Shown here piece after piece: positions 1 to 52,222 of a DNA stretch of 52,222 bases. The stretch spans positions 1 to 52,222 of IMG/VR virus record IMGVR_UViG_3300043409_000384. The stretch is one strand, 5' to 3'. This DNA comes from a virus. Numbering within the stretch: position 1 is the first letter of the stretch; every line of letters begins with the position of its first letter. A model generated the notes under the pieces. It did no database searches. It saw nothing but the letters and a program-made list of their open reading frames with translations, and was not told the DNA's origin. The translations under genes and the position numbers were made by a program.

Positions 1-56
1 TAGTATCTCAATACTAGATCAAGACCTATATGAAAATTAAATTTTTAAAGAACTGT

Positions 57-107
57 GTTAATTTCTTAACTTAACTCTAGTATAGCACCTTTACCATTTC
101 TGGACAA
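57..107 (-). promoter_or_regulatory. early sigma70-type promoter with 5' hairpin (left copy)
   Basis: On the minus strand a -35 TTGTCC (102-107) and an extended -10 TGC-TATACT (79-84) are separated by exactly 17 nt. Just downstream lies GUUAA-GAAA-UUAAC (57-70), a 5-bp hairpin with a GNRA-type loop that would sit near the transcript 5' end. It reads leftward off the window. It forms a direct repeat with the copy at 149-199. Confidence 0.65.
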
Positions 108-148
108 CTGTTATTTTCAACTGTTGCGTTTGTGCTACACCAGGTTCA

Positions 149-199
149 GTTAATTTCTTAACTTGCCTCTAGTATAGCAACGATTCCTTTAATGAGCAA
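149..199 (-). promoter_or_regulatory. early sigma70-type promoter with 5' hairpin (right copy)
   Basis: The minus strand shows -35 TTGCTC (194-199), 17-nt spacing and extended -10 TGC-TATACT (171-176), followed by the same GUUAAGAAAUUAAC hairpin (149-162). The 30-bp core 149-178 matches 57-86 at 28 of about 30 positions, so this is a duplicated promoter unit. The same GCTATACTAG core recurs at 35820-35830. Confidence 0.62.
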
Positions 200-220
200 G
201 TAATACTTTTGTTTGCAACA

Positions 221-301
221 TGGTACCCCGGGTGAGATTTGAACTCACATTAAAATTTCTCCTTTTGAGAGAAACGACTTTGCCAATTTGTCTACCGGGG
301 C
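221..301 (-). tRNA. tRNA-Leu(CAA), unusually short variable arm
   Basis: The reverse strand folds into a cloverleaf. The 7-bp acceptor GCCCCGG/CCGGGGU has a G1-U72 wobble. The D arm is GAC/GUC with a type-II-like loop. The anticodon loop CUCAAAA gives anticodon CAA, the T arm is GUGAG-UUCAAAU-CUCAC, the discriminator is A73 and CCA is encoded. A73 and the D-loop fit leucine, but the variable region has only about 9 nt where leucine tRNAs normally have a long arm. A shifted anticodon stem is conceivable, so identity is less certain than tRNA status. Confidence 0.75.
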
Positions 302-304
302 AAT

Positions 305-380
305 TGGTAGCAACGGCTGGACTCGAACCAACCACACACGGATTTTCAATCCGTTGCTCTACCTGATGAGCTACGTTGCC
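305..380 (-). tRNA. tRNA-Phe(GAA)
   Basis: A complete cloverleaf of 76 nt with encoded CCA. The acceptor is GGCAACG/CGUUGCU, the anticodon stem ACGGA/UCCGU carries loop UUGAAAA (anticodon GAA), the T loop is UUCGAGU and the discriminator is A73. It lies 3 nt upstream of tRNA-Leu in transcription order, so both are probably processed from one transcript. Its 5' end is only about 30 bp from the late promoter of the divergently oriented oxygenase gene. Confidence 0.95.
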
Positions 381-410
381 GTTTAATTTAAATTCAACAA
401 AAATGTTAAC

Positions 411-423
411 AATAAATAAATTT
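411..423 (+). promoter_or_regulatory. late promoter fused to start codon
   Basis: AATAAATA (411-418) matches the T4 late promoter core (TATAAATA). It is followed by 5 nt and then ATG at 424, with no Shine-Dalgarno. T4 late promoters occupy about -13 to -6, so transcription would start at the A of the ATG. Confidence 0.65.
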
Positions 424-1185
424 ATGTCAAACTATGATTATAAAATTTTCGATGATGCCATACCAGTTGAATTACAACAACAAGTATGGGACTATATGCA
501 ACATCAAGTTTGGTATGCATACCCGCGCGGTCATCAACTACTAAGATTTATACCAAATCGACACGGTTTGGATTTTCCAGAAAAAATGGAAAATGTTGAA
601 AATGGATCTTTTATGAGTAGGACTGCTTTTGCATTAGATGCACCAAGTCTTGAAAAAAATCATCCGTTAATACACACATTATGGAAAAATATAAACAAGT
701 TACACAATGATATATACGACTTAACCGGGCCAGGCGAGGGCATAAGAACCAGACCTGTAACCAATGACCAAAGTAGTATACCTGGATTAGACCCTGGGTG
801 GAGAGTATACACAAACGGTCAAGGATCAGAAAAAATAAAACGTAGTCATGGCATACACCGTGATAATATCAACATGAATGATGATAGCACTAGAACTATT
901 GTGTATGTTGCAAATATGCAGTGGCTTCCAAGTTGGATGGCTGAGTTAATATTCTATGGTGAAGATCCAGACGGCACAACACACGATCATCAGCAACACC
1001 AAGAAGCAGTTGGCGGACACACGCAACGTCGTAATTTTAAAATAGGGTGGCCCACTGATATTATTGCGGCAAAACCCGGAAGGATTATATCCTATGATGG
1101 TAGAATGTTACATACCACAAAACCCACGAGCATATTTGCACCACACATGCGTATTACTATTGCGTTTAGAGCACGTTTAAAATAA
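424..1185 (+). CDS. 2OG-Fe(II) dioxygenase
   Basis: A 253-residue protein with the Fe(II)/2-oxoglutarate dioxygenase signature: H145-x-D147 ('HRD'), distal H230 and a 2OG-binding arginine near R243 on the final strand. Such enzymes hydroxylate proteins, nucleic acids or small molecules; the substrate cannot be read from sequence. In-frame upstream ATGs exist (376, 403), but the first would start inside tRNA-Phe. The ATG at 424 lies 5 nt after a late promoter, so I take it as the start of a leaderless late mRNA. The gene is alone on the plus strand among minus-strand tRNAs and ends 2 nt before the tRNA-Ser 3' end, so its transcript would run antisense into that tRNA. It is one of three such oxygenases here (also 16229-16798 and 41439-42035), with little mutual similarity outside the motif. 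Confidence 0.8.
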   Translation: MSNYDYKIFDDAIPVELQQQVWDYMQHQVWYAYPRGHQLLRFIPNRHGLDFPEKMENVENGSFMSRTAFALDAPSLEKNHPLIHTLWKNINKLHNDIYDLTGPGEGIRTRPVTNDQSSIPGLDPGWRVYTNGQGSEKIKRSHGIHRDNINMNDDSTRTIVYVANMQWLPSWMAELIFYGEDPDGTTHDHQQHQEAVGGHTQRRNFKIGWPTDIIAAKPGRIISYDGRMLHTTKPTSIFAPHMRITIAFRARLK

Positions 1186-1187
1186 CC

Positions 1188-1277
1188 TGGCGGAAGTGGT
1201 AGGATTCGAACCTACGGACCTTGTCAAGTCTTTAGTTTTCAAGACTAATGCAATAAGCCAGACTCTGCCACACTTCC
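1188..1277 (-). tRNA. tRNA-Ser(UGA)
   Basis: A 90-nt type-II cloverleaf: acceptor GGAAGUG/CACUUCC, anticodon stem UUAGU/ACUAA with loop CUUGAAA (anticodon UGA), a long variable arm of about 16 nt, T loop UUCGAAU, discriminator G73 typical of serine, and encoded CCA. Its first base directly abuts a 15-bp inverted repeat (1278-1375), so RNase P cleavage would separate the tRNA from the upstream structured RNA. Confidence 0.96.
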
Positions 1278-1510
1278 GTATTCATAAACACACTGGTCCT
1301 TATCGATCCGGTCAGTGGATCCGCGTCAGTGCCTATGCACCCGCCGCTTTCGTCATCCGATGTGTTTATGAATACCCAGTATTGCTACTGGATATGTCGG
1401 GGTTGATACCCCGACCAGGAGTCTATTGTTCCACAAATGGAACTCCATGTATCCTGTCCGCCCGTTTAGGCATGTTTAGAGTGCGCCCGGGACCTCGTTC
1501 CCCCACACTA
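1278..1510 (-). ncRNA. candidate structured non-coding RNA upstream of tRNA-Ser
   Basis: No convincing gene is seen in this stretch, but the minus strand is full of stable helices. P1 is a perfect 15-bp long-range helix 1361-1375/1278-1292, with a small GUGC/GCAC hairpin inside (1329-1340). P2 is CCAGUA-GCAA-UACUGG (1376-1391) with a GNRA tetraloop. P3 is an 8-bp GC-rich hairpin 1396-1415 with loop AUCA. P4 is GUUCCA-UUUG-UGGAAC (1428-1443), enclosed by CAGGA/UCCUG (1416-1420/1452-1456). The GNRA loop is GNRA only in the minus-strand RNA, supporting that orientation. It probably shares the promoter at 1898-1926 and runs into tRNA-Ser. I do not recognise a known family (not tmRNA-like, no intron core seen). 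Confidence 0.5.
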
Positions 1511-1519
1511 CATATACTG

Positions 1520-1684
1520 TTAAGTATAGATTTGTTTGCGTTCCTGAATCCTAGGTTGCATACGCATACGCTCGGCACGCTCTAACTTTGCTCGAATCAA
1601 CTCGTGTAGTTGTTCTTTGGTTAAAGTATGCTCACGCACATACGCCTGCTCTCTGGGACTAAGTTTTCTTTTATTATCTGTCAT
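1520..1684 (-). CDS. small basic helical protein, 54 aa, unknown function
   Basis: An open frame ATG(1684) to TAA(1520) coding 54 residues, beginning MTDNKRKLSPREQAYVREHT. It is strongly charged and probably one or two helices (many R/K/E, repeated 'RERM' spacing), compatible with nucleic-acid binding. A ribosome site UUAGGA lies about 6 nt upstream of the ATG. It sits directly after the hairpin terminator at 1697-1729 and before the structured RNA. No family recognised. Codon use and the SD make it a probable real gene, but its size keeps confidence moderate. Confidence 0.55.
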   Translation of the reverse strand: MTDNKRKLSPREQAYVREHTLTKEQLHELIRAKLERAERMRMQPRIQERKQIYT

Positions 1685-1696
1685 TGTATTCCTAAA

Positions 1697-1729
1697 AACA
1701 AAAAACCCTAGGGTTTTTAAGCCTAGGGT
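1697..1729 (-). terminator. Rho-independent terminator or attenuator
   Basis: The minus strand has an 8-bp helix ACCCTAGG/CCTAGGGT (1722-1729 with 1705-1712), a 9-nt loop, and then a U-rich run (UUUUUUGUUUUU). It lies between two small genes of the same orientation, so it may act as an attenuator that lowers expression of the downstream gene, the RNA and tRNA-Ser. Confidence 0.75.
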
Positions 1730-1755
1730 CCTGGAGTTGGTGTGTACTATGTTAG

Positions 1756-1890
1756 TTACACGATGTCCTCCTGGACCCTGGTAATCTCTGGTGTGCGATC
1801 ATTACTTAGATTCGCAAACAGGCACCAATAGGCTGTTAGGCCTAACTGGGGCATCTGTTTTGGTGAATGTAAGGATAATGTTTGCATCAT
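1756..1890 (-). CDS. small protein, 44 aa, unknown function
   Basis: ATG(1890) to TAA(1756) encodes 44 residues starting MMQTLSLHSPKQMPQLGLTA. The middle is mildly hydrophobic with W/C/F, the end is acidic. There is no Shine-Dalgarno. The first ATG lies 7 nt after a perfect sigma70 -10 box, so the mRNA would be leaderless or nearly so. This is the first gene of an early unit ending in a terminator. No family recognised; support comes from the promoter-to-terminator context. Confidence 0.5.
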   Translation of the reverse strand: MMQTLSLHSPKQMPQLGLTAYWCLFANLSNDRTPEITRVQEDIV

Positions 1891-1897
1891 AGTGTCT

Positions 1898-1926
1898 ATT
1901 ATACTTTATTTATCTTTTGTTGTCAA
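1898..1926 (-). promoter_or_regulatory. consensus sigma70 promoter
   Basis: Minus strand TTGACA (1921-1926), 17 nt, TATAAT (1898-1903): both boxes perfect. An ATAAATA (1907-1913) lies in the spacer and could act as an overlapping late promoter. Position +1 would fall at or next to the ATG at 1890. Confidence 0.85.
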
Positions 1927-1931
1927 TGACT

Positions 1932-2843
1932 TTATTTGATTTTGGATAAAATCTTTTGAACTCGTTGTCGCTCGGTAGTCAGGAATTGATGTGTATTATA
2001 CAACTGTTGTCTATCTGTGTCAACTCCTATCCGAACAAACATTTCTGGATCTTCTCCGAGTGATCGACTAAGTGCGGCACGTATGATAGCCAATGTGCGC
2101 GGATCTGCTGTACTGTTGGCCATTAACACCAACCAATTGGGACTGACTTCAAAACCACGTATGCCTTGTTCTTGTAATGTAGGAATACCCGGAAACTCAC
2201 GACTACGCCGTGTGCCTGTTACTGCCAATACTGTCACAGGTTGATCTTTTGCCACGCCCACGCCTGTGAACAATACCGTAATGTTGTTGCTGAGTATGTC
2301 TGTCAATGCGGCGGCCTCACCTCGGTAAGGGACATGAACCATTTGCACACCAGTTTTAATACCAAATAATTCCCCAGCAATGTGTGTGGCCGCACCGTTA
2401 CCACTGCTACCAAAGAACACAGGATCCCGTGTTGCCAACAACTTTGGCATGGTATTAACTGCACTCTTTGGATTTGTAATCAGGGCCAACTGTACTGTGC
2501 CCAGGGTGGCAACAGGCTCAAACTCTGCTAAATTGTACACACTATCGGCCTGTAGACTGTTTACCACCACAGCCAGGCTATGAATCAACAAAATAGTTTC
2601 AGATCCACGACTTTTTGCCACATAATTGGCACCTATGGCGCCACCTGCGCCTGCACGGTACTCTATTACATACGTATTCTGTGTATGCGTAGTTAGTGCT
2701 CGTTCTACAACGCGAGCGGCTTGATCTGCCGCACCACCAGGGGCAAATGGTACTACAATCCGAATTGTGTCTGCTTGAACAACACTACTGACCAAGATCG
2801 TAAGGCTGACTATAAAACCTTTTAAAACCTGAGTAAATGTCAT
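1932..2843 (-). CDS. Bug/TctC-family tripartite tricarboxylate transporter substrate-binding protein
   Basis: A 303-residue protein with an N-terminal signal peptide (positive start, hydrophobic VSLTILVSSVV, likely cleavage after QA near residue 24), followed by the Bug/TctC start 'IRIVVPFAPGGAADQAAR' and the conserved 'GAGGAIGANYVAKS' loop. Family members are periplasmic binding proteins for carboxylates and other small solutes working with TctA/TctB permeases; neither permease is in this window. As a phage gene it may feed a host permease or bind a compound in the periplasm. The start overlaps the preceding PP-loop gene by 59 bp, suggesting acquisition by insertion or translational coupling; no strong SD is visible. 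A second, diverged copy is at 24169-25077. Confidence 0.88.
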   Translation of the reverse strand: MTFTQVLKGFIVSLTILVSSVVQADTIRIVVPFAPGGAADQAARVVERALTTHTQNTYVIEYRAGAGGAIGANYVAKSRGSETILLIHSLAVVVNSLQADSVYNLAEFEPVATLGTVQLALITNPKSAVNTMPKLLATRDPVFFGSSGNGAATHIAGELFGIKTGVQMVHVPYRGEAAALTDILSNNITVLFTGVGVAKDQPVTVLAVTGTRRSREFPGIPTLQEQGIRGFEVSPNWLVLMANSTADPRTLAIIRAALSRSLGEDPEMFVRIGVDTDRQQLYNTHQFLTTERQRVQKILSKIK

Positions 2844-3918
2844 TGGGGTTAACTTTCCATTTGTTTGGCATAATACGCCATATATGTTCTAGGCCTGTAC
2901 GCCATGAGTACTTAGCCGGATCTGTGTCTGGCAATTTAAAAAACCATTCGTCCCTAGGTGTAAAAAATAAACTAGGTGCTTTGGCTTGGTATGGCACTGG
3001 ATACCATCCGGGATAGATCAATTGACTAATACCATCTACATTTAAGTAGTAGTATTGTTTGCCAATTTTCCGCCCCACAATATTCTTTTCATCTGTTGTG
3101 ATGTAAGGACTTGTGGGGGTTGCTAACTTCATGTAACGCTTAATAACATGGCTTTGTTTGACTGGAATCAGCAGAGCATCGGGACTCCAATAAAACATTT
3201 CATCAAACTCCCAGGGACGATTAAGCATCTGAGTGTTTCCACTGACTGCGGTGTCTACCATGTCAGTGAATGTAAAGTAGTAACGCCCTTTAACCTCTTG
3301 CACACGTGGTTTGTCAATTCCGTGTATAAAACACACACGCCTGCCAGCATTAATCATGTCACGCCAATGCGGTTCACGCAACTTAATATCCTGCTTGGCC
3401 GCATTATTGGGGTTAAGATATCCATTCATATGGTATATCCAATCAAACTTAGTTTCTTTAGCAGTAAAGTGATCTAGTGTTTGTTTTGCTAAATCAATAA
3501 TAGTGTGCTTGATCCAGGGTTGCTTTAATCTAGCAGTTTCTACTTTGGGTTTGGCCACATGATAGATTTCTCCATTTAAGAAGTTGGTCTTATCGTGTGT
3601 TGCCTCGTAGTTGACTTGACTAGCAACTTCATCTAGTTTGATGTTATTGTTGATGAATGTATTAAGAATGTTACTACTATCTGCACCGCCGCTAAACCAA
3701 AGTACAATGTAATCGTATTTGTCACGGATCTGTTGGGCACGTTGACGGTAGAGCTCTTCTAGCGTCTCGAGTGGCTCTACCCGCCAATCGACTGTGTTAA
3801 ATACAGCATCGTTAAAATCCCATTTTAAAGGTAATCCCACACGCTCGTGCTCGTGTGCGGCTTCTAACTTGCTGAAAAACTTCGCATCGCCAACTCGATA
3901 AAACCCAAACTGTTCCAT
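2785..3918 (-). CDS. PP-loop ATPase family protein (copy 1)
   Basis: A 377-residue protein with a PP-loop (N-type ATP pyrophosphatase) signature SGGADS at residues 76-81 at the end of a hydrophobic strand (YIVLWF). Known PP-loop enzymes adenylate a carbonyl for thiolation or amidation (tRNA-modifying enzymes, QueC, asparagine synthetase-like). Further motifs shared with the neighbour at 3918-5102 are an N-terminal 'GFY.VGD..F.SK', 'GIDKP' followed by 'GR.Y..F.D', and 'KQ.H.I'. The start codon overlaps the stop of that paralogue (TAATG), so the two are translationally coupled and probably form a heteromer or act in succession. Substrate unknown. Confidence 0.7.
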   Translation of the reverse strand: MEQFGFYRVGDAKFFSKLEAAHEHERVGLPLKWDFNDAVFNTVDWRVEPLETLEELYRQRAQQIRDKYDYIVLWFSGGADSSNILNTFINNNIKLDEVASQVNYEATHDKTNFLNGEIYHVAKPKVETARLKQPWIKHTIIDLAKQTLDHFTAKETKFDWIYHMNGYLNPNNAAKQDIKLREPHWRDMINAGRRVCFIHGIDKPRVQEVKGRYYFTFTDMVDTAVSGNTQMLNRPWEFDEMFYWSPDALLIPVKQSHVIKRYMKLATPTSPYITTDEKNIVGRKIGKQYYYLNVDGISQLIYPGWYPVPYQAKAPSLFFTPRDEWFFKLPDTDPAKYSWRTGLEHIWRIMPNKWKVNPNDIYSGFKRFYSQPYDLGQ

Positions 3919-5102
3919 TAGCGCATTAAGTCCAACATGGCGTCCGTATTGACAAAGTCAGCAGGACCTAGGTCATAGAAGGTATCCATAAAGCCAGTAA
4001 AACCCACAGGTCGACCCATTTCGTAGGTAAAGAATTTGGGATCAATCTTATCTACCATGTGTGCCACACCGGCTTTCCATACTTCGTAGAAGCGAGTTTC
4101 TGAAAAGTTCTTAAAGAACCACCAGCCCATTTCACTGTAGAAGTTGTTGGTACTTTTCATTGTTTGCCAGGTGGTGGGATCGTAATCTTCATAGATCAAC
4201 GGACGGGCAATCTGTTCGTAGGCGTTGCGCTGTGCAGGACTGTGATTGGGCCAACGCATTAAAAACTGCAAATGCTTAGTATGTGGTAACTGGAACCAAT
4301 TACGAATAGTATGTGCCTGTTTGATAATCAATTCAGGGATGTCTGGTTGCCAGTAAAAATATTCTGTAGTCAAGTTGGTGTAAGGACCGATTGTGGGCTG
4401 ACTGTGATTGGCCTGTATGTCCAAGAAGTACAAGTACCAACGGCCATCTCGAATACAAATTTTAGGTTTGTCAATACCGTACAGTATACAAATACTCTTA
4501 CCCGACTCGGCCAATTGTTTGTGTCCATCTAGGCCCAAGGGATCGTGTTTGAATGTGTGTTCAGGATGCAGATAGTCTCTAGCACGTTCTACCCAGGACT
4601 CATCGCCCTTGTAGTCCAGTATGTTTTGACTAAAGTCATGCATGGTGATTTTGATTGTGGGATGACTGATGGCTAATTTTTGCAAGATGGGCTTGGCCGC
4701 AAAGTGCCATTCACTCAAGGTGTTTTCCGCTTTCATATTCTTGGCATCTGGTCCAAGATTCTTGTCACCCTGTGCAGGATAACGAAACACCACTTCGTCT
4801 AGGTGTATACCATTGTTAATAAAACTATACAACACCGTTGCACTATCACTGCCGCCTGAGAACTCTAGACGAATGTAATCGTATCGGTCTCGTAATTGTC
4901 GGGCCCGCATACGATACAGTTCACGCAGACTTGTTTCGGGTTCTATGGTTGTATCTATTCGACTGTATACTTCTCTGTTGAAGTTAAAGTGCGGAAAGTG
5001 TCCAGTAGCTGTGGCTTCCAATAAGGCCTGTGGCTTGCTGTAGAATCGTTTATCACCTACGGTGTAAAAGCCTAGTCTGGGATTTTGTTCTAGTGTTTGC
5101 AT
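3918..5102 (-). CDS. PP-loop ATPase family protein (copy 2)
   Basis: A 394-residue paralogue of the downstream gene, with PP-loop SGGSDS at residues 82-87 after 'YIRLEF', and the same 'GIDKP...GRWYLYFLD' and 'KQAHTI' blocks. It differs by a longer C-terminal region rich in W/F/Y. The ATG at 5102 lies just 5 nt after the CCA end of tRNA-Arg, so after tRNA 3' processing the mRNA would begin almost at the start codon. No SD can fit. Being placed between tRNAs, the pair could act in tRNA modification, but that is inference. Similar uncharacterised proteins occur in marine T4-like phages as I recall. Confidence 0.7.
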   Translation of the reverse strand: MQTLEQNPRLGFYTVGDKRFYSKPQALLEATATGHFPHFNFNREVYSRIDTTIEPETSLRELYRMRARQLRDRYDYIRLEFSGGSDSATVLYSFINNGIHLDEVVFRYPAQGDKNLGPDAKNMKAENTLSEWHFAAKPILQKLAISHPTIKITMHDFSQNILDYKGDESWVERARDYLHPEHTFKHDPLGLDGHKQLAESGKSICILYGIDKPKICIRDGRWYLYFLDIQANHSQPTIGPYTNLTTEYFYWQPDIPELIIKQAHTIRNWFQLPHTKHLQFLMRWPNHSPAQRNAYEQIARPLIYEDYDPTTWQTMKSTNNFYSEMGWWFFKNFSETRFYEVWKAGVAHMVDKIDPKFFTYEMGRPVGFTGFMDTFYDLGPADFVNTDAMLDLMR

Positions 5103-5107
5103 ATAGT

Positions 5108-5182
5108 TGGTCCGGCGTAGAGGAATCGAACCTCTATAATGACTTTAGAAGAATCATGTCCTATCCATTGAACGAACGCCAG
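5108..5182 (-). tRNA. tRNA-Arg(UCU)
   Basis: A 75-nt cloverleaf: acceptor CUGGCGU/ACGCCGG (with a U2-G71 wobble), D stem GUUC/GGAC, anticodon stem UGAUU/AGUCA with loop CUUCUAA (anticodon UCU), 4-nt variable loop, T stem AGAGG/CCUCU, A73 and encoded CCA. It sits between the small membrane protein gene (stop 4 nt upstream) and the PP-loop gene (ATG 5 nt downstream). UCU reads AGA/AGG codons, commonly supplied by phage tRNAs. Confidence 0.95.
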
Positions 5183-5186
5183 GATT

Positions 5187-5435
5187 TCATTCTACCTGTT
5201 GTCTTTGCCTTAAGGCCATGCCTGCGTAAGTGCCAACAGCCGCTCCCATCAGTGCTGGAATTATAGCCCAATGATCTTCGGTATAACTGATGACGGTTAT
5301 GGTTGCTGTAAGGGTAACCAGTACAGACCAAAAACTGGCCTGCATTGGCCGATTGTTTTGAACAGCCTTTATAAAATATACATAAAGTATATCGGTTGCA
5401 AACACAGCAAAGAATGTGATAATGTATGTTAACAT
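5187..5435 (-). CDS. small integral membrane protein
   Basis: An 82-residue protein with probable membrane segments at about residues 2-24 (LTYIITFFAVFATDILYVYF), 34-54 (SFWSVLVTLTATITVISY) and a shorter Ala/Gly-rich one at about 59-74. The C-terminus is short, basic and glutamine-rich. It has no signal peptidase site. It is encoded between tRNA-Met and tRNA-Arg in an early transcription unit, with no obvious SD. Small phage inner-membrane proteins of this kind are often superinfection-exclusion or lysis-timing factors, but nothing here identifies the role. Confidence 0.65.
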   Translation of the reverse strand: MLTYIITFFAVFATDILYVYFIKAVQNNRPMQASFWSVLVTLTATITVISYTEDHWAIIPALMGAAVGTYAGMALRQRQQVE

Positions 5436-5453
5436 ATAAACTTGATTGAATTT

Positions 5454-5530
5454 TGGTACGCCGAGTAGGGCTCGAACCTACGACCAAAGGATTATGAGTC
5501 CTCTGCTCTGACCAACTGAGCTATCAGCGC
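5454..5530 (-). tRNA. tRNA-Met(CAU)
   Basis: A 77-nt cloverleaf: acceptor GCGCUGA/UCGGCGU, D arm GCUC...GAGC, anticodon stem GAGGA/UCCUU with loop CUCAUAA (anticodon CAU), T loop UUCGAGC, A73 and encoded CCA. The first acceptor pair is G1-U72 rather than the initiator mismatch, so it is elongator Met or a CAU tRNA modified to read AUA (Ile). Confidence 0.93.
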
Positions 5531-5539
5531 GATATGTAT

Positions 5540-5568
5540 ATTATATACTAAGAGTCTTTAGTTGTCAA
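5540..5568 (-). promoter_or_regulatory. consensus sigma70 promoter of the tRNA/PP-loop unit
   Basis: Minus strand TTGACA (5563-5568), 17 nt, TATAAT (5540-5545), both perfect. It lies 9 bp upstream of tRNA-Met and overlaps the stop end of the 5565-6947 gene. It probably drives tRNA-Met, the small membrane protein, tRNA-Arg, both PP-loop genes and the Bug gene. Confidence 0.88.
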
Positions 5569-6947
5569 GCAGGTCTAAAGTCGAAAACGTATTTCTGATT
5601 GATACCACTTGCATAGTAGCTCTTGCCTGCTACCAATGCTATTGAGCCTTCAAAGTTTGGAGGATACACTGGCTTGAATTCGGTAATCTGCACATCATCA
5701 CCTACTGCTTTGGCCTGTGTGTATAGTTGCATCATACTGGCATAGTTCAAAAATTGCACACATCCTGCGCTAAAGTCGGGTGTGCTGTTGACATGCTGTG
5801 CAACTCGACCTGCAATGGCACTCAGTACCCAGTAACCATAATTCCAACCTGCGGCTGATTTCATTTTAAATGCTTCAGTCCAGGGTTGAGTCCAGGCAGG
5901 AGGATTTTCTGTGGTGTGTTCTTTGATCATGCGCTTGACATCTGCGGCTTGATCTACTGTGATAAATTTGTAGTCCTGTGCCAACAACAACGGTCCGTCT
6001 TGCATGTTGGCTTCAGCAATTTTCTTAACCAGGCTTGCCGCGATGGGAAACTCAGCTTCTAGGTCTTGTCCAGCTTTCTTTGCATTGGCAATACCTTCTA
6101 ACAAGTTACGCACACTGGCCGGAGCTCCTTTGGCTCCTTTACTGCTGACGCCAAGACTGAAATTGCCTGCACGAAGATAGAAGTCCACTAGGCCAAATGT
6201 TTTACCCTGTGGGAAATGCACAGCAAGTTTCTGCCATGGTGTATTGTTAAGAATCTTTTTACGAGCCTGATCAGCTTCGCCGCCCACCATGCCATATGTT
6301 AAGGCAATGCTTTGTAGCACTTCACCCAGGTTGTCACGCACCGCTTCCAAGTTTGCGGCTTCACCGGCAAATACGGGCAACTTTTTCCGAGCCATCATGT
6401 TGATGCCGTCTTTGATGGTTTGCTGAAGTGTGGTCACACCATTGATGTGTTTCAACAACTCCGCACCGTTGGTGGCTGTGTCAACTGCACCAAGAATGTC
6501 TTGTGGCTTGAAGCCGGCACGAGCTTTTTTGCTGGCTTTTAGTTCTGGACGCAGTCCGGGCACTTCATTATTGTCCCACTTGTGCATCATGCTGGGAAGA
6601 ATTTCGTCAAAATACTTGCCAAAGTACACAGGTTTACCATCACCGCCAACAAATTGTGCTAGACCAAAACCACGATGGCGTGGGCCCATGCGATTTGCCC
6701 AAGTGATAGGACGACCACTTTGTTGTTGTACTTGTTTGTCCACATGTACAACATTGGCTTGTAATTCTGCGGTATCTGCAAACTGTCCTCGTTGTGGATA
6801 GTTTTGTGTGCCAGCAAATTGATAAGGTGCGCCTACTTCTGCGCCAAATGTATTGTTGGGCACCGCAGTAAACGCAGGATCCATTGGGCTACGAGCATAG
6901 ATTCCGCGGCCTTCTGATACTGTGGCAATAACTTCAAAAATCTTCAT
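5565..6947 (-). CDS. possible packaged internal protein, unknown function
   Basis: A 460-residue protein I do not recognise. Its N-terminus MKIFEVIATVSEGRG resembles a T4 capsid-targeting sequence (compare the T4 internal protein start MKTYQEFIAEA), and 'VSE-G' fits loosely the prohead protease site (L/I-x-E then A/G/S). In the middle, 'GLVDFYL...GNFSLGVSSKGAKGA' has the acidic and SxKG spacing seen in some PD-(D/E)xK nucleases; this is only suggestive. The remainder is mixed alpha/beta with a C-terminal aromatic stretch. A late promoter ends 5 nt before the ATG, predicting late, leaderless expression as expected for a virion protein. An injected nuclease-type internal protein is one reading; an ordinary structural protein is equally possible. 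Confidence 0.55.
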   Translation of the reverse strand: MKIFEVIATVSEGRGIYARSPMDPAFTAVPNNTFGAEVGAPYQFAGTQNYPQRGQFADTAELQANVVHVDKQVQQQSGRPITWANRMGPRHRGFGLAQFVGGDGKPVYFGKYFDEILPSMMHKWDNNEVPGLRPELKASKKARAGFKPQDILGAVDTATNGAELLKHINGVTTLQQTIKDGINMMARKKLPVFAGEAANLEAVRDNLGEVLQSIALTYGMVGGEADQARKKILNNTPWQKLAVHFPQGKTFGLVDFYLRAGNFSLGVSSKGAKGAPASVRNLLEGIANAKKAGQDLEAEFPIAASLVKKIAEANMQDGPLLLAQDYKFITVDQAADVKRMIKEHTTENPPAWTQPWTEAFKMKSAAGWNYGYWVLSAIAGRVAQHVNSTPDFSAGCVQFLNYASMMQLYTQAKAVGDDVQITEFKPVYPPNFEGSIALVAGKSYYASGINQKYVFDFRPA

Positions 6948-6952
6948 ATAGT

Positions 6953-6960
6953 TATTTATC
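6953..6960 (-). promoter_or_regulatory. late promoter fused to start codon
   Basis: Minus GATAAATA, then ACTAT, then ATG (6947). Its TAA is also the stop codon of the 6956-7711 gene. No SD. Confidence 0.75.
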
Positions 6961-7711
6961 GCCGCTCAATATCTTCTTCTTTGCAGGCAGCTCCGTACTG
7001 TATTTCTACGATTTTACATGGGACTTCGTAGGGATTTGTTAGTTTATGCCATTGTCCTGTGGACACATGATAGTTCATGTGCTCGCTTAACAGCACCACC
7101 GGAAGTGCATAACCATTGGGCATCATACTATACACATCACATGCGCCGTAACTGACATGCCAGTGTTCAGCACGATTTGCATGTCGTTGCATACTTAGAC
7201 TTTGCCTGGGGTTAATTGTTAATTCTTTTACTTTAGTACCAGGTACTTCGTGTAGCACTCTGTAGTAACCCCAAGGGCGTTCTGTCTTGGGCGCTTTCCA
7301 TTCACTTAGTATCCAACTACTTGAATTAGATTTAGTAAAACCACCAATTCCAAACACAAAGTCAATGCTCGGTACATCCATCTCGGGAATATTATGTTCG
7401 GTACGATCGCCACCATTGGCAAAGATTATTTCTGCATAAGGAAACTGACGCTTAATATTAATTAATAGATTTTTAGCACTACCAATGTCATCATCAGTAA
7501 AACTTTCTACTCGTGTAACCACTCGCATTGCTCGCAATACTGCGGCACGCTCTGCCCATGGCATGAAGGCACGGCCTTTCTTCTTTTTGAGCCAGGCATC
7601 ACTATTAAGTCCCACAATCAACATGTCACCAAAATTTGCGGCTTCTGTCAAATATTGTATGTGCCCTTGGTGTATTGGATCAAAGCCTCCTGTACAAACT
7701 ACTATCTTCAT
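6956..7711 (-). CDS. nucleotidyltransferase - cupin (PMI type II-like) fusion
   Basis: A 251-residue two-domain protein. Residues 1 to about 135 are a cytidylyltransferase-like domain (GGFDPIHQGHIQYL, the HxGH nucleotide-binding motif, with a Ser-rich 'KSNSSSWIL' matching the family's second motif), as in glycerol-3-phosphate cytidylyltransferase or HldE-type heptose-phosphate adenylyltransferases. Residues about 143-251 match the cupin of type II mannose-6-phosphate isomerase/GDP-mannose pyrophosphorylase (RPWGYY..., 'QRHANRAEHWHVSYG'). The combination suggests activation or epimerisation of a sugar phosphate for a nucleotide-sugar. It overlaps the methyltransferase gene by 4 bp (ATGA-type coupling). 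Substrate unknown. Confidence 0.8.
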   Translation of the reverse strand: MKIVVCTGGFDPIHQGHIQYLTEAANFGDMLIVGLNSDAWLKKKKGRAFMPWAERAAVLRAMRVVTRVESFTDDDIGSAKNLLINIKRQFPYAEIIFANGGDRTEHNIPEMDVPSIDFVFGIGGFTKSNSSSWILSEWKAPKTERPWGYYRVLHEVPGTKVKELTINPRQSLSMQRHANRAEHWHVSYGACDVYSMMPNGYALPVVLLSEHMNYHVSTGQWHKLTNPYEVPCKIVEIQYGAACKEEDIERR

Positions 7712-8463
7712 GTCTTTGCCCTATAGAAATCTTTGTCTAGCCAAGGATATATTATGTCTTCTTGTCTAACATGTCCGTATCTGTTTAAACTATCTACTAC
7801 GCTAGGATGTAATAATTTTTTATCGGCTAGATCAAACCAACTAGTGGTACTGGGATTCATTGGTGCTTCTGCTTTGTATACTGCGAGATATATCCAATCA
7901 GTTTCTGCATTTTTATAAAAATATGCGTCCCTGCAATCAAATCCATTCACAGCCAACATATAAACTAAATTTGAAATGTTATAATTAAAATAAGAATAGT
8001 TGTGTGTTCTAAAAGTTAATCTATTATAAGTATAATTAATTGTTTGAGGCAATGCCATTACCAACATACCATTGGTATTCATCTGTTTATTCCACACCGA
8101 CAGTGTATGCAGTGGACTTGTGACAAATTGAAACGAGTCGTGTGCCCATACTAAATCTAGTAATTCTGGTAGTATACCATACTCTTCAAAATTACCTTCT
8201 ATCCATCTAATATTTTCTGTTGCACGAATTTCTTCATCTACCTTATTAAGAGTACGATCAACTGCGTACACACGATAATTTCTAGGTTCAGGTAGATCGT
8301 CACGAGTTTCTAAAGTGGCCCACCATTGTGCATCTAAGCCGGTGCCGCAACCCATGTCTCCTATTACAGTAAGACTATCTAAAAAACTATCATAGCCGTA
8401 CAACAAATTTAATATTTCTAAACTATGGTCGTGGCTTAAATGTGGGTTGGCAAATTGTGTCAT
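7708..8463 (-). CDS. class I SAM-dependent methyltransferase
   Basis: A 251-residue protein with methyltransferase motif I at residues 35-42 (GDMGCGTG), an acidic end of strand 2 (YAVD), and 'LDLVWAHDSFQFV' as motif IV-like. A long C-terminal part (about residues 170-251) has many Y/W and may bind the acceptor. It overlaps both neighbours by 4 bp in a tight operon with the sugar nucleotidyltransferase fusion, so methylation of a sugar or surface glycan is plausible; a lipid, small molecule or nucleic acid is not excluded. Confidence 0.75.
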   Translation of the reverse strand: MTQFANPHLSHDHSLEILNLLYGYDSFLDSLTVIGDMGCGTGLDAQWWATLETRDDLPEPRNYRVYAVDRTLNKVDEEIRATENIRWIEGNFEEYGILPELLDLVWAHDSFQFVTSPLHTLSVWNKQMNTNGMLVMALPQTINYTYNRLTFRTHNYSYFNYNISNLVYMLAVNGFDCRDAYFYKNAETDWIYLAVYKAEAPMNPSTTSWFDLADKKLLHPSVVDSLNRYGHVRQEDIIYPWLDKDFYRAKT

Positions 8464-8705
8464 TTAGTCAATACTTCTAATACTATTTTTTCTTTAAGTT
8501 GTTTTAGTCTAGGTTCAAGTTGATGACATGCTTCTGCAATCTCAAGGTCTGAGCCCCAACTACGCTGTGTACTTAAATGGTGTGCCCACTTGGCAGTAGT
8601 ATCTTTGGCTATTTGTACTTCTACAGTATTGTGCATTGGTTGTGCCCTCATACACATGTCAAACTCTGACAGCAATTCATCGGCGCGAATTTTCCATTCA
8701 TTCAC
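8460..8705 (-). CDS. hypothetical helical protein, 81 aa
   Basis: An 81-residue, mostly helical, charged protein beginning MNEWKIRADELLSEFDMCMR. No family recognised. It overlaps the methyltransferase start and the uvsY stop by 4 bp on either side, so it is translated as part of the uvsX-uvsY operon. It may be a small accessory factor of recombination or simply an operon passenger. Confidence 0.6.
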   Translation of the reverse strand: MNEWKIRADELLSEFDMCMRAQPMHNTVEVQIAKDTTAKWAHHLSTQRSWGSDLEIAEACHQLEPRLKQLKEKIVLEVLTK

Positions 8706-9154
8706 AGCACAACATCCTCCATACCTGCTGTACGCAATCTAGTCACGTGGCCAATCATGAAGTTCTTCGACTCAATCCCTTTAAGTAAGCCCAACCACTT
8801 GTTGCGTACAAGTGCAACCTCGTTGATAATTGTTTCAAAATCAATTACTTCATCTTCGCCATCCACATACTTTTCAGCATCACGACTTGTTAATGCCCTA
8901 GCGTATGCTTCTAAATACTTTTGAAAGTGCTTACGGCGAATTTTCCTTAACTGTATATTAAGGAAGTTAAGCACCGCTTCAATTTCTTGTAATTGATTAA
9001 AGCGATGCTCGGTGATACCGGGCAAGGTTGCAATGTTTTTTTCAAGGTGTCCCTTGACATTACAATCATACTTTGCCTCTACTAATTCATTTTCGTAGTA
9101 GTTGATAAAGTCTGGTATCTCTCCAAGATTTTGTACAATCCGGTTATACCACAT
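8702..9154 (-). CDS. uvsY: UvsY-like recombination mediator
   Basis: A 150-residue, helix-rich basic protein, close in size to T4 UvsY (137 aa). The C-terminal 'GIESKNFMIGHVTRLR' parallels the T4 UvsY ending 'KSRGFAIKHIQDMR'. UvsY loads UvsX recombinase onto gp32-coated ssDNA, and here the gene follows uvsX with one small gene between, with gp32 in the same block. The assignment rests on the C-terminal similarity, size and context. Acidic DGEDE near residue 100 is an extra feature. Confidence 0.72.
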   Translation of the reverse strand: MWYNRIVQNLGEIPDFINYYENELVEAKYDCNVKGHLEKNIATLPGITEHRFNQLQEIEAVLNFLNIQLRKIRRKHFQKYLEAYARALTSRDAEKYVDGEDEVIDFETIINEVALVRNKWLGLLKGIESKNFMIGHVTRLRTAGMEDVVL

Positions 9155-9156
9155 CG

Positions 9157-9384
9157 TTAATCTTCGTAGTCGTATGGTTCTTCTTCGTCTTCGTCGCCAG
9201 CGTATTCTTTAAGAGCTTTTTTAAGATTAGCATCTGTGCCACTGAACTCAATAAGTTCAATATCACCTAATAGATCTACTAGAATACTCATTAAATTGTC
9301 GGCTGCCTCTTGACGATCCTTAACCGGAATATACTGTTTAAGCACAGTATATGTTTCACTCAATACATCAACTTCGATACTCAT
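9157..9384 (-). CDS. small acidic protein between uvsX and uvsY
   Basis: A 75-residue protein with an amphipathic start (MSIEVDVLSETYTVLKQYI) and a highly acidic tail (DEDEEEPYDYED). It starts 1 nt after the uvsX stop codon and ends 2 nt before uvsY. The acidic tail could mimic DNA or contact the recombinase, as the acidic C-terminus of gp32 does. No known family. Confidence 0.65.
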   Translation of the reverse strand: MSIEVDVLSETYTVLKQYIPVKDRQEAADNLMSILVDLLGDIELIEFSGTDANLKKALKEYAGDEDEEEPYDYED

Positions 9385-9385
9385 A

Positions 9386-10456
9386 TTAGGCTTCCTCTTC
9401 TATTTTTGCCTCTGCAGGGATTGCAATTACATGGTGTGGATTAGCAGTGAAGTCGGCCATTATTTGATCCAATGAACCATTTTCATTTCTCTCCCACGCC
9501 TTACGAAACTGTTTAATAACCTTGCCATCTGTTAGTGTGTATTTAAGACTGTTGCCTTCTTTTTCTAAAAATCCCTTGTTCTCAAACAGGTCAACTAGTC
9601 CTGAATAGGGATTCATTCCTGTTTCGTAAGGGATCTTTACTTGTACACTTTCAAACGGTTTGCTATAGCGTGTCTTCATAATCTTACAAGCCGCTCTAAT
9701 ACCCTTAACTTCGCTGATCTTGTTGCCATCCTCGTCCTCTTTGAGTTTGAGTTTCTTCATGGCAACAACAATACTACTGGCGTAAATAAAGCCCTGACCA
9801 CCGGAGATCTTGTCATCCGGGTCAAACATGTCCTGGCTGGCGTATGTGTGATTGGTACATACCAACCCGATATTCAATGAGCCAAACATATTTACACAGT
9901 TACGTACAAGACTTGTGAGTGCTTTGGGTTTACGGCCCATGTCACCTTTCATTTCGCCTGCTTCAAATTGGTTAACATCTGTGGGAGTCAACAACATGCC
10001 CAAGCTGTCAATAACAAACAGGACCTTGGGACGCTCTAGCTCGGGGATTGTTTTGTATTCCTTAACAAAGTCGCTGATGACTTTGGCAACATCGTCAATC
10101 ATGGCCATATTAAGTTTGAGCAGTTTGCTTTCGTCTGTGTCCACACCCAAGGCATGTAACCACGCTTCATCCAATGCGTTTTCTGTATCAATTAAAATTG
10201 GGTAGATGCCTTGCTTCTGTGCATTGGCAATCAAGTTGCCTGAACAGATAAAGCTCTTGCCTGCGCCACTCTCGCCTGCAAACACAGTGACCTTGCCCAT
10301 TGGAATACCTTTTGTAAAGTCTCCGCTGATAAGATAGTTCAATGCAAAGTTGTTGGTTGATATCCAATCAGTTGGATCATTGAAGCCAACACTAATTCCG
10401 TCAATTGCTTTGGTAATATTTTTTCTAAATTTGCTCACATCGAATGGTTTAGCCAT
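9386..10456 (-). CDS. uvsX: UvsX RecA-like recombinase
   Basis: A 356-residue RecA/RAD51-fold ATPase with Walker A GESGAGKS (residues 61-68), Walker B 'VLFVIDSLGML' (about 145-155) and the downstream 'CTNHTYASQDMFDPDDKISGG' L2-region block typical of T4 UvsX. It catalyses strand invasion and recombination-dependent replication with UvsY and gp32. Its ATG overlaps the end of the upstream radical SAM gene by 8 bp and has a good ribosome site (AAGGAAA). The acidic C-terminus (AKIEEEA) is family-typical. Confidence 0.93.
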   Translation of the reverse strand: MAKPFDVSKFRKNITKAIDGISVGFNDPTDWISTNNFALNYLISGDFTKGIPMGKVTVFAGESGAGKSFICSGNLIANAQKQGIYPILIDTENALDEAWLHALGVDTDESKLLKLNMAMIDDVAKVISDFVKEYKTIPELERPKVLFVIDSLGMLLTPTDVNQFEAGEMKGDMGRKPKALTSLVRNCVNMFGSLNIGLVCTNHTYASQDMFDPDDKISGGQGFIYASSIVVAMKKLKLKEDEDGNKISEVKGIRAACKIMKTRYSKPFESVQVKIPYETGMNPYSGLVDLFENKGFLEKEGNSLKYTLTDGKVIKQFRKAWERNENGSLDQIMADFTANPHHVIAIPAEAKIEEEA

Positions 10457-11594
10457 GATTGGTTTCCTTATATAAATGTTTAAAAGTTTTGCGACTGTTT
10501 ACGTTTCTTCGTCGGTCCAACTCAGCGAGCTGTCGCATGGACTCGTTAAAGTTTTTACTTATGGGTTGTTGTATATATTGTAACATGTTTTTGTAACTGT
10601 CTTCAAGTAAAAATCCTGGTTTTGCCGCAATACGTTGCTCTAATGTTGCCTTCACTGAGTTTAACACATTGTCTGGCAGATGTCTAATATTTAGGTAATC
10701 GGGATTTAACAATGGACCAATAATAAAACTATTATTATGAAATCCCAAACCTGTTAAGAAGTCAACACAATCAAAAACACTCCGGTAGTTCAATATAAAG
10801 TGCAACATATTAAAAGATATCTTGTGTCCCAAGTTGCGTATGATATTTAGATTGTCTAAAAAGTCTACCCATCGACCACCATGTCGAATATATTCAAATT
10901 CTTTTTCAACAGTTTCTACACTCACAATCCAATGAACATTTTTGAATTGGCAAATCTTATCAAACACCTGCGTATCTACTTTGCTTAAATTTGTATTGAT
11001 ACGTAATTGAGTATTGGGGCGAACACGATCTAGTAACTCCAAATTTTCCTTCATTAGCAGGGGTTCCCCTCCGGCCAAGTACACATGATCCAATTGGTAT
11101 GCACGATCAAAGATGTATTCCTTAAATGCATCTTTTTGTTCATCTGTTGGTGTTTCAGTTACTACATTCAATTCACTAGCCCACTTGCTACTAAATTCTG
11201 GGCCGCAGTACACACAAGCAAAATTACATAAATTAGTCCATCGGACGTCGACGGTTCTTAAATTAAAAGTATTAGTTTGATATGTATCCAATGGCACATG
11301 TTTCAATTCTCGTATATAAAATACTCTATCACTAATAATGTCAAAACTTTTCTTACCCACTTCTAAATCATGGCATGGTTTACAATTAGTGGGTTTTTCA
11401 CCATCAACTATTGATGCTTGTCTAGCAAGGTTTCCCACCGACAGTACTACCTGCTCTATTGGCGCATCTTTGATATTTCCTAGTAGGTTGGCACTACGTA
11501 TACAATTTTTAACATTACCGTCAAAATTGTACATCAACCCAGTCCACGGCACTGGACAAAATGCAGAATTGGTTAGTACGTCTTTGGGTATCAT
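10449..11594 (-). CDS. radical SAM protein (SPASM-like cysteines)
   Basis: A 381-residue radical SAM enzyme. The [4Fe-4S] motif C-x3-C-x2-C is C123-C127-C130 (CNFACVYC), followed by 'YLAGGEPLL' (SAM-binding GGE) and 'LRINTNLS'. Extra N-terminal cysteines C13, C31, C71 and C74 suggest a second iron-sulfur cluster, as in SPASM/twitch proteins, though placed before the core. Members modify peptides, tRNA or sugars. It is coupled to uvsX and to the SDR gene (4-bp overlap). It shares organisation with the second radical SAM protein (12121-13002), so the two may act on one pathway. Substrate unknown. Confidence 0.85.
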   Translation of the reverse strand: MIPKDVLTNSAFCPVPWTGLMYNFDGNVKNCIRSANLLGNIKDAPIEQVVLSVGNLARQASIVDGEKPTNCKPCHDLEVGKKSFDIISDRVFYIRELKHVPLDTYQTNTFNLRTVDVRWTNLCNFACVYCGPEFSSKWASELNVVTETPTDEQKDAFKEYIFDRAYQLDHVYLAGGEPLLMKENLELLDRVRPNTQLRINTNLSKVDTQVFDKICQFKNVHWIVSVETVEKEFEYIRHGGRWVDFLDNLNIIRNLGHKISFNMLHFILNYRSVFDCVDFLTGLGFHNNSFIIGPLLNPDYLNIRHLPDNVLNSVKATLEQRIAAKPGFLLEDSYKNMLQYIQQPISKNFNESMRQLAELDRRRNVNSRKTFKHLYKETNHG

Positions 11595-12124
11595 GCTGGT
11601 CCTAACGATATATCAGTTATGTACAAGCCATTGGCTTGTGCCATATCTAGTGTGTGTACTAACACGCTGGCCCAGTTGTTAACTTCGGCCGCAGGCGGAA
11701 CTGTTTTATCTATGCTTGTGGCAATATTACCAGGACGTACCATAACCAAGTTGGGGCTACCTTCCTTACCTCGTAATTGCATCACCGCTTGTTCTAATGC
11801 TACTTTCTGTATGCGATATTGATCCATGCCAGGTAGTACACTAACCGGGTCCTGAGTCATCATAGTACTGATGTTTATAATAGTTTTGTTTGTCCCAGTC
11901 CATCGTCGGTGCATTTCAAACAATAGTTCAGTCTGAGCAAATCCCACTTGTGCATTATTAATAAAAACATCACAGGGTTCAACGGCATCAACTACTCGCG
12001 GTAACACCTTGATGTTAAATCCATTACGCCGACTTAACCCAATTATCTCGTGGCCACGATCAGCATAGCATCGTGCCAGTGCTTGTCCTATGCCTGCCGA
12101 ATGTCCGGTGATTGCTATTTTCAC
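11591..12124 (-). CDS. short-chain dehydrogenase/reductase
   Basis: A 177-residue SDR with NAD(P)-binding TGHSAGIG (residues 6-13), a structural NNAQ (56-59, usually NNAG) and the catalytic Y103-x3-K107 (YRIQK) with a preceding serine. It is shorter than the typical 230-250 residues, yet all core motifs are present. It lies exactly between two radical SAM genes with 4-bp overlaps on both sides, indicating coupled translation and perhaps a multistep small-molecule or sugar modification. Confidence 0.85.
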   Translation of the reverse strand: MKIAITGHSAGIGQALARCYADRGHEIIGLSRRNGFNIKVLPRVVDAVEPCDVFINNAQVGFAQTELLFEMHRRWTGTNKTIINISTMMTQDPVSVLPGMDQYRIQKVALEQAVMQLRGKEGSPNLVMVRPGNIATSIDKTVPPAAEVNNWASVLVHTLDMAQANGLYITDISLGPA

Positions 12125-13002
12125 ATCATGCCCCTGAGTTCTTTTTGTTTTTGTATATATACATCAACTGCGGTTTGATCTTTATTATTAACATCCAGTA
12201 CTGCCGGCTCCTTGAGATACGCATATGAATGATCAATATCGTGTTCTTGAGCAAATGCCTGTATGTTGGGCAAATCATCTACATTTAGAATACTTACTGT
12301 GGTCCATAAGTTTAATTTAACAGGCATGGACTTATACGTCATTAAATTTTTATAGAATGTATCCCATTTAATGGGCCAACGCATAAACTCGTGTACGTCT
12401 CCGATGCCGTCACAACTAACAGTCACAGTAACTTCAACACGGTCAGTGATCTTTTCAAGTTCATGCAATACCACATTGCAATTTGTGTTAAGCCTAAGTG
12501 TTTTAAGATTGGGCGGCAAGTTAGCCAATATCTTTTTGTAATTTTTACTATAACTAGGTTCGCCACCGTTAATATCCAAGTGACAGATACGATCTTGAGG
12601 CAATGACCAATAGCCACTGCTGTTATTGATTATGGGAAATGTGCGTCCCATCAATGAGCCAATTTTAGTACTACAGTCGGGGCCGCATGTTTGGCAGGCC
12701 GCATTACATACGTTGTCTAATACCCCACCAACTTGCAAGTAATCTTCTTGCATTTCTGTTTGATCTAATTTAATAGCATACGCACGTATGCTATCTTTAC
12801 CTTCTTTTTCAACCTGTTCGCACCTAACACACTCACTTGGAAATATGCCATTCATAAATGCGTGTTCTATATTTTGTTGCCACCAGCTGTTGTTCATTTC
12901 AGTAAGTGAACTAAAATGTGGTGCATCAACCATGTGACCACACCGACTAACTGTGCTGTCGGGATTGAATCTAACAAAATGTCTTAGTCTAGGGCACCAC
13001 AT
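12121..13002 (-). CDS. second radical SAM protein
   Basis: A 293-residue protein with C99-x3-C103-x2-C106 (CNAACQTC), 'LDINGGEPSYSKN' (GGE motif) and 'LRLNTNCNV'. N-terminal cysteines C3, C21, C58 and C61 could bind an auxiliary cluster, the same design as the 381-residue protein at 10449-11594. Its start lies inside the end of the sulfotransferase-like gene (19-bp overlap). Role unknown; the repeated N-terminal-cysteine design suggests both handle related substrates. Confidence 0.83.
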   Translation of the reverse strand: MWCPRLRHFVRFNPDSTVSRCGHMVDAPHFSSLTEMNNSWWQQNIEHAFMNGIFPSECVRCEQVEKEGKDSIRAYAIKLDQTEMQEDYLQVGGVLDNVCNAACQTCGPDCSTKIGSLMGRTFPIINNSSGYWSLPQDRICHLDINGGEPSYSKNYKKILANLPPNLKTLRLNTNCNVVLHELEKITDRVEVTVTVSCDGIGDVHEFMRWPIKWDTFYKNLMTYKSMPVKLNLWTTVSILNVDDLPNIQAFAQEHDIDHSYAYLKEPAVLDVNNKDQTAVDVYIQKQKELRGMM

Positions 13003-13604
13003 AATTTTATTGAATACTCAATTATTTCTTTGTATACTGTGGGATAGATTTGTTTTATAGTTTGAACAATAGTGTCAAACGTAACTACTTGTCCTACTAA
13101 TGTTTCAGTTAACACTTTGTCTATTGACAAGTAGAAGTGTAATCGATTGTTGCTCTTAAAAAATGCATCTAATGTTGGATCCACAGGTCTACTGTGCCAA
13201 TGCTGATCCGTTATTTTATTAATTTGACTTATTGGTAGTAGTTGTATTTTACCACGATTAAATCGTTGTAAATTTAAAAGCCAATGAAATTGTGGAACAT
13301 AGTGCCTGTTCAAAAATAGGTATTCATTGATAAATTTCAATGCGGTATATCTATCAACTTTAGGATCTTCATTTAGTGTATATTCTAAATACGAATGCAC
13401 ACCGGATAAAAATCGTTCGTACGGATCACGGACAAACACATCAACTTGTGATATATTACTTATGTCAGTTACTGATTGAAATCCAGACTCGTATAAACTA
13501 CTGCTTCCATTTTTGTAGATCGGAAAGACATACCGCTGTGAAGGTACTATTTCTAGTATATCACAGCGGTCGGGAAATATTATCGGATCAAGATACGATA
13601 ACAT
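12984..13604 (-). CDS. sulfotransferase-family protein
   Basis: A 206-residue protein with two motifs of PAPS-dependent carbohydrate sulfotransferases: 'YVFPIYKNGSSSL' (residues 25-37, 5'-phosphosulfate-binding-like, K31) and 'VDVFVRDPYERFLSG' (54-68, 3'-phosphate-binding-like). The family transfers sulfate from PAPS to sugars or other acceptors. The protein is short but contains both motifs. It begins the operon running through the radical SAM/SDR genes into uvsX; no promoter is evident between it and gp32 (10-bp gap), so it may be transcribed from the gp32 promoter. Confidence 0.68.
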   Translation of the reverse strand: MLSYLDPIIFPDRCDILEIVPSQRYVFPIYKNGSSSLYESGFQSVTDISNISQVDVFVRDPYERFLSGVHSYLEYTLNEDPKVDRYTALKFINEYLFLNRHYVPQFHWLLNLQRFNRGKIQLLPISQINKITDQHWHSRPVDPTLDAFFKSNNRLHFYLSIDKVLTETLVGQVVTFDTIVQTIKQIYPTVYKEIIEYSIKLCGALD

Positions 13605-13614
13605 CGACTAGGCA

Positions 13615-14613
13615 TTACTGCTTGTTACGATTGCGAATCATAGCCAAGATGTCCTCGGCTTTTTGACTAGACGGTTTTGCTGTTACCACCGGGGCAGTTG
13701 GTGCCGGGGTGTCGTCAGTATCAAATGGTGCATCGTCATCATGTGCCACAGGTGCGGCCACTACCGGACGGGCCTGTGCTACAGGAGCCGGTGCATCTTC
13801 TGCTTTTGAGGCACCTTCCGGAACATTGAGTCCATAAGGCTTGTAGTAGTTGGCCCAACGATCTGGATCGTAAGGTTGTCCATCAACACTTGCCTCAAAC
13901 ATTTCCTTAATGACTTTAAGGTCAGTTTCTGAAGGACGCTTTGGCAAAAAGTCACCTAGGTTATGCAGTCCAAACTGCTCAATCGCGGCGGCCTCCACTG
14001 CTGTAAGTGCAGACTCTTTGCGGCTCCAAGTGCTAGTACTGTAGTCAGCATATCCACCTTTGCTGGTTTTCTTGATGCTAAAATCAAGTCCTGCCGCATA
14101 GTCAGTTGGCATAGATTCCATTTCTGGATCCATTAGTGCGTTCTTGATCAAGTTGAAGATCTGTGGGCTAATAACAAATCTACGGATTGGATTCTCTGGT
14201 GTCTTGTCATCACCAATTGGATTGTCACGTACAAAGCCTTGGAACAAGTAAGATTTCTTTTTCCAATATTTACGACCCATTTCTTCCAAGTTGGGATCCT
14301 TGAACCATGTACGCACTTCGGCCAATACTGGGCAAGCGTCTCCATACATTTCAACGCAAGGTACTTGAACAACAATAGGTTTGCTATCTGATTGACCTTT
14401 AACGCCAGCGAATGGCAATTTGATCATCAGGCGTTCAACCCAGAAAAAACTGTTCTTTGGATCTGCGTCGGGGAGGAATCTTACGCGACTTGTTGTGTTT
14501 TCTGGAATGTTCCAGTGTGCGTAAATGGCGTTGTCGCCTTGTTGTTTGTTACCGCTTGAACGGTTGTCTTGGGATTGTAGCTTTGCGCGAATTTCTGCTA
14601 ATGTCATGGCCAT
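13615..14613 (-). CDS. gp32: ssDNA-binding protein gp32
   Basis: A 332-residue protein matching T4 gene 32 protein in plan: a basic N-terminal region for cooperativity, a core with 'NSFFWVERLMIKLPFAGVKG', 'VPCVEMYGDACPVL' and 'KKKSYLFQGFV', a Pro/Ala linker and an acidic tail (DDDAPFDTDD). The core retains a C-x7-C instead of the full T4 zinc site, so zinc binding may be lost. It coats ssDNA in replication and recombination with UvsX/UvsY. Two close start codons (MAM) follow a strong AAGGAG ribosome site. The leader contains likely autoregulatory elements. Confidence 0.9.
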   Translation of the reverse strand: MAMTLAEIRAKLQSQDNRSSGNKQQGDNAIYAHWNIPENTTSRVRFLPDADPKNSFFWVERLMIKLPFAGVKGQSDSKPIVVQVPCVEMYGDACPVLAEVRTWFKDPNLEEMGRKYWKKKSYLFQGFVRDNPIGDDKTPENPIRRFVISPQIFNLIKNALMDPEMESMPTDYAAGLDFSIKKTSKGGYADYSTSTWSRKESALTAVEAAAIEQFGLHNLGDFLPKRPSETDLKVIKEMFEASVDGQPYDPDRWANYYKPYGLNVPEGASKAEDAPAPVAQARPVVAAPVAHDDDAPFDTDDTPAPTAPVVTAKPSSQKAEDILAMIRNRNKQ

Positions 14614-14695
14614 AATAGTTCTCCTTAAAAATGTGCCTTAATTTTGTGCCTTAATATGTATAATGCACTCGTTGCAGTATACAGTAGTATTTATG
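14614..14695 (-). promoter_or_regulatory. gp32 late promoter and structured leader
   Basis: CATAAATA (14688-14695) is a late promoter. About 5 nt downstream, at the predicted +1, begins a hairpin UGUAUA-c-UGCA-ACGAG-UGCA-u-UAUACA (14657-14683). It is followed by UUAAGGCACA AAA UUAAGGCACA and UUUUUAAGGAG (14621-14654), three UUAAGG units, the last forming the ribosome site. T4 gp32 represses its own translation by binding an unstructured leader next to a pseudoknot; this layout is analogous. Confidence 0.6.
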
Positions 14696-14751
14696 ATAAG
14701 TCAAAAGAAAAGGCAAATTAATTTGCCCGTTTCCGTTACCAAAATTTGGTG

Positions 14752-16224
14752 TTATCTTCTCAGGCCGGCCAATGATCTAATAAAGTCCAATGGATCAGCA
14801 CTTTGCATTACTGGCTGTGCCGGTGAGGCCGGCGGCGTTGCTTCTGGTGCAGGTTGTTCTGCAGGTTGGGTTGTGCCCAACACTGGTTCCGCTCCGGGTT
14901 GTGGTTCTGCTTTGTCATTCTGCATGACTGCTTCGATTTGCGGAACTATTGCGGGCATGTTTTGCTTGACCCATTTTAGCACTTCTGGACGGCAATCGTA
15001 TTCTTCGCCTTTGATGTCGGCCATATCATGTATGTCATCAAATAACTGATCATCACCAATTACACTATATAATGCACTGGTAGCATCTTCGCCGTTGACT
15101 CCAACTTGCAGTGGTTTGCTCATTAATTCAACTAGTCGACGAACTTCTTCTTCCGACTCGGGCATGGCCCAAGTGCCTTCCACTATACCGTTGGCCCAAG
15201 ATTCAAATTCTTCTGCCATTGGTGTATTCAGACTTTCTTGTTGTCGTTTATGAGCGCGGTACACAAATGGCAGTGCGGCATCAAAACGCTCATCATACAT
15301 CTTCTTAACAAAACGCTCACGCAATGCGTCGACGTCGTATTCATCTTCTACTGCGGATTCAGGCATGTAGTTTTCCATAAAATCCAAATAGTGGCGTGGG
15401 CTTCTTAGGCGCTTTAGTTGGTCCTTGAGTTCTTTATACCTGTTGATGGCAGCATTTGCCATTTGATCTGTTTCTGAATCTTCAAATTGACGACGCTTGA
15501 TCGAACGTACAAAATGGCTCATATTGCCCATTTCGGTAACCATGCCGTTCATACACTCGGCTATGTCATCATTGTGTTCGCCGCCATGTGCAATATGTGT
15601 TGCCAGTGCGGCCGCACAACCTAGATGCTTGTGTGGCACAAGGAAACGCTCACCATGTGGTGTTTCGATAAAGATCTGATCAATTTTACGACCGCGGGCG
15701 CCGTGTTGTTCTTCATCAATGCTGTCGCTGTGTATGATTCTTAATTTACAAGGACCAACTTCCATGAAGCTATGACGGCTGGTTCCATATAGTCGGCTTT
15801 CGGTTACGTTAATTTCTTCTTTGCTCACGGTATCATCTGCCTTGGTTTGTTGTTTGATGTCTTTGAGTTGTAGGTTGCTTTTGGCAACATCTCTAGTATC
15901 AAAGTTTAACATGTTACGCTTGGCAAACTTACGCAAGTTTCTTAAAAAATCGTACCATGTTTGTTGTTTAGTATCATCTTCTTCATCTTGTTTAATATTG
16001 TCAATGATATCACTGCCGAAATAAACTTTCATTGCTTTTTCGTCAATCAAACTTATTGTTACATTGCCTAGTATGTCACCGTCAACATCAAAATCAAAGT
16101 TAAAAAACCTGGCTCGTTCTGGGTCTTGGGTGCGTTTGGCAGTTTCGTCGCCCAGATTCACATTACTGAATCGGCTACGGATCTTGTCAAACAAGTTTTC
16201 TGCAATTTTGTCTATTTCTCTCAT
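14752..16224 (-). CDS. putative virion-associated protein, unknown function
   Basis: A 490-residue acidic, helix-rich protein from the ATG at 16224 (an upstream in-frame ATG at 16272 would overlap the oxygenase gene and lies upstream of the promoter). It has a mixed N-terminal part (about 1-110), a charged middle, a long helical region, a Pro/Ala/Gln-rich linker (about 440-475) and the C-terminal tag 'LDFIRSLAGLRR'. That tag resembles 'LNELARLAGL' and 'LVELKRLAGL' in two other proteins here. A late promoter 5 nt upstream of the ATG marks a late, probably virion or assembly, protein. I do not recognise the family. Confidence 0.6.
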   Translation of the reverse strand: MREIDKIAENLFDKIRSRFSNVNLGDETAKRTQDPERARFFNFDFDVDGDILGNVTISLIDEKAMKVYFGSDIIDNIKQDEEDDTKQQTWYDFLRNLRKFAKRNMLNFDTRDVAKSNLQLKDIKQQTKADDTVSKEEINVTESRLYGTSRHSFMEVGPCKLRIIHSDSIDEEQHGARGRKIDQIFIETPHGERFLVPHKHLGCAAALATHIAHGGEHNDDIAECMNGMVTEMGNMSHFVRSIKRRQFEDSETDQMANAAINRYKELKDQLKRLRSPRHYLDFMENYMPESAVEDEYDVDALRERFVKKMYDERFDAALPFVYRAHKRQQESLNTPMAEEFESWANGIVEGTWAMPESEEEVRRLVELMSKPLQVGVNGEDATSALYSVIGDDQLFDDIHDMADIKGEEYDCRPEVLKWVKQNMPAIVPQIEAVMQNDKAEPQPGAEPVLGTTQPAEQPAPEATPPASPAQPVMQSADPLDFIRSLAGLRR

Positions 16225-16228
16225 AATG

Positions 16229-16798
16229 TTATTTATCTGTATATGGGCCAAAGGTTGTATAGCTAGACACACGGAACGTACCTGATGGGACTGGGGTTAG
16301 CATACCATGCCAAAGTAAGGGTTGTGACCCATCGGAATTGGGTCCGTTTAGCATGATGTATCCAGTATTAGCTTCCGGAACAAACCTTTTATATGGATCG
16401 TGTGGGTCTCTGGCATTTGTAAATATTGTACCCAACTTATCACTTGGGGATACCCAATATATTTGCATAGTAGATGGCAACTCCCCATCTGTATGCATAC
16501 CCACTGTAAAATCTGGTTCATCAAGCCACCAGACAGTATTACCTCGATTGGTTGGGCGGTCGAATTCTATGTTGCATAGTTCTGCAATTTGTGTATATAA
16601 AGATGCTATATAGTCGTTTACCTCAATTAGCAGAGGATCTGCATCAGTGGTTAACGCTCTGCGTAGCCAGTCTAATTGCATGTCTTGTTTTTGCCAAGGT
16701 GCGGCTAACCAATCCTTGGCTAGGATTTGATCAACAAGGTGTTGTGGTAATAAGTCTGCGACTTGAAACAACCTATCAGTTACTGGTGTTATTTGCAT
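16229..16798 (-). CDS. 2OG-Fe(II) oxygenase
   Basis: A 189-residue oxygenase with H102-x-D104 ('HTD'), distal H164 (LLWHG) and R176 (GTFRVSSY), the complete facial triad plus 2OG-binding arginine. It follows the terminase gene by 1 nt. Phage proteins of this type are often annotated prolyl hydroxylase-like; a structural protein or nucleic acid substrate would fit the genomic context but is unproven. Confidence 0.75.
   Translation of the reverse strand: MQITPVTDRLFQVADLLPQHLVDQILAKDWLAAPWQKQDMQLDWLRRALTTDADPLLIEVNDYIASLYTQIAELCNIEFDRPTNRGNTVWWLDEPDFTVGMHTDGELPSTMQIYWVSPSDKLGTIFTNARDPHDPYKRFVPEANTGYIMLNGPNSDGSQPLLWHGMLTPVPSGTFRVSSYTTFGPYTDK
16230..16237 (-). promoter_or_regulatory. late promoter fused to start codon
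   Basis: Minus GATAAATA, then ACATT, then ATG (16224), with no SD. The AAATAA within it carries the stop codon of the oxygenase gene (TAA, 16229-16231). Confidence 0.75.
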
Positions 16799-16799
16799 A

Positions 16800-18368
16800 T
16801 TACATTGTCATAATGAATGGCATAGGTTCAATAAAGTCGTCTAAACTGTCCCTTAGGTGCTGGTCTAGGTCCGGGTCATAACTTTGTAGTAACTGTACCA
16901 TGCGTAACACTAAGATTGTAGACATAACCAGGTCATCGGTCTCTCCAACTTTGGCCGCATAACTTACTCCGGCCGCAACAAAAGTTTTTAGTTCGCTGAT
17001 CATGTTTTTGCTGGCAATGTGCATACGCCGAGTTTCGATCAAGCTCTTTAACTTGGCACAGGCCGCAAGTTTGCTCTTGTTTGTTGTGGTAAATCCGCGT
17101 CGATATAATCTAGTGCTTCCCACTTTCTTGGGCTCAGTTAAGAATGTTCCGTGTATGTTTTCTTCACCAATTTCGCTGATACTAACCAGGCCTGCTTCGC
17201 CAATGGTGTTGTTTTCTATGCTGTAGTAAATATCTGTGTCGGTGTTGGTGATCTCAAACAGGTAATCACATATTTCCTTTACAATGGCAATTTGTCTTTG
17301 TATGGGAGTTTTGTTATGTTGCCATTCACCCACCTGCATCATGCCCGGGATTTCATAAATTTGTATAGCCGCATAGTCGCCGCCTGTGCCCAGACTGGGA
17401 TCTAACCCCACTACATACTGATGTCCTTTGCTAGGCTTCTTGTACCAACGTACTTGTCCCTGGCGCTCAATTGGGTCTATTCCGGCCATTTCAATTAAGG
17501 TGGTACTGTTGATTAGTGTTTCGTCATAGATCAAGAACTCGCATCCATGTTCACGACGGAAACGTTCTTCACCAATGCGACCAATTTCTTCTGTTTTCCA
17601 TTGTTCGTCACGATCTGGGTGTTCTTGCCAGGCTGCCTGGAAGCCTCTAAATCCGTTTACACCCAATTCAGTTCGATTGCCAAATTCATCAACACATTTG
17701 TTGGCCCCTTTCCAAATTAATGCAAACTGGTCTTCATCACTATTGGGTGTGCTTGTGATAATGGCCTTACCACCTGTGCTCAGTGTGGGTGATATAGATG
17801 TCCAAAATTCTTTAGCAATGGTGGGACGGACGAACGCAAACTCATCACAGTACAGTAGTGTAATACTCATACCACGACCTGTTGTTTCAGTTGTTGTTTG
17901 ACTCACAATACGACTACCGTTTTCAAACTCTAAACTGCCTTTGTTGTAACTGGTACAACCTGCACGAATATGGTCCGGACACAGTTCATAGGCATACCGA
18001 ACTCGTTGCATAATTTCTTGTGCTCCTGTATACTTGTGAGCCGCAATAAGAATTGTTGAGTCTGGAACAAACATGGCATACCACAGCAAGTAGCCTGCGG
18101 CACTGGTTGATTTGCCTGTTTGTCTGGGCATTAATGCTATACTGAATCTGTGACAGTGATAAGTATCAATGAGACGCTTTTGATATTCAAAAGGGTGATA
18201 CAACATCTTACCTTTGACGGGGTGTTGTATGTAGAAGTAGTTGTCCATAAAATACTGTGGTCCTGCCACAGGATCTGCACAGCGAGCAAATTCCATAATT
18301 TGCCGTTCTGTGTAAGACGACTTTTTATGGGGCGTCTTTACTAGTTGTTGTTCGTCAATTTTTGCCAT
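16800..18368 (-). CDS. gp17: terminase large subunit (gp17)
   Basis: A 522-residue packaging ATPase/nuclease. Walker A-like PRQTGKST (residues 81-88), Walker B 'LLYCDEFAF' (about 175), coupling motif 'TSTPNS', and a C-terminal RNase H-fold nuclease starting 'VVGLDPSLGTGGDYAA' with its catalytic aspartate. It is slightly shorter than T4 gp17 (610). It translocates DNA into proheads and cuts concatemers. An HNH gene begins 12 bp upstream on the opposite strand, so the two share a divergent intergenic spacer. Confidence 0.95.
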   Translation of the reverse strand: MAKIDEQQLVKTPHKKSSYTERQIMEFARCADPVAGPQYFMDNYFYIQHPVKGKMLYHPFEYQKRLIDTYHCHRFSIALMPRQTGKSTSAAGYLLWYAMFVPDSTILIAAHKYTGAQEIMQRVRYAYELCPDHIRAGCTSYNKGSLEFENGSRIVSQTTTETTGRGMSITLLYCDEFAFVRPTIAKEFWTSISPTLSTGGKAIITSTPNSDEDQFALIWKGANKCVDEFGNRTELGVNGFRGFQAAWQEHPDRDEQWKTEEIGRIGEERFRREHGCEFLIYDETLINSTTLIEMAGIDPIERQGQVRWYKKPSKGHQYVVGLDPSLGTGGDYAAIQIYEIPGMMQVGEWQHNKTPIQRQIAIVKEICDYLFEITNTDTDIYYSIENNTIGEAGLVSISEIGEENIHGTFLTEPKKVGSTRLYRRGFTTTNKSKLAACAKLKSLIETRRMHIASKNMISELKTFVAAGVSYAAKVGETDDLVMSTILVLRMVQLLQSYDPDLDQHLRDSLDDFIEPMPFIMTM

Positions 18369-18380
18369 TATCTATTACTT

Positions 18381-18908
18381 ATGAGTGACTGCCTACTACT
18401 TAATCAAGATTATCGTCCAATTTCCGTACTGCCCTTGAGCGTTATTAATTGGCAACATGCTATCAAACTAATGTTTCTTAAAAAAGTTCATGTACTTGAA
18501 ACTTATCCAACATGGATAGTGCATTCAGAACGCTTGTCCATCAATGTGCCCAGCGTTTGTGTGACCACGGACTATTTCAAATACAAGAAACATGTCAAGT
18601 TTAGTCGCTACAACATGTATTTACGCGACCTGTTTGAGTGTCAGTATTGCGAAGACATATTTGACTACGAAGATTTGACCATTGATCATGTCATACCTAG
18701 AGCGGCTGGAGGTAAGACTGCATGGGATAACTGTGTCACCAGTTGCAAGAGCTGTAACCATCACAAAGGTTCTAAGTTGATGCGTCCAAAGAACTTGCCG
18801 CATCGTCCAGAATACTACAACCTGGTCAACAAGTGGAAAGACTTACCTTTCACTGTCAAACAGGAATCGTGGAACAAATACTTGGGTGTTGAAAAACTAG
18901 TTGCTTGA
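18381..18908 (+). CDS. HNH endonuclease next to terL
   Basis: A 175-residue protein ending in a classical HNH module: C87-x2-C90, D102-H103 ('IDHVIPRAAGG'), N117, C122-x2-C125 and 'CNHHKG'. Zinc is held by the four cysteines. I use the ATG at 18381 because an upstream in-frame ATG (18345) lies inside terL. It is an isolated plus-strand gene inside minus-strand blocks, divergent from terL and overlapping the end of 18897-19334 by 12 bp. It could be a homing nuclease, or a packaging-associated HNH as found beside terminases of other tailed phages. The position touching terL favours the second or a homing insertion near terL. Confidence 0.85.
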   Translation: MSDCLLLNQDYRPISVLPLSVINWQHAIKLMFLKKVHVLETYPTWIVHSERLSINVPSVCVTTDYFKYKKHVKFSRYNMYLRDLFECQYCEDIFDYEDLTIDHVIPRAAGGKTAWDNCVTSCKSCNHHKGSKLMRPKNLPHRPEYYNLVNKWKDLPFTVKQESWNKYLGVEKLVA

Positions 18909-19334
18909 GTCGTTGCGAAACTTGCGTTCTAGACGGGACGCAAGTTGTTCTACTTTGTCTGCATCGGCATTGCCGTTTTTATCAATTAGATGTGCAGGGT
19001 TACGCTCGGCTTCTGGGGGAGCATCACCCACTGGTTTTTCACCAGTCAAATACGGACGACTAAACCATAGTTGAAACCATTCGGGGGTTCCTGCTTTGAT
19101 GTTTAGTTGTTTTTCCAGGCGTTGTTTTTCCATGCCAGTGATAGAAATATTTGATCCCACTGGACTCATGGATGGCATTTCCCTGGCATCAGCACAAATT
19201 GGGGTAAAGTCTTCCAACAAGCCGTTGCCCAGGCCAGCTAACCGTTTGAGTTCGACCAGGTCGTCTGCGGCCATTGCGGCATCAGGAATATGATCCTGTG
19301 CATAACTTGGTGCGGTTATGCGATACTGTTTCAT
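18897..19334 (-). CDS. hypothetical protein with LAGL motif
   Basis: A 145-residue protein with 'MAADDLVELKRLAGLGNG' (about residues 21-38) near the N-terminus, a central 'EKQRLEKQLNIKAGTPEWFQLWFSRPYLTGEKP' block that may contact a partner, and a helical basic end. The short RLAGL motif recurs in 19717-22158 and at the C-terminus of 14752-16224. It overlaps the next gene by 4 bp. Probably a head or packaging-associated protein from context; no family recognised. Confidence 0.6.
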   Translation of the reverse strand: MKQYRITAPSYAQDHIPDAAMAADDLVELKRLAGLGNGLLEDFTPICADAREMPSMSPVGSNISITGMEKQRLEKQLNIKAGTPEWFQLWFSRPYLTGEKPVGDAPPEAERNPAHLIDKNGNADADKVEQLASRLERKFRNDSSN

Positions 19335-19720
19335 TTGCGTCGAAGAACAACAGGACCTGTTGCTTTGATTGGACTTGTTTTGTTCACTGAGTCTAGCTCA
19401 CTCTTATTGCTGGCCCAGTTTTTATCAAACTTGATGCCAATTTGTTTTGCGGCATGATACAAGGTTTCTAGTTCTTCATCTGCATAAGGGGAATAGAAAG
19501 GATCCCCAGCAATATAATTATCCTTGTCCATGGTCTGGTCTGGACTTCCTGCGAGTGCAACACTAAAACGATAATTTAAATATAAACTTCCAGAATTCAT
19601 ATTCAAGTCGGGACTGGTCAGTGCATTTGACAAACCCACTGCTTGAGTCTTGCTAATTGGCCTAGTAGAGCCGCCCCCATCGGGAGCGGACCCTTCGAGA
19701 ATAATCTCGTTTATTTTCAT
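19331..19720 (-). CDS. candidate capsid-targeted internal protein
   Basis: A 129-residue protein starting MKINEIILEGSAPDGGG. The first ten residues match the plan of the T4 capsid-targeting sequence (MKTYQEFIAEA), and 'ILE-G' is an ideal prohead protease (gp21) site (L/I-x-E then A/G/S). The mature part would be about 120 residues, with a Gly/Ser linker then a mixed fold ending basic (RRK). It is coupled to both neighbours by 4-bp overlaps and sits in the packaging/head region. Cleavage and packaging are inferred. Confidence 0.55.
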   Translation of the reverse strand: MKINEIILEGSAPDGGGSTRPISKTQAVGLSNALTSPDLNMNSGSLYLNYRFSVALAGSPDQTMDKDNYIAGDPFYSPYADEELETLYHAAKQIGIKFDKNWASNKSELDSVNKTSPIKATGPVVLRRK

Positions 19721-22158
19721 TTTGTTAATTTAATACTTTGGTATTCGGCCATTAACTTTGCACCAAGTGCTTCAAGTGGGTGAGACTCTTCAACCTTGTT
19801 GGCCTTGGGTGTTTTTGGATTAGCGGCCCGGTTGGCTGTTTCAGGGTCTTGATCTTTTTGCTTGTTCAAGTCATCTGTGGTATCAGCATAGCCAACAGTT
19901 TCTGCACGGTGCATGCCGCGAACATCAGGGCGAGGAGTATTTAATACTTCTTCGGGTTTGTCGATGTCGGTGTTGCCGTATTCTTTGGCTTCCATTGGCT
20001 CGGCTGTAACGACTACTTCAGCATGTTGCTGTTGTCCACCTGCCATACCGGCCATCTTTAACATCTGCATCAGTTGATCAGCGGCTTCACCGTCAGCACT
20101 GATATTGATATTCTTGGTACCATCACTGCTTTGTGTTGTGTTGATACTCATCTTGCCTTGTTGCTGTTGCATGTCTTGTGCCATGCTACCAATTGGGCTG
20201 ACGATTCCGCAGTTCTCTTTGAGTTTGGCCAACTCACGGTCTGCGGCCTCTGTGTCTTCGCAGGCACATGGCTCACTCTTGCAAGTTGGGCATGTTTCAC
20301 CTTCTTGAACTGGAAATTCTTCGTTGCCTAGTTTGAAGCTGTCCTCGCCATCGGCTTTGGCCTGTAGTGCTTTGAAGTGCATGACTCCGGCACCTTCTTC
20401 CATGTCATTTTCATTGAAGCCTACTTGTGATATATTATAATATGGTTCATCACTGGGGTTTGGTACATTATCATTGATCCATGCTTGTGCTTCTTGTTGA
20501 CTTGCAAAAGGTCCAGAAACTCGTTCTGGATCACCAGTTCTTATTTCATAGTTAACATAAAAACCACTAGCTTCGGCGCCTTCAGGCAGGTTGGGTTCAC
20601 TATGAGTTCCATGTGCGGCCTTGATACTGCCTTTTAAACTGGTAATATGATTGCGCGAAGGCATGCCTTTTCTTGGACCACGATCTAGGACATCATGCCC
20701 ATGACGGCCAAAGCCTTTTTGTAACGGGTCATTGTGGTCAAACTCGCCACCACCTATTAGGTCTTTTGAGCCTGCATAGTCATCTGGTCTAGGGCCATTG
20801 TAGTACTCGTCATCGCTGTAATCATCGTTTTCATAATCGGGTAATTCTTGAGTGTACAGACGATCTTTGTATTTGGGATCACGATACTTGGCCGCTTCAT
20901 CGACTTCTGCTTCGCCACCCTGTTCGTCTTTTCCTTGAGCACCTTGAATAACATCGCGTCTAGTTACTGTTTTATATGGCTTGGCATTGTTGGCCAAGTT
21001 GCCGTCATTGGCTTCTTTTACTGTCAAGCCTGCTAGACGGGCCAGTTCGTTTAGTTCTGCGGCTTCTTGCATACCCATCTTGTGGCGCAAGTCTGCTTTC
21101 ATGTCTTCATCGCTACCATGGCCCAATGTATTTAGAACTTGTCCGCCCAGGCGCTTGGCACGATCCATCATGCTGGGCCGTGCAGGTGCAAGTGGCATGG
21201 GGAAATTATCATTGTCCATTGGATTTTCTGTTGCATCATTCAACTGTGATTTACCGTAACTGTGTACTTCCATGCAGTCACGCAGGAGTTCACTGCAATG
21301 TCCTGTTTCTTTAAATGCTTGAATGTCGTTTTGCAATTCAGCCAACATCTCTTGTAGTGTCATGTCTTTCTTCTTGACCATCTCAGTGAAGTTAACGCCT
21401 TCGATCAACAACTTGGCCATACGACGACTGCTTTCCATTGTTTTGGTTTTGGTTTTAGAACGAAGTAGGCCTGCACCTTTGGCTTGCTTTTTAAAACTGG
21501 CAAATGGATTTTCTGCTTCGGTCATGTCTTTTTGTTTTTTACGCAAGGCACTATTGAACTTGTCATCTTGTGCATTGTGTTTTGCAGATGCTTTTTTATC
21601 TTTGCGGTCATCAGCATCAGCATATTTCATACCTGCCGCATCTCTTGCTCTCTTTAGCAGTTCAGGACTCAGTTCATTGATTTGGTCTTCGTTAGTGTCC
21701 TGTGTTGCTTTGCCTTTGACCACGGTGCCTTTGGCACCCTTGGGTGCTTTGTCTGGCACACGACCAAATGGATCATTGCCAATTTTGGCAGGAGCACTGG
21801 CCGCAGGATCTTTCTTAGGACGACCTTTGGGACCTTTTACACGAACAACTTTTTCTTTTTTAGCTGTGCCTTTGGCAGGACGGCCACGCTTGGGAGCGTC
21901 TTCGTCATCGGGATCACCTTGATATTCGGTGCCGTATGTACCTTTATGCTTGGTGACACCGTTTTTATATTCAGTGTCACCTTCATTGAATTTAGCAAAT
22001 TGCTCTTTGAGTTTTTCTTCGACTTTAGCCACACCCTCAAGAATTGACCCTTTGGCTTCTACGCTTTCGTAGATGGCCTGTGGTTTCTTATTCTCTAGCG
22101 GCTCTTGTTTTGGTGTTACTTTTTTGAGACTATCTAAAATTGTGTACATGTTGCTCAT
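19717..22158 (-). CDS. long disordered head/scaffold-like protein
   Basis: An 813-residue protein of very low-complexity, charged composition (K/E/D/G/P-rich), with basic 'KRGRPAKGTAKKEKVVRVKGPKGRPKKDP' (AT-hook-like GRPAKG/GRPKK) at about residues 90-115. Near residue 370 is 'LNELARLAGL', and a Cys cluster 'CPTCKSEPCAC' lies at about 630. It contains several possible prohead protease sites (SILE-G near 40, LLIE-G near 250). Composition suggests a scaffold/core or DNA-binding internal protein processed during head maturation; I know no named homologue. It sits between the gp16-like gene and terL. Confidence 0.5.
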   Translation of the reverse strand: MSNMYTILDSLKKVTPKQEPLENKKPQAIYESVEAKGSILEGVAKVEEKLKEQFAKFNEGDTEYKNGVTKHKGTYGTEYQGDPDDEDAPKRGRPAKGTAKKEKVVRVKGPKGRPKKDPAASAPAKIGNDPFGRVPDKAPKGAKGTVVKGKATQDTNEDQINELSPELLKRARDAAGMKYADADDRKDKKASAKHNAQDDKFNSALRKKQKDMTEAENPFASFKKQAKGAGLLRSKTKTKTMESSRRMAKLLIEGVNFTEMVKKKDMTLQEMLAELQNDIQAFKETGHCSELLRDCMEVHSYGKSQLNDATENPMDNDNFPMPLAPARPSMMDRAKRLGGQVLNTLGHGSDEDMKADLRHKMGMQEAAELNELARLAGLTVKEANDGNLANNAKPYKTVTRRDVIQGAQGKDEQGGEAEVDEAAKYRDPKYKDRLYTQELPDYENDDYSDDEYYNGPRPDDYAGSKDLIGGGEFDHNDPLQKGFGRHGHDVLDRGPRKGMPSRNHITSLKGSIKAAHGTHSEPNLPEGAEASGFYVNYEIRTGDPERVSGPFASQQEAQAWINDNVPNPSDEPYYNISQVGFNENDMEEGAGVMHFKALQAKADGEDSFKLGNEEFPVQEGETCPTCKSEPCACEDTEAADRELAKLKENCGIVSPIGSMAQDMQQQQGKMSINTTQSSDGTKNINISADGEAADQLMQMLKMAGMAGGQQQHAEVVVTAEPMEAKEYGNTDIDKPEEVLNTPRPDVRGMHRAETVGYADTTDDLNKQKDQDPETANRAANPKTPKANKVEESHPLEALGAKLMAEYQSIKLTK

Positions 22159-22160
22159 GA

Positions 22161-22760
22161 TTATTTTCCTCGGGGACGTTGTAGGGTGTTTTTAGTACTG
22201 CCAATGGGACTGTTATTTTGTTGTGGAGTATCGTTGGTGGTTTTACCTGTAGCATACTCCGTATCAGTACCTTGTATTTCTTGCTTGCGTGTGTTGGCAC
22301 TTAGTTCTTTGATCAAATTAGACAGGCGTTTCTGGCCAACAGCTTCTTGTGCGCTGGGTCCACCAAGATCTTCTTTGGTCAACAACGGACTTTCGTCTTC
22401 GTTGCTTTCAACAGGCCCCCATACCAATTGTTCATTCAATGCATCAGCCATGGTTTTAACATCAACCCAACTGGCATTAACACCAGCACGTTCACCGATC
22501 AACTGGCGGATTTGTCCAGGAATAGTTGGATACTTCAATCCAACATCCAACATGTAGCAATCACATGCCCCTTCTTTGGCAAATTCCCAATGTTCAGTTA
22601 CTGGCAGTCTTTTTACAGCACTGATAGTTTCAACTTGGAAACAATCCAATGCATTTTTAATGCGGTCAAGTACTTCGCCCTTGGGCTCTACGTGTGCCAT
22701 TTTGATACGAAACTCGTAGACTTTGTGTGTTTCGTGAAAGTATGCTGATAAATTTTTCAT
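22161..22760 (-). CDS. hypothetical head/packaging-region protein
   Basis: A 199-residue protein with an ordered N-terminal half (MKNLSAYFHETHKVYEFRIK, an alpha/beta domain to about residue 100, containing 'CDCYMLDVGLKYPTIPGQIRQLI') and a polar, disordered C-terminal half rich in T/N/Q. The start MKNLSAYFHET only weakly recalls the MKI-type N-termini. A late promoter (22783-22789) and an AGGAU ribosome site precede it. Function unknown. Confidence 0.6.
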   Translation of the reverse strand: MKNLSAYFHETHKVYEFRIKMAHVEPKGEVLDRIKNALDCFQVETISAVKRLPVTEHWEFAKEGACDCYMLDVGLKYPTIPGQIRQLIGERAGVNASWVDVKTMADALNEQLVWGPVESNEDESPLLTKEDLGGPSAQEAVGQKRLSNLIKELSANTRKQEIQGTDTEYATGKTTNDTPQQNNSPIGSTKNTLQRPRGK

Positions 22761-22782
22761 GTGGCATTAATCCTATATTCTA

Positions 22783-22790
22783 TATTTATG
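22783..22790 (-). promoter_or_regulatory. late promoter (leadered)
   Basis: Minus CATAAATA, about 22 nt upstream of the ATG at 22760, with an AGGAU ribosome site in between. It contrasts with the start-codon-fused promoters. Confidence 0.7.
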
Positions 22791-22795
22791 TCCGT

Positions 22796-23311
22796 TTACT
22801 TCTTTTCTTCTGCGCGATTTTTGCCCAGAATTTGATCTAGTAGCGCATTGCGGTCTAGCACCATGCCTTTTCCGTCAACGGGTTCGTCTTCTTCTCGGTT
22901 GTTGTCCTTGGCTATTTGATGATCTAGTTTGGCCTTGTTCAACTGCAACTGTATCATCTTGAGTTTTTTATCCATTTTAGCAGTCTTGGCAGTGATGCTG
23001 TGCCCCAGTAACATGCCCGCTGTTTGTAATATAACTCCAGCAAAACGTGGATCAACATTCATGCCCAAATCTATTAGATCTTCTGCTTTGCTTTTGGCCA
23101 ACAGGGCCAATTCATCTAGCTCGCTGTCCGCAGTATCTAAATCTCTAACATAGGGCAAGGCCGCATCAATTTTATCTATGGCCGCATCAACATCAGTTAT
23201 CATGTTTCTGTTTTGTGCTATTACCGTTCTAATATCTTCTGTGGTGGTACCGCCTGCATCATCTATTATAGATGATGGTAAATTGAAGGTTTCTTCGAGT
23301 TTTTTAGTCAT
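22796..23311 (-). CDS. gp16: probable small terminase subunit (gp16-like)
   Basis: A 171-residue protein beginning MTKKLEETFNLP, helix-rich with a central coiled-coil region ('MDKKLKMIQLQLNKAKLDHQIAKDN', about 110-140) and an acidic/basic tail. Size, coiled coil and position (same region as terL) fit the T4 gp16 family, which forms rings and regulates gp17. I prefer the ATG at 23311, directly after a late promoter, over the in-frame one at 23362 that overlaps the hydrolase gene. Assignment is by architecture and recalled similarity to cyanophage gp16 proteins; no alignment was run. Confidence 0.6.
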   Translation of the reverse strand: MTKKLEETFNLPSSIIDDAGGTTTEDIRTVIAQNRNMITDVDAAIDKIDAALPYVRDLDTADSELDELALLAKSKAEDLIDLGMNVDPRFAGVILQTAGMLLGHSITAKTAKMDKKLKMIQLQLNKAKLDHQIAKDNNREEDEPVDGKGMVLDRNALLDQILGKNRAEEKK

Positions 23312-23315
23312 ACGG

Positions 23316-23323
23316 TATTTATG
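23316..23323 (-). promoter_or_regulatory. late promoter fused to start codon
   Basis: Minus CATAAATA then CCGT then ATG (23311). Its TAA is the stop codon of the hydrolase gene (23319-23321). Confidence 0.75.
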
Positions 23324-24128
23324 GGATAATTTTTGGTATAGGTTTATCCCTGAACCAGTCACAGATTGCTGTTATTACTTCTTTTTGTCTTTTTCGGAAA
23401 TAGTGTCCGTCCTCTGCACTTACGTTATTCGTAACCAATATAGAATCAGTCTTGCTCATTTGTTCTTGTGCTTTTTCCCAAACTTCTTTTTCATGCATAA
23501 CAATTAAAATTGGAGTTTTACTGTCCGCAACATCATAGGTGTCTAGTCGTGCTCCTTGGTGATGTTTATCAATTCCATCCAGCACATGCCATGTACCCGA
23601 CGCACTGACTATCTTGTGTAGTTTTGTTTCAACCAAACTAATATTTGCCACATCAAGTGCTCCGTAACTAATACCAAACCAATTTAATTTTGCATTTGGA
23701 AATTTATTGCTTAATATATCTATTACTTGAAGTGCTTCCCGCCGACGGTCAAGTGATTCTCTATAAAAGCTACCAACCCATCCTTTGCCGTATGCAACAA
23801 AATAATCAGGAACATCAAAGATTGCTACTGCTACGTTTTGATCTAGCCAATAGTGCATCCATTCCCACGTAAACTGATATATTCCGTCGCCGGTTTTGTC
23901 AGCAATGGTACCATCAGCGTTATAATAAAAGAAATGTGGAGTTAACCCACCGTAGGTGTATATCACAACAGTGTCTGGATCTGCTACTCGACTTAAAATA
24001 CAAACAGATGTTTGATGTTTTGGATATTTTAAAAACTCTATTTCAGAAATTTGCAATCCTGAAAGAGATCTGGCTTTTTGTTTGTTGTAAACTCTTTGTA
24101 ATAACTCATGACGATCTGGATAGGGCAT
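23319..24128 (-). CDS. alpha/beta hydrolase-fold protein
   Basis: A 269-residue protein with a nucleophile elbow G-I-S-Y-G ('NWFGISYGALD', about residues 143-153), an oxyanion-type 'YGGLTPHFFY' near residue 60, an acid candidate in 'TPILIVMHEKEVW' and a final catalytic histidine 'EDGHYFRKR' (about 237-245). This is a complete esterase/lipase-type triad in the expected order. No signal peptide. It lies just downstream of the second Bug gene and a terminator, next to packaging genes. Substrate unknown; capsule de-acetylation or lipid cleavage are speculative options. The upstream TTAAATA-CTCA-ATG could be a variant late promoter. Confidence 0.7.
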   Translation of the reverse strand: MPYPDRHELLQRVYNKQKARSLSGLQISEIEFLKYPKHQTSVCILSRVADPDTVVIYTYGGLTPHFFYYNADGTIADKTGDGIYQFTWEWMHYWLDQNVAVAIFDVPDYFVAYGKGWVGSFYRESLDRRREALQVIDILSNKFPNAKLNWFGISYGALDVANISLVETKLHKIVSASGTWHVLDGIDKHHQGARLDTYDVADSKTPILIVMHEKEVWEKAQEQMSKTDSILVTNNVSAEDGHYFRKRQKEVITAICDWFRDKPIPKIIP

Positions 24129-24143
24129 TGAGTATTTAACATC

Positions 24144-24167
24144 AAAAAAGGACCTTACGGTCCTTTT
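24144..24167 (-). terminator. Rho-independent terminator
   Basis: A 9-bp helix AAAAGGACC/GGUCCUUUU (24159-24167 with 24146-24154) with loop GUAA, followed by UU. It lies directly after the stop of the second Bug gene. A-tract and U-tract are symmetric, so it may work in both directions. Confidence 0.82.
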
Positions 24168-24168
24168 A

Positions 24169-25077
24169 TTATTTGAGTTTAACGCCTGTGGTTAGTCGTT
24201 TCCACTTTTGCCGTTCCTCGTTGTACCAAGGGTCTAGTTCGTTGTCTTTGAGTGCCACCGGCTCGCACATGTCTGCTTTGAGACTATCCTGTACTGTTTT
24301 GGCATTTACTGCTTGTGTTAGTATGGCTCTCCACTCTTTAAACTTGGCCTCTGGTGTTGTGGTTGGAACAAGAAGTTGATGCGGAACAATTAACGATTTA
24401 AGCACAGGGTTAAATCCCAGATCAGCCAGTGGTTTATATCCGTGTGCTGTTTTTGTTCCAGTGATGCCCAACACATGTGTTTGGACTTTTCTGCTTGAGT
24501 CATTGGCCCAGGTATCTGCCTCGGACATGAATCCAACACTGAAATCCAAGTTGCCGCCAAGCATGGTAAGGAATGAGTCAGCAGTGCTTTTGAAAGGTAC
24601 TGCCTGTGCATTTGGGTATTTGTCAATAATTTGCAAACTGAACAAGTGACTTGTGGCACCAAGTCCGCTGACTCCAATGTTTAGGGGTTTATCTTTGGGT
24701 ACTTCGTTCCAGGATTTGTACTTGACTGAACTGATGGCCATGGGACTGGTACAAAATAACATGACCGGACGGAAATCTCGTACATCATAACTTTCGGTTG
24801 GGTAAAACTCTGGACGAACAAAGAACGCACTACTTGTGTGTAAAATAGTGTTTGGATTTGCTTTCACAAAGTTTGCCGCGATGGCATTGCCTGCACCAGG
24901 CTTGGTGTCAGATATAAAATTATATTTGGTTTGAATACGATTTGCTTCCTGTGCCAGAGCACGGCTGTAATTGGCCATGCTGTCAGCAGGACTAAATGCA
25001 TAATAAATGGTTACATTTTCTTGAGCCGTTGCCGCAAAAGACAAGGCTATGGTTAGTATAGCGAATAGCTTTTTCAT
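24169..25077 (-). CDS. second Bug/TctC-family periplasmic binding protein
   Basis: A 302-residue protein with a clear signal peptide (MKKLFAILTIALSFAATAQE, cleavage near AQ), then 'VTIYYAFSPADSMANYSRAL' and the family block 'DTKPGAGNAIAANFV'. I choose the ATG at 25077 because it has a good ribosome site (UUAAGGAAAA) and gives a correct signal peptide; an in-frame ATG at 25110 would add 11 residues. It has its own late promoter and a terminator, forming an independent unit. Sequence diverges from the copy at 1932-2843, so the two may bind different ligands. No permease genes are nearby. Confidence 0.85.
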   Translation of the reverse strand: MKKLFAILTIALSFAATAQENVTIYYAFSPADSMANYSRALAQEANRIQTKYNFISDTKPGAGNAIAANFVKANPNTILHTSSAFFVRPEFYPTESYDVRDFRPVMLFCTSPMAISSVKYKSWNEVPKDKPLNIGVSGLGATSHLFSLQIIDKYPNAQAVPFKSTADSFLTMLGGNLDFSVGFMSEADTWANDSSRKVQTHVLGITGTKTAHGYKPLADLGFNPVLKSLIVPHQLLVPTTTPEAKFKEWRAILTQAVNAKTVQDSLKADMCEPVALKDNELDPWYNEERQKWKRLTTGVKLK

Positions 25078-25134
25078 AATTTTCCTTAAGTGTGATTTGT
25101 GTCCGCTCACGGGACTAGTAGTTGATACTAATAC

Positions 25135-25142
25135 TATTTATT
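25135..25142 (-). promoter_or_regulatory. late promoter of the second Bug gene
   Basis: Minus AATAAATA at the end of the gp4-like gene (adjacent to its TAA), giving a leader of about 50 nt with a ribosome site before ATG 25077. Confidence 0.7.
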
Positions 25143-25575
25143 ATCTCTTCTTGCCTTGATGAAAAATTTGATCTTCTGTTATCACACGAAAAGTCAGGCC
25201 TTGATTCTTGCACCAGGCCCTGGCTGCTTCCCATTTGGCCATGTTAAGTATGGCGGCGGCCTGTGATCTGGCATTGGTGTTGCCTTCTAGTGTGGTTTCT
25301 TTTTTTGGTTTAACTTCAATTACTTCGGCATGTTGTCGTCCTTGGGCATCATTATAAACAATTAAAAAATCTGGTACATAAATTGTATTTTTGCCTGTCA
25401 ACGGATTACGATAGTTAACATGTATGGCTTCGCTGGCCCATTGCAAGATACTGGGGTTGTTGTCGCAGAACTGCATGAATGTCCATTCCCACCCCGATCG
25501 GTAAGTTGGCGTTTTATTTCCCACATACTTGGCAGGATTTTGTAATTGATATTTGCCTTGTGCGTACTTGCTCAT
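25141..25575 (-). CDS. gp4: head-completion nuclease gp4-like
   Basis: A 144-residue protein resembling T4 gp4 (gp50/65): start 'MSKYAQGKYQLQNPAKYVGNK', 'YRSGWEWTFMQFCD', then 'IYVPDFLIVY...EVIEVKPKKE', a PD-(D/E)xK-type nuclease core (D in VPDF, ExK in VIEVKPK), as in TnsA-like endonucleases. T4 gp4 trims or finishes DNA ends in filled heads before tail joining. Position among head and tail genes agrees. Confidence 0.82.
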   Translation of the reverse strand: MSKYAQGKYQLQNPAKYVGNKTPTYRSGWEWTFMQFCDNNPSILQWASEAIHVNYRNPLTGKNTIYVPDFLIVYNDAQGRQHAEVIEVKPKKETTLEGNTNARSQAAAILNMAKWEAARAWCKNQGLTFRVITEDQIFHQGKKR

Positions 25576-25976
25576 GCTATGATTGTTCTAGCAACATATT
25601 TGTTTTTAACTAGATTATTCTGAACACCAATTAGGCTTGTACCAATTCTACTGAGATTTAGAAAATAGCTTATATACGGAGTTAGTTGTTTTTGATTTAA
25701 TTTTTTAAATTCATCCAATACCGCCATTACATCCATATTTTGCACACGGGCTGTATATATCACCGCACTGCTCAATGCCAGGGCGCTGTCTTTGTTGGCA
25801 GTGACTTTTTCAAAATAACTAACCACAGCATCATCTTTGGCAGTGCTGATACTAATAGTATTGTCAAAATAATTATTAAAAAACTTAGATCCATCACCGT
25901 TTATGTTGTTTAAATTGACTGCACCGAGGTTACTGGGATTGTTTTTTAACTGTTCAAATGTGTTGATAACTGACAT
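25572..25976 (-). CDS. conserved-type hypothetical structural protein
   Basis: A 134-residue protein with an N/S-rich start and a hydrophobic helical centre ('LALSSAVIYTARVQNMDVMAVLDEFKKL'), ending '...NKYVARTIIA'. It is coupled to gp4 (4-bp overlap) and has a ribosome site (AAGGACA). I recall similar proteins in marine myoviruses near tail genes, but not a function. Confidence 0.6.
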   Translation of the reverse strand: MSVINTFEQLKNNPSNLGAVNLNNINGDGSKFFNNYFDNTISISTAKDDAVVSYFEKVTANKDSALALSSAVIYTARVQNMDVMAVLDEFKKLNQKQLTPYISYFLNLSRIGTSLIGVQNNLVKNKYVARTIIA

Positions 25977-25985
25977 AATTTGTCC

Positions 25986-27578
25986 TTAGGGATCTGGATA
26001 CGGATTAGATTGGTTACTTGACGCATTGAGATTGTCAACAGCATTTTGCTGTGGCGTTGTATACACCGTGCCATCAGCACCCACAACAGTTGTACTGCCA
26101 TCGGGATTGTATGTTGTGGTTTCACCGGTTTCGTCATTGAATATAGTTTCAGAGTCTGGACTACCAGCACCACCTTCTTCGGGACTGTTGCCACTCGGAT
26201 CCTGTGCTCGTTGCAACTCAGCAAGTTTATATTGGTTGTCAAGCACTGCTGATGTCAATCCATCAATGTTATCGTTGATGTCTTGTTCGTCGGACTGTAG
26301 TTGACTTAACTCAGCTTTGTTGTCCAGTATAATTTGTTCCAAGGCTGCAATATCTTCTTCAGTCAAGTTGGGATCATATTCAAGATTATATGTGTCAGCT
26401 TCAATTTGGGCTTCAAGTCTTGCTTGTGATGATTGATTATCCGCTAAGTCTTGATTTGCTTGTGCTATCGAATCTTCGTCTGCTGATATCTGTGCCGATA
26501 CTTGATCTATCTCGGCTTGTTGGTTTGTGCTTGCGGCAGCAGGATCGCTTGGTAATCCATCGCCATAACCTATTGTGGCACCATCAATCTTTTGACCGTT
26601 ACTAAACACTTTGCCTAGTTTGTCTTTGCCTTTGTTAAATAGATCTTTGGCGCTACCAGCAATAGCAGATATGCCGCCAGCACCAGCCAACACACCAACA
26701 CCCTTATCTATGCCACCTGCCAGTAATCCACTACCAATTGTGCTCAATGCTCCACCCAGTATGGCGGTACCATTGATGTTCTTGAGATTATTAAGTATAC
26801 CTGGCAAGCCGGTTAGTCCTTCGCTTAGATCGTGTACAGTTCTATCGGTTATGTTGGTTGTGCCCAATTCACTGGGACGAGTATCGTATTGCAACATAGC
26901 AAAGCCGGACACAGTATCTTCGCTAACTTGTCCGTAGGCATATTTAACAGCTTGAAATTGCACAGTCATTGTGTTTTCTAGTGTGCCAGACTCGCCACCT
27001 TGTGCATGTTCACCGTGTTGAAATTGTGTAATAGTGGGATTAATTAATGTATACTCAGCAAACTTTTTGTTGTGCAAACTGTAAATTCTAATGGCATTTA
27101 AAAATTGTTGTGTGCCGGGACTACTAGCAGGATACTGTCTAGGTGTGTAACCCCAAATTTGATTTTGTCTTGCACTGTACTTGGTTGGAGCCGCATAAAT
27201 GCTTTCATTCCAATCGCTGTCTCTATAATAGTAACTGTAGTAGTCATACCAAAAATTTCTAACTACATCTAAGTTGTCATCGTGAAATTTAATACTTACT
27301 GCATCATATTTGACTTTTGTTTGTACAATATCAACACGGTTGTATGCATTCAGTGTTTTTGTTTCAACTGTGAACTTTGGCAAGCTGGCACTTTTAACAA
27401 CCAGCCCCATTCGTAATTTATCATCATTGGAAACTCTTGCAATTTCAGGATTCAAATCAAATGCCACATGGAATAACCAACCGTACTTGGGACTAAGTCC
27501 AAAGTTATTGTCAACAAAGATTCTGGCCGCGTGTGTGCGATCAAACATGAAATTTTTATTAGTAGATGGTACCGGCAT
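25986..27578 (-). CDS. tail-tube-like protein with Gly-rich and coiled-coil extensions
   Basis: A 530-residue protein from the ATG at 27578 (the upstream ATG 27596 lies before the late promoter core). The N-terminal half recalls the gp19/gp54 tube fold ('LVVKSASLPKFTVETKTLNAYNR...YDAVSIKFHDDNLDVVRNFWYDYY'). A Gly/Ala-rich hydrophobic stretch (about 255-300) follows, then a long coiled coil (about 340-450: 'EIDQVSAQISADEDSIAQAN' onward) and an acidic Pro/Gly tail. This resembles a tube initiator or a tube protein fused to a tape-measure-like helix. It follows the tail tube gene after a terminator, under its own promoter. Function inferred. Confidence 0.6.
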   Translation of the reverse strand: MPVPSTNKNFMFDRTHAARIFVDNNFGLSPKYGWLFHVAFDLNPEIARVSNDDKLRMGLVVKSASLPKFTVETKTLNAYNRVDIVQTKVKYDAVSIKFHDDNLDVVRNFWYDYYSYYYRDSDWNESIYAAPTKYSARQNQIWGYTPRQYPASSPGTQQFLNAIRIYSLHNKKFAEYTLINPTITQFQHGEHAQGGESGTLENTMTVQFQAVKYAYGQVSEDTVSGFAMLQYDTRPSELGTTNITDRTVHDLSEGLTGLPGILNNLKNINGTAILGGALSTIGSGLLAGGIDKGVGVLAGAGGISAIAGSAKDLFNKGKDKLGKVFSNGQKIDGATIGYGDGLPSDPAAASTNQQAEIDQVSAQISADEDSIAQANQDLADNQSSQARLEAQIEADTYNLEYDPNLTEEDIAALEQIILDNKAELSQLQSDEQDINDNIDGLTSAVLDNQYKLAELQRAQDPSGNSPEEGGAGSPDSETIFNDETGETTTYNPDGSTTVVGADGTVYTTPQQNAVDNLNASSNQSNPYPDP

Positions 27579-27583
27579 ACAGT

Positions 27584-27591
27584 TATTTATG
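27584..27591 (-). promoter_or_regulatory. late promoter fused to start codon, after terminator
   Basis: Minus CATAAATA then ACTGT then ATG (27578). Its upstream end is 3 bp from the U-tract of the terminator at 27595-27620, so terminator, promoter and start codon are packed into 45 bp. Confidence 0.78.
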
Positions 27592-27594
27592 GTC

Positions 27595-27620
27595 AAAAAA
27601 AAGCCCGGGATAAACCGGGC
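27595..27620 (-). terminator. Rho-independent terminator of the tail tube gene
   Basis: Helix GCCCGG/CCGGGC (27615-27620 with 27603-27608), loop UUUAUC, then eight U residues (27595-27602). Confidence 0.92.
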
Positions 27621-27637
27621 TTGCTATACTTACGTTA

Positions 27638-28282
27638 TTAAGCTGTTTGATATGTTAGTGTATTAACGCCAGCAGTGGCTCTAACTTGCTTGCCAGATTC
27701 TGGATCAGCATCACCACCTGTTGGGTGTAGGATAGCATTGTCGAAACGGATTGTCAATGCAATCATTGCGGCTTCGCTTGTACCATAGTTCATCTCACCC
27801 CAGTCAGCTTGACTAATTTGGCAACCTGTCATCTCCCACTTTTCCAATGTCACTGGTGCCGACTTGCCGTTGCCGCCATCTAGTACTTCGTATACCAGAT
27901 CAAATTTGTAGTTACCACCGGAAGCCGCACTAGACTGCTCCAAGAAGTCAAACTGCTTTTGAATTTGTTGGCTTACCAATGTACCAACTTGCCCACCCAT
28001 GTCGTCACGCAGGTTAACTGTAGTTTCTGCCCACTCGGGTTTGCCTTGCATGTAGATTTTACTGTTGTAAATGTCTAGTGCAAATGGATTAAAATTAACG
28101 CTGGGACGCTTGATATCAACAACTTGTTTTGTTAATTCTTGAGCGTTTGATGCGCCTGTACCTGTGCCGCCAAAGTTTAAGAAAGTAGCACGAAAGCGAT
28201 ACTTTAGTTTTGGCATTAACAGACCTTGAGTGTTACCATCAAAAGGTACTGTAAATTTGTTTAATGACGCTACGGTTGACAT
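27638..28282 (-). CDS. gp19: tail tube protein (gp19-like)
   Basis: A 214-residue protein with the contractile-tail tube fold features: 'FRATFLNFGGTG', 'VDIKRPSVNFNPFALDIYNSKIYMQGKPEWAETTVNLRDDMGG', 'DFLEQSSAASGGNYKFDLVYEVLDGGNG' and 'LEKWEMTGCQISQADWGEMNYGTSEAAMIALTIRFDNA'. It is somewhat larger than T4 gp19 (163). It polymerises as hexameric rings inside the sheath. It lies directly downstream of the sheath gene, separated by a hairpin, as in T4, and has an AGGAG ribosome site. Confidence 0.9.
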   Translation of the reverse strand: MSTVASLNKFTVPFDGNTQGLLMPKLKYRFRATFLNFGGTGTGASNAQELTKQVVDIKRPSVNFNPFALDIYNSKIYMQGKPEWAETTVNLRDDMGGQVGTLVSQQIQKQFDFLEQSSAASGGNYKFDLVYEVLDGGNGKSAPVTLEKWEMTGCQISQADWGEMNYGTSEAAMIALTIRFDNAILHPTGGDADPESGKQVRATAGVNTLTYQTA

Positions 28283-28305
28283 CTTATATATTCTCCTATT
28301 ACACT

Positions 28306-28352
28306 TATTTACCTATATTCTTACTCAATGATGCTAGGGGTGTCCCTAGCAT
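28306..28352 (-). promoter_or_regulatory. intergenic hairpin and weak late-like promoter
   Basis: Between sheath and tube genes the minus strand forms AUGCUAGGG-ACAC-CCCUAGCAU (28331-28352), a 9-bp perfect hairpin without a U-tract, so more likely an mRNA stability or processing element than a terminator. GTAAATA (28305-28312) downstream is an off-consensus late promoter candidate. Confidence 0.55.
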
Positions 28353-28364
28353 TATCTACGTAGT

Positions 28365-31300
28365 TTATTTTCCTAACGATCCAGCCGCAATAGAACCTGG
28401 ATTCAACAAGCGAATTGGAATGTAAATAAACTCAACGTCTTTGACAGGCTCGATGGCAATGTCAATATAAAGTTCATTTGCCGCAACACGAGCTGGTGTG
28501 TTGTTTGTAGTATCACATACAACCAAGAAGTCATAGATACCGCGTTTGGCAACCAGGTCGTTCATTGCACCTTCAATCACACGCTTGATTTGATCACGTG
28601 TAATCTTGTCATTTGGTTCAAACAAGAAACCGTTACCAACCTTAGCAAAAATTGTACGAATATAGTTTACCAACCGTGCAACGTTGACCCGATCCAATGA
28701 ACTGGCAAATGCATTACGAGTCTTTTGTCCCCACACACACAAACCAATACCTGGTAGGATTGTGATTGGATTGACGTTGTTCTGATACATAGAATCACGT
28801 AGACCTTGGCTAACACCATTGCGAGTAAACTCACCGGTTGCTTCGTTAATATAACCAATGTCTGTGGCATTGTCAACTAAACCACGGCGTACACCTGCTG
28901 GTGCAAACCAAGGAAAGCTCACGCTGTCATTACGTATAAATGTACGCAACATAATATGGCTTGGCGGTACTACAACGGTGTTGCCCTTGACGTCACTAGA
29001 TTGTGCGCTTGGATAGTAAACACCCAAGTACGGATCTGCTGTGCTTAGGCCGTCGCCGTTTGTGTTGTTACTCCAGTTTGCAATAGCCACTGCGTTTGGA
29101 GCCAATGAGAATGGTGTATCGCCAATAATAAATGCTGTATTAGCACGGTCGTTGTTTAGACCAACCATGTCATCAATCAACTCTTGATATCCAGGGGCCG
29201 CAATGATGTTGAACGCAAACTGGTCTTCGCGTATTTCTGTACTGGCCGCAATGGCTGACTGCATGGCTTTAACAACCATGTTGCGCTGTGCGGCTGGACC
29301 TGCATACATGCTGCCATCATTCTTGTTACCACTTACTGTCTGCCATGTAGCGGCTACATCAGGTAAACTGCTGCCTGCATTTGGAACAGCAGGAGTGTCA
29401 GGAAAGCTGGTAGCATTAAAATAGTCACTGACATACTGCTTAACGTTAAAGCCACTGCGACGTGTGTTGAACAACAACATGCCACGTGGATATAAACGAT
29501 GATCAGGAGCATCTTGATCAATATAATTGCTAGTTGTCAATGTAGCAATACTTGGGAACGAACCAGTCACAATGTCTGTTGTACCATCTGTGTCCCAACG
29601 TGCATCAGCAAACAAAATACCGTTCTGGCTTGTTTGGTCTGTTTTGTCAACAGCCACAAATTTTGTACCGTTGTAACGATATAGTGATGGATAGTTGACC
29701 AAGTCACCCGAATCTAACCATAAGTCACCTGCTGTTAATGCGGTATTGTCGGTTTGTGTAGTTGGCTCACTGGCACTAACAATAACACCACTGGGATCGG
29801 TGTTGGTCAAGTTATATCCACGAGCATCGCTAGTTGGATTACGATAACCTTTCCATCCTGAATTGTTGATCATAATATCAACATCAGCCGCATCACCGTA
29901 GTACCATAATGTACCATCTTCCGGCGCCTGATATGGTGTAGAGAAACTGTATGTATATGCTTGGAAGCCAGTTCCAGTACCGCCAGGTGTCCAGTTGCTT
30001 AATACCAAGCCAGGAGTTGCTGGATCAGCACTTACGCCAGTTGTACTGGTAGTAAAACCAGCTGTTGTTAACGGTGTGCCTGTAACATTATTAAGAATAA
30101 TCTCGCCACCTAGTTCGTGTTTAATAGTAACAGCACCAGATGAGCCAACACTAGCAGTAACATAAGGAATGTTTTGTGCCAAAATTGCGGCCACAAAGTC
30201 AGCTGTTGCTGTGCCACCCAGTGTACAAGTGTAGCTACCAAGTGTAGTTGTACCCAAGTCTGTGGCTTGTAGTGTAAAACTATTACCAACAGTAAATGCC
30301 GCAGATGGTATGCTACCGGTTACACTAGTCATTGGGCCTGCGTTACGGAACATTAATCTAACGCCCAACAAATTGGTGTTACTAGAACTTACTGTATAAC
30401 GAGCATACATAGAACCTTCAGCAATACCATTGCCGCCACCTGACAAATCTAAATTGTATATAGCCGATGCACTACTAACATACACTGGCACTGACAACGA
30501 TGTGAATGATCCTGCTGTGGCATTGTATTGCTTGACTGCAAGGTTCATGCCGTTGCCTTGTACGCTGGTTTTTATGTAGACCGAACCACTTGGAGCCGCG
30601 ACTGTGTCACTAGACAACCAACTTGGGATATCTACATAACTACCACGTGATATTTGTGGACTGAAATATGTACCAGCAGTGATACCTGCTTTGGACAATG
30701 GAGTACCCGGACCGTCAATTAAAATAACTTTACCGTCTGCTGTACTACCTGTGCTCTTAGCATAACTAGTGGCATAAATCTTTAATACTCCACTGGCACC
30801 GGAAGCTGTTACACCAGAAATTGCGGCATCATTGATCTTAGATGCGATTGCCGACACAGTTGTTGCTGTGGTTAATGATATATTAGATGTATTAATTGTT
30901 ACAAAAGCATTGGCTGTAAATGCCTCTGGCGCTGTACCAGTGACCGTGGGCCATGCTTGTTGCCACGTATTTCCACCAACTTGAGTCCATGCATTGTCGG
31001 GAGTTTTATAAAATGTTGTATTGTCTGTGCTGGCAACAACAACTGCATAACTGCCAATTGTACCAATTGATGCTTTTGGTGTTCCCGACGTTAAATCTGT
31101 AGTGTCTGTGATAACAATAGGTGTTTCACGAGTAAATGTGCCCAAACTGGCATCCCACTCATTAATACCCCATGTGGTGCTGTTTAAATCCAACCAGTAT
31201 GTGCCATCTTCCACAGGACTGTCAGGACGGTTACTTGTAGCATCTAATTGATCCAAATCAATATCAGCACGAACAGCATATAAACTGTTGGCCGCGCCCA

Positions 31301-31601
31301 GGGCGCTGTGAGCGGCTAACAAGCCGTATTCGTTTTGTTCGTTGCCATGCAATGGTGTACCTGAACTGCTTTGTTTGAAAGTAGCGTAACCAAATGCGGC
31401 CGCTAATTCTCTTTGACTAGTAAACGATTGTAGTTTACCTGCATTGCTTGATGTTGTGCCGTATGCGGCAGTACCATCTGGAGCTGTTTTGTCTTGTGCT
31501 GTTGCCAGAATGACTAAAGGCACTGTACCCGCCGCTGTTGACACATAGGCGCTCATGTCGGTTACTGTAATACTTTGTCCTGGTGAAACTAATGAAGCCA
31601 T
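28365..31601 (-). CDS. gp18: tail sheath protein (gp18-like), enlarged
   Basis: A 1078-residue contractile sheath subunit, far longer than T4 gp18 (659). The N-terminal 'VSPGQSITVTDMSAYVST' and the C-terminal part ('GLCVWGQKTR', 'RVNVARLVNYIRTIFAKVG', 'NDKITRDQIKRVIEGAMNDL', 'VEFIYIPIRLLN') carry the conserved sheath handshake and core. The middle (about residues 130-680) is a Ser/Thr/Gly-rich insertion with repeated 'DGT(Y/L)W' units ('DGTYWLDLNSTTW', 'DGTLWYYGDAADV', 'GDLWLDSGDLV'), probably surface-exposed decoration domains. Late promoter at 31638-31645 and ribosome site AAAGGA. Confidence 0.93.
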   Translation of the reverse strand: MASLVSPGQSITVTDMSAYVSTAAGTVPLVILATAQDKTAPDGTAAYGTTSSNAGKLQSFTSQRELAAAFGYATFKQSSSGTPLHGNEQNEYGLLAAHSALGAANSLYAVRADIDLDQLDATSNRPDSPVEDGTYWLDLNSTTWGINEWDASLGTFTRETPIVITDTTDLTSGTPKASIGTIGSYAVVVASTDNTTFYKTPDNAWTQVGGNTWQQAWPTVTGTAPEAFTANAFVTINTSNISLTTATTVSAIASKINDAAISGVTASGASGVLKIYATSYAKSTGSTADGKVILIDGPGTPLSKAGITAGTYFSPQISRGSYVDIPSWLSSDTVAAPSGSVYIKTSVQGNGMNLAVKQYNATAGSFTSLSVPVYVSSASAIYNLDLSGGGNGIAEGSMYARYTVSSSNTNLLGVRLMFRNAGPMTSVTGSIPSAAFTVGNSFTLQATDLGTTTLGSYTCTLGGTATADFVAAILAQNIPYVTASVGSSGAVTIKHELGGEIILNNVTGTPLTTAGFTTSTTGVSADPATPGLVLSNWTPGGTGTGFQAYTYSFSTPYQAPEDGTLWYYGDAADVDIMINNSGWKGYRNPTSDARGYNLTNTDPSGVIVSASEPTTQTDNTALTAGDLWLDSGDLVNYPSLYRYNGTKFVAVDKTDQTSQNGILFADARWDTDGTTDIVTGSFPSIATLTTSNYIDQDAPDHRLYPRGMLLFNTRRSGFNVKQYVSDYFNATSFPDTPAVPNAGSSLPDVAATWQTVSGNKNDGSMYAGPAAQRNMVVKAMQSAIAASTEIREDQFAFNIIAAPGYQELIDDMVGLNNDRANTAFIIGDTPFSLAPNAVAIANWSNNTNGDGLSTADPYLGVYYPSAQSSDVKGNTVVVPPSHIMLRTFIRNDSVSFPWFAPAGVRRGLVDNATDIGYINEATGEFTRNGVSQGLRDSMYQNNVNPITILPGIGLCVWGQKTRNAFASSLDRVNVARLVNYIRTIFAKVGNGFLFEPNDKITRDQIKRVIEGAMNDLVAKRGIYDFLVVCDTTNNTPARVAANELYIDIAIEPVKDVEFIYIPIRLLNPGSIAAGSLGK

Positions 31602-31637
31602 ATTATTTTTCCTTTACATAATAGGTTATGTTAATGA

Positions 31638-31645
31638 TATTTATT
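31638..31645 (-). promoter_or_regulatory. late promoter of tail sheath
   Basis: Minus GAATAAATA core, about 37 nt upstream of the sheath ATG, giving a normal leader with AAAGGA. On the other strand a divergent late promoter lies at 31697-31704. Confidence 0.72.
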
Positions 31646-31696
31646 CATATACGCTAATTTTAGTCGGTTAGGTTGCCCTTTGCAAAGGTTTATATA

Positions 31697-31708
31697 TATA
31701 AATACAGT
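31697..31708 (+). promoter_or_regulatory. perfect late promoter fused to start codon
   Basis: TATAAATA, identical to the T4 late consensus, then CAGT and ATG (31709). No SD is present. Confidence 0.8.
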
Positions 31709-32059
31709 ATGCCCGACCGCCCATTATGCCCTGCTTGCTTTGAAAAGCCAGTGGCTATCAATTATTTGTCAGAAGACACCGTACATTATCGTAGTGTATG
31801 CGATACGTGTGCCCGAAAAAAGAAAAAACTAAAGCCGCCGCCACCGCAATGGTTCAAACGAGGCTATAGAAAAAAGCCACAATGTGAACAATGCGGCTTT
31901 CAATTTAAATTTCCGGATCAAAGTCTAGTATATCACGTGGACAGCAATTTAACCAACTGTGATCAAAACAATTTAAAAACAGTTTGTTTAAATTGCAGGG
32001 TAGCCATTAGTAAAGGCCGGCTGGGATGGAAACCTGCAAAGGCTGTACAAGACTTTTGA
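31709..32059 (+). CDS. zinc-ribbon/HNH-like small protein
   Basis: A 116-residue basic protein with three cysteine pairs: C-x2-C at the start (LCPAC), a second pair in 'VCDTC', a central 'QCEQCGF', then 'LVYHVDSNLTNCDQNNLKTVCLNC'. The H-V-D...N...C-x2-C order resembles HNH/endonuclease-VII-type zinc folds. A KKKKLKPPPP linker separates the two zinc parts. I prefer ATG 31709, directly after the promoter, over 31673 upstream. It converges with the dNMP kinase gene and overlaps its end by 53 bp. Nuclease or DNA-binding role likely, not proven. Confidence 0.72.
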   Translation: MPDRPLCPACFEKPVAINYLSEDTVHYRSVCDTCARKKKKLKPPPPQWFKRGYRKKPQCEQCGFQFKFPDQSLVYHVDSNLTNCDQNNLKTVCLNCRVAISKGRLGWKPAKAVQDF

Positions 32060-32651
32060 GCTGATTGTACAAATTTTCAATGCTTTTGTTGTTGTCAATT
32101 GTTACATCAAAGTCTGTGCCAGCCCAGCTATATTCACTGGCATGTATCTTTTGCTCCGTTAACCAATTTTGTGCATTTGTACTGCCCCGGTTGGCCTGTG
32201 CCGCAATGTCGTACCAGTGTGGTGTTATACCACGCTGTATCCATACTATCCGTGCACCTTGGGCTTTTAATCCTCGAATCTCATTGGGAAAACGACAATC
32301 GCTAATAACAATATTATCGCGGGCTGTACGCAGTTTGTTTTCTAAGCTGGCAATCCAAATGTCATCATGAAAGTGTTGGCGTAGTACATCGGTGCCCCAG
32401 TACTGTAGAATCCAACGCGGTGTAATGGGTATACCTAATCGAGTGGTCCACCAGGCATCTTCAGTTTCACGCCATTCGCGGCTTTCTTTGGTGCGACCTT
32501 CCAGCATGTCGCGGTCCCAACCAAACACATGGGCTACAGCATCTTTAAGAGTAGCCGCAAAACTCTCTCGTCGAAACCCATGAAAGTTAACTAGATAGTC
32601 TGCCGCAGTATCTTTGCCACTACCAATAAAACCGCAAATACCAATAATCAT
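32007..32651 (-). CDS. gp1: deoxynucleoside monophosphate kinase (gp1-like)
   Basis: A 214-residue P-loop kinase: MIIGICGFIGSGKD (P-loop GFIGSGKD, residues 7-14), 'FAATLKDAVAHVFGWDRDMLEG', 'RWILQYWGTDVLR' and 'NIVISDCRFPNEI', all typical of T4 gene 1 dNMP kinase, which phosphorylates dNMPs for phage DNA synthesis. I choose the ATG at 32651 because upstream in-frame ATG 32675 lies inside a hairpin and the P-loop should follow immediately. The ribosome site (AGGAG) sits in that hairpin. Confidence 0.88.
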   Translation of the reverse strand: MIIGICGFIGSGKDTAADYLVNFHGFRRESFAATLKDAVAHVFGWDRDMLEGRTKESREWRETEDAWWTTRLGIPITPRWILQYWGTDVLRQHFHDDIWIASLENKLRTARDNIVISDCRFPNEIRGLKAQGARIVWIQRGITPHWYDIAAQANRGSTNAQNWLTEQKIHASEYSWAGTDFDVTIDNNKSIENLYNQLKSLVQPLQVSIPAGLY

Positions 32652-32652
32652 A

Positions 32653-32678
32653 AAAATGCTCCTATTACAGAGCATTTT
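32653..32678 (-). terminator. hairpin overlapping the dNMP kinase ribosome site
   Basis: AAAAUGCUC (32670-32678) pairs with GAGCAUUUU (32653-32661) across an 8-nt loop UGUAAUAG. The U-rich 3' end makes it terminator-like for the 32705-33238 gene. The AGGAG ribosome site lies at the loop/3'-arm border and the ATG follows 1 nt after the helix, so it may instead or also block kinase translation. Confidence 0.65.
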
Positions 32679-32704
32679 AACTTATTTGTACAATAAGGTC
32701 AACT

Positions 32705-33238
32705 TTAACAATTCCATTTACGCAGGGCCAGGGCTTTGCGAGTGGGCTTGCCATTGGGCTTTTTCATTGGGCCTTTTACACCCGACATTCTGGCACAGAA
32801 TGATTTACGGCGCTTGGCGGCTTTTGATCCTGTTTTTAGTTTACTGGGTTTGGTAGTGACTGCTGTTTGCAGTTTTGATCCGGGATTCTCTCTGCGATAG
32901 CTGGCAACGCCTTTGGCATTTAACCCGCCACTCTTGCTTTTGCCTTCTTTTCTGCGCCAGGCCGCTGTTTCATATAGCTCAGCATCATCAACACTTTCAA
33001 AGTCTTCCCAGATTTGTTCAGCGTCAACTCCGTGATGCTCGGCCAGGCTCTCAACCATTTCTTCAATAGCATCAAACTGTTCGTCTGGTGACAGCTCTTC
33101 GCCAATCTTTTTGCAACTACCTGCTTCACCGCGCTTTTTGCCGGGCACTTTTTTGTAGCCGGTCCAGCACTTGTCGTAAATCTTGCTGTTAGGGTGTGCT
33201 TCGTTGATGCTTTCTGTGATAATTTCTGTAATTTTCAT
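32705..33238 (-). CDS. basic candidate internal (packaged) protein, DUF6321-like
   Basis: A 177-residue protein beginning MKITEIITESINEAHPNSK. This N-terminus looks like a capsid-targeting sequence with two ideal prohead protease sites (ITE-S, INE-A). It continues with a Cys-containing 'CWTGYKKVPGKKRGEAGSC' module, an acidic helical middle (about 50-90) and a very basic C-terminal domain ('RRENPGSKLQTAVTTKPSKL', 'SKAAKRRKSFCARMSG', 'GKPTRKALALRKWNC') that I recall from marine phages as a DUF6321-type domain. Basic charge suits DNA binding. It is coupled to the gp13-like gene upstream (ribosome site AGGAU). Confidence 0.62.
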   Translation of the reverse strand: MKITEIITESINEAHPNSKIYDKCWTGYKKVPGKKRGEAGSCKKIGEELSPDEQFDAIEEMVESLAEHHGVDAEQIWEDFESVDDAELYETAAWRRKEGKSKSGGLNAKGVASYRRENPGSKLQTAVTTKPSKLKTGSKAAKRRKSFCARMSGVKGPMKKPNGKPTRKALALRKWNC

Positions 33239-33241
33239 ACG

Positions 33242-34375
33242 TTATCCTGTTACCCAAGTCATGGGCATATTGCCTTCGATATTGTTTATAAGTTGCTTTT
33301 CCAAATCTTCCATTTCTGCGGCGGCTTCGGTCTTGAGTGCATCGCCATTCAGACTTGCACCACCTTGAGGTCCAGCAATTTGGTTAAACTTGCTACGAGC
33401 TTCACCTAGTATGCGTTTGGCAAACGAGTAGGCATACTCTTGTAACCAGGGAAATGCATAAGGATCGTTAAACAACATTTGGTCTGGCTTCTTGTTGTAG
33501 ATCCAAAGCAACACACCTTCAGCAAATTGATCCACTGTGTTGCTGTAGACTGTGGTTTTACTCAAGTCGAAGCCTGTAATGTCTGTGTATGTCAAAGTAT
33601 GGTCGGCTGTTACTGTAAACACAGTATGATCGTTATTGCGTGTCAGCACAGGATACATGCCGTTGTAGCCAGAATCTGGACAATTACTGATAATTATAGT
33701 GTCGCCCACATCTGCCATGTACGAAGTACTGGTAGTAATTGTAATTGTGCTACCCACTGCTAGACCACTGGATGTCAATGCGGCCAATCTAGCTGTGGTG
33801 TGCCCTGCATTGGGTATCTTACGTGTTAATGTTATTTTCTTTGTTACTGGATTGAATGTGTAAGTGATGTAGCCACCAAACATGACCATTGCCAACTTCT
33901 GGTAATCAGCAAACAGTTCAAAGTTTAATAATCCGCCAACACGACCTGCTACTAACATGTATGTGTTTAGGAAACCTGATGAGAATGGTTCAAATTGTGT
34001 GGCTGTATTGCCAACACCCGATCCAATGCCTCTTCGGAACACTTGACGCACACTCATGATTTCATCGGGCAAGATATATTCTTGTGTTTCTGGCAGTAGG
34101 TCCAAGAAAGCATAACTTTCTTCCACAGCATTGGCACTACGTTGACGGTATTTAATCAAGGCCTGTTTGATGGCCATGTCGTAGTGTTCTTTTTCTAGTT
34201 CAACATCTACAATACCATCACCTAAACGCATACGAATGTAGTCGGTTATTTCTGCTCGTTTAGCATTTGAACTATCGTACAATGAAGCGTCATATGCTAT
34301 AGGACCCGGGCCCACAAGGCTATCGACAGTTATGCTACCGGTACCTGAAAGCCCGGGTTTAATTGTTACACTCAT
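33242..34375 (-). CDS. gp13: neck protein gp13-like
   Basis: A 377-residue protein with 'IRMRLGDGIVDVELEKEHYDMAIKQALIKYRQRSANAVEESYAFLDLLPETQEYILPDEIMSVRQVFRRG', the hallmark of gp13-type neck proteins in T4-like phages, and a C-terminal helical part ('YAYSFAKRILGEARSKF'). An insertion of a beta domain (about 190-290, V/T-rich) makes it larger than T4 gp13 (309). It forms the collar to which the tail attaches, working with gp14 (36184-37323) and gp15. Expressed from the late promoter(s) at 34394-34425. Confidence 0.78.
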   Translation of the reverse strand: MSVTIKPGLSGTGSITVDSLVGPGPIAYDASLYDSSNAKRAEITDYIRMRLGDGIVDVELEKEHYDMAIKQALIKYRQRSANAVEESYAFLDLLPETQEYILPDEIMSVRQVFRRGIGSGVGNTATQFEPFSSGFLNTYMLVAGRVGGLLNFELFADYQKLAMVMFGGYITYTFNPVTKKITLTRKIPNAGHTTARLAALTSSGLAVGSTITITTSTSYMADVGDTIIISNCPDSGYNGMYPVLTRNNDHTVFTVTADHTLTYTDITGFDLSKTTVYSNTVDQFAEGVLLWIYNKKPDQMLFNDPYAFPWLQEYAYSFAKRILGEARSKFNQIAGPQGGASLNGDALKTEAAAEMEDLEKQLINNIEGNMPMTWVTG

Positions 34376-34377
34376 AG

Positions 34378-34426
34378 GAAATCCTGTTTACAGTATTTAT
34401 TACCGCAACAGGATTCCTATTTATTG
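34378..34426 (-). promoter_or_regulatory. two tandem late promoters, one in a hairpin loop
   Basis: Minus AATAAATA (34419-34426, its TAA being the stop codon of 34421-35590) and TAATAAATA (34395-34402). The second lies in the loop of an inverted repeat, AAUCCUGUU/AACAGGAUU (34408-34416 with 34381-34389), extended by UCC/GGA. The 3' arm also supplies the AGGAUUUCC ribosome site upstream of ATG 34375. Confidence 0.65.
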
Positions 34427-35590
34427 CACTCGGAGCAGTACTATATCTGCGTTGATACGTCCTGTTAGTAGTGTTTCTGTGGCACGGATATCTTCTAAGA
34501 ACTTGCGTAACTGCACTTTACCTGCTTTGGCAAACTCAATCAGTTTCTCCTCAGGCTTACGCAATGTTTTACTGGTGCTCTTCTGTTCATCAAAGTTGAT
34601 GATTGTGGTACCTTTGACACTGAGTGTCTGATAACTTGCGGCCACGTACTTGCCCAACTTGCGTGTCTTTGTGTTGTACACCCATAGTTCGCTGGCGCCT
34701 AGGATGTCTGCAGGATTGATGCTGACAATTTTTAGTGCTGTGTCAGTTTTTGCATATTTGAGCTTGGCAATTAGTTTTTCCTTGCTTGGTGCTTTCTTGA
34801 CACGGGCTTTCTTGGTGGCTTTCTTGACTCCACGATACTGTTCCACTGCCGCTAGTAAGTTGTCAATCCAGGTGATCATGCGTTTAAAGTCAGCAGTCTT
34901 GTAATTGCTGTAACCTTCTCGCACTTGTTCGTCTTTTTTACTCTGGGCAAGTTCCAATTCTGTTCGTCGGCTGCCGAAAAGTGTTTCGTACTTGCCAAGT
35001 TGGCTTTGCACAACATTGTTAGCCACCAAAAAGTCATAGGGTTTAAAATCAACCTTGTTGTTCAAGTGTACTTCATCGTATACACCCTCAAGTTCTCCAA
35101 GTATTTCACTGGTGCGCTCACTTAATCGGTCTTGGATAGTGGGACGATATACTTCTACTTTTGTAACAACGACTTCAATTGCCTCTGGCTCTGCTAGTTT
35201 AACAGCCTCTCCAATTGCTTCTTTTAAGAAAGCAGTATGACGTGCCTTTAAAGGCATACCTTGACGATGTGCCATTACCAGGCTACAAGCAGTCATTGAC
35301 AACGAACGGTCAGATGCGCGGATAAACGCACCAACGTCTCGTTTAGTGAATACTTTCTCTTGCTTTTGCATCCATTCAACTACATACTTTTTGCAATCCT
35401 TTTGATTGTAGTGGTAATTGTAGTAGTAAAAACTACGACGCAAGTGATGGTCAAAGTCTGAATCTGAGAATCCCAATGCTCGTTCGGTATCCCAGACTGG
35501 CTCACTGCCGGTGTACTTTTCATCAGCAAACTTGACACGATGAACCTTGGGTGCTTTTGATTTAATCTTGATGCCTGCTACTGTAGCCAT
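34421..35590 (-). CDS. hypothetical virion-associated protein
   Basis: A 389-residue basic protein (start MATVAGIKIKSKAPKVHRVKF) with an aromatic N-terminal helix region ('HHLRRSFYYYNYHYNQKD'), long helices to about 215 ('KYETLFGSRRTELELAQSKKDEQVREGYSNYK'), a Lys-rich hinge ('KKATKKARVKKAPSKEKLIAKL', about 265-285) and a C-terminal beta-rich domain ending '...TLLTGRINADIVLLRVQ'. Conserved-looking and part of the structural block, but the family is unknown to me. It is coupled to the small gene upstream (1-nt overlap). Confidence 0.65.
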   Translation of the reverse strand: MATVAGIKIKSKAPKVHRVKFADEKYTGSEPVWDTERALGFSDSDFDHHLRRSFYYYNYHYNQKDCKKYVVEWMQKQEKVFTKRDVGAFIRASDRSLSMTACSLVMAHRQGMPLKARHTAFLKEAIGEAVKLAEPEAIEVVVTKVEVYRPTIQDRLSERTSEILGELEGVYDEVHLNNKVDFKPYDFLVANNVVQSQLGKYETLFGSRRTELELAQSKKDEQVREGYSNYKTADFKRMITWIDNLLAAVEQYRGVKKATKKARVKKAPSKEKLIAKLKYAKTDTALKIVSINPADILGASELWVYNTKTRKLGKYVAASYQTLSVKGTTIINFDEQKSTSKTLRKPEEKLIEFAKAGKVQLRKFLEDIRATETLLTGRINADIVLLRVQ

Positions 35591-35817
35591 TACTTTCGCT
35601 CCTTTTTAACTCGGCCAATACGGCCTGCTTTGTTCCAATCATATGCGACTCCATCGGGACACTTGCCGTCCCTAACAGAGTCCACGCCAAACCGTCCCAC
35701 AATCTCAAATCCGTTGCCCACAATCGTAACAAACTCGTTAAGTACTTTAGCCCGATCCATTGCCCGATCCAAATCATCAAATTCTTGTTCTTGGGTTTTT
35801 GTTATTAATTTATACAT
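35590..35817 (-). CDS. small protein, 75 aa, early gene
   Basis: From ATG 35817, 75 residues starting MYKLITKTQEQEFDDLDRAM, with a beta-strand/helix/beta-strand pattern and a basic C-terminus (GRVKKERK). The ATG lies 6 nt after a TATACT -10 box, with no ribosome site, so the transcript would be leaderless. Upstream in-frame codons (to 35883) precede the promoter. Function unknown; small single-domain early proteins often modify host functions. Confidence 0.65.
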   Translation of the reverse strand: MYKLITKTQEQEFDDLDRAMDRAKVLNEFVTIVGNGFEIVGRFGVDSVRDGKCPDGVAYDWNKAGRIGRVKKERK

Positions 35818-35823
35818 ACACCT

Positions 35824-35852
35824 AGTATAGCAAATCAACCATTTTGTGTCAA
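35824..35852 (-). promoter_or_regulatory. sigma70 promoter
   Basis: Minus TTGACA (35847-35852), 17 nt, TGC-TATACT (35824-35829): perfect -35, one mismatch in -10, with extended -10. It is directly downstream of the stop of the 35853-36116 gene. Confidence 0.85.
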
Positions 35853-36116
35853 TTAGTACATCAGTGCGGCCATCACAGCCCACTGTTCAAATGTGTTTAC
35901 GGCCTCGGTAAATTCAGCTTCTAATTCTGTATACTTTTGTGTTAATTTATTCCTACGCCTACAATGAACCATTTCTTTGTCCATTTTGGTGTAAATTTCT
36001 CTACAGTTTTTGTAGAACTTGTGCAAAGTGCTACGGGCACGAATGTCTTTGGTATGCGACACCGATGACAATAGTTGCTCTAATCGGGCAATATGTGCTT
36101 CGTGGTGTTGTTGCAT
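35853..36116 (-). CDS. small helical protein, 87 aa, early gene
   Basis: An 87-residue, all-helical protein: 'MQQHHEAHIARLEQLLSSVS' with heptad spacing, 'DIRARSTLHKFYKNCREIYTKMDKEMVHCRRRNKLTQKYTELEAEF', then a hydrophobic end. Probably a coiled-coil dimer. It begins 8 nt downstream of a perfect sigma70 -10 box, with no ribosome site. No family known. Confidence 0.62.
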   Translation of the reverse strand: MQQHHEAHIARLEQLLSSVSHTKDIRARSTLHKFYKNCREIYTKMDKEMVHCRRRNKLTQKYTELEAEFTEAVNTFEQWAVMAALMY

Positions 36117-36124
36117 AAGTGCGT

Positions 36125-36153
36125 ATTATACGATAAAAGCCAATACATGTCAA
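36125..36153 (-). promoter_or_regulatory. perfect consensus sigma70 promoter
   Basis: Minus TTGACA (36148-36153), 17 nt, TATAAT (36125-36130). Divergent from the late promoter at 36157-36164 on the plus strand, 4 bp away. Confidence 0.9.
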
Positions 36154-36156
36154 ACC

Positions 36157-36183
36157 CATAAATACTACAATATAGGATGAAAC
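36157..36183 (+). promoter_or_regulatory. late promoter and ribosome site of gp14-gp15-Nudix
   Basis: CATAAATA (36157-36164), then AGGATG about 10 nt before ATG 36184: a normally leadered late promoter for the plus-strand operon. Confidence 0.8.
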
Positions 36184-37323
36184 ATGGCTCGCTTATCGCT
36201 TTGGAAAGACGGACGACACTCAAACGATTATAAGTTCTTTGATCGCAGGATCAGTGAGATGTTTACCATGGGCGGAACCGGAATTTTAGTACACAAATAT
36301 TTAGGTACTAAAACACAAACCAACACTGGTGATCTAACACAACCCACATACTCAAATCAAAGTGAGAAGAACATACAGGACTTGTTGTTTGTAGAAAACC
36401 GCGATCGTAAGTATGAACCTGATGTTTACAAAATGCGGGGCATTTACACTCGTGCAGATCAAGACTTTGACCTAAGCCAATTTGGACTATTCCTACAGAC
36501 TGGTACCTTGTTCATGACCTTCCACATAAATGACATGATGGACACCATAGGTCGCAGACTCATGGCTGGTGATGTGTTAGAACTTGAACACTTAAAAGAT
36601 TATACTGCGTTAGATCAAGACGTGCCTGCCGCACTAAAACGATATTACGTCGTTGCTGATGCCAGTCTGGCTGCAGACGGCTTTACCCCAACTTGGTGGC
36701 CTCACCTGTGGCGTGTTAAAATCAATCCATTGGTAGACGGACAAGAATACAAAGACATCCTGGATCAAATTGTTGCTGGTACTGCCAATACCAAGACTAG
36801 CGATTTGATGAGTAGTTATAACACTTATATCAACATCAACAATACTGTGGTAGCACAGGCCGAAGTTGATGTTCCCGAGTCCGGCTACGATACCAGTAAG
36901 TTTTATCTAGAACCAGCATACGTTGGACAAACAGCCGACGGAGACACAACAGCCGACGATACTGCCACCGCTGACGATGCCACAATTGGTCCAATAGATA
37001 AAACAAAAGGTTATTTGGTTGGTGATGGTCTGGCTCCCAACGGCATGCCTTGCGGAGTTGGTATTGAATTTCCAACAGTTCACACTGAAGGCGACTACTT
37101 CTTGCGTACAGATTACTTACCCAACAGGCTATTTAGATTCAGCGGAAAACGTTGGTTGAATATCGAGTCGGTAAATAGAGCCAACTTGACACTGGGCTCC
37201 GACAGCGGTACCTTACGTAGTAGTTTTGTGAACAATACCAACACTTATACCAATATTGAAGGCGACACAGTTGACGAAAGACAATCGTTGAGCCAGGCCT
37301 TTAAGATACAGGCGGATAATTAA
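36184..37323 (+). CDS. gp14: neck protein gp14-like
   Basis: A 379-residue protein starting MARLSLWKDGRHSNDYKFFD, then 'ISEMFTMGGTGILVHKYLG', the conserved start of T4-type gp14 neck proteins. A C-terminal Asp/Thr-rich insertion ('ADGDTTADDTATADDATIG', about 255-275) and a longer tail make it larger than T4 gp14 (256). It joins head and tail with gp13 and gp15. The stop codon overlaps the gp15 start (TAATG). Confidence 0.85.
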   Translation: MARLSLWKDGRHSNDYKFFDRRISEMFTMGGTGILVHKYLGTKTQTNTGDLTQPTYSNQSEKNIQDLLFVENRDRKYEPDVYKMRGIYTRADQDFDLSQFGLFLQTGTLFMTFHINDMMDTIGRRLMAGDVLELEHLKDYTALDQDVPAALKRYYVVADASLAADGFTPTWWPHLWRVKINPLVDGQEYKDILDQIVAGTANTKTSDLMSSYNTYININNTVVAQAEVDVPESGYDTSKFYLEPAYVGQTADGDTTADDTATADDATIGPIDKTKGYLVGDGLAPNGMPCGVGIEFPTVHTEGDYFLRTDYLPNRLFRFSGKRWLNIESVNRANLTLGSDSGTLRSSFVNNTNTYTNIEGDTVDERQSLSQAFKIQADN

Positions 37324-38699
37324 TGAGTCAACAATATTTTTACGACAATCAAATACGCAGATTTCTAACACAATTTATCAGATTGGTGTCGGGATTTCAA
37401 GTTGAGTTTGGTCAGGCTGCAGATGGGTCGCGTCCGTTGCAACAAGTGCCGGTGTTATACGGTGATCCTAGTAGGCAAGCCGCGCAAATCTTGAAACAAA
37501 ACAGCGAAAATACATTGAACTCTGTGCCTGCCATGAGTGTGTACATCAGCAGTTTAGACTACGACCGAGAGCGTGTGCAAGACCCCACGTTTGTCGGTAC
37601 TATGAATGTTAGGCAACGTGCATATGATCCTGCCACTGGAAATTACCTGAGTACTCCCGGAGATGCATATACTGTTGAACGACTAATGCCCGTGCCGTAC
37701 AAACTAGGACTCAAACTAGATATATGGACCAGCAACACTGAACAAAAATTACAACTGATAGAACAGTTGGCACAACTTTTTAATCCTGGACTGGACGTTC
37801 AAAGCACTGATAATTATGTTGACTGGGGCAGTTTAACCCACGTTGAACTTAAATCAACTGTGTGGGATTCACGTTCAGTGCCGGCCGCAACAGATGAAAG
37901 TATTAGCATTGCTACCTTACAATTCGAAATGCCAATTTGGTTAAGTAGCCCGGCTAAGGTAAAACGTCTGGGAGTTATTACCAACATCGTCAACAACGTG
38001 TATGATGCCAATGGTGAGATCACCGATGACATTTTTACCGAATCTGACATCCTGTTTAGACAGGTAATTGTGTTACGCAACTACAGTTTATTATATATCG
38101 GAAACACCCTACGATTGATCAAACAACAACAGCGTACTACCTACGACATAGATCAAGGGCAGATATATGATGCCTGGGGCATAGTCAAATCCAAATATGG
38201 TGTAATCAGGAATGGTATTAGTGAAATACGATTACGTCACCCCAATGGCGTAAGTGAAGTTGTGGGCACCATTGCCGAGCACCCCACAGACGATACTATA
38301 ATGTTGTTTAACCCACATATTGATACCTTGCCCGCAAACAACCTGTCTGCAATTACTGCTATTATTGACCCCGAATCAATCAACGTTGATGACACCCAGT
38401 TACTGGCACCTAGTTCGGGCACAAGATATTTGCTCACCAACGCCATTGGCAGTTATAATAACAGTGAAAGCGCCGTTGCTTGGGGTACTAATCCTTGGTT
38501 TGTTGCCGACGCAAATGATATCATTGAATATACTGAAAGTGGATGGGTCGTCAGCTTTCATAGTCAGCAGGCAGTAGACTATGCTTTTGTAACTAACTTA
38601 ACAACTGGGGTTCAATATAAATTTAATCATAACGATGACACCTGGTCTAAGAGTGTTGAAGATTTATACGACCCCGGTAATTGGAGCCTTGTAGTTTGA
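37323..38699 (+). CDS. gp15: tail sheath stabiliser/terminator gp15-like
   Basis: A 458-residue protein with 'YFYDNQIRRFLTQFIRLVSGFQVEFG', 'VPVLYGDPSRQA' and 'KLGLKLDIWTSNTEQKLQLIEQLAQLFNPGLD', a pattern shared with T4 gp15 (272), which caps the tail and joins it to the neck. The N-terminal 200 residues correspond to gp15; the second half adds a beta-rich extension ending '...DDTWSKSVEDLYDPGNWSLVV' typical of extra host- or particle-specific domains. Directly coupled to gp14 and the Nudix gene. Confidence 0.85.
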   Translation: MSQQYFYDNQIRRFLTQFIRLVSGFQVEFGQAADGSRPLQQVPVLYGDPSRQAAQILKQNSENTLNSVPAMSVYISSLDYDRERVQDPTFVGTMNVRQRAYDPATGNYLSTPGDAYTVERLMPVPYKLGLKLDIWTSNTEQKLQLIEQLAQLFNPGLDVQSTDNYVDWGSLTHVELKSTVWDSRSVPAATDESISIATLQFEMPIWLSSPAKVKRLGVITNIVNNVYDANGEITDDIFTESDILFRQVIVLRNYSLLYIGNTLRLIKQQQRTTYDIDQGQIYDAWGIVKSKYGVIRNGISEIRLRHPNGVSEVVGTIAEHPTDDTIMLFNPHIDTLPANNLSAITAIIDPESINVDDTQLLAPSSGTRYLLTNAIGSYNNSESAVAWGTNPWFVADANDIIEYTESGWVVSFHSQQAVDYAFVTNLTTGVQYKFNHNDDTWSKSVEDLYDPGNWSLVV

Positions 38700-39160
38700 A
38701 TTTATCAAGTACGGGTGCATTAATATATTGCATCCAAACACATCGATATTTGTTTTTACTTAGGAACAGCAACCGACACTCAGGTAGTTGGGGAATTGTA
38801 GGCGGCAAAGTAGAAGAAGGCGAATCAGTTATACAAGCACTGCATCGCGAAATACAAGAAGAATTGGGTGGCGAAATTAAAGACGCTAAAATTATTCCCA
38901 TCGAACAATACACCAGCGACAATGATAAGTTTGTGTTTCACACTTATCTAATCAGTGTGGGTGAAGAGTTTATACCTGTGCTAAATCACGAGCACAGAGG
39001 ATATTGTTGGGTTCCGCTAGATGATCACCCTAAGCCACTGCATCCGGGTGTGTGGCGTAGTTTTAAGTTTACTGCTATTGTGGATAAATTACGAACTATG
39101 GAAACTGTATTATCCGATGTCGGCTTCGAGGACAAACTCTCTAAAAGTAATTTGTCTTAG
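38696..39160 (+). CDS. Nudix hydrolase
   Basis: A 154-residue Nudix protein with the Nudix box G-x5-E-x7-R-E-x2-E-E-x-G ('GKVEEGESVIQALHREIQEELGG'). Enzymes of the family hydrolyse nucleoside diphosphates linked to X (e.g. ADP-ribose, Ap4A, RNA caps). There is no ATG: the likely start is TTG at 38696, which overlaps the gp15 stop (TTGA) and follows a GGAG site; TTG at 38681 is possible. It ends by overlapping the convergent gene at 39110 by about 50 bp. T4 nudE is a distant functional parallel. Confidence 0.8.
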   Translation: MNLSSTGALIYCIQTHRYLFLLRNSNRHSGSWGIVGGKVEEGESVIQALHREIQEELGGEIKDAKIIPIEQYTSDNDKFVFHTYLISVGEEFIPVLNHEHRGYCWVPLDDHPKPLHPGVWRSFKFTAIVDKLRTMETVLSDVGFEDKLSKSNLS

Positions 39161-39802
39161 GTTGACCTGAAATTTCCATGACTCGGGCATGTAGTATTCA
39201 GGAGTTGGTGTTACTCGAACAAAATCCACACTGGGATATAGTTCAAAAACCAGTTTCAAAGTTTTTTCGTAGAATGTATCATCACCTTGACGGCCGTCAA
39301 ATCCCATTAGATACACTTTTGAATGTCCATCAAAGCAGGCCAGATATACAGCAATAGTACCTGCGTTCCAACTGGGATCTTGCGGGATTAGATAAAACTT
39401 ACCAGGATGATCTAAAATTGGGTTGGCGTGTGCATAAACAATGTTGTTGTTGCAGTAACCAGATTGTACGATTTCATCGACTTCTTTGTTGTCAATAATT
39501 AAAAAATCCGGAGTGAATTCCTTGTATAGACCATTGGTTCCATAAGTCTGTAATTTGTCTGCGCCAAACAGGCCACCTTTGTGTGTGGCCAACAAATTGA
39601 TGTCAAATCCCTGGTATTCATGACGCCATTCTGCTCGTGAGCTGGCGCCAATTACTATGGCTTGACTGGTTGTGTGTATGTTGGTAATGGCATTAGGAAT
39701 CCATTCATACTTTGGTGTCCATTGGGAGTTTTTATAAGTCAATGTAGTAACTACATCTTCACCCGTGTATGATTCGCGGTATAATTTTTTAATAGTTTGC
39801 AT
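39110..39802 (-). CDS. DUF115/MptE-like or sugar-associated protein (uncertain)
   Basis: A 230-residue alpha/beta protein with 'AIVIGASSRAEW', 'INLLATHKGGLFGADKL', 'DFLIIDN' and 'SKVYLMGFDGRQGD'. The GxS, polar loop and GFDG blocks loosely recall DUF115/6-hydroxymethylpterin pyrophosphokinase-like and some sugar-transferase proteins; I cannot place it securely. Late promoter at 39827-39834 and a leader of about 25 nt; no strong ribosome site. Confidence 0.45.
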   Translation of the reverse strand: MQTIKKLYRESYTGEDVVTTLTYKNSQWTPKYEWIPNAITNIHTTSQAIVIGASSRAEWRHEYQGFDINLLATHKGGLFGADKLQTYGTNGLYKEFTPDFLIIDNKEVDEIVQSGYCNNNIVYAHANPILDHPGKFYLIPQDPSWNAGTIAVYLACFDGHSKVYLMGFDGRQGDDTFYEKTLKLVFELYPSVDFVRVTPTPEYYMPESWKFQVNLRQITFREFVLEADIG

Positions 39803-39826
39803 CTTAGACGGCCCTTTGCTTAATAC

Positions 39827-39834
39827 TATTTATC
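39827..39834 (-). promoter_or_regulatory. late promoter
   Basis: Minus GATAAATA, whose TAA is the stop codon of the halogenase gene (39830). It precedes the 39110-39802 gene by about 25 nt. Confidence 0.72.
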
Positions 39835-41449
39835 GGTAAATGTTATCTTTAAGAAACTGATAGTGTGTAGGCAGTGTTTTAATGTGCTCTAGTACTTCAT
39901 CGCGGTGTTTTAACCAATTATCGTAAACAGGTTGGCGTATCGCTGGACTTTCGTTGACTTTACGGTCCTGGTAGCGTATAAAATTAGCTTCAATCGGGTT
40001 ATACCCCATACCTGCCGCAATGTAAATAATACCGCCCATGTTGTTGTCAAATTGCCGTGACCTATGCAATCTAAATCCCAAATCAGTTGAGCTTTTTACA
40101 TCGTGATCTAGTCCCGCAAGATTTATAGTGCTGTTCATTGCTCTCGAATACTTGGTCGAGCCTGATACTTCTTTCCAATAAGCAGTATCATTGCGTAGGC
40201 TTAGTGCATAGTGCTGACTAATAAAGTCTTTGAATCCCATGATCTGTTCTTGGAATCCGTAGTTAAACAAATCAACATCGTAGTCGCTAACAACACCGTC
40301 GCGCATCAACAATGTACTACACAGTTTAACAATGCCTTCGTGTGTCAACATCAGTCCTGTACTCTCCAATGGTTCTATAAAGCCATTGGCTAGACCAATG
40401 CCTACTACGTTCTTAACCCAGGCATGTTCGTGTACTCCGTGGCGTATTTTGATATGGCGGAACTCGCAAGCATCTGCACGATCAGCATCAGGAAACATCA
40501 TACGATTGCTTTTCAAATGCCGACGTAACTGTGCTTCTGCTTCATCCTCTGTGGCATGTTTGCTACTGTATACATATCCTGTGCCAATACGATTCCATAA
40601 TGGAATATTCCAAACCCAACCTGCTTCAATGGCGGTACAACTTGTGTAGTTTTCCATTTCTGCTTCTTGATCAATGTAGGGAATAACTGTGGCAACTGCA
40701 CGATCGTTTAGTAGCGTATCGTTGAAACTAATAAACGGTTCGTTTAGAGTTTGATCTAGCAGTATGCTTTTAAATCCCGAACAGTCAATAAACAAGTCTG
40801 CATGAACATGTTTGCCATCTTTGGTGATAATCTTTTCAACGCTGTTATCTTCACGCTGTACTACATGCTCTACTGTGTCTGTTAGATGTGTCATGCCCGC
40901 AGGTGAACAAACATTATCACGTAGCCAATTGCCAAACAGGGCCGCATCCATGTGATAAGCCGTGTCTTCGGCAAAGTTAAATCCACGCACACGATGATCT
41001 TCATTGCGTGTCATCTTGTTTTGATCTGTCATCAATATTGCATCATGATAAAACTCTGCAAAATTTTGTGGATCAATGGCAGGATTGTCTGCACGGGCCA
41101 AGAACCATTCCATTGGCCCACGTGGCTTGTCAGTAAAATCAAATATGCCAAACGGATAATGAAACTTGTGTGGTTCTTGTTTGGGATTCTCTCTAAAGTC
41201 AACAAACTTGATACTGGTCTTGTATGTGGCATTACATGCCGCCATCCAATCTTCATCTTGTAGCCCCAGCATGACTAAAAATTGATTGATGTGTCCGATT
41301 GTGCTTTCACCTACACCTATTGTGGGAATGACATCACTTTCTACCAGGGTAAGTTTAATGTTGGGGCAAAGACGTGTAATACCCGCGGCTGTCATCCATC
41401 CCGAGCTTCCCCCGCCAACAATACAAATTGATTTTACATTATGGTGCAT
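39830..41449 (-). CDS. flavin-dependent (tryptophan-type) halogenase
   Basis: A 539-residue halogenase: FAD-binding GGGSSGW (residues 12-18), 'IGVGEST', the catalytic lysine in 'ATYKTSIKF' (K77), GWVWNIP (the GWxWxIP signature that blocks monooxygenase activity, about 277-283) and 'GLANGFIEPLESTGL' with the second catalytic glutamate. All key residues are present, so it should be active with FADH2 and chloride/bromide (iodide for the cyanophage homologue VirX1). No flavin reductase is in the window; a host one would be needed. It is coupled to a 2OG oxygenase and U32-like gene, which may form a pathway. Confidence 0.92.
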   Translation of the reverse strand: MHHNVKSICIVGGGSSGWMTAAGITRLCPNIKLTLVESDVIPTIGVGESTIGHINQFLVMLGLQDEDWMAACNATYKTSIKFVDFRENPKQEPHKFHYPFGIFDFTDKPRGPMEWFLARADNPAIDPQNFAEFYHDAILMTDQNKMTRNEDHRVRGFNFAEDTAYHMDAALFGNWLRDNVCSPAGMTHLTDTVEHVVQREDNSVEKIITKDGKHVHADLFIDCSGFKSILLDQTLNEPFISFNDTLLNDRAVATVIPYIDQEAEMENYTSCTAIEAGWVWNIPLWNRIGTGYVYSSKHATEDEAEAQLRRHLKSNRMMFPDADRADACEFRHIKIRHGVHEHAWVKNVVGIGLANGFIEPLESTGLMLTHEGIVKLCSTLLMRDGVVSDYDVDLFNYGFQEQIMGFKDFISQHYALSLRNDTAYWKEVSGSTKYSRAMNSTINLAGLDHDVKSSTDLGFRLHRSRQFDNNMGGIIYIAAGMGYNPIEANFIRYQDRKVNESPAIRQPVYDNWLKHRDEVLEHIKTLPTHYQFLKDNIYR

Positions 41450-42035
41450 AGTGTTCTGGTATATAATTAATTGTGATTACGATACGTCTATCATGTTGTT
41501 TGGGCATTGAGCTGGCATGAAACTGTTTGCCTTCAAATGCAAACAAACGACCCTTCTTGGGCGTGCAACGTTGTGCTACGGTAAAGTTGGTGCGCTTTAC
41601 ATAATCCAATACTGTTGTTTCTGACAATTCGGTTGTGTTCATGTCTTGTAGCGTTTGATCAAACAGTATGGTATCACCGTCGCTGTCATTCACATAGTAA
41701 CAGGCAGTTACGTGTGGCATTAAAAAATCCACATGCGGTGTGTTATAATCGTAAGTGGCTTCTGTATTCTTTGTTAACAAGCCAACCCGTATACGCAGTA
41801 ACTGATGTACACGATGACCCATTGCTTCTTCTATGCTGTATATAATTGGTTTAACAAAGGGATACCATTCGGTGGGTTCTTTACCAAAGTCTATTGCCAC
41901 ATGAACAAAGCCGGAGTTTGATCCATACGATTTATTTGTGACATCATGTATGTAGTACCACGGAAACTGTGTGCGGTTTATGTCAACTTCAATTTGGTCT
42001 GCATAACCTTGCGGAATTATTTTATCAAATATCAT
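41439..42035 (-). CDS. 2OG-Fe(II) oxygenase in the halogenase operon
   Basis: A 198-residue enzyme with H101-x-D103 ('HVD'), distal H173 (KQFHASSM) and R183/R184 before the last strand. It resembles small phage 2OG oxygenases acting on peptides or small molecules. It overlaps the halogenase start by 11 bp and shares one nucleotide with the 42035-43261 gene, so the three are translated together. Combined hydroxylation and halogenation of the same substrate is a reasonable hypothesis. Confidence 0.78.
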   Translation of the reverse strand: MIFDKIIPQGYADQIEVDINRTQFPWYYIHDVTNKSYGSNSGFVHVAIDFGKEPTEWYPFVKPIIYSIEEAMGHRVHQLLRIRVGLLTKNTEATYDYNTPHVDFLMPHVTACYYVNDSDGDTILFDQTLQDMNTTELSETTVLDYVKRTNFTVAQRCTPKKGRLFAFEGKQFHASSMPKQHDRRIVITINYIPEHYAP

Positions 42036-43261
42036 TATACTTTTCTTAACTGTAGCGCACTGTCTATGTCTTGCATACCAAATGTACGTTCACATTCGTG
42101 ACAGTCCCAACATTGGTTACGACAAGTACGCAATATCTTTTCTAAACGCTGACCTTTATCTGTGCTCCAAATACCCTTGTAACCTTGCCAGGTTTTGCGC
42201 CAATTATCTTTGGTATATCGAGTGTCAATCCAACCAGGAACCCAATTATGTATAGGGCCTAGGTTGTTGTCCACAATTTCTTGAAAGTCATCGGCGTATA
42301 TAGTTTGTCCCACAAAAGAAAACGGCTGTTTAAATTTAGTATCATTGGTGTAATACCAGACCGCTTTCATATGCTCAACATCTTCTGCTTTAAACGGTAT
42401 AGATGTTAGACGACCCGAGTATTTGAATACATCCACCAGGTCACCAAATTCTTCAAATGTTTTACTTTGTCCTGCAACAATGTTGATGCCCGAGCGTGGT
42501 AGCTCTGCAAATTGTTCGTGATGTCTCCAACCGTTACAACTTAGGTCAGCAGGAGCACGAAAGTAGTCTGTGCCAATTACTTCACCAACGCTGTCATGTT
42601 CTTTCTTAAAGGGACAACTGTATATACAGGCTTCAGCTACCAATAAGATTGTTACAACCGGCTTCTTGGGATTCTTTGCATTAAGATGATCCTGAGCACG
42701 TCGAATCTTTTTCAATTCACGCAGGTTACGATTCAAGTTACGATCTAAATTGATTGAATTGTAACCCAAGTAAGCCATGTCGATAAACTGTTGTGCATCT
42801 CCAACAATTTGATTTACTGTACTTTTCCAACGCATATCAGGGCAACGCTGTTGTAACCACCCCATGCGTAATATGTGTTGACTGCTCATGGTACAACTAC
42901 GCAGGCCACGGTCATAGAAACTGCCAATCCATTCCACAAATTTTTCAGTAACAGCTGGATCAAATACCACTTCATGCGGCACTTCTAGTGTGTTAAATGT
43001 TAGTGATATTTCAACACCTAATTCTTCTTGAATCCGAAACAAGTAATCAATTTGTTCATCACTGGCTTCGACTCCCATGGGGTTGCCACAACGCTTTTGC
43101 TGGCCGTTGTACTCATAGTAAAAGTATTTGCCAAAGTAGATATCATGTATGTTGGCTAAAAATGCCGGCTCAGCATTTTTCATAATATGATAGTATGTTG
43201 ATGCATGGTCGTTGTGAAAACGATCGTAATGACCAATCGAAAAACGATTATTGAAATTCAT
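42035..43261 (-). CDS. peptidase U32-like Fe-S protein
   Basis: A 408-residue TIM-barrel-like protein resembling the U32/UbiU group: 'INLDRNLNRNLRELKKIR', 'VTILLVAEACIYSCPFKKEHDS' (two Cys, x4 apart) and a C-terminal 'CRNQCWDCHEC' cluster, giving enough cysteines for one 4Fe-4S. UbiU/V and TrhP act in O2-independent hydroxylation of ubiquinone or tRNA. The start 'NFNNRFSIGHYDRFHNDHAS' is unusual. It heads the 2OG oxygenase/halogenase operon. Identity is by motif only. Confidence 0.5.
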   Translation of the reverse strand: MNFNNRFSIGHYDRFHNDHASTYYHIMKNAEPAFLANIHDIYFGKYFYYEYNGQQKRCGNPMGVEASDEQIDYLFRIQEELGVEISLTFNTLEVPHEVVFDPAVTEKFVEWIGSFYDRGLRSCTMSSQHILRMGWLQQRCPDMRWKSTVNQIVGDAQQFIDMAYLGYNSINLDRNLNRNLRELKKIRRAQDHLNAKNPKKPVVTILLVAEACIYSCPFKKEHDSVGEVIGTDYFRAPADLSCNGWRHHEQFAELPRSGINIVAGQSKTFEEFGDLVDVFKYSGRLTSIPFKAEDVEHMKAVWYYTNDTKFKQPFSFVGQTIYADDFQEIVDNNLGPIHNWVPGWIDTRYTKDNWRKTWQGYKGIWSTDKGQRLEKILRTCRNQCWDCHECERTFGMQDIDSALQLRKV

Positions 43262-43273
43262 GTTAAACCTAAG

Positions 43274-43711
43274 TTAAATGTTGCCGTTTATCCTCTCGGC
43301 GTATGCAACGTTCCACGCATGAACTGTTGCTATATCATCTTTTGGAATTGCGGTTTTAATACTGGAAATGTGAGTCGCCCACGGCCCTGTATTACTTATC
43401 GTTCCTGTTGTCTGTATTTCTTTAAAAAGCATGTCTAGTTGATCACCGATTGGTTTGTAACCAATCGTTCTTGCTACTCTATATGCATTTTCTGCATAGC
43501 CCGGTACATCTAGTATGTTAAATTTTACCACGCTTGAGTTTGATCTAAAGTACTTGTCTTGACTTACAGTACCGTCTGGCAAATCTACCCATTCAAAGTC
43601 ACTGTGAACTTCAAATTCATTACCAGCCTGTACTATGTCACAGATTCTACCGTAGCCGGGTCCTGTGTTATCACCGTTGTCTGTGATGTGAATTAATCCT
43701 CTTAACGCCAT
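43274..43711 (-). CDS. tail fibre assembly/adhesin-associated protein
   Basis: A 145-residue protein with a beta-rich start ('GLIHITDNGDNTGPGYGRICDIV', 'FEVHSDFEWVDLPDGTV') and a C-terminal region 'GDQLDMLFKEIQTTGTISNTGPWATHISSIKTAIPK', a pattern common in small proteins beside tail fibres of T4-like phages. Probably a chaperone or fibre-tip component for the adhesins at 43724-45781. Ribosome site AAAGGA. Confidence 0.6.
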   Translation of the reverse strand: MALRGLIHITDNGDNTGPGYGRICDIVQAGNEFEVHSDFEWVDLPDGTVSQDKYFRSNSSVVKFNILDVPGYAENAYRVARTIGYKPIGDQLDMLFKEIQTTGTISNTGPWATHISSIKTAIPKDDIATVHAWNVAYAERINGNI

Positions 43712-43723
43712 TTTGTTTTTCCT

Positions 43724-44452
43724 TTATGCATAACTATATACGATTACTATACCCGGGCGGCCATAATTACCCGCTGAGTGTCCACGACTTGTGTAACTTG
43801 CACCCCAGTCAGTGATATTACCTGATCCGCCTGAGCCTGGTGCTCCACCAACTCCGCCGTGTGCCGCGGCATCCACCCAACCTAAGTTGTTATGATTTCT
43901 AGTGTGGTTTGCCGGGCCGCCAAAATATCCCGACCCACCAAGTACCCCTGCAGGACATGATCCTACACTATTGATGTGTCCACAACCTGATCCACCTACT
44001 GCATGAACTGCTTGTCCGCTGGCACTGTTGCCGCCATGACCGCCACTGTGGCTATACTGTTGGTTAGCACCATATCCACCAATAGCACTTATATAACTGC
44101 CAAAACTGGTTGTGCCACCTTGGGCGGCTGATGTATAATAAACACAGTACGAGCCGCCGCCGCCCACTGTTACAGCCACCGTACCCACACCTGTAACATC
44201 GTATAATCCCTCGGCATAACAACCGGCGCCACCACTTTCGCAGTAGCCGGCACCGCCACCGCCACCACCAATTAATTTAACATGTACTTTTTTGGCGCCG
44301 GGATTAGTCCAGGTTCCGCTGGATCCAAATGACTCAACTTTAATAAGCTCGCCGCGGTCGGGACCTTTAGTATTCATACCGCCAGTGGGGTTTGTGGTTT
44401 GGCTAGTGCTGTCACTAAAAGTAATTCCACTTGATCCTAAAGTTACTGCCAT
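43724..44452 (-). CDS. glycine-rich adhesin 3 (gp38-like)
   Basis: A 242-residue protein beginning MAVTLGSSGITFSDSTSQT, then a beta-type linker (to about 55) and a glycine-rich body made of GGGGGGAG, GGAG, GYGANQ, SGGHGGNS and GSGGSG runs. Such glycine stretches form polyglycine-II sandwiches in T-even gp38 adhesins that bind host receptors at the fibre tip. It shares its first 30 nt almost exactly with the two genes upstream. Ribosome site AAGGAU. Likely receptor-binding, one of three tandem paralogues; C-terminal sequence differs from the others. Confidence 0.72.
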   Translation of the reverse strand: MAVTLGSSGITFSDSTSQTTNPTGGMNTKGPDRGELIKVESFGSSGTWTNPGAKKVHVKLIGGGGGGAGYCESGGAGCYAEGLYDVTGVGTVAVTVGGGGSYCVYYTSAAQGGTTSFGSYISAIGGYGANQQYSHSGGHGGNSASGQAVHAVGGSGCGHINSVGSCPAGVLGGSGYFGGPANHTRNHNNLGWVDAAAHGGVGGAPGSGGSGNITDWGASYTSRGHSAGNYGRPGIVIVYSYA

Positions 44453-44461
44453 TTGATATCC

Positions 44462-45112
44462 TTATGTAAATGCATGTACTACGCAGGTGCCGCCGCACCC
44501 ACCAGTACCAGATCCGCCATCATTTGTTCTGCCACCGGTGGCCCCTGACCCAAATGCAGGACCAAAATTGCTTGGAGTGGTAGTACGATTCTGGCTACCC
44601 GGTCCACCAAAAAAGCTAGGTCCGCCACCTGATGGTTGACCGTGGCTGGCACTATTGCCGTGACCAGTGCCCGTACCACCATCTAAATTAATTTGTCCCC
44701 CGGATCCTGCACCACCATGTCCGCCACCGTGACTTTGATTATTATTTGCACCGTATCCGCCAGTGGCACTGATTAATGCGCCAAAGCTAGTGGTTCCGCC
44801 ACGGCCTGCTCCGGCGTAATAGCCAACTCCACCACCACCTCCGCCAATGGTTACTGCATAGGTTGCATTGGGGCTAACAGAAAAATATCCTTCAGCAAAT
44901 CCTCCAGCGCCACCTGATTCGTTATACCCTGCACTTCCGCCGCCCCCACCAACAAGTTGAACCAATATCGTAGTACAGTTACTGGGCACAGTATATGTGC
45001 CACCACTGGTAAATTGTGTAATACTAATAGGCATGCCCTTATCTGTATACGCAGATGTCTGTGCAGAACTATCTGCATAAGTAATACCACTTGATCCTAA
45101 AGTTACTGCCAT
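44462..45112 (-). CDS. glycine-rich adhesin 2 (gp38-like)
   Basis: A 216-residue paralogue with start MAVTLGSSGITYADSSAQT, a beta linker ('TQFTSGGTYTVPSNCTTILVQLV') and polyglycine segments (GGGGGSAG, GGGGGGVGYYAGAGRGG, HGGGHGGAGSGG, TGGRTNDGGSGTGGCGGT). It aligns with adhesin 1 through most of its length, diverging in the loops between glycine runs, where specificity should lie. The C-terminal CVVHAFT is a final strand shared as VVYAYA/VIVYSYA by its neighbours. Ribosome site AAGGAA. Confidence 0.72.
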   Translation of the reverse strand: MAVTLGSSGITYADSSAQTSAYTDKGMPISITQFTSGGTYTVPSNCTTILVQLVGGGGGSAGYNESGGAGGFAEGYFSVSPNATYAVTIGGGGGGVGYYAGAGRGGTTSFGALISATGGYGANNNQSHGGGHGGAGSGGQINLDGGTGTGHGNSASHGQPSGGGPSFFGGPGSQNRTTTPSNFGPAFGSGATGGRTNDGGSGTGGCGGTCVVHAFT

Positions 45113-45121
45113 TTGATTTCC

Positions 45122-45781
45122 TTACGCATAAGCATATACCACCACCATACCACCAGAGGCTGTTTTACCTGAACCGGCGTTACTGGTTGTGCCTGAACTT
45201 GCGCCTGCTCCAGGCGCCCCTGATCCAATTTGTTCGCCACCTGAATGTCGTGTGCCAAAACCGCCTCCCCAATAACTGGGAACACCGCGTGGGCCAAAAG
45301 CACCCCATCCGTTGCCATGCCCGTGTCCGCCACCGCCACTGATCCATACGCTGCCTCCCGATCCTGAGCCACCAAATCCGCCTGTGTGACTGTAGTTGGT
45401 GTTGGCCCCGTGACCACCTGTGGCTGTACAATAAGATCCAAAACTACTGGTACCACCCGTGCCTGCTCCGGCGTAATAGCCAACTCCACCTCCGCCGCCA
45501 CCAATGGTTATAACGGCTGTTGTTCCTGCTGTAAACGGATCTATTAGAGCTTCGGAGTATCCACCTGCTCCGCCAGATTCAAAATGGCCGGCACTGCCAC
45601 CACCACCACCTTGTACTTTTACTAATACTTTTCTACAGTAGGTGGGTGCTGTGTATGTTGTGCCACTGGTATACGTGCTGATACTTAATAGTCGACCGTA
45701 ATCTGTATTTGAAGTGGGCGCTTTTACTTGTGTAGTTCCGTCACTATAAGTAATGCCGCTTGCACCTAATGTTACTGCCAT
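45122..45781 (-). CDS. glycine-rich adhesin 1 (gp38-like)
   Basis: A 219-residue paralogue: MAVTLGASGITYSDGTTQVK, linker with 'YTSGTTYTAPTYCRKVLVKVQ', glycine segments (GGGGGSAG, GGGGGGVGYYAGAGTGG, GGFGGSGSGG, SGGGGHGHGN), ending 'GMVVVYAYA'. It starts 1 nt before the S74 fibre gene end with ribosome site AAAGGG. As the first of three tandem copies it is the likely parent unit. Products probably sit at the distal end of a long tail fibre or act as alternative receptor binders. Confidence 0.72.
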   Translation of the reverse strand: MAVTLGASGITYSDGTTQVKAPTSNTDYGRLLSISTYTSGTTYTAPTYCRKVLVKVQGGGGGSAGHFESGGAGGYSEALIDPFTAGTTAVITIGGGGGGVGYYAGAGTGGTSSFGSYCTATGGHGANTNYSHTGGFGGSGSGGSVWISGGGGHGHGNGWGAFGPRGVPSYWGGGFGTRHSGGEQIGSGAPGAGASSGTTSNAGSGKTASGGMVVVYAYA

Positions 45782-45782
45782 A

Positions 45783-46676
45783 TCACTTGCCCTTTAGTTG
45801 GTTAATCTCTCTACGCAATTCTTTAATACCTTCAACCAACAGAGGTATTAATTTTTCATAATCAACAGTTAAATAGTCTTGACCAGACCGGCTGTATTCA
45901 GTGCCATCATCACGCTGTGCAATATCAAATGGTGCTGGCTTGACCACTTCTGGTTGTACACGCTTTACGTCTTGTGCGCTTAGTGCTGTTTGTACGCTGG
46001 AGTTATCGAAACCAAAGCTTCTAGCTAGATCATTCTCAACATACATGAAACCAGTCAACTGATCAATTTTGTCAAGAGCATTTTCAATTGTATTTATTTT
46101 TGTCTTTAGGCGTTCATCGGAATAATATGCTGTAATAGAGCCGGTAAAACGGCCTTCACCTGATGTTCCTGATGCCGCTGTACCAACACCCAATGATGTT
46201 GTTTGCAGTGCCGCTAATGTACTAGTACCAGTTACAGCCAAGGTAGAACTTAATGTGGTTGCACCGGTTACTCCTAGTGTAGTACTAAAACTGCCTGAAG
46301 TTCCCAACACACTACCGCCACTGAGGTTTGTGGCTGTGGTAGCTGTGGTAGCTGTGGTAGCTGTGGTAGCTGTTGCGGCTGACCCATCAACACTAGTTCC
46401 AGTCAGTGTCAAATTTCCTGTGCCGCGATTAAGCAATACTGCTGTTGTTCCAATATACAATGTACTATTTGCTAATACTGTTGGTGGTATTGTTCCACTT
46501 GCAATGTCTGCACCTGCCAGTACTACAGTGCCAGTGCGACCTGCTACACTTGTAACACCTGAAGCCGCTGTGCTTGCGCCTTGAATATCCCATACCCCCA
46601 GTCCAGTACTATACACATAAGTTGTACCGTTGTTTGAGTATGTTTGTCCATCTGTTGGACTTGCCGGAAAAGCCAT
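45783..46676 (-). CDS. tail fibre with C-terminal S74 chaperone
   Basis: A 297-residue fibre protein. Its N-terminal 'MAFPASPTDGQTYSNNGTTYVYSTGLGVW' module is shared with the 50338-51846 fibre. A Thr/Ala repeat shaft contains (TAT)n encoded by a 9-bp tandem repeat. The C-terminus is an intramolecular chaperone of the peptidase S74 type ('YYSDERLKTKINTIENALDKI', 'ALSAQDVKRVQPEVV', 'DYLTVDYEKLIPLLVEGIKEL'), with self-cleavage expected at the serine of S-D-E-R. The chaperone trimerises the fibre and is then removed. Confidence 0.85.
   Translation of the reverse strand: MAFPASPTDGQTYSNNGTTYVYSTGLGVWDIQGASTAASGVTSVAGRTGTVVLAGADIASGTIPPTVLANSTLYIGTTAVLLNRGTGNLTLTGTSVDGSAATATTATTATTATTATNLSGGSVLGTSGSFSTTLGVTGATTLSSTLAVTGTSTLAALQTTSLGVGTAASGTSGEGRFTGSITAYYSDERLKTKINTIENALDKIDQLTGFMYVENDLARSFGFDNSSVQTALSAQDVKRVQPEVVKPAPFDIAQRDDGTEYSRSGQDYLTVDYEKLIPLLVEGIKELRREINQLKGK
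46332..46372 (-). repeat. 9-bp tandem microsatellite in fibre gene
   Basis: About four and a half copies of a 9-bp unit (plus strand gctgtggta) encode Thr-Ala-Thr repeats in the S74 fibre shaft. Copy number changes would keep the frame and change shaft length by three residues each. Confidence 0.8.
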
Positions 46677-49177
46677 TAATATCTCCCTACCGCTACTTCA
46701 ATAGTAGCTACTTCATCATTTTGAATCGTGCCAAGGCTCTTGCCAACAACACAGCCTGGTTTAAATAAACTGTTGTCTAGTCGCTGTGCCACGCCCGGTG
46801 TTGTGCTGGTCACTAATAAATCCCCTTTGTCAACAGGTCCTTGTACCAGACAAGGCACACGGCCTGTAAATGCCACAGGCAAGCCATTGGGTAATTCTGA
46901 ATTCATCAAGTAAGCAGGGTTAGTAGATATAACTCCTGCCACACGCGAATCGTGCGATTCTGTGGTTACTGTAATTTCTGCGGCACCACCAAATACAACC
47001 ACTGTGGCTGGACCATAGTCATCATCGGCGGTATACATCTCGGCCAAGTCAGCGTATTTGGCACTAGATGCAATACCCAAAAAGTTTGTTGCTGTTAAGT
47101 TGCCGCCTGAGTCACGAAGTGCAATAGTATTTGCAACTGCGGCTGTGTTGGCATTGTACAATGCACTACTGATGTCGATCCAGTTGTTGGTACTGGTAAC
47201 GTTGTCAAACACGTACTTGTATAACACACCGGTGTTGCCACGGAACCATTCATCACCCGCCAATGGTGTTACGGGTGCTGTGTTACCAGAATAGTTAGTG
47301 ACTATGTTTCTGCCGTTACGCTTACCACCAGTGTTGATAATAATGTTGGCAACTGTTACATTGGCAAAAGTTGGAAGCGCCGTTGTTTGTAAATCTTGTG
47401 GTGTACTGATAGTAATGGTACTGCCACTGGCTGTGGCTGTCATGCCATTTGAGCCAGCAAAAGTTAATGTGCCGCCGCCAGCGACACTACCTGTACCACT
47501 GGTACCTGCCAGACTGATTGTGGTACTGACCGTGCTGGTGCTGATAGAACTAATGCGACCATATGCATCAGTAGTGATAACCGGAATGGCTGTACTATTA
47601 CCGGTTGTAACTGCTCCTGGTCCAGTGGTAGTTAATGCCAGAGTACTTCCAGACACTGTGATATTACCGGCGCCGGTTGAAGTGTAAGTTACGCCACCGC
47701 TTACTGCGGCATTGTTGGCACTCCAGAACAATCCACTAATTGCAGATCCCGACCCAATGTATACCCCTGTAGCAAATACGTTGGCAGTTGTAATATTACC
47801 CGCAATACCTGCACCACCCGCTACTACCAATGCACCAGTTGTGGTACTGGTACTGGTTGCTGTACCAGTCACGTTGGCCCAGGACGTGAACGTACCAGTT
47901 GATCCTGTGTGTACCGCATTGGTGTTACCGATAGTGGCCGCGTTAACTGTTGTGGCAATAAGAGTACTTACACCACTGATGTTACCACTTGCCCCCGAAG
48001 TAACTAAACTACCAGCAACATAAACGTTACCAGCAACGCCTACACCACCTGCAACCACCAGAGCACCTGTTGTGGTTGAGGTTGATGTAGTGGTGGCAAC
48101 TACAACCAAGTTACTGTTAGTATTTGTTCCAATCTTGGTATTGGCATAGGTATAGAAACTACCAACATTGGCCTGTAACGTGGCAACAACCGTATTGGCA
48201 CCGGTGATTTGATTTGCTTGAGCACCTGCATTACTAGTCCACGCAGTGGTTATTGCGCTGTCTTGTGTGTCAACATAACTTTTTAATGCAGTATTGGCTG
48301 TGACAATTGCGGCATTGGCTCCGGTGACCCAGGATTGTGTTGTGGTGATCTGTGCGTCTGTGTAGGCTTTGAGTGCCGTGTTGGCTGTGACTATGGCCGC
48401 ATTGGCCCCTGCTATTTGATTGGCTTGTGCGCCTGCATTGCTGGTCCATGCTGTGGTTATTGAGGTGTCTTGTGTGTCAACATAACTTTTGAGAGCAGTA
48501 TTGGCAGTTGTGATCTGACCTTGCGTGGTTGTGATCTGTGTGTCAACATAACTTTTGAGAGCAGTATTGGCTGTGACAATTGCGGCATTGCTACCAGCGA
48601 TGCTGTTCAATAGTGTGGTACTGAGACTAGCGTTATTGCCCAGACTTGTAGCAATCTCACCCAGGGTATCTAATATAGCTGGAGCACCGTTGGTCAAGTT
48701 GGTGAACTGAGCATCAACATAACCTTTGAGTGCTGTGTTGGCTGTGACTATGGCTGCATTGGCGCCTGTAACCCAACTCTGTGTTGTAGTATCTTGTGCA
48801 TCAACATATGACTTCAATGCAGTATTGGCTGTGATAATAGCCGCATTGGCGCCTGCAATTTGATTTGCTTGAGCACCTGCATTGGCTGTGAGTGTGACAA
48901 TATCTGAGGAGGCCGCCAATGAACCTGTGTATGTGGGCAAGTAACTAGCCACTGTGGCATTGCCGTAACTGCTGGACACAAACGGTGTTCCGTTGGCGTA
49001 GAAGAAGCCCGAGGCCAACACATTACCAACAAACACATTACCAGCAATACCCGCGCCGCCTGCCACAGTCAAAGCACCGGTTGTGGTACTAGAGCTGATG
49101 TTTGATCCCAATATTGCCACATTGGTGTCAATCAGCAAATTACCGTATATTCGTGTGCCTGATAAGAGTTTAGCCAT
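46676..49177 (-). CDS. long repeat-built tail fibre (833 aa)
   Basis: An 833-residue fibre. It has a short N-terminal anchor, then from about residue 90 a shaft of degenerate repeats around 'GANAAIVTANTALKSYVDAQ' (alternating ITTTQSWVTGANAAI and TNLTNGAPAILDTLGEIATSLG), suited to trimeric coiled-coil/beta-helix. A beta-rich Thr/Gly/Ser region follows, then the C-terminal domain 'LAEMYTADDDYGPATVVVFGGAAEITV...LVQGPVDKGDLLVTS' seen in other phage fibres. A late promoter ends 5 nt upstream of the ATG. It shares repeats and several blocks with 50338-51846. Confidence 0.85.
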   Translation of the reverse strand: MAKLLSGTRIYGNLLIDTNVAILGSNISSSTTTGALTVAGGAGIAGNVFVGNVLASGFFYANGTPFVSSSYGNATVASYLPTYTGSLAASSDIVTLTANAGAQANQIAGANAAIITANTALKSYVDAQDTTTQSWVTGANAAIVTANTALKGYVDAQFTNLTNGAPAILDTLGEIATSLGNNASLSTTLLNSIAGSNAAIVTANTALKSYVDTQITTTQGQITTANTALKSYVDTQDTSITTAWTSNAGAQANQIAGANAAIVTANTALKAYTDAQITTTQSWVTGANAAIVTANTALKSYVDTQDSAITTAWTSNAGAQANQITGANTVVATLQANVGSFYTYANTKIGTNTNSNLVVVATTTSTSTTTGALVVAGGVGVAGNVYVAGSLVTSGASGNISGVSTLIATTVNAATIGNTNAVHTGSTGTFTSWANVTGTATSTSTTTGALVVAGGAGIAGNITTANVFATGVYIGSGSAISGLFWSANNAAVSGGVTYTSTGAGNITVSGSTLALTTTGPGAVTTGNSTAIPVITTDAYGRISSISTSTVSTTISLAGTSGTGSVAGGGTLTFAGSNGMTATASGSTITISTPQDLQTTALPTFANVTVANIIINTGGKRNGRNIVTNYSGNTAPVTPLAGDEWFRGNTGVLYKYVFDNVTSTNNWIDISSALYNANTAAVANTIALRDSGGNLTATNFLGIASSAKYADLAEMYTADDDYGPATVVVFGGAAEITVTTESHDSRVAGVISTNPAYLMNSELPNGLPVAFTGRVPCLVQGPVDKGDLLVTSTTPGVAQRLDNSLFKPGCVVGKSLGTIQNDEVATIEVAVGRY
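48180..48900 (-). repeat. degenerate repeats in fibre 833-aa gene
   Basis: DNA-level repeats of roughly 75-90 bp, each with a variant of 'GTATTGGCTGTGACNATNGC' and 'GATTGTGTTGTGGTGATCTG' on the plus strand. Equivalent units occur at 51000-51660, giving long nearly identical stretches between the two fibre genes, suitable for homologous recombination. Confidence 0.7.
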
Positions 49178-49182
49178 AGTAG

Positions 49183-49190
49183 TATTTATT
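49183..49190 (-). promoter_or_regulatory. late promoter fused to start codon
   Basis: Minus GAATAAATA then CTACT then ATG (49177). The TGA of GTGAATAAATA is the stop codon of the preceding gene (49186). Confidence 0.75.
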
Positions 49191-50334
49191 CACTTAAAGT
49201 GCCCACATTTGTGCTTGGAAATGCTCGCGAAACACCACGCCAACTCCATATGATTCTGCATCCACCTGAGCCTCCGGTGGCAGGTGCAAATACTGTACCA
49301 ATTGACGAGTCGTCAGCACCGCCAGCACCACCGCCACCAAACTTGCCACCACTAAGAAAACGCTCTGTGGTATTGGTGTTGTTGTTTCCATTGGCGCCGG
49401 CTTGTCCACCCGAACCACCACCACCGCCGGTAGGCACTGTACCACTAGTGCCTGCGGCGCCTGCGGTACCTGCACCAAACAAACCCACGCCGCCACCGGC
49501 CGCTCCTAAAGCACTGCCGGTGGTTCCGGATCCGCCACCACCACCACCATCGGTACTGCCAGACACATTGCCTTGAAATGGAGCACTTGCTCCTGTGTCG
49601 CCGCCACGGCCTCCCGCAACCGTATATCCACCTGCGCCACCGCCACCAGACCCACCAACACCATCTCCGTAAATATCGCCGGCTTTGCCACCAGCAAATC
49701 CAGCTGTGAGTGCTGTGCCACTGGTAATGGTGCCACCTGCGCCACCTGTGCTATTTTTGGTGTTGGCAGTGGTGCCGACGCCGTATAAGGCTCCTGACCC
49801 ACCTTGTGCCAATAGTAAAATTGTGGCGCCACGGGCCACAGTGGTGTTGCCACCGCTGGGTGATGTTGCTGAACTAGTAGAGGAGGATGCAGGAGCGCCT
49901 TGTCCCACTGTGACCGTGAGTGTTTCACCGGGTGTAACTGCAAAGTTGTTGCCGTAGGCCAAGGCACCACCTCCGCCACCCGGCATACCAGAACTGCCAC
50001 CTCCGCCGTAAAATCCAGCACCGCCGGCGCCCACACACACAGCTGACATGGATGTTATACCAGCCGGAACTGTCATGGAATATACCCCAGGCGATTCAAA
50101 TAATATTTCGTTGGGCCGTTCGTTGAAAAATCCGCCGACACTCAGGTTGCCGTTGCGCCATTCGCGCTTGGCCACACCAGCAACTACTCCGCCCAGGGTG
50201 ACTTCATCAAATTCTGCCGCCATTACATTGGACAGAGTTTGACTGATTGTGGTTTGTGTGACTTCGTCGAAAAAATCATCGTTGTACAACGCGAATTCAC
50301 CAGTGCTAAACAATCTGCTTACGATAGTGGGCAT
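49186..50334 (-). CDS. large glycine-rich tail protein/adhesin
   Basis: A 382-residue protein with an N-terminal adaptor (MPTIVSRLFSTGEFALYNDDFFDEVTQTTISQTLSNVMAAEFDEV, about 1-75), a beta region with 'YSMTVPAGITSMSAVCVGAGGAG', and a body that is over one-third glycine (GGGGSSG, GSGGGGAGGYTVAGGRGG, GGGGGGSGTTG). The C-terminal strand 'GGCRIIWSWRG' is similar to ends of the small adhesins. Likely a fibre/baseplate structural adhesin with polyglycine sandwich architecture; the N-terminal part attaches to the particle. Confidence 0.68.
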   Translation of the reverse strand: MPTIVSRLFSTGEFALYNDDFFDEVTQTTISQTLSNVMAAEFDEVTLGGVVAGVAKREWRNGNLSVGGFFNERPNEILFESPGVYSMTVPAGITSMSAVCVGAGGAGFYGGGGSSGMPGGGGGALAYGNNFAVTPGETLTVTVGQGAPASSSTSSATSPSGGNTTVARGATILLLAQGGSGALYGVGTTANTKNSTGGAGGTITSGTALTAGFAGGKAGDIYGDGVGGSGGGGAGGYTVAGGRGGDTGASAPFQGNVSGSTDGGGGGGSGTTGSALGAAGGGVGLFGAGTAGAAGTSGTVPTGGGGGSGGQAGANGNNNTNTTERFLSGGKFGGGGAGGADDSSIGTVFAPATGGSGGCRIIWSWRGVSRAFPSTNVGTLSE

Positions 50335-50337
50335 ATA

Positions 50338-51846
50338 TTATCCAAACACAGTATCTAAACTATTTGTTACAGAATTATATTGTTGATATACAGCACTGGT
50401 GGCATTGGCCGAATAGGTGTAGCCCACTCGGCTTCTCACATACACATTACCACCAGCAAATACATTGCCTTGTACACCTATGCCGCCATTGGTGCCACTC
50501 AGTACTAGAGCACCTGTTGTAATGCTGGATGCCACAGTTGCCGAACTAAGAGTTGCAACACCACTTACAGTCAACCCGGTTAAAGTACCAAGTGAAGTAA
50601 CGCTACCTTGGGCGGCAGTGCTCAAAGTGCCACTTAAAGTAGTAGCTGTAATTTGTCCACTAACGCCTATGCCACCTGATACTGTAATAGCGCCGGTGGT
50701 GGTGGTGGTGCTGGCAGTTCCTGTGACCACAATGTTACCAGTGGCTGTGATGCTACGCCCAGCCGAGCCGCCAATGTACAAGTTACCTGTAGCAATACTC
50801 ATGCCACCTGTTACTTCAAATGCACCTGTTGTGGTATTGACTGCTTGTGTATTGCTGGTTACAAAAATATTGCCTGCAGAGATGTTGCCACCAATGGTTA
50901 CATTGCCTGGGGCGGCAAGATTGGCCAGCATCTGTACATTGCCGTAACTGGCACCAAATGTGGCATTGGCATAGGTATAGAAACTACCAACATTGGCCTG
51001 TAATGTGGCAACAACTGCATTAGCACCTGTGATCTGGTTGGCCTGTGCGCCTGCATTACTGGTCCATGCTGAAGTTATTGAGGTATCTTGTGCATCAACA
51101 TACGATTTGAGTGCAGTGTTGGCAGTTGTGATTTGATTGTCAGTATAACCTTTGAGTGCTGTATTGGCAGTCACTATGGCCGCATTGGCACCTGTTACCC
51201 ATGACTGTGTTGTGGTATCTTGTGCATCAACATAACTTTTTAATGCAGTGTTGGCAGTCACTATGGCCGCATTGGCTCCAGTGACCCATGACTGTGTTGT
51301 GGTGATCTGACTATCTGTATAATTCTTTAGGGCAGTATTTGCCGTAACTATTGCCGCATTACTTCCAGCAATACTGTTCAACAAGGTGGTACTGAGACTG
51401 GCGTTGTTGCCCAAGCTGGTGGCAATCTCACCCAAGGTGTCCAGGATAGCAGGAGCGCCATTGGTCAAGTTAGTGAACTGAGCATCCACATAACCTTTTA
51501 GTGCAGTATTGGCTGTAACTATTGCGGTATTGGCTCCTGTGACCCACGATTGCGTTGTGGTGATCTGTGCATCAGTATACGCCTTTAAGGCAGTATTGGC
51601 TGTAACTATTGCGGCATTGGCACCGGCGATCTGATTGCTCTGTGCGCCTGCGTTGGCTGTGAGTGTAACGATCTCTTGTGCCGCACCAATGCTACCTGAA
51701 TAAGTGGGCAAGTATGAAGCCACTGTGGCATTGCCATAACTGCTGGACAATGTACGAGTCCAGGAGGTAGTGGCACTGGCGTAGGTATACGAAATACCAT
51801 TTACTGTTGCTACTTGACCATTTGTGGGACTTGCTGGAAATGCCAT
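50338..51846 (-). CDS. repeat-built tail fibre (502 aa)
   Basis: A 502-residue fibre with the N-terminal module 'MAFPASPTNGQVATVNGISYTYASATTSW' (shared with 45783-46676) and an anchor ('YGNATVASYLPTYSGSIGAA') almost identical to one in the 833-residue fibre. It is followed by the same 'ANAAIVTANTALK' repeats and 'LTNGAPAILDTLGEIATSLG', then a Gly/Thr/Val-rich beta shaft ('NTTTGAFEVTGGMSIATGNL'). It ends without a chaperone domain. It may be a proximal fibre or trimerisation partner. Ribosome site (AGGAA) is present. Confidence 0.82.
   Translation of the reverse strand: MAFPASPTNGQVATVNGISYTYASATTSWTRTLSSSYGNATVASYLPTYSGSIGAAQEIVTLTANAGAQSNQIAGANAAIVTANTALKAYTDAQITTTQSWVTGANTAIVTANTALKGYVDAQFTNLTNGAPAILDTLGEIATSLGNNASLSTTLLNSIAGSNAAIVTANTALKNYTDSQITTTQSWVTGANAAIVTANTALKSYVDAQDTTTQSWVTGANAAIVTANTALKGYTDNQITTANTALKSYVDAQDTSITSAWTSNAGAQANQITGANAVVATLQANVGSFYTYANATFGASYGNVQMLANLAAPGNVTIGGNISAGNIFVTSNTQAVNTTTGAFEVTGGMSIATGNLYIGGSAGRSITATGNIVVTGTASTTTTTGAITVSGGIGVSGQITATTLSGTLSTAAQGSVTSLGTLTGLTVSGVATLSSATVASSITTGALVLSGTNGGIGVQGNVFAGGNVYVRSRVGYTYSANATSAVYQQYNSVTNSLDTVFG
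51040..51660 (-). repeat. degenerate repeats in fibre 502-aa gene
   Basis: Repeats of the same type and order as at 48180-48900 (for example the GTGGTATCTTGTGCATCAAC and GTGACCCATGACTGTGTTGT units on the plus strand). Together with the shared anchor they make the two fibre genes partly interchangeable. Confidence 0.7.
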
Positions 51847-51861
51847 TTTTTTATATTCCTA

Positions 51862-52222
51862 TTAGCTACTTATCAAAAACCAGCTGTTGGTGTATCCATC
51901 CCACCCATATCTCTTACCGTCATCGGGACATGGAACAGGTGCTTCCCATTTGCATGTTGTACTATTTAGAACCCAATTCGTGTAGGGTTTTGGTTGTAAG
52001 AACGCATCTCTGTGTTCGTCATATTTAAACCCGACCCCAGCAAAATTATTGCGAAAGGTTCCGTTGTATGAAGTTTGTTTCCACACTGTATCTATGCCAA
52101 ATATGGATTGACAAAATGTTATTCCTTTGGCTTCAGATTCCGTTCCGTTGTCTAGCAGTTCATTGTTGTGTACCACAACGACTTGTATCACCGTGTTGTT
52201 TTCATCAAGTTGTGCAAAATGT
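51862..52222 (-). CDS. tail fibre-associated protein, 5' end cut by window
   Basis: The reading frame is open to the window edge: residues HFAQLDENNTV precede the visible GTG at 52191. So the protein is partial, its true start lying beyond 52222. Content: 'VIQVVVVHNNELLDNG', 'SEAKGITFCQSIFG', 'RNNFAGVGFKYDEHRDAFLQPKPYTNWVLN' and 'DDGKRYGWDGYTNSW', a conserved small protein family that often accompanies tail fibre genes in T4-like cyanophages as I recall. Function unknown, possibly a fibre connector or assembly factor. Confidence 0.72.
   Translation of the reverse strand, partial: HFAQLDENNTVIQVVVVHNNELLDNGTESEAKGITFCQSIFGIDTVWKQTSYNGTFRNNFAGVGFKYDEHRDAFLQPKPYTNWVLNSTTCKWEAPVPCPDDGKRYGWDGYTNSWFLISS

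Follow-up and report, generated by a model that had tools for sequence, protein, structure and literature searches.

A structured noncoding RNA family of uncultured jumbo phages with three covarying strands beside a tRNA array

The window analyzed here, a whole stretch of 52,222 nucleotides from IMG/VR virus record IMGVR_UViG_3300043409_000384, carries a structured RNA of ∼230 nt, with a minimal core of ∼100 nt, next to tRNA-Ser. We observed its structure in alignments of relatives, in which three of its strands covary, and its position relative to tRNAs and promoters in the individual loci. As far as we searched, these sequences appear to form a new family of structured phage noncoding RNA. 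Its long retention in an uncultured jumbo-phage lineage implies a real role during infection. We give a probability of about one half to the reading that it is a discrete RNA which would be freed from the tRNA-array transcript and would act in trans.

Table 1. Positions of the RNA, its structural elements and its neighbours in the window, from 5′ to 3′ on the minus strand.
Feature	Position	Strand	Evidence or remark
Sigma-70 promoter TTGACA-17-TATAAT, perfect consensus	1898–1926	−	Second at 1995–2023
Short leader ORF, 44 aa, between promoter and terminator	1756–1890	−	Sequence
Intrinsic-terminator-like hairpin	1694–1728	−	Read from sequence; similar hairpins upstream in most loci
Small ORF, 54 aa, just 5′ of RNA	1520–1684	−	tblastn relatives in 5 contigs
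Structured noncoding RNA, whole	1278–1511 (5′ end ∼1511, 3′ end 1278)	−	Covariance-model match 1360–1511 plus P1 hairpin 1278–1375
PKa, pseudoknot 5′ strand AGUGUG	1504–1509	−	Pairs with Pc loop in 45/45 aligned members, letters varied
Hairpin Pb, 7-nt loop AACGAGG (loop 1493–1499)	1489–1503	−	Pairs vary GC/AU and CG/AU/UA/GC
Hairpin Pc; loop 1480–1484 GCACU is second pseudoknot strand	1468–1488	−	Pairs changed on both sides
Conserved linker RAAYGGGCGGACAG	1454–1467	−	GGGCGG kept in nearly all later members
Domain Pd with inner hairpin Pd′	1416–1456	−	Covariation, two helices
Hairpin Pe, loop UAUCAA	1396–1415	−	Covariation helix; missing in most divergent members
Strand A (AUAU), pairs with B to give longer Pf	1392–1395	−	Covariation
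Hairpin Pf, GNRA-type loop GCAA	1376–1391	−	Covariation helix
Strand B (GUAU), partner A or C	1372–1375	−	Triple covariation
P1 long hairpin, perfect 15 bp, variable inner domain 1293–1360	1278–1375	−	Covariation; inner domain swapped
Strand C (AUAC), RNA 3′ end, adjoins tRNA-Ser	1278–1281	−	Covariation
tRNA-Ser(UGA)	1188–1277	−	ARAGORN

The preliminary description of this locus had proposed a structured RNA built from an exact 15-bp helix (1278–1292/1361–1375), a GNRA-capped hairpin, a GC hairpin and a closed two-helix domain. The 15-bp helix is present in the sequence, and the minus-strand fold contains the other three as Pf, Pe (a strong hairpin) and Pd (Table 1). These helices are real, but the 5′ pseudoknot (1504–1509 with 1480–1484) and the reach of the RNA to ∼1511 had been overlooked. 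The covariance-model score for 1360–1511 is 120.9 bits (E = 5e-28), with the window sequence itself among the sequences that built the model. The minus strand folds at −92.1 kcal/mol, compared with −66.6 on average for shuffled sequences (z = −5.6; none of 200 shuffles equalled it). A good fold is predicted for the plus strand too (z = −4.8), so folding energy alone does not decide the strand. We assigned the minus strand because it has conserved GNRA-type loops, is co-oriented with the tRNAs and is the only strand on which the G-U pairs are sensible.

Relatives were collected in several ways. When the 54-aa ORF was used in tblastn, five IMG/VR contigs were found; four continue into the same RNA and the fifth stops too early. 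Motif scans returned 66 contigs. Two of them (L017 and L058) were judged chance matches, and the homologues found by motif number 62–64. The two search motifs are spaced ∼62–68 nt apart in true members. Another 52 motif matches, in bacterial genome contigs, were put down to chance, as their spacing is scattered and covariance model R2 scores none of them. Covariance model R1 found one copy in each of 37 contigs and two in one 524-kb contig. In the latter, L039 (524,565 bases), the only contig of this kind, the copies are located at 126586–126744 (−) and 416815–416973 (+), which may reflect an inverted duplication or an assembly artefact.

As an independent check, contigs were picked solely because they carry a relative of the window's terminase. 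At E < 1e-5 (E-values from our home-made covariance models are rough), R1 found the RNA in 7 of 20 such contigs. The shorter model R2 found it in 10 of 39; seven of these ten had served to build R2, and L255, L258 and L260 had not. Among the terminase-picked contigs of at least 100 kb, three of four carry the RNA. Most short ones are without it, as expected of fragments. About ten further divergent members came from terminase-picked contigs through the covariance model. A match of 21 bits in L263 is a borderline candidate.

The preliminary description recognised no family, and comparison with Rfam agrees. Rfam 15, at curated and relaxed thresholds, gave only tRNA-type matches for the window, 12 homologues and 7 divergent homologues. 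No homologue was found by blastn of the window RNA and one relative against ∼50,700 phage records, or of the consensus against 72,556 plasmids. Inside the element ARAGORN and Rfam detect nothing with the acceptor and T arms, CCA and TPsiC loop of a tRNA or tmRNA; they see only the adjacent tRNA-Ser. Open-access papers yielded no earlier description of this RNA. By-eye readings as a hammerhead, a group I core or RNase P were dropped, with no support from Rfam.

Alignment A1 holds 45 members, aligned by plain MAFFT from IMG/VR contigs that are partial and in some cases closely related. RNAalifold predicted 42 pairs on A1, 27 of them with compensatory changes. With our own structure, 97.6% of the cells in A1 are paired, and 28 of the 42 pairs tested show double (compensatory) changes. 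Compensatory cells number 245, compared with a shuffled mean of 62, and the covariation score is 0.42 compared with 0.16 in shuffles; none of 500 shuffles was as high in either measure. Shifting the partners by 1–3 columns lowered pairing to 32–47%. Because kinship among sequences can outscore shuffles, we also took trees from which the tested columns had been withheld and counted the fewest changes needed. Many pairs require 5 to 12 changes, the inner pair of Pb reaching 12, although recombination could raise these counts. The invariance of GGGCGGACAG and GGUAUCAAC in A1 is partly built in by the search pattern; in members found later without the pattern, these positions do vary.

Absence of covariation had been named beforehand as a possible refutation. 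The check came out strongly in favour of the helices, and the structured RNA is real, supported by covariation across relatives and by its fold z-score. Chance hairpins or a degenerate tRNA could appeal to the short length alone. Such an origin is refuted by covariation and is further opposed by the z of −5.6 and by a model that recovers members independently, which leaves it a negligible chance.

At the 5′ end, PKa and the Pc loop can form letter pairs such as AGUG/CACU, GCGU/GCGC, ACGU/GCGU, AAUG/CAUU and GGUG/CACC. As the search picked the best pairing for each sequence, the evidence for the pseudoknot is the varied letters at a fixed position, not mere presence. Position 1493, the seventh and last in the Pb loop, forms a pair with the Y of RAAYGGGCGG, base 1464. 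This tertiary R-Y pair is G-C in 32 sequences and A-U in 29, with no exception among 61. Conservation of GGGCGG in the linker was judged on members retrieved without that motif as query. Divergent members selected by terminase keep the pseudoknot, Pb with an AACGAG-type loop, Pc, GGGCGG and Pd; several of them lack Pe and Pf. The near-invariant ACGGGCGG is complementary to 16S rRNA positions 1399–1406. A chance match in 16S is expected for ∼2% of 8-mers, and we treat this complementarity as only a lead.

The compact pseudoknotted fold, the near-invariant unpaired AACGAG and GGGCGG and the R-Y tertiary pair would suit a new ribozyme, self-cleaving or helping to process the adjacent tRNA. We consider this quite improbable. 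The RNA matches no Rfam ribozyme family and has no invariant cleavage site, and some of its motif invariance stems from the search pattern.

The inner loop of P1 can be replaced: the cores of L044 and L063 are identical while their loops are unrelated, and loop modules are shared on different cores by L029 and L054 and by L051 and L063. This suggests that P1 loops are exchanged between cores like cassettes. In L033 (10165–10416, −), the P1 loop contains a T-arm-like hairpin, GGUAGGUUCGAAUCCUAC, which recalls the tRNAs in the GOLLD variable region.

Segment B has two alternative partners: A, at the base of the GNRA hairpin, and C, the final bases before the tRNA. All three strands covary, with at least 5–6 independent changes, and this relation is the most unusual feature of the family. 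Of the 45 members, 25 have G/C/G at the key column triple and 20 have A/U/A, never mixed, and the tree requires at least 6 changes of this triple. The relation is kept with other letters in L016 (AUAUGGU/ACCAUAU/AUAUGGU) and L237 (UGCAG/CUGUA/UACAG). With the tRNA left out of the calculation, the predicted energy difference between A:B and B:C ranges from −1.3 to +2.8 kcal/mol across the 45 members. L239, L240 and L242 are without Pf and hence without the A:B alternative. In the tRNA-Arg group, the last two bases of P1 are also the first two bases of the tRNA. B:C would be incomplete after cleavage in this group because C includes these two bases, and the overlap suggests that, of the two states, A:B is the one compatible with a mature tRNA.

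In the window, the 3′ arm of P1 stops at base −1 of tRNA-Ser(UGA). The ARAGORN call confirms the contact that had been described, which would let RNase P separate the two products. Across 62 loci, the 3′ arm ends between −2 and +7 nt from the start of a tRNA in ∼27, a count that includes two tRNAs detected by Rfam models only. In another 16 loci the tRNA starts at +58 to +66, with a short element in the gap. One type of gap element (∼55–65 nt) has a 9-bp stem stacked on an arm with a 7-nt loop, UUACUACAG...CUGUAGUGACA. This conserved tRNA-like minihelix follows P1 in L018, L023, L026, L027, L043, L047, L051, L052, L054 and L057. A second type, AGUGCG...CGCACU, occurs in L020, L040, L044, L056, L060, L063, L064, L070 and L071. 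Both appear to resemble minimal RNase P substrates.

A few relatives have no tRNA immediately after the RNA. In L238 and L255 a promoter takes the place of the tRNA 3′ of P1, and in L013 a promoter lies between the RNA and the first tRNA; RNase P therefore cannot produce every 3′ end. The directly downstream tRNA can be Ser, Met, Gln, Ala, Arg, Trp or Tyr (in L236, tRNA-Tyr begins right after P1). Since the adjoining tRNA is not fixed in identity, a role specific to tRNA-Ser is not supported. The earlier suggestion that the RNA controls tRNA-Ser maturation as such likewise finds no support, given this variety and the relatives in which a minihelix replaces the tRNA or the tRNA is absent.

On the 5′ side, consensus sigma-70 promoters precede the RNA in every locus with enough flank. 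The leader of the window (1694–2023, −) and those of relatives have one or two perfect sigma-70 promoters, a leader ORF of 43–57 aa and an intrinsic terminator. In the window, AGGGUCC..GGAG is complementary to CUCC..GGACCCU and could capture the 5′ half of the terminator. This arrangement of the tRNA-array leader looks attenuator-like. The small ORF adjoins the 5′ side of the RNA in most loci, and the RNA could be its 3′ untranslated or regulatory element, riboswitch-like or protein-binding. This is unlikely, as the RNA is kept where the ORF is missing (L022-type loci, L061, L238 and L240) and is placed after the ORF rather than before it.

In most loci no tRNA is found in an upstream flank of up to 3 kb, and the RNA typically heads the array. 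This position also fits a cis-acting role. As a cis leader of the tRNA array, the RNA would bind RNA polymerase or a factor for read-through, or the choice between A:B and B:C would gate processing of the first tRNA. HK022 put RNA and rrn antitermination let RNA polymerase run through a long untranslated transcript, and the present RNA is likewise a structured RNA early in a long, mainly untranslated transcript. It differs from put in that no put-like sequence was recognised, its fold is far larger and a new promoter may follow it. A cis leader would agree with the promoter, short ORF and terminator-like hairpin that precede the RNA, and with the overlap of the switch and the 5′ leader of the first tRNA. 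However, the RNA lies 3′ of the terminator-like hairpin and so is unable to act on it, and tRNAs occur upstream of the RNA in eight loci (L009, L011, L033, L034, L036, L045, L061 and L069). L013, L238 and L255 carry a fresh promoter right after the RNA, and a base-exact 3′ boundary against the tRNA would be unnecessary. We regard a cis leader as possible, short of likely, and as the main rival reading.

For a freed RNA acting in trans, the reading we prefer, we infer transcription, RNase P cleavage, the order of the two states and the trans action as follows. Transcription by host RNA polymerase would start at the sigma-70 promoters, and the RNA would usually be the first structured element in the tRNA-array transcript. 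The pseudoknotted core (PK-Pb-Pc-linker-Pd) would fold, usually followed by Pe, Pf and P1. During synthesis A:B would lengthen Pf and leave strand C single-stranded. RNase P would then be able to cut at base +1 of the tRNA, because A:B keeps C unpaired. After cleavage B would move to C and the 3′ end would be sealed into P1. The product would be a stable free RNA, which would act in trans through its conserved core. This reading is favoured by the covariation, the pseudoknot, the independent retrieval of divergent members, the usual single copy, the closeness of P1 to tRNA starts, the similar energies of the two states and the promoters on the 5′ side, with T4 RNAC and RNAD as a precedent. The promoters that follow the RNA in L013, L238 and L255, the overlap in the tRNA-Arg group and the members without Pf count against it. 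A more specific version is a strand-exchange clock, in which B pairs with A and then with C, timing both the release of the RNA and the maturation of the tRNA array, and the freed RNA acts in trans on host gene expression. We propose this version only tentatively.

The carriers belong to a jumbo-phage lineage whose contigs reach 524 kb and usually carry a single copy of the RNA. Five RNA-bearing contigs of at least ∼250 kb were tested, and every one has terminase family phrog_36964, that of the window. By terminase, the nearest cultured relatives are PA5oct (54%), Atu_ph07 (52%) and Phosso (51%), and the covariance models gave no convincing match in the nearest cultured terminase relatives. 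Two weak matches in Atu_ph07 (15.1 and 13.6 bits) were rejected, the better one lying within an annotated CDS. The RNA thus belongs to a subclade that has no cultured representative in the collection, or has been lost or become unrecognisable elsewhere. A virion-packaged or packaging RNA like phi29 pRNA would match the usual single copy per contig in a terminase-defined lineage. We find it very unlikely: terminase and structural genes are not nearby in the window, the terminase is T4-type, and the terminase relatives PA5oct, Atu_ph07 and T4 have no match.

Other genes in the window were also noted. At 1932–2843 (−) it encodes a TctC/Bug-type tripartite tricarboxylate receptor (Pfam PF03401, E = 3.5e-30), which hints at a betaproteobacterial host. 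By eye, the ORF at 24169–25110 resembles a receptor of the same type, and that at 39830–41449 (−) resembles a flavin-dependent tryptophan halogenase.

The stable RNAs of phage tRNA clusters (T4 RNA C and RNA D, GOLLD and ROOL) lack a settled function, and the present family is a compact further case. Strong covariation and a traceable jumbo-phage lineage make it easy to follow, and the alignment and models would let annotation pipelines detect it. The three-strand relation offers a concrete, low-cost test of whether such RNAs and the adjoining tRNAs mature jointly.

RNAC and RNAD of T4 are phage RNAs of the T4 tRNA region with unknown function (PMC9697503, PMC3014915). The window has a T4-type terminase and UvsX, and its RNA sits by tRNAs as in a T4-type tRNA cluster. 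RNA C and RNA D (species 1 and species 2 RNA) are likewise small structured RNAs at such a cluster, of 139 and 119 nt, and RNA C has a tRNA-like T-arm sequence near its own 3′ end. They are located at the end of the array, whereas the present RNA is at its head. With filters off, R1 gave a best overlap with rnaC of 5.0 bits (E = 1) over the T4 tRNA region, and neither covariance model found anything significant in the whole T4 genome. GOLLD, an ornate phage RNA, lies close to tRNA islands, and its variable region sometimes contains a tRNA (PMC12286853). The tRNA-like T-arm in the P1 loop of L033 is similar in this respect; the present RNA has ∼230 nt compared with >800 nt for GOLLD, and is unlike it in sequence and fold. 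ROOL, a pseudoknotted RNA of unknown function from phages and prophages, likewise lies near tRNA islands, but the present RNA is much smaller. Neither the GOLLD models at relaxed thresholds, run on the homologues screened with Rfam, nor the ROOL models, run on the window and screened homologues, gave a match.

In MALAT1/mascRNA, the 3′ end of the RNA is processed by RNase P at a tRNA-like element. The setting here is different, a bacterial phage with a tRNA array, and cleavage is proposed from position; by analogy, the 3′ end of the present RNA would likewise arise by RNase P at a tRNA or tRNA-like structure.
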